Positions 1 to 21,384 of a DNA stretch of 21,384 nucleotides are shown here, piece after piece; within the stretch, counting starts at the first letter, position 1, and every line of letters starts with the position of its first letter. The DNA lies in the IMG/VR virus record IMGVR_UViG_3300042896_000289, positions 1 to 21,384 of that record; one strand, written 5' to 3'. Both the position numbers and the translations under genes were made by a program. The notes beneath the pieces were generated by a model. That model was not told where the DNA came from, searched no databases, and saw only the letters and a program-made list of their open reading frames with translations. This DNA is from a virus.

Positions 1-9
1 AACATTCAG

Positions 10-1020
10 ATGTGCTACGAATCACTTTTAGGTCTTAAAGATTGCACAACAGAGCCAATCACAGGGCTTTATATTGACACGCTCGGTATCACATCACCTT
101 TATTAGATCAGTTCATTACAAGCCAGTATCAGACAGGCATTGAACTATTCGAAGATAAGCGTTCATTCGCATGGCGCAAGGTTTCATCTGACTTTATTTC
201 TCGACTTTCTTCAATGATGAAAGCTGATACTATAATTGATTCACAGAGAATCGGTCAGGTATTAACCAACTCATCAAATACAGACTTGGCTTTAGGTGCT
301 GGCAATTATGCAGGAATAAGAATTAAGATCGATCCAAATTCAAGTTCATTCCTAACTTTTAATTTAACTGATTTCAGCATTGCAATTCCTGCGACTTCAA
401 TAGATACTCCTGTGCTTGTATTCGATATGACAACGGGCTTAGTCATTGATTCATTCATCTACTCAACAGGATCGGTTGATCAATATATTAATAAAAATTT
501 CAAGGCTAAAAGGCGCAAGGCAGACATCGCAATTGTTTATGAATCATTGGATGACACTTATCGGTTCACAGTAAAGAAAGGATCTTGTACTGATTGTGGA
601 GGTAACATTAAGGATGCTCACATTTGCCCGTTTGTCGATGCTAGTGGCATTCAATTAACAACAGATGGCACTAGTATATTATCTTCGAATGTAGCAAAGT
701 ACACTCAAGGGATGAGCCTTATTTATAACGTGAATTGCGATCGTGATTCATGGCTATGTTCAATAGGTTCACTTTTATCGGTCGCATTAGCTTACGGAAC
801 TGCGGTCGAAATCTATGATTATGCACTCACAATTTCACCAACTAAGCGAGTTAATACGGCTGTATCAGTTACGATTGATCAATTAACTCAGGCTCGTTCA
901 ATTGCAGCCGATAAATATAACATTGAACTTCAAACAGTCTTGCAAAACATGAGATTGCCGAACGATGTTCATTGCTTTGATTGTCAAAAGAACATTAAAT
1001 ACGTAACTGCTCTGCCATGA
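10..1020 (+). CDS. Phage structural protein of unknown function (head/neck region), start uncertain
   Basis: I do not recognise a named family. The 336-residue product has no signal peptide or membrane segment and is rich in Ser/Thr/Ile/Asp. It carries paired cysteines (CTDC near residues 197-200 and CFDC near the C-terminus) that could bind metal or form bridges. It is followed, with a 4-base ATGA overlap, by a second unknown structural-type gene and then by the tail-fibre cluster, so a head-completion, neck or tail role is inferred from position only. The reading frame stays open to the left edge (codons AAC ATT CAG precede the ATG), so the true start could lie outside the window. The ATG at 10 is plausible but unproven. 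Confidence 0.6.
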   Translation: MCYESLLGLKDCTTEPITGLYIDTLGITSPLLDQFITSQYQTGIELFEDKRSFAWRKVSSDFISRLSSMMKADTIIDSQRIGQVLTNSSNTDLALGAGNYAGIRIKIDPNSSSFLTFNLTDFSIAIPATSIDTPVLVFDMTTGLVIDSFIYSTGSVDQYINKNFKAKRRKADIAIVYESLDDTYRFTVKKGSCTDCGGNIKDAHICPFVDASGIQLTTDGTSILSSNVAKYTQGMSLIYNVNCDRDSWLCSIGSLLSVALAYGTAVEIYDYALTISPTKRVNTAVSVTIDQLTQARSIAADKYNIELQTVLQNMRLPNDVHCFDCQKNIKYVTALP

Positions 1021-1592
1021 TTACGATCGATCAGTTGGATAAGAATCTTAATGACATGCTTGAGGGTTGGTTGACCAAGTTTGAACCTTTGTACATCTCT
1101 GTTTATCAGGAACGAGTTGATATGCAGGAGCGAATCTTTGGCAAAGGGAACAAAGGTGGTGCAAATAGAAATGGTGATAAACTTCCCACAACAGCTTATT
1201 CAACCAAACCGATTTATGTTTCACCAAAGGATTTAAGAAACGCTCCAAGTCAATTCAAAAAAGGCAAGCGAGGTACACCAATTAATTCGCTTTACTTTCC
1301 CGGTGGTTATGCTCAAATAAAAACTCAGACAAGCGCAACAATACCATTACAGCTAACAGGTAATTTATTAGGCTCTTTTTTATCAACTCCAACGGGTGAA
1401 GACGGATTGAATTGTTCTATCGAAATTGGATCAGAACAAAAAAATAAAATTAAAGGATTGGAATTTGGCAACGGAGATAAATTCAAAGGATACGGAGTAA
1501 TATTCCAACCATCAAAAGAAGAAGAGCAGGACATGCTTGATTATCAAGGAGAATTAATAGTAGCACAAATAAACAAACAATTCAATGGCTGA
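1017..1592 (+). CDS. Hypothetical virion morphogenesis protein (head-tail completion candidate)
   Basis: The 191-residue basic protein starts at an ATG that overlaps the previous stop (ATGA), indicating translational coupling. An N-terminal amphipathic helix (about residues 1-35) is followed by a Gly/Lys/Asn-rich segment (about 40-60). The C-terminal half has the flavour of phage morphogenesis or tail-completion proteins: a 'LQLTGNLLGSF' helix followed by short beta strands and a 'LEFGNGDKFKGYGVIF' segment. I infer a minor capsid or tail-completion role from this pattern and from its place between a structural gene and the tail fibres. No catalytic motif is visible. It could also be a tail protein specific to this phage group. 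Confidence 0.55.
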   Translation: MITIDQLDKNLNDMLEGWLTKFEPLYISVYQERVDMQERIFGKGNKGGANRNGDKLPTTAYSTKPIYVSPKDLRNAPSQFKKGKRGTPINSLYFPGGYAQIKTQTSATIPLQLTGNLLGSFLSTPTGEDGLNCSIEIGSEQKNKIKGLEFGNGDKFKGYGVIFQPSKEEEQDMLDYQGELIVAQINKQFNG

Positions 1593-2754
1593 AAAACTAA
1601 CCGACCGAACGGCAAAGACTAGTTCATTTGCAAATGATGATGTTATACATGTAGTTGATGTATCTGATACCTCGCAAGATCCAGCAGGAAGTTCATTTAA
1701 ATCGGCTTTGGGTGATATTTACGGATCTTATTTAGCTCCAAAAATTACTTCATCTCAGATCGTTACAGATGCTCCTGATACTTATTCGGTAACACTAGCA
1801 GACACAACAAGCTCGAACCATTTTCTTTTTATTAATACCGATTCTGGTGATCCATTTGTTGATGTTATAATTACGAGTTATGCAAGTCCTAAAGATGGGG
1901 CTATTGTTGTTGTTAGGCTCAACAAAGCAGGAACGGATGACTTAAATATATTAGGTTGTATTTTTTCAGCAGCAGGATTTGAGTCAGGTATTCATACTTG
2001 CCGATATTCATCTTCATCGGCTTCTTGGATTAGTGTTGGATTTCAGGCGATTGATGGAACGCTGAATCTTCAAGAGGTTACTGATTACGGAAACACAACT
2101 ACCAACGACATTGAATTTGGAACGGGTAAGGGTATTTTATTAAATAACGGCTCAATACTTCGTGAAGGCACAACAGATGCAGGAACAGGAGGAAATAATG
2201 GAATCGCTCAAATTTGCGCTGTTGGGTATGAACTTAAATGGGAGGCAGGCAGTCAATATGTGATGGATGGCAATGGATTACTTGTTCGCGAGGTAAATCA
2301 TAAATTTAATACTGCTCCCGGTGTTGGTAATGATGACTCTGAGGGCTTCTATGTTGGCTCTCGTTGGATATTGGATGATGGAACAATTTACACTTGTACT
2401 GATGACAGTACTGGGGCTGCGGTTTGGAAGGTTTATCCTTATGCGGTTTATACAGCACTATTATCTGCTACCGCAGGAGTTACTTCTGTAATTGTTTTAG
2501 AGAACACAATTGGTAATATTGTATGGGTTCAGGACCCGATATTTGGTTCTGGAAAATATAGGGGAACTTTAGCAGGTGCTTTTTCTACTAGCAGTAAATT
2601 TTTTGCTTTAACGGGTTTTAAATCTCAAACGTCAGAGTATTCTTCAATTCAACACATGGATGTTGATTCATGTTTATTTGAAATTAACGTAATTGCAACG
2701 GGTATAAATGTTGACACTTTTACTAATTACATTGAACTTAGGATTTACCCATAA
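1585..2754 (+). CDS. Modular tail/appendage protein
   Basis: The 389-residue protein begins inside the end of the preceding gene (8-base overlap). It is mostly predicted beta strand, with no signal peptide or membrane segment. Residues 1-45 (AEKLTDRTAKTSSF...VIHVVDVSDTSQDPAGSSF) look like the short attachment module at the N-terminus of many Bacteroidota phage tail fibres. Residues about 159-180 (LNLQEVTDYGNTTTNDIEFG) and about 238-282 (around GFYVGSRWILDDGTIYTC) are further modules that I recognise as shuffled between such fibres. The rest is lineage-specific. The likely role is a tail fibre or baseplate appendage involved in host adsorption. Assignment rests on module pattern and on the adhesion genes that follow, not on a known structure. 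Confidence 0.7.
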   Translation: MAEKLTDRTAKTSSFANDDVIHVVDVSDTSQDPAGSSFKSALGDIYGSYLAPKITSSQIVTDAPDTYSVTLADTTSSNHFLFINTDSGDPFVDVIITSYASPKDGAIVVVRLNKAGTDDLNILGCIFSAAGFESGIHTCRYSSSSASWISVGFQAIDGTLNLQEVTDYGNTTTNDIEFGTGKGILLNNGSILREGTTDAGTGGNNGIAQICAVGYELKWEAGSQYVMDGNGLLVREVNHKFNTAPGVGNDDSEGFYVGSRWILDDGTIYTCTDDSTGAAVWKVYPYAVYTALLSATAGVTSVIVLENTIGNIVWVQDPIFGSGKYRGTLAGAFSTSSKFFALTGFKSQTSEYSSIQHMDVDSCLFEINVIATGINVDTFTNYIELRIYP

Positions 2755-2757
2755 CAA

Positions 2758-4686
2758 ATGAACCTACTATCCCTCATAATTGACAGACTTAATCAACGGG
2801 TCGCAACACATAACCTGTTCGATCAGATTTACGGCTTATCAGAACTGAATCAAAATGGTAATGAAAAGGCTTGGATAAATTATATCGGTGATGGTCAGGC
2901 TCAGGTCGTAAGCGATTATGATGGGGCAAATGGAACAATATTCTGGGCGAAACGAGGTCGGGTTTCATTGTCAAAAAATGAGCAGTATAATGCCGTAAGC
3001 TGCAAGCAATTATACTTGACTTCAATTCCTTTAACTGCTTATGCAATCGTTCGTAAATCTTCGTTGCCTTGCGATCTTGCTGATTCGGTTGATTTCGTAG
3101 CTAATCAAATCTTCAAGTATGTATCAGGCAAGGATGTTGATTTCAAACTTGCAACAGGATTAATTCAATACGATGTTGTTCCTGCTAGTTATGGCGAAGA
3201 AAGCAAAACACTATCTAAGAACTATGAATGGGCTTGTGTTACGGTTGACTTTAATATCGAAATAACCTCTGATTCAAACGATGGATGCTACGCTCCCTGT
3301 GATAATGTTCCGCTTCCTCCTTATAATCCTCCTGTTGGCTCTTGCTGTAATATTGCAATTTACGACGAGGGACAAATAATTACAGAATTAGTAACTCAAA
3401 TTGATTTTGTTGGCGTTGGTGTTTCTGCTACTTCGGTCGGTGGTGCTGTTACGGTTACGATTATCGGTGAACCTTCCGAATGGGGGTCAATTGGAACAGG
3501 AACAGGCGTTAGTTCTCAAACTGATTTGGTTAATTATCTAACGGCTAATTTTTATCCTTTACTTTCAAATCCATCTTCCTTCTTAGTTCCTGCCGATTTA
3601 ATTCCTTACTTAACTTCTGTCAATGCTGCATTAACCTACTATCCTATTCCAACAGGTACGACAGTTGAATACATCAGAGGCGATGGATCAATAGCTACTT
3701 TTCCAAGCTTACCATCAGGAACAGTTACCTCAGTTGATTTAACGATGCCTGTTGCATTTACTGTAACAGGAAATCCAATTACAACATCAGGAACATTAGC
3801 CGTTGCAGCGGCAGGACTTTCATCTCAATATATCAGAGGCGATGGTCAGTTAGCAAACTTCCCAACATCAACAGGAGGTGGTTCAAGTGTTAGTTACTAC
3901 TTAAATGGTTCAGTTAATCAAGGTACTTTTGGAGGTTCTACTTATTACGAGATGAGTAAAACTCCAGTCTTGGCAGGAGGTACTACTTTTACAAGAACTA
4001 ACGCTCAAGGTGATGGATTGATTGCTCAATTTATTACTGATGCTGGTGATCCAAATTCGCTATCTATACCAGCAGGAAATTGGAATTTAGAACTATTTTT
4101 CAAAGCATCTTCAAGTGGTGGCAGTCCATCATATTATGTTGAGTTATACAAGTATGATACAATAGGACTTACATTCACTTTAATTGCAACGGATGCTTTA
4201 ACACCTGAAGGGATTACCAATGGCACTACATTAGATGCTTATTTTACAGCATTGGCAGTTCCTGCTACAACACTTGCACTTACTGATAGGTTAGCACTCA
4301 GAGTCTTTGTAAATACATCGGGAAAAACGATTGAACTACACACAGAAAATGGTCATTTATGCCAAGTAATAACTACATTCTCAACAGGGTTAACTGCATT
4401 AAATGGACTTACATCACAGGTTCAATTACTAGCAGTTGGAACTAGCGGTACTGACTTTGCAATTAGTTCGGTAACAGACACTCATACGTTCAATCTACCA
4501 ACTGCATCAGCAATTAACAGAGGTGCATTAAGTAGTGCTGATTGGTCAACTTTTGACAGCAAACTTTCATCGATATCAGGAATTGCAGCAGGCGGTGATT
4601 TAACGGGAACATATCCCAATCCAACTCTTAATAGTTCAGTATCTTCATCCGATCAATTCATTTTAGCAACTCAAATATTCAGTTAA
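2758..4686 (+). CDS. Tail fibre protein fused to a connector/tail-completion-like N-terminal domain
   Basis: The 642-residue protein has two distinct parts. Residues 1-180 form a mixed alpha/beta domain with several cysteines and no fibre motifs; its style fits a neck or tail-completion protein (inference). After a proline hinge (PLPPYNPP, about 185-192) come fibre modules: an 'IYDEG...FVGVGVSAT...VTVTI' strand unit (about 200-236), two 'YIRGDG...FP' units (about 305 and 358) flanking 'GTVTSVDLTMPVAFTVTGNP' (321-340), a non-repetitive beta domain (about 380-540), 'GLTALNGLTSQVQLLAVG' (about 544-561), 'NRGALSSADWSTFDSK' (587-602) and a terminal 'GGDLTGTYPNPTLN'. These are typical Bacteroidota tail-fibre repeats. 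The protein probably anchors to the tail and reaches the receptor. The next gene starts only 1 base downstream. Confidence 0.8.
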   Translation: MNLLSLIIDRLNQRVATHNLFDQIYGLSELNQNGNEKAWINYIGDGQAQVVSDYDGANGTIFWAKRGRVSLSKNEQYNAVSCKQLYLTSIPLTAYAIVRKSSLPCDLADSVDFVANQIFKYVSGKDVDFKLATGLIQYDVVPASYGEESKTLSKNYEWACVTVDFNIEITSDSNDGCYAPCDNVPLPPYNPPVGSCCNIAIYDEGQIITELVTQIDFVGVGVSATSVGGAVTVTIIGEPSEWGSIGTGTGVSSQTDLVNYLTANFYPLLSNPSSFLVPADLIPYLTSVNAALTYYPIPTGTTVEYIRGDGSIATFPSLPSGTVTSVDLTMPVAFTVTGNPITTSGTLAVAAAGLSSQYIRGDGQLANFPTSTGGGSSVSYYLNGSVNQGTFGGSTYYEMSKTPVLAGGTTFTRTNAQGDGLIAQFITDAGDPNSLSIPAGNWNLELFFKASSSGGSPSYYVELYKYDTIGLTFTLIATDALTPEGITNGTTLDAYFTALAVPATTLALTDRLALRVFVNTSGKTIELHTENGHLCQVITTFSTGLTALNGLTSQVQLLAVGTSGTDFAISSVTDTHTFNLPTASAINRGALSSADWSTFDSKLSSISGIAAGGDLTGTYPNPTLNSSVSSSDQFILATQIFS

Positions 4687-4687
4687 T

Positions 4688-5044
4688 ATGCCTACATATT
4701 CAAAAGTAAAATTCTCAGGCTCAACAAGTGGCAGACCTATTAAGGTTGCAGCAACTACTTCGCCGGGTACAACAATTCACTCAACACTTGGAACTGCATC
4801 AACTGATGAGGTTTATCTGTATGCAAATAATACCGATACCGTTACAAGAAATCTCACAATTGAATGGGGCGGCACAACTTCACCAGATGACACGATAGTA
4901 GTAGGAATTGCAGCTCAGTCAGGAATATTCTTAGTTATACCGGGATTAATTTTAGTTGATACCGGTTCATCTTTAACTGTCAGAGCATTTGCAAGTACGG
5001 CAAATGTTATCAATGTTTCAGGGTATGTTAATCGGATAGTATGA
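4688..5044 (+). CDS. Small beta-rich tail-associated protein
   Basis: The 118-residue, Thr/Ser/Val-rich protein is predicted to be almost all beta strand, without signal peptide, membrane segment or cysteines. The opening (PTYSKVKFSGSTSGRPIKVA) and the 'LYANNTDTVTRNLTIEWGG' centre resemble small phage proteins usually encoded beside tail fibres. The gene sits between the 642-residue fibre and the LamG-like protein and overlaps the latter by 4 bases (ATGA). A structural role in the adhesion device, such as a fibre-tip or baseplate subunit, is inferred. I cannot assign a named family. Confidence 0.6.
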   Translation: MPTYSKVKFSGSTSGRPIKVAATTSPGTTIHSTLGTASTDEVYLYANNTDTVTRNLTIEWGGTTSPDDTIVVGIAAQSGIFLVIPGLILVDTGSSLTVRAFASTANVINVSGYVNRIV

Positions 5045-5841
5045 GGATAATTACTAGACGTGATACGGGGCTTTTAACGCAATGGACGTTTGGATCTCGT
5101 GCAATAGATTCAAACGTATTATCTTTTATTGCTGAGGCAGGAATAACAGACCAAACGACAGTATTAGCACTAAACAATTTAGTTATTGGGTTGAAATCAA
5201 ATAGTATTTATACGAAGATGAAAGCAGTTTACCCATTTGTGGGAGGAACAGCAACAACGCATAAATTTAACTTAGTAAACCCTTTGAATACGGATGCGGC
5301 TTACCGGTTAGTTTTTACAGGCGGCTGGACTCATTCATCAACAGGTGCATTACCAAACGGTACGAATGGATATGCCGATACCTTTTTAAATACATCAACG
5401 GCTCTTACATTAAATTCTCACAGTTTCGGTATTTATTCAAGAACGAGTAGCATTGCAGCAACAAGGTGTTACGGTAATTATAACGGGGCTGTGTTTCTGC
5501 AACATAACATTCAAGCCGCAAATATGTTTTCTGGGGCAGCTGGAGTTACATTTACAGCCAATCCTAGCTTAGTATTAATGATGGGTAGTAGAACAGCTAG
5601 TAACTTATTCACAGCTTATAGAGCAGGGGTTTCGTTAGGCACAAACGCAGCAGTAATAGCATCGTTGCCAAATTTAAAGTTTTATCTCGGGGCTAGAAAT
5701 GACTCAGGAGTTGCTTCTTTTTTTTCAAATCACGAACTTGCATTTGCATTTTTAGGTGATGGATTAAGTGGTTCTGAATCGGCAACATTATTTTCTTTAG
5801 TTCAAGCGTTCCAAACGAGCTTGGGAAGGCAAATATTTTAA
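5041..5841 (+). CDS. LamG-like phage tail adhesin (receptor-binding candidate)
   Basis: The 266-residue protein has a short N-terminal helical lead (about 1-50) followed by a jelly-roll-like pattern of beta strands. The 'MKAVYPFVGGTATTHKFNL' segment, 'TGGWTHSSTGALPNGTNGYADT' region and later 'FYLGARNDSG' region match a concanavalin/LamG-style module that I recognise from Bacteroidota phage tail proteins encoded beside the main fibre. Such domains commonly bind carbohydrate, so binding of host capsule or surface glycan is a reasonable inference. The start codon overlaps the previous stop, and a 66-residue gene follows after 3 bases. No hydrolase active site is evident, so binding rather than degradation is favoured. 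Confidence 0.65.
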   Translation: MRIITRRDTGLLTQWTFGSRAIDSNVLSFIAEAGITDQTTVLALNNLVIGLKSNSIYTKMKAVYPFVGGTATTHKFNLVNPLNTDAAYRLVFTGGWTHSSTGALPNGTNGYADTFLNTSTALTLNSHSFGIYSRTSSIAATRCYGNYNGAVFLQHNIQAANMFSGAAGVTFTANPSLVLMMGSRTASNLFTAYRAGVSLGTNAAVIASLPNLKFYLGARNDSGVASFFSNHELAFAFLGDGLSGSESATLFSLVQAFQTSLGRQIF

Positions 5842-5844
5842 TTT

Positions 5845-6045
5845 ATGACAGTATACCTACTAACACCAGAGCAAGCAGATTCACTCAAAGGAGTTGAGGT
5901 TATGCCAGATAATTTATTCAATCCTATTCAAGATGCAAACGGTAATTGGATAATTACTGATGAAGAAGTTAGCCAAACGTCAATCGAATGGGTTAAAGAC
6001 TTGCCGCAGATTGAATACGAGCCGATTATTCACCAACTCGAATAA
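5845..6045 (+). CDS. Small acidic protein, last gene of the tail-fibre cluster
   Basis: The 66-residue acidic product has no membrane segment or signal peptide. It opens with 'TVYLLTPEQADSLKGVE' and contains 'NPIQDANGNWIITDEEV', a pattern that I associate with a small conserved protein found directly after Bacteroidota phage tail fibres. The tryptophan and repeated acidic residues would suit a small binding or chaperone partner for the preceding adhesin, as tail-fibre assembly factors are often encoded in this position (inference). It closes the structural transcription unit: a promoter box lies 2 bases beyond its stop codon. Confidence 0.55.
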   Translation: MTVYLLTPEQADSLKGVEVMPDNLFNPIQDANGNWIITDEEVSQTSIEWVKDLPQIEYEPIIHQLE

Positions 6046-6046
6046 C

Positions 6047-6054
6047 TACCTTTG
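6047..6054 (+). promoter_or_regulatory. Bacteroidota -7 promoter box TACCTTTG
   Basis: The sequence TACCTTTG matches the TAnnTTTG -7 consensus of the Bacteroidota primary sigma factor. It lies in the 14-base gap between the tail cluster and the PAS/H-box gene, ending 5 bases before that gene's ATG, which implies a leaderless or nearly leaderless transcript. No clear -33 TTG was verified upstream; the upstream bases lie inside the preceding gene. Confidence 0.5.
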
Positions 6055-6059
6055 CGAGC

Positions 6060-6587
6060 ATGTTAGACCGATTGGCGCTATTATCAGATAATTTATTGTA
6101 TTTCGTTTGCGATCCTACTTACAGAGTAATTTATTCAAACAATTTCTTCCAGAACACGATTGATATAACCATCGGAAGCAACATATTTGATTTCATAGAT
6201 TCGGAGGATATTGATAAGTTTAACAAGGCAATAAATAGCAAGAGCAAGAATTTCTCAATCAAGATAAAAGTTAAAGGTCATAAGTTCGAATTATGCAGAT
6301 TTACTTTTGACACTTTTTTGTTTAATCACTTTCACTTTCTAGGTGTAATCATTTCAGATACTCCGCACGAAACAAGGGAAGCGAATAAGAGGATGAAGAA
6401 CATTATTAAGAGTTTCAAGCATCACATGAATCATGAACTCTTATCACATCAAACAAAGGTAGAAGGTGGTTTGAAATTGCTTGGGATGGCAGAGAGCGAA
6501 CTCGAAAGAAAGGAGGCTGTATTGATAATTGAAAACGCATCGGCAGCGTTAAGGCTTGCAATTGTTACGGCAAATACGAAAATATGA
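6060..6587 (+). CDS. PAS-domain protein with histidine-kinase dimerisation (H-box) helix but no ATPase domain
   Basis: The 175-residue soluble protein has two recognisable parts. Residues about 8-100 follow a PAS pattern: 'NLLYFVCDPTYRVIYSNNFF' early, 'GSNIFDFIDSEDIDKFNKAI' in the middle, and a final strand near 'FHFLGVIISD'. Residues 108-141 align with the first helix of a sensor-kinase dimerisation domain: 'F-KHH-M-N-H125-E126-L' matches the F-x-x-x-(M/V)-S-H-E-(L/I) H-box, though the usual RTPL after it is replaced by LSHQ. A second helix (about 145-174) completes the hairpin and the protein stops, with no N, G1 or G2 boxes of a kinase catalytic domain. The stop overlaps the next start (ATGA), so this is a settled short form, not a recent break. 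It may act as a phosphoacceptor, decoy or dimeric sensor in lysis control (inference). Confidence 0.6.
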   Translation: MLDRLALLSDNLLYFVCDPTYRVIYSNNFFQNTIDITIGSNIFDFIDSEDIDKFNKAINSKSKNFSIKIKVKGHKFELCRFTFDTFLFNHFHFLGVIISDTPHETREANKRMKNIIKSFKHHMNHELLSHQTKVEGGLKLLGMAESELERKEAVLIIENASAALRLAIVTANTKI

Positions 6588-6904
6588 AAACATTGCTTTT
6601 TATTTTGCTTTCGGTTTCCTTTTTTTTAAACGGACAAAAATACCGAGTTCGAGCAGTTAAGGATTCAGTATTTATAGTTGATACTTTGCCAATCGGTCAT
6701 TCGCTTAAAGTCTGGAGTCCGTATGTTAAGGATTTCATGCTGACATTAACAAATCCTGAAGGTTACATTGTCGATGTTATGCAGCCTCACACAAATGGAT
6801 GGAAGCGAAAGGAAGACGTTAAAGGTTGGTATTCTTACGAATTAATTTGGTTTGATTTCAGAGGGAAGCGATCCACTAAATCAGGAAAGGTTTTTGTGTT
6901 ATGA
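6584..6904 (+). CDS. Secreted (periplasmic) hypothetical protein in the lysis region
   Basis: The 106-residue product starts with a classical export signal: MK followed by a hydrophobic core (about residues 4-15, LLFILLSVSFFL) and a small-residue site near G17. No cysteine follows, so it is not a lipoprotein. The mature part is short, basic and rich in aromatic residues (VKGWYSYELIWFDFRGKR near 79-96), predicted to be beta-strand. It is coupled to both neighbours by 4-base overlaps, just upstream of a single-TM coiled-coil protein and a lysozyme. An accessory envelope role in lysis is inferred by position; I recognise no family. Confidence 0.55.
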   Translation: MKTLLFILLSVSFFLNGQKYRVRAVKDSVFIVDTLPIGHSLKVWSPYVKDFMLTLTNPEGYIVDVMQPHTNGWKRKEDVKGWYSYELIWFDFRGKRSTKSGKVFVL

Positions 6905-7434
6905 ATAGGTCATTAGTTGGTGCGCTCGTAGTTTGTTTTATCGTGATGTTTATGCTGCTAAGAAAGGCATTAGATTACCGAAAGGAAGCAATGAGGCATG
7001 AATCAAATGAATATGCACTTTTAAATCCATCACAGGGCAGAGTTGTTAACCTAACCAAAGATCAATTCGAAGATCGGTTAGGTTTTAAGATTGATTCTCT
7101 GAATAAGCTACATAAAGAGCGCATTAAACACATTATAGGACTTACCACTATAAAGACAAAGATAGTTCGGGAGAATGTCCCAATGGAGGTAATATGCTAT
7201 GATACGATCACACGCATAAGGGAGTTGGCTTATTTGGATTCGTGTTTTTCAGTTTCAATAATAGATACCACACTCAGCATCCAATTTAACGACACTATTC
7301 AAATCGTGAACTACATGGGAAAACGATCTAAGAAGTTTCTGTTTATTCGCTACGGAAAACGACACGAACACGTTAAAGCGTTTAGCAAATGCGGACAGAT
7401 TGAAATCGGTAGTGTTAAGGTTGTAAAGGAGTAA
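6901..7434 (+). CDS. Membrane-anchored coiled-coil protein (inner-membrane spanin-like candidate)
   Basis: The 177-residue protein has one N-terminal transmembrane helix (about residues 5-22, LVGALVVCFIVMFMLL) without a convincing cleavage site. A long charged helical region follows (about 50-80, 'FEDRLGFKIDSLNKLHKERIK'), then a basic, beta-leaning C-terminal part with cysteines. A membrane anchor plus a periplasmic helix encoded next to a lysozyme is the layout of an Rz-type inner-membrane spanin or a Bacteroidota functional equivalent. No nested outer-membrane lipoprotein gene was found, so a two-component spanin cannot be claimed. The start overlaps the previous gene by 4 bases. Confidence 0.5.
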   Translation: MNRSLVGALVVCFIVMFMLLRKALDYRKEAMRHESNEYALLNPSQGRVVNLTKDQFEDRLGFKIDSLNKLHKERIKHIIGLTTIKTKIVRENVPMEVICYDTITRIRELAYLDSCFSVSIIDTTLSIQFNDTIQIVNYMGKRSKKFLFIRYGKRHEHVKAFSKCGQIEIGSVKVVKE

Positions 7435-7464
7435 CAAATCAAATTCAGATTCGTAAAATAATGC

Positions 7465-7899
7465 ATGAAAATAGCAATTGACATAATCAAGAAATTCGAA
7501 GGATGTAAATTAACAAGTTACAAATGCCAAGCAGGGATCTGGACAATTGGTTACGGAAGCACTTACTACGAGAATGGCAACAAGGTTAATTCGGGGGATT
7601 CAATTAGTCAGCAGCGAGCAGAATCACTTTTATTGACCACAGTAACCAAGTTTGCATCGGAGGTAAATAAGGTCGTTAAATCTAATGTAAACGATAATCA
7701 ACGATCCGCATTAATATCATTTGCCTTTAATCTTGGAATCGGTGCATTGAAAAAATCAACTCTATTGAAATTAGTGAACGCAAATCCGAATGACAAGCAA
7801 ATTGCACATGAGTTTATGAAGTGGGTGAATGCAGGAGGCAAGCCATCGAATGGATTAATTAATCGCAGACGATCAGAATTGCATCTATACTTTAGCTGA
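7465..7899 (+). CDS. GH24 (T4-type) lysozyme / endolysin
   Basis: The 144-residue protein is a compact phage muramidase that cleaves the beta-1,4 bond between N-acetylmuramic acid and N-acetylglucosamine. The first helix 'IDIIKKFEGCKLTSYKC' carries catalytic Glu12. The E-x8-(D/C)-x5-T triad reads Glu12, Cys21, Thr27, so the second position is Cys rather than the Asp of T4 lysozyme, a variant known in several endolysins. 'WTIGYGSTYY' (26-35) is the family signature, and 'SALISFAFNLGIGALKKSTLL' plus the C-terminal 'GLINRRRSE' are also typical. Length matches minimal single-domain GH24 enzymes. There is no signal peptide, so it needs a holin, and a two-TM candidate starts 1 base after its stop. 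Confidence 0.93.
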   Translation: MKIAIDIIKKFEGCKLTSYKCQAGIWTIGYGSTYYENGNKVNSGDSISQQRAESLLLTTVTKFASEVNKVVKSNVNDNQRSALISFAFNLGIGALKKSTLLKLVNANPNDKQIAHEFMKWVNAGGKPSNGLINRRRSELHLYFS

Positions 7900-7900
7900 A

Positions 7901-8116
7901 ATGCCGGTACGAAAAAAATGGTTTGAGAAGTATCTTACTTGGTCAAATGCCGGGCTATTTATTATCATGCCTATTCTTTTTTATTTTGGGTTCGGATTGT
8001 TAACGGGCAGAATGAAATCTGAAACAGCAGCCGCAGGAATGATTACATGGTCAGGAGTTGGAACTGGTCTTGCTCTTATGATTCAACAATTTAAAAAGAA
8101 ACCTGATGGGGAGTGA
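7901..8116 (+). CDS. Holin candidate (two transmembrane segments)
   Basis: The 71-residue protein has a basic N-terminus (MPVRKKWFEKY), a first hydrophobic segment at about 17-35 (AGLFIIMPILFYFGFGLLT), a short polar turn (GRMKSET), a second segment at about 43-62 (AAGMITWSGVGTGLALMIQQ) and a charged tail (FKKKPDGE). This size and topology fit a class II-type holin that permeabilises the inner membrane so the lysozyme can reach peptidoglycan. Placement directly after the lysozyme supports this. Function is inferred from topology and context only. Confidence 0.65.
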   Translation: MPVRKKWFEKYLTWSNAGLFIIMPILFYFGFGLLTGRMKSETAAAGMITWSGVGTGLALMIQQFKKKPDGE

Positions 8117-8456
8117 TACTGTAATATATTACGGTTGGTCGGAGAATCCTCGCCAATTTCCTGATACGATGCCTGATGGTCGGGTGTTTATTTCTCAGGA
8201 CATTATCGGAGTTGACACGTTCAACTATTACACGTGGCTTCCGATTCCGAAATCGACTATCTTTCAAGCTATGGAAATAACAACTACTCAGACTCCCGTA
8301 ACTGCTCCGAAACATCACATTGAAATTTATCAGCATCCTGCTATTCCAAAGCCTTTAGAATGGGAGCAGTCAGGGGAATTGGTATCTTATTGCGGTCTTT
8401 CGTTAGGAATTGCGATTTGGTTGGGGTGCATATCGGTTAAGATATTTCGGATATAA
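8106..8456 (+). CDS. Hypothetical protein with C-terminal membrane anchor
   Basis: The 116-residue protein starts inside the last codons of the holin candidate (11-base overlap in another frame). Residues 1-90 are soluble and rich in Pro, Thr, Tyr and Trp ('TVIYYGWSENPRQFPDTMPD', then 'PIPKST' and 'PAIPKPLEWEQ'). Residues about 93-113 (VSYCGLSLGIAIWLGCISVKI) form one hydrophobic helix ending in a short basic tail. This tail-anchored shape, last in the lysis cassette, could be an antiholin or envelope-targeting factor, but no family is recognised. The gene ends 4 bases before the convergent GIY-YIG gene with no terminator between them. Confidence 0.5.
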   Translation: MGSDTVIYYGWSENPRQFPDTMPDGRVFISQDIIGVDTFNYYTWLPIPKSTIFQAMEITTTQTPVTAPKHHIEIYQHPAIPKPLEWEQSGELVSYCGLSLGIAIWLGCISVKIFRI

Positions 8457-8460
8457 ATAG

Positions 8461-8832
8461 TTATGTGCCATAATTAACCCACAGCTTATTTTCAACTGGA
8501 GAGTAATATTTTGTTATTTGCTTTTCGGCTTGACAACATTCAGCGTATGTTTCATATTCAGCTAAATAAACATCTTTAAAATCCTTTCTATATTTATGCC
8601 AACTTAATCTACAAGACAGATTAAAAGATCTACCTACATAAATAACTTCATCATCCTTTAAAAGCAAATAAACAAAATATCTACCCTTTACTTTATTTAG
8701 CTTTTGAGTTATTTCAGACCGACATATTACGGCACATAACATCGGTTTTGCAAAAGCAAGGGCTTCATCGGTAATTTGAACTAATCGGAAATTCCGAACG
8801 GTTCGTTTATCATCCTTCATAGAAAGTATCAT
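8461..8832 (-). CDS. GIY-YIG nuclease-domain protein
   Basis: A single GIY-YIG domain fills the C-terminal half. 'GRYFVYLLLKDDEVIYVGRS' gives the paired tyrosine strands (YVY-L and IYVG in place of GIY and YIG), followed by the catalytic-region Arg and His in 'LSCRLSWHKYRK', the metal-binding Glu in 'CQAEKQITKYYSP' and the final Asn in 'VENKLW'. The N-terminal about 50 residues are not recognised. GIY-YIG enzymes make hydrolytic DNA cuts; free-standing phage copies may be homing endonucleases or host/competitor-DNA nucleases. It is the third gene of the leftward xre operon. The start is uncertain: GTG at 8847, ATG at 8832 or ATG at 8820; all overlap the upstream small gene, and the ATG at 8832 is used here. 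Confidence 0.8.
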   Translation of the reverse strand: MILSMKDDKRTVRNFRLVQITDEALAFAKPMLCAVICRSEITQKLNKVKGRYFVYLLLKDDEVIYVGRSFNLSCRLSWHKYRKDFKDVYLAEYETYAECCQAEKQITKYYSPVENKLWVNYGT

Positions 8833-8932
8833 CTTCGTTATTCTCACTCCTTTTTCGTGATCTCTTTGAGGTTAGAATCGAAATCATTGCAGCCCAAAAG
8901 ATAAGGATGCCAATTACTATGAGGTCTTTCAT
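8810..8932 (-). CDS. 40-residue single-TM peptide between xre and GIY-YIG
   Basis: This short leftward frame encodes 40 residues: MKDL, then a hydrophobic helix (about residues 4-20, LIVIGILIFWAAMISIL), then a strongly basic stop-transfer segment (TSKRSRKRSE) and an acidic tail (NNEDDTFYEG). Its ATG overlaps the xre stop codon as ATGA, the same coupling used throughout this genome, which is the main reason to believe it is real. It also overlaps the start region of the GIY-YIG gene. Topology is probably N-out/C-in. Function is unknown; small basic-tailed membrane peptides next to phage repressors can be superinfection-exclusion or toxin-like factors, but nothing here proves that. Confidence 0.6.
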   Translation of the reverse strand: MKDLIVIGILIFWAAMISILTSKRSRKRSENNEDDTFYEG

Positions 8933-9150
8933 CGTGCTTTAATTTTAAGTTGGTTCGCCTTGTAGCAGTCCTTTATTGCCTGCAAAAGTTCAAATGCTAA
9001 TTTAGGAGTTATATTCTCTCTGCCTGTTTCTATTTGCGATATAAACGAGGCATTGGCATATCCCATCGCATCGGCAATCTGTTGCTGTGTTACTCCTTTA
9101 AGTTTTCGCAGCTTCCAAATTTGGAGGGAAAATGGTTCTTTTGATTTCAT
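8929..9150 (-). CDS. XRE-family helix-turn-helix regulator
   Basis: The 73-residue protein is almost entirely one Cro/CI-type DNA-binding domain: helix 1 in 'LQIWKLRKLKG', helix 2 'TQQQIADAMG' (21-30), recognition helix around 'NASFISQIETGR' (33-44), then 'ITPKLAFELLQAI'. There is no dimerisation or peptidase domain, so it is Cro-sized rather than CI-sized. I use the ATG at 9150 rather than the in-frame one at 9168, because a TATCTTTG promoter box lies between them and ends 5 bases before the 9150 ATG. It is divergent from the rightward early operon and faces nested inverted repeats. It probably regulates both directions of the switch, including itself. Confidence 0.88.
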   Translation of the reverse strand: MKSKEPFSLQIWKLRKLKGVTQQQIADAMGYANASFISQIETGRENITPKLAFELLQAIKDCYKANQLKIKAR

Positions 9151-9155
9151 GCCGA

Positions 9156-9163
9156 CAAAGATA
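9156..9163 (-). promoter_or_regulatory. Leftward -7 promoter box for xre
   Basis: Read on the minus strand this is TATCTTTG, a perfect TAnnTTTG Bacteroidota -7 element. Its last G is 5 bases before the xre ATG (TTTG-TCGGC-ATG), so transcription would begin at or next to the start codon. The upstream region overlaps the inverted repeats at 9163-9207, so the product of xre could control it. The -33 element is weak. Confidence 0.6.
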
Positions 9164-9207
9164 AACATATTTTCCTAATAAAAAAATTAGGTTTATTGAA
9201 TATGTTT
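9163..9207. promoter_or_regulatory. Nested inverted repeats: operator candidate of the divergent switch
   Basis: Two inverted repeats lie between the divergent promoters. The outer pair is AAACATATT (9163-9171) and AATATGTTT (9199-9207), a perfect 9-bp match. The inner one is CCTAAT-AAAAAA-ATTAGG (9174-9191), a perfect 6-bp pair around an A-tract. The outer symmetry continues imperfectly into the two -7 boxes (ATCTTTG on each side, with a 4-base insertion on the right), so the two promoters are near mirror images. These are the likely binding sites of the adjacent XRE protein. The two centres differ by 2.5 bases, so they may be separate or overlapping sites. Confidence 0.6.
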
Positions 9208-9211
9208 GCTT

Positions 9212-9219
9212 TATCTTTG
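9212..9219 (+). promoter_or_regulatory. Rightward early-operon -7 promoter box TATCTTTG
   Basis: A perfect TAnnTTTG element lies 21 bases before the ATG at 9241 and mirrors the leftward box. A weak -33-like TTAGG at 9187-9191 sits 20 bases upstream, inside the inner inverted repeat. The predicted leader is A-rich and ends in 'AACTAAACC' before the ATG. This is the probable start of the early operon that includes RecT and the exonuclease. Confidence 0.6.
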
Positions 9220-9240
9220 CCGAAACAAAAAAACTAAACC

Positions 9241-9357
9241 ATGAAACAAATTCAACCAACCAATCTACAAGTATTCGCAATGGGCTTATCAGCTATCATT
9301 GCAGGATCGTTCTTATGCTCCTTTATGTGGGCTATTATTGATTTACTAATTAAATAA
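9241..9357 (+). CDS. 38-residue single-TM peptide, first gene of the rightward operon
   Basis: A short open frame of 38 residues begins with the ATG directly downstream of the rightward switch promoter. It has a polar N-terminus (MKQIQPTNLQ), one hydrophobic helix (about 11-35, VFAMGLSAIIAGSFLCSFMWAI region) and a short tail ending in LLIK. No frame of similar quality exists in this stretch, and the next gene follows after 8 bases with an 'ACAACTAAC' leader. Immediate-early position and membrane topology would suit a host-takeover or exclusion factor (inference). No family is recognised, and expression is not proven. Confidence 0.5.
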   Translation: MKQIQPTNLQVFAMGLSAIIAGSFLCSFMWAIIDLLIK

Positions 9358-9365
9358 CAACTAAC

Positions 9366-9641
9366 ATGGGACTACCAAAAGGAAGGTCTAACAATTTAAA
9401 CGGGAGACCTATTGGATCAGTAAATAAAGACAAGGCTTTGGTCACATCTTTTTTAGACTATTTAGTAGATAGCGGTTTTGAAAAATTCGAGATTGAGATG
9501 AACAAACTAAAAGGAAAGGACTACATAAAAATATTTTTATCTATCGCAAAAATAATGTCTCACGATAGAAGCCACGTACAAGCAAATGAAAAGTTAATTC
9601 AATTTTTTAACCAAAAAATAAAACAAGATGGGACTAATTAG
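9366..9641 (+). CDS. Small basic early protein with Gly/Arg-rich N-terminal motif
   Basis: The 91-residue protein opens with 'LPKGRSNNLNGRPIGSVNK' (residues 3-21), a basic GRP motif that resembles AT-hook-like or DUF5681-like N-termini of phage DNA-binding proteins. The rest is helical and lysine-rich ('FEKFEIEMNKLKGKDYIKIFLSIAKIM'). A related motif opens the small-terminase-type gene at 18397. DNA binding is inferred; a regulator or replication accessory role is possible. It overlaps the next gene by 14 bases. Confidence 0.6.
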   Translation: MGLPKGRSNNLNGRPIGSVNKDKALVTSFLDYLVDSGFEKFEIEMNKLKGKDYIKIFLSIAKIMSHDRSHVQANEKLIQFFNQKIKQDGTN

Positions 9642-9849
9642 CAAAGAAAAGGCAAGTAGTAAAGCAATATTTGATCATTTGTGTGATCAGATGCACAAGT
9701 TAAGCGCAAAGTTAATCAGCGTTGAAGATGCAAAGGCACAAGCAAACCTCGCAAAACAAGCAAATAATGTTATGAAGTATGAACTTGACAGGGGAATTGC
9801 TTATGCAAAGTTTGGAGATAAGATGCATATTTTTGAACTGGACCGTTAA
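9628..9849 (+). CDS. Small helical protein upstream of recT
   Basis: The 73-residue protein is predicted to be helical throughout: 'SKAIFDHLCDQMHKLSAKLI' then 'VEDAKAQANLAKQANNVMKYEL', with Ala/Lys spacing that suits a coiled coil. No signal peptide, membrane segment or catalytic motif is visible. Its position directly before recT and overlap with the preceding gene place it in the recombination operon, where small accessory proteins are common, but I recognise no family. Confidence 0.6.
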   Translation: MGLISKEKASSKAIFDHLCDQMHKLSAKLISVEDAKAQANLAKQANNVMKYELDRGIAYAKFGDKMHIFELDR

Positions 9850-9882
9850 AATTTAATTTTACTAATTAACAACTAAACAATC

Positions 9883-10743
9883 ATGGAAACTACACCCGTA
9901 AAACAAACCAATTCAATCAAGTCATTCTTTGAGCAAGACTCGGTAAAGAATAGATTTCAAGAGATGCTTGGAAAGAAAGCAACTCCATTCCTAGCTTCGA
10001 TCGTTCAGATTACAGCTAACAATTCAATGTTAAAGAATGCCGATCCGATCAGTATTTACAATTCAGCATTGATGGCTGCAACTTTAGATTTGCCGATCAA
10101 TCAGAACTTAGGATTTGCGTACATTGTACCTTATGGCAAGGCAGCTCAGTTTCAAATTGGATGGAAAGGAATGGTTCAACTTGCTCAAAGATCAGGTCAG
10201 TACACAGCTATTAACGTGATCGAAGTTTACGAGAATCAATTTGAATCCTTTAATACGCTAACCGAAGAAATGAAAGCGGATTTCTCAATACCGGGAGATG
10301 GAAAGGTAGTTGGATATGTAGCTTATTTTAGATTGATCAACGGCTTTGAAAAGACTTCATTCTGGACGATTGACAAAGTAACCAAACATGGCAAGAAATA
10401 TTCCAAGTCATTCAATGGTAGTTCATCCCCATGGCAATCTTCATTTGATGAAATGGCAAAGAAGACCGTTCTAAAGTCTACCTTATCAAAGTGGGGTATA
10501 TTATCAATTGAGATGCAAACTGCTGTGAGAGTTGATCAGGCAGTTATTAAGGATGATCTAGGAAACGAGGTTGAGTATATTGATCACGAGGAAATGAAAC
10601 CCGATCCAAAGATTGAACGCATGAAAGCCTTAATCGAATCAGCAACTTCAACTATTGAACTTGATGGGTATTCTGCGGATGTTCCTGCTGAATTGCAAGA
10701 GGAATTTCAAGATAAGTACATGAGTTTACTTGATGCGAAATGA
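9883..10743 (+). CDS. recT: RecT-type single-strand annealing protein
   Basis: The 286-residue protein matches the RecT family in length and core. The signature spans about residues 55-105: 'PISIYNSALMAATLDLPINQ', 'GFAYIVPYG' and 'AQFQIGWKGMVQLAQRSG'. Further conserved parts are 'GYVAYFRLINGFEKT' (about 144-158) and 'EMAKKTVLKSTLSKWG' (about 190-205). RecT binds single-stranded DNA and anneals complementary strands, working with a 5'-3' exonuclease. That partner is encoded next, with a 4-base overlap. The acidic C-terminus (after about 235) is the variable tail, which may contact single-strand-binding protein or the exonuclease. The start has an A-rich 'AACTAAACAATC' leader instead of a Shine-Dalgarno site. 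Confidence 0.95.
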   Translation: METTPVKQTNSIKSFFEQDSVKNRFQEMLGKKATPFLASIVQITANNSMLKNADPISIYNSALMAATLDLPINQNLGFAYIVPYGKAAQFQIGWKGMVQLAQRSGQYTAINVIEVYENQFESFNTLTEEMKADFSIPGDGKVVGYVAYFRLINGFEKTSFWTIDKVTKHGKKYSKSFNGSSSPWQSSFDEMAKKTVLKSTLSKWGILSIEMQTAVRVDQAVIKDDLGNEVEYIDHEEMKPDPKIERMKALIESATSTIELDGYSADVPAELQEEFQDKYMSLLDAK

Positions 10744-11432
10744 TGGACTTTAGCAAAGTATTATTCAGGTGTAGTTCACTAGGCAAAATTATGACAGACC
10801 CTCGGAGTAAATCCGAGGTTCTTTCCTCAACCTGCATAGATGAACTTATAAAGGTGTACGCAAAGGTGAAATATGGTCGCAGTCGAGATATTACTTCTAA
10901 GTACTTGGAAAAAGGAATTGCGATGGAAGAAGAAGCTATTACGCTATATTCTAAATTTAAACGTGATTATTTCGTAAATAACAAAGCGAGGATGAGCAAT
11001 GATTTCATCACAGGTGAATGGGACATCTTAAAGAGCGAGGTTGTAACCGATACAAAATGCAGTTGGGATCTGATTACATTCTTAAAGGCTTCCAAAGGTG
11101 AAATCAACAAAGACTACTTCTATCAATTGCATGGCTACATGGCATTGACTGGAGCAAAGTCTGCTGTTGTTGCCTATTGTTTGGTGAACACTCCTGAGAA
11201 TCTCGTTCAATCTGAGATCAAATCGACTTGGTATAAGATGGGATGTCCTGATGAATCGTCTGATGAATGGCAAAATGTTGTTCAAGAAATTCAAATGTTG
11301 GGAAAATACGACGATATCCCGGTATCAGAACGTGTATTTGAGTTCAATATTGAGCGAGATGAGGCAATAATTGAGAAAATAAACAGTCGTGTAACTCAAT
11401 GTAGGCAATGGATGCAAGATAATTTTAAATAA
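10740..11432 (+). CDS. YqaJ-type (lambda-exonuclease-like) recombinase exonuclease
   Basis: The 230-residue protein has the PD-(D/E)XK nuclease layout of YqaJ/lambda Exo enzymes. An N-terminal 'RCSSLGKIMTDP' substrate segment is followed by a helix with acidic residues (GIAMEEEAI, 59-67). The catalytic core is Asp95 in 'TGEWDIL' and Asp104-x-Lys106 in 'VVTDTKCSW', followed by the 'YFYQLHGYMALTGA' helix with the motif Gln. It would degrade the 5' strand of DNA ends to expose single strands for RecT, for recombination and genome circularisation or concatemer formation. The gene is translationally coupled to recT. The core Asp is followed by T-x-K rather than the usual ExK, an allowed variation in this fold. 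Confidence 0.88.
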   Translation: MMDFSKVLFRCSSLGKIMTDPRSKSEVLSSTCIDELIKVYAKVKYGRSRDITSKYLEKGIAMEEEAITLYSKFKRDYFVNNKARMSNDFITGEWDILKSEVVTDTKCSWDLITFLKASKGEINKDYFYQLHGYMALTGAKSAVVAYCLVNTPENLVQSEIKSTWYKMGCPDESSDEWQNVVQEIQMLGKYDDIPVSERVFEFNIERDEAIIEKINSRVTQCRQWMQDNFK

Positions 11433-11445
11433 TTCTTTGAAATAG

Positions 11446-11477
11446 TTTGCAGAATAGAAATAAAAGAGTTTACTTTG
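11446..11477 (+). promoter_or_regulatory. Candidate promoter for the small-gene cluster (TTTG-N20-TTACTTTG)
   Basis: TTTG at 11446-11449 and TTACTTTG at 11470-11477 are 20 bases apart, the usual spacing of Bacteroidota -33 and -7 elements. The -7 differs from TAnnTTTG at its second base. It lies in the 76-base gap after the exonuclease, with an A-rich leader before the ATG at 11509. It may let the downstream small genes be expressed independently of the early promoter. Confidence 0.45.
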
Positions 11478-11508
11478 ACAAATCAAACAGCAACTAAAAA
11501 CAGAAAAC

Positions 11509-11778
11509 ATGACAACAGCAACTTTAAATATCTCGCAAGTTTTAACAGTAATAACTTCAAATTGTGTGTACACTACTAAGCTATCTAATTTAGTAAGTGA
11601 AGCAAATAAGTTTAATCAAGTTAATATTAACGGTCTTGCTAAAGTTGAAAAGCTTAATAAATATCTAGGTGTATTAAATGCTAATGGTTATTCTGTTATC
11701 TGCGAAAATTGGAATCAGCCTAGCGAAATACTTGAGGGAATAAATAATTTTTCAATCGAACTATGCAAAAACAAATAA
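11509..11778 (+). CDS. Hypothetical small early protein
   Basis: The 89-residue protein is neutral, with Asn/Leu/Ser-rich helices ('VYTTKLSNLVSEANKFNQV', 'VEKLNKYLGVLNANGYSV') and a single tryptophan region 'ENWNQPSEIL'. No signal peptide, membrane segment, zinc site or catalytic motif is visible. It is first after its own candidate promoter and overlaps the next small gene by 16 bases. I recognise no family. Given its place among uncharacterised early genes, a host-modulating or anti-defence role is possible but unsupported by sequence. Confidence 0.55.
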   Translation: MTTATLNISQVLTVITSNCVYTTKLSNLVSEANKFNQVNINGLAKVEKLNKYLGVLNANGYSVICENWNQPSEILEGINNFSIELCKNK

Positions 11779-11930
11779 AACCAACCAGAGGCGGCACTCG
11801 CAAAGGAGCAGGAGCAAAGCCTAAATACAACGAACCGACTACAACTATTGCATTCAGAGTACCGATAAGCAAAGTTGAAGAAATCAAATCACTTGTAAAA
11901 TCCAAACTAATTAAATACTTGAAATCATGA
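11763..11930 (+). CDS. 55-residue basic protein with RHH-like C-terminal half
   Basis: This short frame encodes 55 residues. The N-terminus is flexible and basic (PTRGGTRKGAGAKPKY, 7-22), followed by 'TTTIAFRVPISKVEEIKSLV' (about 26-45), which has the strand then helix pattern of a ribbon-helix-helix (Arc/MetJ-like) DNA-binding protein, and a final lysine-rich helix. Such 'RKGAGAKP' plus 'FRVP' proteins are frequent in Bacteroidota phages. The start overlaps the preceding gene, and its stop overlaps the next ATG as ATGA, which supports it as a real coupled gene. It probably binds DNA as a dimer; the target is unknown. Confidence 0.7.
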   Translation: MQKQIKPTRGGTRKGAGAKPKYNEPTTTIAFRVPISKVEEIKSLVKSKLIKYLKS

Positions 11931-12130
11931 CAATCGAAGAATTTGAAAAACTGACCATTGAGCAGTTAGAACTTGAAGAATTTGAATGCAAATCATTCAT
12001 AGTAGGAATTGAAAAGACAAAAGGCAAAAGCCCTGAGTATAACGTCTATCTGATCACAGATGAAAAGAACCTTGTCGGATCACATTCAGATCCATTAAAA
12101 GCAATTCTAAGGGCAATATTTAAGGGATGA
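11927..12130 (+). CDS. Hypothetical small acidic early protein
   Basis: The 67-residue protein begins with a Glu-rich helix ('TIEEFEKLTIEQLELEEFE') and continues with a compact alpha/beta part ('NVYLITDEKNLVGSHSDPLKAIL'). The acidic surface could mimic DNA, as some anti-restriction proteins do, but this is speculation based on composition. No catalytic or metal-binding motif is visible. It overlaps both neighbours by 4 bases, so it is made together with them. Confidence 0.55.
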   Translation: MTIEEFEKLTIEQLELEEFECKSFIVGIEKTKGKSPEYNVYLITDEKNLVGSHSDPLKAILRAIFKG

Positions 12131-12312
12131 GCGCACAATCAGAACGAGCGCATGAACAGGCTAGGAAGTTTGTCCATCAGCATCACTACATGTACGCAAC
12201 CGACATCGACTATTGGGTGCAGATTATCGCAATTCAATTACTGAACTTCTATCAAGAAGAAACAAGAGAACAAACTGAAACAATTGAACGAGAAATAAGC
12301 AAGTACTTATGA
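12127..12312 (+). CDS. Hypothetical small early protein, His/Gln/Glu-rich
   Basis: The 61-residue protein is probably all-helical. It has a His-rich segment 'FVHQHHYMYATDIDYWVQII' in the first half and an acidic, Gln/Glu-rich amphipathic helix at the end ('YQEETREQTETIEREIS'). The C-terminal heptad-like spacing could form a coiled coil. There is no recognised family. It is coupled to both neighbours through ATGA-type overlaps. Confidence 0.55.
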   Translation: MSAQSERAHEQARKFVHQHHYMYATDIDYWVQIIAIQLLNFYQEETREQTETIEREISKYL

Positions 12313-12539
12313 CACCGAAAGAGAAAGCAGAACAGTTGGCAGATTCATTTTTAACGGCATCATTTGGAAAAATGCAAGAATATGTGCCCGTTCCTTATGA
12401 ATTTGCAAAACAATGCGCTCTAATCGCAGTTAATCAAATAATTTTAGCCAATCCACATTCTAATCCATTAAATACATTTGATACTTTTTCAACTATGCAT
12501 TATTGGAAAAAAGTAAAACAAGAAATAGAGAAGTTATGA
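12309..12539 (+). CDS. Small conserved-type Bacteroidota phage protein (MTPKEKAE family)
   Basis: The 76-residue protein starts 'MTPKEKAEQLADSF', then 'AKQCALIAVNQIILANP' (about 38-54) and ends 'YWKKVKQEIEKL'. I recognise this pattern as a small helical protein that occurs often, sometimes in several copies, in early regions of Bacteroidota phages. Its function is unknown. It overlaps the next gene by 4 bases. Confidence 0.7.
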   Translation: MTPKEKAEQLADSFLTASFGKMQEYVPVPYEFAKQCALIAVNQIILANPHSNPLNTFDTFSTMHYWKKVKQEIEKL

Positions 12540-12748
12540 AAAATCAAACAGCAATTGAGTATTTAATTGATGCCTTATCACCCGTAATTGCTATAAGGTT
12601 AAGTGAAATCTATATTAAAGAACTAACCGAACAAGCCCTCGCAATGGAAAAGCAGCAGATCATTGAGGCTTATTCAAATAACGGATGGAATGATAACGAC
12701 CAAAAAGCAGATGCAGAACTATACTACAAACAAACCTACAAACTATGA
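12536..12748 (+). CDS. Small conserved-type phage protein (MEKQQI family)
   Basis: The 70-residue protein is helical, with 'KNQTAIEYLIDAL' at the start, 'QALAMEKQQIIEAYSNNGW' (about 34-52) in the middle and 'AELYYKQTY' at the end, the arrangement of another frequent Bacteroidota phage early protein of unknown function. An in-frame ATG at 12503 lies inside the preceding gene, so the ATG at 12536, which overlaps the previous stop as ATGA, is taken as the start. Confidence 0.7.
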   Translation: MKNQTAIEYLIDALSPVIAIRLSEIYIKELTEQALAMEKQQIIEAYSNNGWNDNDQKADAELYYKQTYKL

Positions 12749-12972
12749 AAGCAACACCGAAAAGATACAGAGATACAAGAGTGGTTCAATTACAAGGCAA
12801 CGTCTATGAAGTTGAATGCGATGTTTATCCGGGCGAACCTGAGACGAGAGATTATCCCGGCAGCGGTGATGAGATCGTAATCCTTTCAATCACTTTAGAC
12901 GATGAGGAAGTAATGGATTCACTCACAATTAGCGAAATAGTACAAATCGAAGAACTAGCTTTGGGATTATGA
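12745..12972 (+). CDS. Small acidic hypothetical protein
   Basis: The 75-residue protein has a basic start ('MKATPKRYRDTRVVQLQGNV') followed by strands and an acidic half ('ECDVYPGEPETRDYPGSGDE', 'ITLDDEEVMDSLTISEI'). It looks like a compact beta-then-helix fold. No enzymatic motif is visible. Similar small proteins occur in Bacteroidota phage early operons, but I cannot name a function. It overlaps both neighbours by 4 bases. Confidence 0.6.
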   Translation: MKATPKRYRDTRVVQLQGNVYEVECDVYPGEPETRDYPGSGDEIVILSITLDDEEVMDSLTISEIVQIEELALGL

Positions 12973-13172
12973 CAAACCTAACTATTTATAAAAGGGCGCA
13001 TGAATTGACCTTTGTTCAGTTCTGTCGGTGGATGAACTCACGTAGAATCCGTAATTCCAATAACGCAAGAACTTTGCCTTCCTCCGTTGTCGAATGTAAT
13101 GAGGTTGGCAGCTCGATAACAATAGTAACAAAATTAAAAGGCGCATTGCCTATTTACGAAGATGTGGATTAA
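12969..13172 (+). CDS. Small basic hypothetical protein, last of the early small-gene run
   Basis: The 67-residue protein is basic in its first half ('YKRAHELTFVQFCRWMNSRR', then 'IRNSNNARTL') and beta-leaning in its second ('SSITIVTKLKGALPIYEDVD'). The Arg/Trp-rich helix could contact nucleic acid, though no known DNA-binding fold is evident. It is coupled to the previous gene by an ATGA overlap. A promoter box follows 5 bases after its stop codon, marking the end of this block. Confidence 0.55.
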   Translation: MTNLTIYKRAHELTFVQFCRWMNSRRIRNSNNARTLPSSVVECNEVGSSITIVTKLKGALPIYEDVD

Positions 13173-13177
13173 ATAGT

Positions 13178-13185
13178 TATATTTG
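13178..13185 (+). promoter_or_regulatory. -7 promoter box TATATTTG upstream of the structured RNA
   Basis: TATATTTG matches TAnnTTTG exactly. A weak -33-like TTTAC at 13153-13157 lies 20 bases upstream. Transcription would start near 13190 and give a leader or small RNA of about 120 bases that ends at the terminator before the helicase gene. No other promoter box is visible between the terminator and the helicase start. Confidence 0.55.
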
Positions 13186-13189
13186 CAAA

Positions 13190-13308
13190 GTCCAAACGGA
13201 CAATCAAGCAGGCTGGAATCTGATTGATAGAGAAACTTAAACATCCCTGTCAGGGAGCAGAGCCAACAGAAATGTTGATTCCAACTGCAAACTGACAGGG
13301 ATTTTTTT
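13190..13308 (+). ncRNA. Structured RNA or attenuator leader before the helicase gene
   Basis: This 140-base gap holds several complementary segments. CAATCA (13201-13206) pairs with TGATTG (13221-13226). ATCCCTGTCAG (13243-13253) pairs perfectly with CTGACAGGGAT (13292-13302), which runs into a T-tract. TGGAATC (13214-13220) is fully complementary to GATTCCA (13277-13283) inside the terminator loop, which would make a pseudoknot. The first terminator arm can also fold on itself (CCCTGTCAGGG, 13245-13255), an alternative that would break the terminator. The layout of promoter, folded RNA and terminator is that of a phage small RNA or a regulated attenuator. No known RNA family is recognised; transcription is inferred. 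Confidence 0.5.
13243..13308 (+). terminator. Intrinsic terminator with long loop, 3 bases before the helicase ATG
   Basis: A perfect 11-bp stem, ATCCCTGTCAG at 13243-13253 and CTGACAGGGAT at 13292-13302, encloses a 38-base loop and is followed by a run of seven T (13302-13308). The helicase ATG is at 13312. Genes downstream therefore need read-through, antitermination or a promoter that I do not see. The loop is longer than in standard terminators, which favours a regulated structure. Confidence 0.65.
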
Positions 13309-13311
13309 ATT

Positions 13312-14850
13312 ATGGAATTACGAGAATACCAAGAGCGATTTGTTGAGAACATTGCTAGATCGCTAAAGGACAACAGGCGAATCATTGCCCAACTTGCTAC
13401 GGGTGGAGGCAAGACAGTTACATTCAGCGCAATTGCTAAACGATTCAATGAGAAATCAAAGCAAAGGGTTCTGATCCTTGTCCATCGGATGGAGTTGCTT
13501 AATCAGGCTGTTAAGACTATTGAACGCAACACAGGATTGAAAGCTGTTGGAATCGTTGCAGGGATGAAATCAATTCCGGATGCACAGGTTTACGTGGCAA
13601 TGGTTGAAACAACGCACAGGCGATTGGACAAATTGCCTGACTTTGGATTGATTATAATTGATGAGGCGCACATCGGGAACTTTACAAAACTTATTGAACA
13701 TTTTAACGATAAGTTCATTATCGGGTTTACAGCTACTCCGATCGCATCGAAAAAGGATAAGCCTTTGAAGAATTATTTTAAAGACATCGTTTGTGGGGTT
13801 TCGATTGGTGAACTTATTAATGATGGACATCTTTGCAAGGCTTATACTTTTGGAGTTGAACAGGAGATTGATCGCGCGAAATTAAAAATGGTTAAGGGCG
13901 ATTTCGATATTCAGCAAATGGCTATGATGATGTCAGCTAACAAGTACATCGAATCGGTCGTTAATAATTACGCGAAACTTGCAATCAATCAAAAAACATT
14001 AATCTTCAATTGCAACGTAGAACATTCGAAAATAGTAACTAAGGCATTTACAGATCGGAATTACAATGCGCGACATCTTGATGGGGAAATGACAGTTCAG
14101 CAGCGCGAGGAGATTATGAAATGGTTTAACGATACACCAGACGCAATACTCTGCAATATCGGAATCGCAACAACCGGGTTTGATCAACCTGACATTAAAT
14201 GTATAATCGTTAATCGCGCGACAGCTTCAATGCCTCTATGGTTACAGATGTGCGGACGTGGATCTCGTCCTTCTAATGGCAAACATTTTTTTACAATCAT
14301 TGATTTTGGAGGCAACACGACAACTCATGGAGATTGGCAAGACGATCGGGATTGGAACTACTTATTTCACAATCCTGCTAAAAAAGGAAACGGGGTTGCT
14401 CCAATGAAGAAATGTCCGAAATGTAGTGGATATGTTCACACACGCATTATGGTTTGCCCGATGCCATCACCAGTTCAAACGATTGACTTGTTCTCTGATT
14501 CTTATTCCGATTTAACTTGCGGTTATAAATGGGAGGTAAAAGAAATTACCGAACTTGAACCTGCTGAAATTGTTTCATTAACTAAGGGTGTTGATGTTCA
14601 GCATTTTATTGACTTTGTTCAGAACGAAGGGAGCAAAGAATATAGAGGTTTGTTCATGTCATTAGATAAATATATTTACATTGCAGCTTCCAAAAGCATT
14701 CCTTTAAATACTGCAAAACGTGAAGTTATTATCTCAGGTTGCGAGAAATTAGCACGTGAATGGTCGCAAAAGGTAGGTCATAAAACTGCTAGGGCTGCTT
14801 TATTTGTCGCAAGAAAACACACCGAAAAAGAACTAATTAAACTTTTATAA
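13312..14850 (+). CDS. Superfamily 2 DEAH-box helicase with C-terminal zinc finger
   Basis: The 512-residue protein has the SF2 helicase motifs in order: Q-like 'LREYQERFVENI' (3-14), Walker A 'ATGGGKT' (29-35), motif Ia 'LVHRMELLNQ' (56-65), DEAH (117-120), motif III-like 'FTATP' (139-143), motif IV 'LIFNCNVEHS' (230-239), motif V 'IATTGFDQPD' (285-294) and motif VI 'QMCGRGSRPS' (312-321). A cysteine cluster follows (CPKC 368-371, Cys382, Cys403), probably a zinc finger with an inserted loop, then a helical C-terminal region. It would unwind DNA at the phage fork or in recombination, paired with the primase encoded 2 bases downstream. It resembles RecG/RadD-like phage helicases in general form. 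The ATG follows a terminator structure directly. Confidence 0.92.
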   Translation: MELREYQERFVENIARSLKDNRRIIAQLATGGGKTVTFSAIAKRFNEKSKQRVLILVHRMELLNQAVKTIERNTGLKAVGIVAGMKSIPDAQVYVAMVETTHRRLDKLPDFGLIIIDEAHIGNFTKLIEHFNDKFIIGFTATPIASKKDKPLKNYFKDIVCGVSIGELINDGHLCKAYTFGVEQEIDRAKLKMVKGDFDIQQMAMMMSANKYIESVVNNYAKLAINQKTLIFNCNVEHSKIVTKAFTDRNYNARHLDGEMTVQQREEIMKWFNDTPDAILCNIGIATTGFDQPDIKCIIVNRATASMPLWLQMCGRGSRPSNGKHFFTIIDFGGNTTTHGDWQDDRDWNYLFHNPAKKGNGVAPMKKCPKCSGYVHTRIMVCPMPSPVQTIDLFSDSYSDLTCGYKWEVKEITELEPAEIVSLTKGVDVQHFIDFVQNEGSKEYRGLFMSLDKYIYIAASKSIPLNTAKREVIISGCEKLAREWSQKVGHKTARAALFVARKHTEKELIKLL

Positions 14851-14852
14851 TC

Positions 14853-17003
14853 ATGGAAAAAATATACATCAGCAGCTACACTAGCGTAACCGACAAGCAA
14901 GATAAAGACATTGAAATTCACGATTTCCTGCGAGGAATAAAGAACGGCACATGGCAGGATCAGGTTCTTTATGTTCGAACTATTAAAGATAAGAAAGCAA
15001 GATCCGCTGAGAAACAGAAATGTCCTTTGGTTACTGTTTCAGGATCATTCACCGAGCGAAAAGATGCAGCCATTAGGAAACATTCTGGATTCATTGCCAT
15101 TGATATTGACAACATTGAAAACTCTGAAACTGTAAAGGACTTGGTTAAGTCAGATCCTTACGTTTATTCGATCTTTGTTTCCATATCAGGAAACGGGCTT
15201 TGCCTACTAATCCGAATTGATGGAACGCGACATGCGGATGCTTTCGAAGGGTTGGCATCATACCTTTATGAGAATTATCAGTTAATCGTTGATCAGTCAG
15301 GAAAGAACATAAGCCGGGCAAGATTCATAAGTTATGATCCTGATCTTTACTTAAACGAAAAAGCACAGGTATTTAAAAAATATCCAAAGAAAGAAAAACA
15401 GCAGAAAGTTAATCGCGTGGTATTTGTGAAGTCTGACTTTGATTCAATGATTAAGCAGATGTATGATAGAGGTGTGAACATTTGCGAGGATTACTCTGAA
15501 TGGGTTAGTGCTGCTTATTCGATTATTTCAGAGTTTGGAGATGGTGGTCGGGATTACTTTCACACGCTAAGTTCGGTCAGTTCTAAATATAATTCAGCAG
15601 ATACAGATCGCCAGTTCGATGCTTGTTTGCGAAATGGAGGTAGTGAACGAGGAAAGAAAGCTACTATTGCATCTATTTACTTTCACGCTAAACAGGCAGG
15701 AATTGAAATATATTCAGACAGAACGAAAGAAGTAGTCAGGTCGGCAGCATCGCAAAAACGGGCAGGAGTTAAAGCAGAAGGAGTTGAAAAGACATTGCAT
15801 GAATTTGCAGGGATAAGTCCAGAAGAGAGTAGAGAAATAATTAACCAGGTATTCGGAAAGGATATTAAGCATAAATCAGATAATCTAGTTGATGATGTGA
15901 TTTCATTTCTAAAGCCTTACAAACTAAAAAAGAACTTAATCTCTAGGGCAGTTGAACTTAAAGGCAAACCTATTGACGATAGCGATATCAATTCACTTTA
16001 TCTTGACTCTAAGATTGCATTCGAACCAGTTACTAAGGATCTTATTTGCTCAATACTTTTTAGTAACCGAATCGATCAATATAATCCGATTCATACATTC
16101 TTTGCAGGTCGGCAAATAGTTCAAGATCAATGCCCAAATTTATCGCTGCTTATTTCATCCATCGTAACTGATACTCCAAACGCTGATAAATGGATTATCA
16201 AATGGCTCGTTTCTGCGGTTGCTTCTGCTTATGGGAAACACAGTCCACTTGTGTTGGTTCTTTCAGGCGAGGTGCAAGGAACAGGTAAAACGCATTGGTT
16301 TCGTTACTTGTTACCTCAACAGCTTCAAAGTCTTTTCGCTGAATCAAAGATGGATGCAGGGAAGGATGATGAAATTCTGATGACAAAGAAGTGGATTATT
16401 TTAGATGATGAGTATGGAGGTAAATCCAAACGTGAAGAAAAACGATTGAAAGAAATAACATCGAAGCAATGGATTAACGTAAGAGAGCCATACGGACGTG
16501 TTTCAGTTGATTTAAAGCGTTTATCTGTGTTCTGTGGAACATCCAATGAAACGCAGATATTAAACGATCCTACGGGGAACAGGCGAATAATTCCCATACA
16601 TGTAATCGGGATTGATCAGACGCATTATAACAACTGCGATAAAGAACAGTTATGGGTTGAGATTTATTCGATGTATAAAGCAGGATTTGATTATACAGTA
16701 CTTGCAGAGGAAATAAAACAACTAAATGCAAATACTGAGGATTTCAAACAGTCATCACCAGAGGAAGAACTGATTGCGGTTAAACTTTGTACAGATGGAT
16801 TTGCTCCCGAATGGATGAACATCACTCAAATCATTCAATACCTAATCTCAGACACCAAGTACAACAACTTAGCGAATAATCGTGTAGGAACAATACTGTC
16901 TAATCTTGGTTTTGAAAAGAAACGAATGAAAATGGGAGGATCAACAGTTACTGCATACAAGGTAAACAAGCTAAGCAATGGGCAGCCTAACCCATTCGCA
17001 TAG
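14853..17003 (+). CDS. Primase-helicase: BT4734/VirE_N-type primase domain with VirE (VapE)-type ATPase
   Basis: The 716-residue protein combines replication domains. Residues about 40-180 form a BT4734-like (VirE N-terminal) archaeo-eukaryotic-primase-type domain, with the acidic pair Asp84/Asp86 in 'GFIAIDIDNIE', the 'SISGNGLCLLIRID' strand (110-123) and 'RARFISYDPDLY' (155-166). Residues about 194-290 have a PriCT-2-like helical pattern. Residues about 395-620 are the VirE/VapE P-loop ATPase, with Walker A 'GEVQGTGKT' (472-480), Walker B 'WIILDDE' (514-520), 'CGTSNE' (561-566) and the arginine pair in 'GNRRIIP' (575-581). It likely primes and unwinds at the phage origin. The last codons abut the iteron array starting at 17003, so its origin may lie directly behind it. 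Confidence 0.9.
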   Translation: MEKIYISSYTSVTDKQDKDIEIHDFLRGIKNGTWQDQVLYVRTIKDKKARSAEKQKCPLVTVSGSFTERKDAAIRKHSGFIAIDIDNIENSETVKDLVKSDPYVYSIFVSISGNGLCLLIRIDGTRHADAFEGLASYLYENYQLIVDQSGKNISRARFISYDPDLYLNEKAQVFKKYPKKEKQQKVNRVVFVKSDFDSMIKQMYDRGVNICEDYSEWVSAAYSIISEFGDGGRDYFHTLSSVSSKYNSADTDRQFDACLRNGGSERGKKATIASIYFHAKQAGIEIYSDRTKEVVRSAASQKRAGVKAEGVEKTLHEFAGISPEESREIINQVFGKDIKHKSDNLVDDVISFLKPYKLKKNLISRAVELKGKPIDDSDINSLYLDSKIAFEPVTKDLICSILFSNRIDQYNPIHTFFAGRQIVQDQCPNLSLLISSIVTDTPNADKWIIKWLVSAVASAYGKHSPLVLVLSGEVQGTGKTHWFRYLLPQQLQSLFAESKMDAGKDDEILMTKKWIILDDEYGGKSKREEKRLKEITSKQWINVREPYGRVSVDLKRLSVFCGTSNETQILNDPTGNRRIIPIHVIGIDQTHYNNCDKEQLWVEIYSMYKAGFDYTVLAEEIKQLNANTEDFKQSSPEEELIAVKLCTDGFAPEWMNITQIIQYLISDTKYNNLANNRVGTILSNLGFEKKRMKMGGSTVTAYKVNKLSNGQPNPFA

Positions 17004-17032
17004 CGGTTGCAGGTTGCAGGTCGGTTGCAGGT
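17003..17032 (+). repeat. Left iteron array: three GGTTGCAGG direct repeats
   Basis: GGTTGCAGG occurs three times in a row at 17005-17013, 17012-17020 and 17023-17031, the first two overlapping by two bases. The array begins at the stop codon of the primase-helicase gene. The same 9-mer appears three times in inverted orientation about 190 bases to the right, so this is one half of an inverted array, as expected for initiator-binding sites. Confidence 0.8.
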
Positions 17033-17131
17033 TTAAAAATACAAGGGTGCAACCTCTCAAACCCTACTCTATCAACACATAGATGATATAGTTGCAACCA
17101 CAAAAAAAAATATGGTAATAAAGTATAGATA

Positions 17132-17171
17132 ACATGCACACACACACACATACACACATACACGCACACAT
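17132..17171. repeat. CA-rich alternating purine-pyrimidine tract (Z-DNA prone)
   Basis: Every step from 17132 to 17171 alternates purine and pyrimidine, mostly as CA dinucleotides with a few TA and GC interruptions. Such tracts readily adopt left-handed Z-DNA under negative supercoiling and are rare in small phage genomes. It lies in the middle of the inverted iteron arrays. The forward frame across it would encode a His-Thr repeat and is not a plausible gene. Confidence 0.8.
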
Positions 17172-17182
17172 TATGATATATT

Positions 17183-17190
17183 TATATTTG
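17183..17190 (+). promoter_or_regulatory. -7 promoter box TATATTTG within the origin region
   Basis: A perfect TAnnTTTG element lies in the AT-rich part between the iteron arrays. Transcription from it would run through the right-hand CCTGCAACC sites into the HNH gene at 17316, giving a leader of about 120 bases. It could drive the HNH/VRR-NUC genes, or provide origin-activating transcription. No -33 element was confirmed, because the CA tract occupies that region. Confidence 0.4.
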
Positions 17191-17220
17191 TTCTGGGTAC
17201 TATCGAAAATGTGTGATTTA

Positions 17221-17304
17221 ACCTGCAACCCTGCAACCGAACCGCTGAATACCTACATAGACGTGGTTATAAGCGGTTGCATACTTATTCATCAACCTGC
17301 AACC
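17221..17304 (-). repeat. Right iteron array: CCTGCAACC copies, inverted relative to the left array
   Basis: CCTGCAACC, the reverse complement of GGTTGCAGG, occurs at 17222-17230, 17230-17238 and 17296-17304. A half-site in the left-array orientation, GCGGTTGCA, lies at 17273-17281. The first two copies share one base, much like the close packing on the left. Transcripts across both arrays could also form a long stem. Confidence 0.75.
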
Positions 17305-17315
17305 TTTTCGAGATT

Positions 17316-17696
17316 ATGACCGAAACGCCAATTTGTAGATTCGTTGGTTGTGATAATAAGCAGCCATTGATAAACATAAGACAAAACCCGAACTTATCAA
17401 CTCAATTCGGAGGTAATTGCCCAAGTTGCGGTAAGTTTAGTTGGATACCTTTGGAAAAAAATGAGAATAAAAGACCGGCATCACAAAAGAACAATAAATC
17501 ATTTATTGAAAAACATAATCATACTAGGTGTGTTTTTTGCGGAATTGAAAAACATAAACTTCCTGATGGTAACGCTTTAGAGTGCGCTCACATTATTGAT
17601 TATGCTGAGGGTGGAGAGTTTGACGAAAAGAATATAATTGTACTTTGCACTAGATGCCATAAGTTACAGCATCATTTAAGACATTGGTGGCTATGA
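17316..17696 (+). CDS. HNH endonuclease with N-terminal zinc ribbon
   Basis: The 126-residue protein has two cysteine-rich parts. Residues about 7-38 hold Cys7, Cys12, Cys35 and Cys38 (CxxC in 'GGNCPSCGKF'), probably a zinc ribbon. The HNH domain follows at about 71-121: 'TRCVFCG' (Cys72, Cys75), 'LECAHIIDYAEGG' with the first His92, Asn106 in 'DEKNIIVLCTRCH', Cys111/Cys114 and the last His115. HNH enzymes nick or cut DNA with one metal ion. A small HNH gene near the terminase genes is required for packaging in HK97-like phages, so a packaging role is reasonable; resolving replication intermediates is an alternative. The ATG at 17316 is preferred over one at 17277, which lies among the iterons. 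Confidence 0.85.
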   Translation: MTETPICRFVGCDNKQPLINIRQNPNLSTQFGGNCPSCGKFSWIPLEKNENKRPASQKNNKSFIEKHNHTRCVFCGIEKHKLPDGNALECAHIIDYAEGGEFDEKNIIVLCTRCHKLQHHLRHWWL

Positions 17697-18016
17697 CCGA
17701 AATACAACTACAATCGCGTGCATTCATTAATTTGTGGAATAATAGACCTGATTTGCGAGGTCGGGTATTTGCCATCAACAATAATTCACAAAACGCAATC
17801 AAGGGAGCAATGAACAGGGCAATGGGAGTTATTGCCGGTGTTGCTGATATGTGCTATTTGGTTCAAGGTGGTGTAATTTGGATCGAATGGAAAACAGAAA
17901 CGGGCAAACAATCACCAGATCAAAAGAAGTTTGAGGCATTGGTTAAATCACTAGGGCATCAATACTTCATCGTAAGAAATGAAATCGAATTTTTAACAAC
18001 ACTAAATAACTCATAA
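17693..18016 (+). CDS. VRR-NUC domain nuclease
   Basis: The 107-residue protein is a minimal VRR-NUC (PD-(D/E)XK superfamily) domain. The core is 'GVADMCYLVQGG' with Asp52, then 'VIWIEWKTETGKQSPDQKKF' with Glu65-x-Lys67 and Gln73, and a final 'LGHQYFIVRNEIEFL'. Stand-alone phage VRR-NUC proteins are linked to processing branched DNA such as Holliday junctions or replication forks. The chosen ATG at 17693 overlaps the HNH stop (ATGA); another ATG 9 bases upstream is possible. Pairing with an HNH nuclease just after the primase and before the terminase suggests DNA processing prior to packaging. Confidence 0.88.
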   Translation: MTEIQLQSRAFINLWNNRPDLRGRVFAINNNSQNAIKGAMNRAMGVIAGVADMCYLVQGGVIWIEWKTETGKQSPDQKKFEALVKSLGHQYFIVRNEIEFLTTLNNS

Positions 18017-18020
18017 ACAC

Positions 18021-18353
18021 ATGGCACAAACACTCACAGTTGAACATTTTAGAAATAGATTTCCTGATCGTTATCAGCGAGTAGGAGCAATGATAGAAGA
18101 TTACGTATGCTATCAATTATCGGATCAAGCATTGTCAAACAAACATAATCTGTCATTGTACACGATTAACTTTTTTGTTAAACAATACTTTGGAAAGCCT
18201 CGTGAACCATTCATCGTTGATATAAAGGTTGACGTTCCGAAACAAAAGCCGATTCCGATTAAACTAACTAAGCTATATCGCGAATATCTTGACACTTGCG
18301 AAAAGGTTGATCAGCTTAGGCAGGCAATCGAAAAATTCGAAAAGAAACTTTAA
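18021..18353 (+). CDS. Hypothetical protein with HTH-like middle and C-terminal coiled coil
   Basis: The 110-residue protein has a helical N-terminal part ('VEHFRNRFPDRYQRVGAMIE'), a segment 'LSDQALSNKHNLSLYTINFF' (about 33-52) whose helix-turn-helix spacing resembles DNA-binding regulators, then a beta/proline link ('VDVPKQKPIPIKL') and a C-terminal amphipathic helix ('YLDTCEKVDQLRQAIEKFEK') suitable for dimerisation. It directly precedes the promoter of the packaging genes, so a late regulator or small terminase-like DNA-binding role is conceivable. No family is recognised with confidence. Confidence 0.5.
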   Translation: MAQTLTVEHFRNRFPDRYQRVGAMIEDYVCYQLSDQALSNKHNLSLYTINFFVKQYFGKPREPFIVDIKVDVPKQKPIPIKLTKLYREYLDTCEKVDQLRQAIEKFEKKL

Positions 18354-18356
18354 TTG

Positions 18357-18374
18357 TAATTTTGCGTACTTTTG
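18357..18374 (+). promoter_or_regulatory. Tandem -7 boxes ahead of the terminase genes
   Basis: Two TAnnTTTG elements follow each other: TAATTTTG at 18357-18364 and TACTTTTG at 18367-18374, 10 bases apart. They sit in the 43-base gap before the small-terminase-type gene at 18397. This is the probable promoter of the packaging and structural (late) operon. The spacing of about one helical turn may allow two alternative starts. Confidence 0.55.
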
Positions 18375-18396
18375 TTAACTCCTGCGATTTACTGCG

Positions 18397-18699
18397 ATGG
18401 CAAACAAAGCAAGTTTAGTTAATTTTAAAAAAGGTCATGATCCTAGAAGGAACATTGACGGAAGACCTAGAGCATTACCAAACTTAACAGAGAAACTTGT
18501 TGAGCATCTTGGGGCTACCGGCATTGATGACCTAATACAAAAGCTGCATGAATTGGCTATGAGTGGAAATGTAAAGGCAATTGAAATGCTATTGGATCGA
18601 GGTTATGGAAAAGCAAAAGAAACTATTGATCTTAGCACGTCTATTGCAATGCCCGACTATCACGAGTTTTTAAAACACCTCAAAGATCCGAATGTTTAG
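18397..18699 (+). CDS. Terminase small subunit candidate (DUF5681-like N-terminus)
   Basis: The 100-residue protein has a basic opening with 'NFKKGHDPRRNIDGRPRALP' (about 9-28), a motif frequent in Bacteroidota phage proteins encoded just before the large terminase, then helices ('LTEKLVEHLGATGIDDLIQK', 'VKAIEMLLDRGYGKAKETI') and an acidic tail. The small subunit recognises phage DNA and delivers it to the motor. The position, immediately before and overlapping the large subunit by 8 bases, is the strongest support. It is shorter than many small terminases and lacks a textbook HTH, so the call is probable, not certain. Confidence 0.68.
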   Translation: MANKASLVNFKKGHDPRRNIDGRPRALPNLTEKLVEHLGATGIDDLIQKLHELAMSGNVKAIEMLLDRGYGKAKETIDLSTSIAMPDYHEFLKHLKDPNV

Positions 18700-19972
18700 C
18701 CCTCGTCAATGGGAAGCGATTGAACTACTTGAATACGATCCGAATGTAACCGATGTACTTTACGGCGGCGGTGCTGGCGGGGGCAAAACTTTCTTGGGTT
18801 GTGGTTGGCAAATTATGCGGAGGCTATTCTATCCCGGCACTCGTGGATTGATCGGGCGCGATACTTTGACGAACTTAAAGACCTCAACACTTGAAACATT
18901 CAACATCGTTTGGCAAAAATACTTTTCATCCAATCCGCAAGGGATAACAGTAAAGATAAACGGGCAAACGAATGTGATTCACTTTAGCAATGGCAGTCAG
19001 ATCTATTTGAAACCATTGGAACATAACTCAAGTGATCCTGATGGTTATCAGTTCGGGTCATTGGAGATTACTGATGCATTCTTTGACGAGGTAAATGGTT
19101 GCTCGAAGAAGTATGTTGAGATCGTTACGAGCCGTATAAGGTACAATCTAATCAATAATAAGCAGCCTGTACTAATGGCAGCCAATCCGGGTTATGATTG
19201 GGTAAGGACTCGATTCGTTAAAGACAAAGCAAACAATGATATAATATTGAAACCACATGAGGCGGTTGTTCGTGCATTGCTTACCGATAATCCTGATCCA
19301 GTCTTTCAAGAAAATTACAAAAGACAGTTAGAGAAGCTATCACCATACGATCGAGATAGATTACTGTTTGGAGATTGGAACGCTGTTAAATCCGCTGACA
19401 ATCCGTTTCTGCATTCATTTGACGAAAGTAGGCATGTCGCTTTGATTGATTATAATCCTAATTTACCGATCATTGTCAGTATTGACTTTAATATAAATCC
19501 TTTCTGTGCTATATTCGGTCAGGTCTCTGGTCGTTCATCTTGGATTTATGACGAGGTATCGATTCAGAAAGGCGATCTGTTTAAAATGTCTGATGCTATC
19601 AAGGCAAGAATACCTGAGGGCAAAAAAGGATTGATTAAGATTACAGGTGATAAGTTGGGAGGCAATGGGCAGATATCGTTACGAGATCACTATTCGAACT
19701 ACAAACAGCTTCAATCACTCTTAGGATTGAACGAGGCTCAGTTCTTACTTCCTGCCAATCCAACACATGAATCAAGCCGAACCGATTGTAACATGGCATT
19801 GATTCAGAAAGATGTTAAGATATCGCATAGGTGTATTAACTTAATTGCGGATTGTAAACTCGTTGAGGTAAACAATGAAGGTCAGATCGTTAAAAAGAAT
19901 CGTGATAAGATGGAGCAACGATCTGACTTCTTGGATTGTTTCCGATATTTTATTAATACATTCGTGAAATGA
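18692..19972 (+). CDS. terL: Terminase large subunit
   Basis: The 426-residue packaging motor has both expected domains. The ATPase part carries Walker A 'GGGAGGGKT' (25-33), 'LIGRDTLTNLK' (53-63), Walker B 'DAFFDEVN' (128-135, Asp132/Glu133) and coupling motif 'LMAANPG' (161-167). The RNase-H-like nuclease part carries Asp265 in 'IVSIDFNINPF', Asp320 in 'IKITGDKLGG' and the C-terminal Asp412/Asp415 in 'QRSDFLDCFRYF'. It translocates DNA into the prohead and cuts concatemers. Length and motifs match terminases with the 'GGGAGGGKT' signature common in Bacteroidota phages. It overlaps both neighbours. The portal gene normally follows but lies beyond this window. Confidence 0.96.
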   Translation: MFSPRQWEAIELLEYDPNVTDVLYGGGAGGGKTFLGCGWQIMRRLFYPGTRGLIGRDTLTNLKTSTLETFNIVWQKYFSSNPQGITVKINGQTNVIHFSNGSQIYLKPLEHNSSDPDGYQFGSLEITDAFFDEVNGCSKKYVEIVTSRIRYNLINNKQPVLMAANPGYDWVRTRFVKDKANNDIILKPHEAVVRALLTDNPDPVFQENYKRQLEKLSPYDRDRLLFGDWNAVKSADNPFLHSFDESRHVALIDYNPNLPIIVSIDFNINPFCAIFGQVSGRSSWIYDEVSIQKGDLFKMSDAIKARIPEGKKGLIKITGDKLGGNGQISLRDHYSNYKQLQSLLGLNEAQFLLPANPTHESSRTDCNMALIQKDVKISHRCINLIADCKLVEVNNEGQIVKKNRDKMEQRSDFLDCFRYFINTFVK

Positions 19973-20133
19973 AAAAGAAAATCAACCTATCACAGCAAGA
20001 CTTAAACGATCTTCAAAAGGAATACAATCTTATCAGCGAAAAAAAATCTAACCTATCTGCAAAGAATCGGCAGAAAGTAATACATTTGGTTAATCATTTA
20101 TTCAAAACCAATCAAATACACGTTGAGCAATGA
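19969..20133 (+). CDS. 54-residue basic helical protein after the terminase
   Basis: This short frame encodes 54 residues, strongly basic and helical: 'MKKKINLSQQDLNDLQKEYN' then 'KKSNLSAKNRQKVIHLVNHL'. Its ATG overlaps the terminase stop as ATGA, and its own stop overlaps the next ATG in the same way, which is good evidence of a real gene. It could be a small packaging accessory or nucleic-acid-binding protein by position and charge. No family is recognised. Confidence 0.65.
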   Translation: MKKKINLSQQDLNDLQKEYNLISEKKSNLSAKNRQKVIHLVNHLFKTNQIHVEQ

Positions 20134-20363
20134 AGATCGATTCGATCGCAGATATAGTTGAGATGTACATTGCTAACCAGCCGTTGACTATTTACAGCGA
20201 AAAATACGGGATGCACGTCAATAATCTAACCAATACCTTCATAACCGATGAGCAGACCGATATTGAATTGATGAAGTTGGGATTCACGATTGATAGAATA
20301 AACATTGAAAGAAGCGAAACAAATAGTCAGGTATATCTTTACACACAAATTAATAAGCAATGA
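20130..20363 (+). CDS. Hypothetical small protein in the packaging region
   Basis: The 77-residue protein has a helical first half ('IDSIADIVEMYIANQPLTIY') and an acidic middle ('ITDEQTDIELMKLGFTIDR'), ending in a beta-like stretch. There is no signal, membrane segment or motif. It is coupled to both neighbours by 4-base overlaps, so it belongs to the late operon. Function is unknown. Confidence 0.6.
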   Translation: MKIDSIADIVEMYIANQPLTIYSEKYGMHVNNLTNTFITDEQTDIELMKLGFTIDRINIERSETNSQVYLYTQINKQ

Positions 20364-20752
20364 GCATCTGCACAGCCTGTTTTGATGGCGAAACTATCCC
20401 GAAATGTGCCGAACAGTTAATTGTCGGTGATACTTTATTACCTGAGGGAACTGAGCTTAGGTTATACTTCAAGATACTTTCGACCGGGTTCATCGGTTAT
20501 GTAAATGCTGAGGTTAACGATGTCGGGCAGATCGTAACTGGTCGAACTGTTGATGGCGATTTCGTATTCGATCCGCTTGAATTACCATCGGGAACATACG
20601 TTGAACTTTGGGTAGTTGAGGAATCAAATCAAGTGAACATAACTGATCGGGTAATATTTCAAATCAACTTAGTGAATCAGACTTGCATCGAGGTTAAAGT
20701 ACAAGCCATCGGAGGCGAATACGTTACTTATGATCTAACAGCGACCGAATGA
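20360..20752 (+). CDS. Hypothetical beta-rich protein (possible virion component)
   Basis: The 130-residue acidic protein is predicted to be a beta sandwich: 'ELRLYFKILSTGFIGYVNAE', 'TVDGDFVFDPLELPSGTYVE' and 'VIFQINLVNQTCIEVKVQAI'. It resembles small immunoglobulin-like or decoration-type phage proteins in general character. Three cysteines lie near the N-terminus (CTAC, C16). Position between terminase and the off-edge gene supports a structural or assembly role (inference). It overlaps both neighbours by 4 bases. Confidence 0.6.
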   Translation: MSICTACFDGETIPKCAEQLIVGDTLLPEGTELRLYFKILSTGFIGYVNAEVNDVGQIVTGRTVDGDFVFDPLELPSGTYVELWVVEESNQVNITDRVIFQINLVNQTCIEVKVQAIGGEYVTYDLTATE

Positions 20753-20949
20753 CCTTAGCTGAGAAAGTAATCAAAGGCGCATGGTATTGGATCACCGATA
20801 ATAAACCTACGAAAGAGATGGCAGCTAATCGGCAAGCTATCTGCAAACATTGTTCACATCGTGAAGGATTGAGTTGTGGTTTATGCGGCTGCTTTATTAA
20901 ATTAAAAACAAGGCTAACTGAGGAGGAATGTCCTGATCAAAAATGGTAA
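20749..20949 (+). CDS. Small zinc-finger-like protein
   Basis: The 66-residue protein has a helical N-terminus ('LAEKVIKGAWYWITDNK') and a cysteine-rich half: CKHC (32-35), CGLCGC (43-48) and a final C61 in 'EEECPDQKW'. Five or six cysteines in this spacing suggest a zinc ribbon. I recognise the C-x2-C...CG-x-CGC...CP-x2-KW pattern as a small protein recurrent near Bacteroidota phage terminases. Function is unknown; nucleic-acid or protein binding is likely. It overlaps the next gene by 7 bases. Confidence 0.7.
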   Translation: MTLAEKVIKGAWYWITDNKPTKEMAANRQAICKHCSHREGLSCGLCGCFIKLKTRLTEEECPDQKW

Positions 20950-21384
20950 ACATAAAAAACTTATTTAAGCGCAAAAGTAAGTTCGATAATCTTGTAAAAG
21001 TATTCTCGAAATCAGGTCGAACTTATTATAAATTCCCGAAAGAGGTTAACTTACCGATTGAAAGGTTCTCAATGGTAATGGCTCTGATGGAAAGGTTGAG
21101 TAGTGGTTTATCGGGTAATGAGTTGAATTTGATCTTAGAAAAAATGGATCTCGCATTGTCTGCCGGGTTGTCCAATCCAAAGAATGCAGCACTTATAGCT
21201 ACTTACATTCACATTATACGTGAGCGAAATGATACTGTAATCCATCGGGATATCTTGATCAATCTTGCTGCAACTTGGTTGGTTCGTGATGACGAGAATC
21301 CGAGTGTGATTAATGTTGACATTCACAAAGAAAAGGTTAATCAATTCGATGCGATGTGCAAGGAGGGGTCGCACGATTTTTTTA
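20943..21384 (+). CDS. Hypothetical phage protein, cut by the right edge
   Basis: The frame opens at an ATG overlapping the previous stop and stays open for 147 codons to the window edge, so the 3' end is missing. The start is basic ('MVNIKNLFKRKSKFDNLVK'), followed by 'YYKFPKEVNLPIERFSMVMA' and helices ('SGLSGNELNLILEKMDLAL', 'AALIATYIHIIRERNDTVIH'). This pattern resembles a conserved helical protein usually found between the terminase and the portal in Bacteroidota phages. Its exact function is unknown to me; a packaging or head-assembly accessory role is inferred. A leftward frame across the same bases is judged a shadow. Confidence 0.72.
   Translation, partial: MVNIKNLFKRKSKFDNLVKVFSKSGRTYYKFPKEVNLPIERFSMVMALMERLSSGLSGNELNLILEKMDLALSAGLSNPKNAALIATYIHIIRERNDTVIHRDILINLAATWLVRDDENPSVINVDIHKEKVNQFDAMCKEGSHDFF

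Follow-up and report, generated by a model that had tools for sequence, protein, structure and literature searches.

An apparently undescribed family of leader RNAs in Bacteroidota phages, with predicted kissing between a 5′ hairpin and a terminator loop

Several described systems share parts of the design considered here. Phage HK022 carries putL and putR, two-hairpin leader RNAs made soon after the promoter that work in cis and serve more than one operon. In ColE1 RNAI/RNAII and in CopA/CopT, RNA loops kiss over about 7 nt, and in the Bacteroidota the promoter −7 box follows the consensus TAnnTTTG. Type III toxin–antitoxin loci have the same order of promoter, pseudoknot RNA, terminator and gene as the locus described below; however, they usually consist of a tandem-repeat RNA followed by a toxin, whereas our locus has a single RNA copy followed by a ResIII/phrog_16 helicase. 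A type III assignment, for which we demanded a tandem-repeat RNA together with a ToxN-like toxin gene, was rejected.

The window, by which we mean the whole 21,384-nt stretch analyzed, is a fragment of a virus record that encodes RecT, an exonuclease, a helicase, a primase/VapE-like protein and a terminase. It also contains a lone minus-strand ORF (8461-8847) with a weak match (E 3e-4) to the phage endonuclease family phrog_1111, and a terminator-like hairpin within the exonuclease gene (10800-10818). The intergenic gap 5′ of the helicase spans 13173-13311. There, the initial annotation had proposed a promoter box, a 6-bp hairpin, an 11-bp terminator stem whose T-run stops 3 bases short of the helicase ATG, a 7-bp complementarity reaching from upstream into the terminator loop, and a small hairpin formed by the first terminator arm alone. 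All of these lie at the bases it gave, and the complementarity is perfect. The parts are as follows.

13178-13185, plus strand: promoter −7 box of the Bacteroidota type, TATATTTG, read from the sequence
13190-13201, plus strand: small GTCC/GGAC hairpin in the interval between promoter and P1, from folding; found only in the window and in the identical L002
13201-13226, plus strand: P1, the 5′ hairpin CAATCA/TGATTG, with a 14-nt loop ending in L1, read from the sequence
13201-13206 and 13221-13226, plus strand: the 6-bp arms of P1, CAATCA and TGATTG
13214-13220, plus strand: L1, the kissing loop TGGAATC, perfect complement of 13277-13283; covaries in relatives
13227-13242, plus strand: A/U-rich linker, ATAGAGAAACTTAAAC; such a linker averages 18 nt in the 67 family members
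13243-13302, plus strand: P2, the intrinsic-terminator hairpin, from sequence and fold; homologues have it at the same position with double-sided changes
13243-13253 and 13292-13302, plus strand: 11-bp basal stem of P2, ATCCCTGTCAG and CTGACAGGGAT, read from the sequence
13254-13256 and 13289-13291, plus strand: 3x3 internal loop GGA/AAA in the terminator; similar GA-type loops recur at this place
13257-13260 and 13285-13288, plus strand: P4, the 4-bp stem GCAG/CTGC in the terminator
13264-13277, plus strand: P3, an inserted hairpin CAACA-GAAA-TGTTG with a GNRA tetraloop, from folding
13277-13283, plus strand: L2, the kissing partner GATTCCA in the terminator loop, read from the sequence
13302-13308, plus strand: T-run of the terminator, ending 3 bases 5′ of the start codon
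13312-14850, plus strand: downstream gene, a ResIII/DEAD-type phage DNA helicase of 512 aa (Pfam PF04851, phrog_16), with its ATG at 13312

Thermodynamic folding places this RNA at z = −4.34, with none of 200 shuffles equally stable. The predicted L1–L2 contact is a loop–loop (kissing) interaction between two hairpins. Equivalents of the GAAA-capped P3 occur in L003, L004, L025, L026 and L018. The alternative hairpin of the first terminator arm (TCCC 13244-13247 with GGGA 13253-13256) is also seen in L003, L004 and L005 and is not general in the family. No terminator lies 5′ of the window’s promoter, which would allow transcription of the early operon to continue into the gap.

To place this RNA in a wider context, we collected relatives of the helicase from viral contigs and compared their upstream gaps. 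The gap of L002 is identical to that of the window. In L003, L004 and L021, the upstream gene is nearly that of the window and TATATTTGCAAAGT is shared, after which the RNA has diverged with its architecture kept; the promoter box TATATTTG is retained in these three and appears as TATCTTTG in L026 and as TAAATTTG in L025. The kissing pairs are GGTCAGAGC/GCTCTGACC in L003, GGTAGAAGC/GCTTCTACC in L004, GTGGAATC/GATTCCAC in L025, GTGAGAAC/GTTCTCAC in L026, CCGGCA/TGCCGG in L005 and TGAGAT/ATCTCA in L021. In an ungapped alignment of L003, L004, L025 and L026, standard pairs occupy 98% of cells, compared with 87% for shuffled controls, and a one-base shift of the partners brings pairing below 50%; the kissing helix itself is paired in 97% of cells, with double-sided changes at four of its nine pairs. 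The G-U pairs within the helices point to an RNA, not a DNA palindrome, as the target of selection. The small GTCC/GGAC hairpin is missing in the aligned homologues, and its insertion places the window’s P1 15 nt past the box, so that the window cannot be aligned with them column by column; its membership in the family rests on having the same parts, in the same order, at the same position. Although the upstream gene is near-identical through TATATTTGCAAAGT, the helicases of L021 and the window share only 52% identity, and comparison of window positions 13100-13312 with L021 and L003 suggests that recombination has joined sequences at the RNA element.

A descriptor scan revealed further copies before other genes. 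Using a pattern blind to pairing, in which a promoter box is followed about 65–130 bases on by a T-run and an ATG, we found 74 loci in 2.9 million viral contigs, versus a single locus with the reversed pattern. A kissing pair of at least 6 nt that joins the terminator loop to the loop of a hairpin is present in 37 of 43 distinct pattern-selected instances, and one of at least 7 nt in 35; in control chimeras, made by swapping the 5′ halves of instances, the corresponding rates are 6.1% and 2.5%, so the complementarity seen in the window is above chance across the family. Pruning by hand left a curated set of 67 distinct members, a few of which may be false, with 58 distinct loop sequences and up to four copies per phage contig. 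The window itself has the characters of the family: a TAnnTTTG box near P1, complementary loops, and a T-run no more than about 30 nt from a start codon.

Alignments across this wider set tell the same story as the helicase gaps. In seven members that precede endonuclease, helicase and other genes, the kissing helix is 100% paired, with three of seven pairs changed on both sides; in four members that include Flavobacterium phages snusmum6-2 and FCV-1, all eight pairs are maintained and five are double-changed. When covariation is scored over all helices, the kissing helix among them, none of 500 shuffles reaches the observed score. The initial annotation had named compensatory changes in homologous gaps as the check on its promoter–pseudoknot–terminator RNA; three independent alignments show strong pseudoknot covariation, supporting a structured RNA that recurs as a family. 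The loops are not, however, the fastest-changing part of it. Between close relatives (45 pairs), change amounts to 5.0% in L1 and 8.8% in L2, compared with 13.1% in P1 and 10.5% in the terminator stem, the exception being the small subgroup of the window, in which loops are about as variable as stems. Because loops vary less than stems in close relatives, we rejected diversifying selection on them of the kind expected for immunity or incompatibility specificity.

Searches for a described counterpart gave none. Neither the window nor 13 member-bearing loci scored above the gathering threshold of any Rfam 15 covariance model, and the gap alone gave nothing credible at E values up to 10. In 395 bacterial genomes from the phylum of G002, the pattern had two chromosomal matches, judged to be chance: one resembles a tRNA gene, and the other contains no element by eye. 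The published literature that we searched describes no such element and yielded no relevant phage transcriptome; one study (PMC8092290) offers RNA-seq of F. columnare, from uninfected cells only. Among annotated isolates, none gave a usable match to the replication-initiator proteins used as queries, and scanning did not detect the element in Cellulophaga phages phi12:1, phi17:1 and phi46:1, in Flavobacterium phage lotta8-1, or in the part of crAss-like cr106_1 that was scanned. Within the samples searched, then, the element apparently represents an undescribed family of structured leader RNAs that occurs in Bacteroidota phages and is restricted to phages, as judged by sequence comparison.

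Examination of the genomic context shows that the members serve a variety of genes. By sequence likeness, those next downstream encode ResIII helicases, other helicases or ATPases, probable replication initiators, a RecA-like ATPase and recombinases, as well as NUMOD4/HNH and GIY-YIG endonucleases. Phages with multiple copies carry them with different loop pairs before different genes: Flavobacterium phage snusmum6-2 has three (at 9708, 13649 and 14684), mumin6-1 has two, and F. columnare phage FCV-1 has two (at 35865 and before the gene at 40457), the latter of which is present in 65 F. columnare-type phage records. An intrinsic terminator lies directly 5′ of the element’s promoter in 9 of the 67 members, versus 0.07% in shuffles, so that in these nine the downstream gene is apparently reachable only via the leader. 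This upstream terminator adjoins and often overlaps the promoter (L014, L106, L108, L115, L117, L118, L120, L215 and L267). Near-identical leaders precede related NUMOD4/HNH endonuclease genes on different contigs in L212, L220, L228, L241 and L264, as if leader and endonuclease moved together as one cassette. A short leader of the same design lies about 100 nt upstream of position 3001 in L184, before a helicase 54% identical to that of L018; L184 was assigned to a Peregrinibacteria MAG, of another phylum, and is probably a binned phage contig.

The members also share a characteristic anatomy. P1 is found in every curated member, in most starting 1–6 nt past the promoter box and near the expected transcript start. 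Directly after the terminator stem, T occupies four positions by definition and 88% of the positions thereafter. Recurring internal loops in the terminator are GGA/GAA, GGA/AAA, GAGTA/GAAA, AAGTA/GAAA and 4x4 loops such as TGAT/TGAT and GGAT/TGAA, which are presumably tandem or sheared G-A modules. L199, L109, L120, L106 and L238 carry a sarcin-ricin-like bulged-G loop (GAGTA/GAAA or AAGTA/GAAA) inside an intrinsic terminator, and at this site of the stem such loops exchange with GGA/GAA and TGAT/TGAT. This exchangeability suggests a structural or protein-facing role and no ligand pocket. A model in which the linker spans a coaxial rod, such that a longer rod has a longer linker, was discarded, the correlation between the two being negative.

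The fixed order of promoter, folded leader, terminator and start codon leads us to read the element as a cis-acting transcription-attenuator leader RNA in which the kissing contact clamps or tunes the terminator, an interpretation that we hold to be probable, with real room for doubt. Its architecture, covariation, position before a start codon, recurrence across genes and restriction to phages within the samples searched come from sequence and comparison, and we infer the termination, the regulation and the existence of a regulator. Host RNA polymerase would start at the TATATTTG promoter and make a leader of about 110–120 nt, in which P1, at or near the 5′ end, would display L1. The second hairpin would be the intrinsic terminator, with L2 in its apical loop, and L1 and L2 would kiss. 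Most transcripts would stop in the T-run before the helicase start codon, and read-through would yield the helicase/primase mRNA. A compact fold built from the A/U-rich linker, the GA-rich internal loop and the kissing of the two loops would set terminator efficiency, and a phage- or host-encoded factor would probably act on all copies in a genome.

Because L2 is transcribed before the 3′ arm of the terminator, L1 and L2 can pair first and then aid or hinder terminator closure; the sequence does not decide which. We looked for a classical, mutually exclusive antiterminator and discarded it, as pairing of the terminator’s 5′ arm with P1 and the linker did not exceed that in swapped controls (p = 0.78). 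In the absence of such a helix, any switch would work otherwise than by the usual choice between two exclusive helices. The element-bearing contigs, which are partial, revealed no candidate regulator protein in common. With no antiterminator, linker–rod relation, fast-evolving loops or shared regulator, both regulation by an added factor and a fixed level of read-through remain possible.

Other readings of the same anatomy must be weighed. The initial annotation had allowed for a new attenuator and, alternatively, for a stable small RNA, a pair of classes that covariation and family recurrence support in the absence of transcript data. A trans-acting small RNA with targets elsewhere, leaving the downstream gene to its own signals, would explain why the element is a complete transcription unit with a hairpin near its 5′ end and a terminator, and by inference its compact fold should resist nucleases. 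However, among 34 members not selected for an ATG, an ORF starts within 30 nt of the T-run in 30, versus 5.8% for control T-runs; moreover, the genes served are various, the loops are paired intramolecularly, and in close homologues the kissing pair is kept rather than diversified, giving no sign of change driven by targets. We consider such an RNA quite unlikely, and the constant position before a start codon favours the attenuator over it, as far as sequence alone can tell. A leader acting on translation or mRNA stability, in which ribosome access or protection of the mRNA 5′ end would depend on the hairpin and T-rich spacer and the T-run is no terminator, would fit both the nearness of P1 to the transcript 5′ end and the narrow spacing between T-run and ATG (10–12 nt in 49 of 67 members, in part an effect of the search pattern). 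Yet a T-run immediately after a GC-rich stem resembles an intrinsic terminator and not an A-rich translation enhancer, and this reading too seems unlikely to us.

A strong, unregulated terminator or insulator behind a weak promoter, in which kissing only boosts termination and so limits potentially harmful genes, is consistent with the failure to find an antiterminator helix and with the frequent position before HNH/NUMOD4 endonucleases, which are commonly kept low. We rate it the least probable of these three, given that genes required early, those for helicases and replication initiators, also follow the element, and that a dedicated promoter is retained just upstream. Beyond the single-locus attenuator, we can suggest, tentatively and without expecting it to hold, a phage-only regulon of RNA gates, in which the kissing-loop terminators of many transcription units in one phage have differing loop pairs and a common fold and would be opened jointly by one phage or host factor, or else by the fold itself contacting RNA polymerase directly. 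If true, this would time the passage from early to replication expression with no DNA-binding regulator.

The initial annotation was right about the structure and the likely class, and the element is more general than it supposed. Regulation in Bacteroidota phages is poorly known, and a recurrent RNA element would offer a first handle on the timing of replication genes, with a testable fold that is present in isolated Flavobacterium phages. The design, in which a terminator loop would kiss a 5′-proximal hairpin and a GA-rich module sits inside the terminator stem, is an attenuator fold missing from Rfam, and would be a compact gene-control part for Bacteroidota. By its anatomy the family is apparently a novel attenuator variant; its function is inferred without expression data.

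Comparison with known systems places the leader among familiar parts in an unfamiliar arrangement. It resembles classical terminator attenuators and riboswitch expression platforms in having a promoter, a structured leader and an intrinsic terminator just 5′ of a coding sequence, but we found no antiterminator helix, conserved ligand-like core or visible leader peptide, and its GA-rich internal loops are interchangeable. The purine and guanidine-II/mini-ykkC riboswitches likewise join two hairpins by loop–loop pairing; in contrast to their conserved ligand-binding loop or core, the leader has 58 loop sequences in 67 members, and one of its hairpins is the terminator. Its kissing length is similar to the roughly 7 nt of ColE1 RNAI/RNAII and CopA/CopT, but those contacts are intermolecular, between sense and antisense RNAs, whereas here a single RNA carries both loops, and close relatives show no diversification of the pair such as hypervariable plasmid-type loops undergo. 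Like HK022 put, it is a two-hairpin phage leader near its promoter; put, however, has no terminator or kissing loops of its own and makes polymerase ignore later terminators, whereas the second hairpin of the leader described here is itself the predicted terminator.
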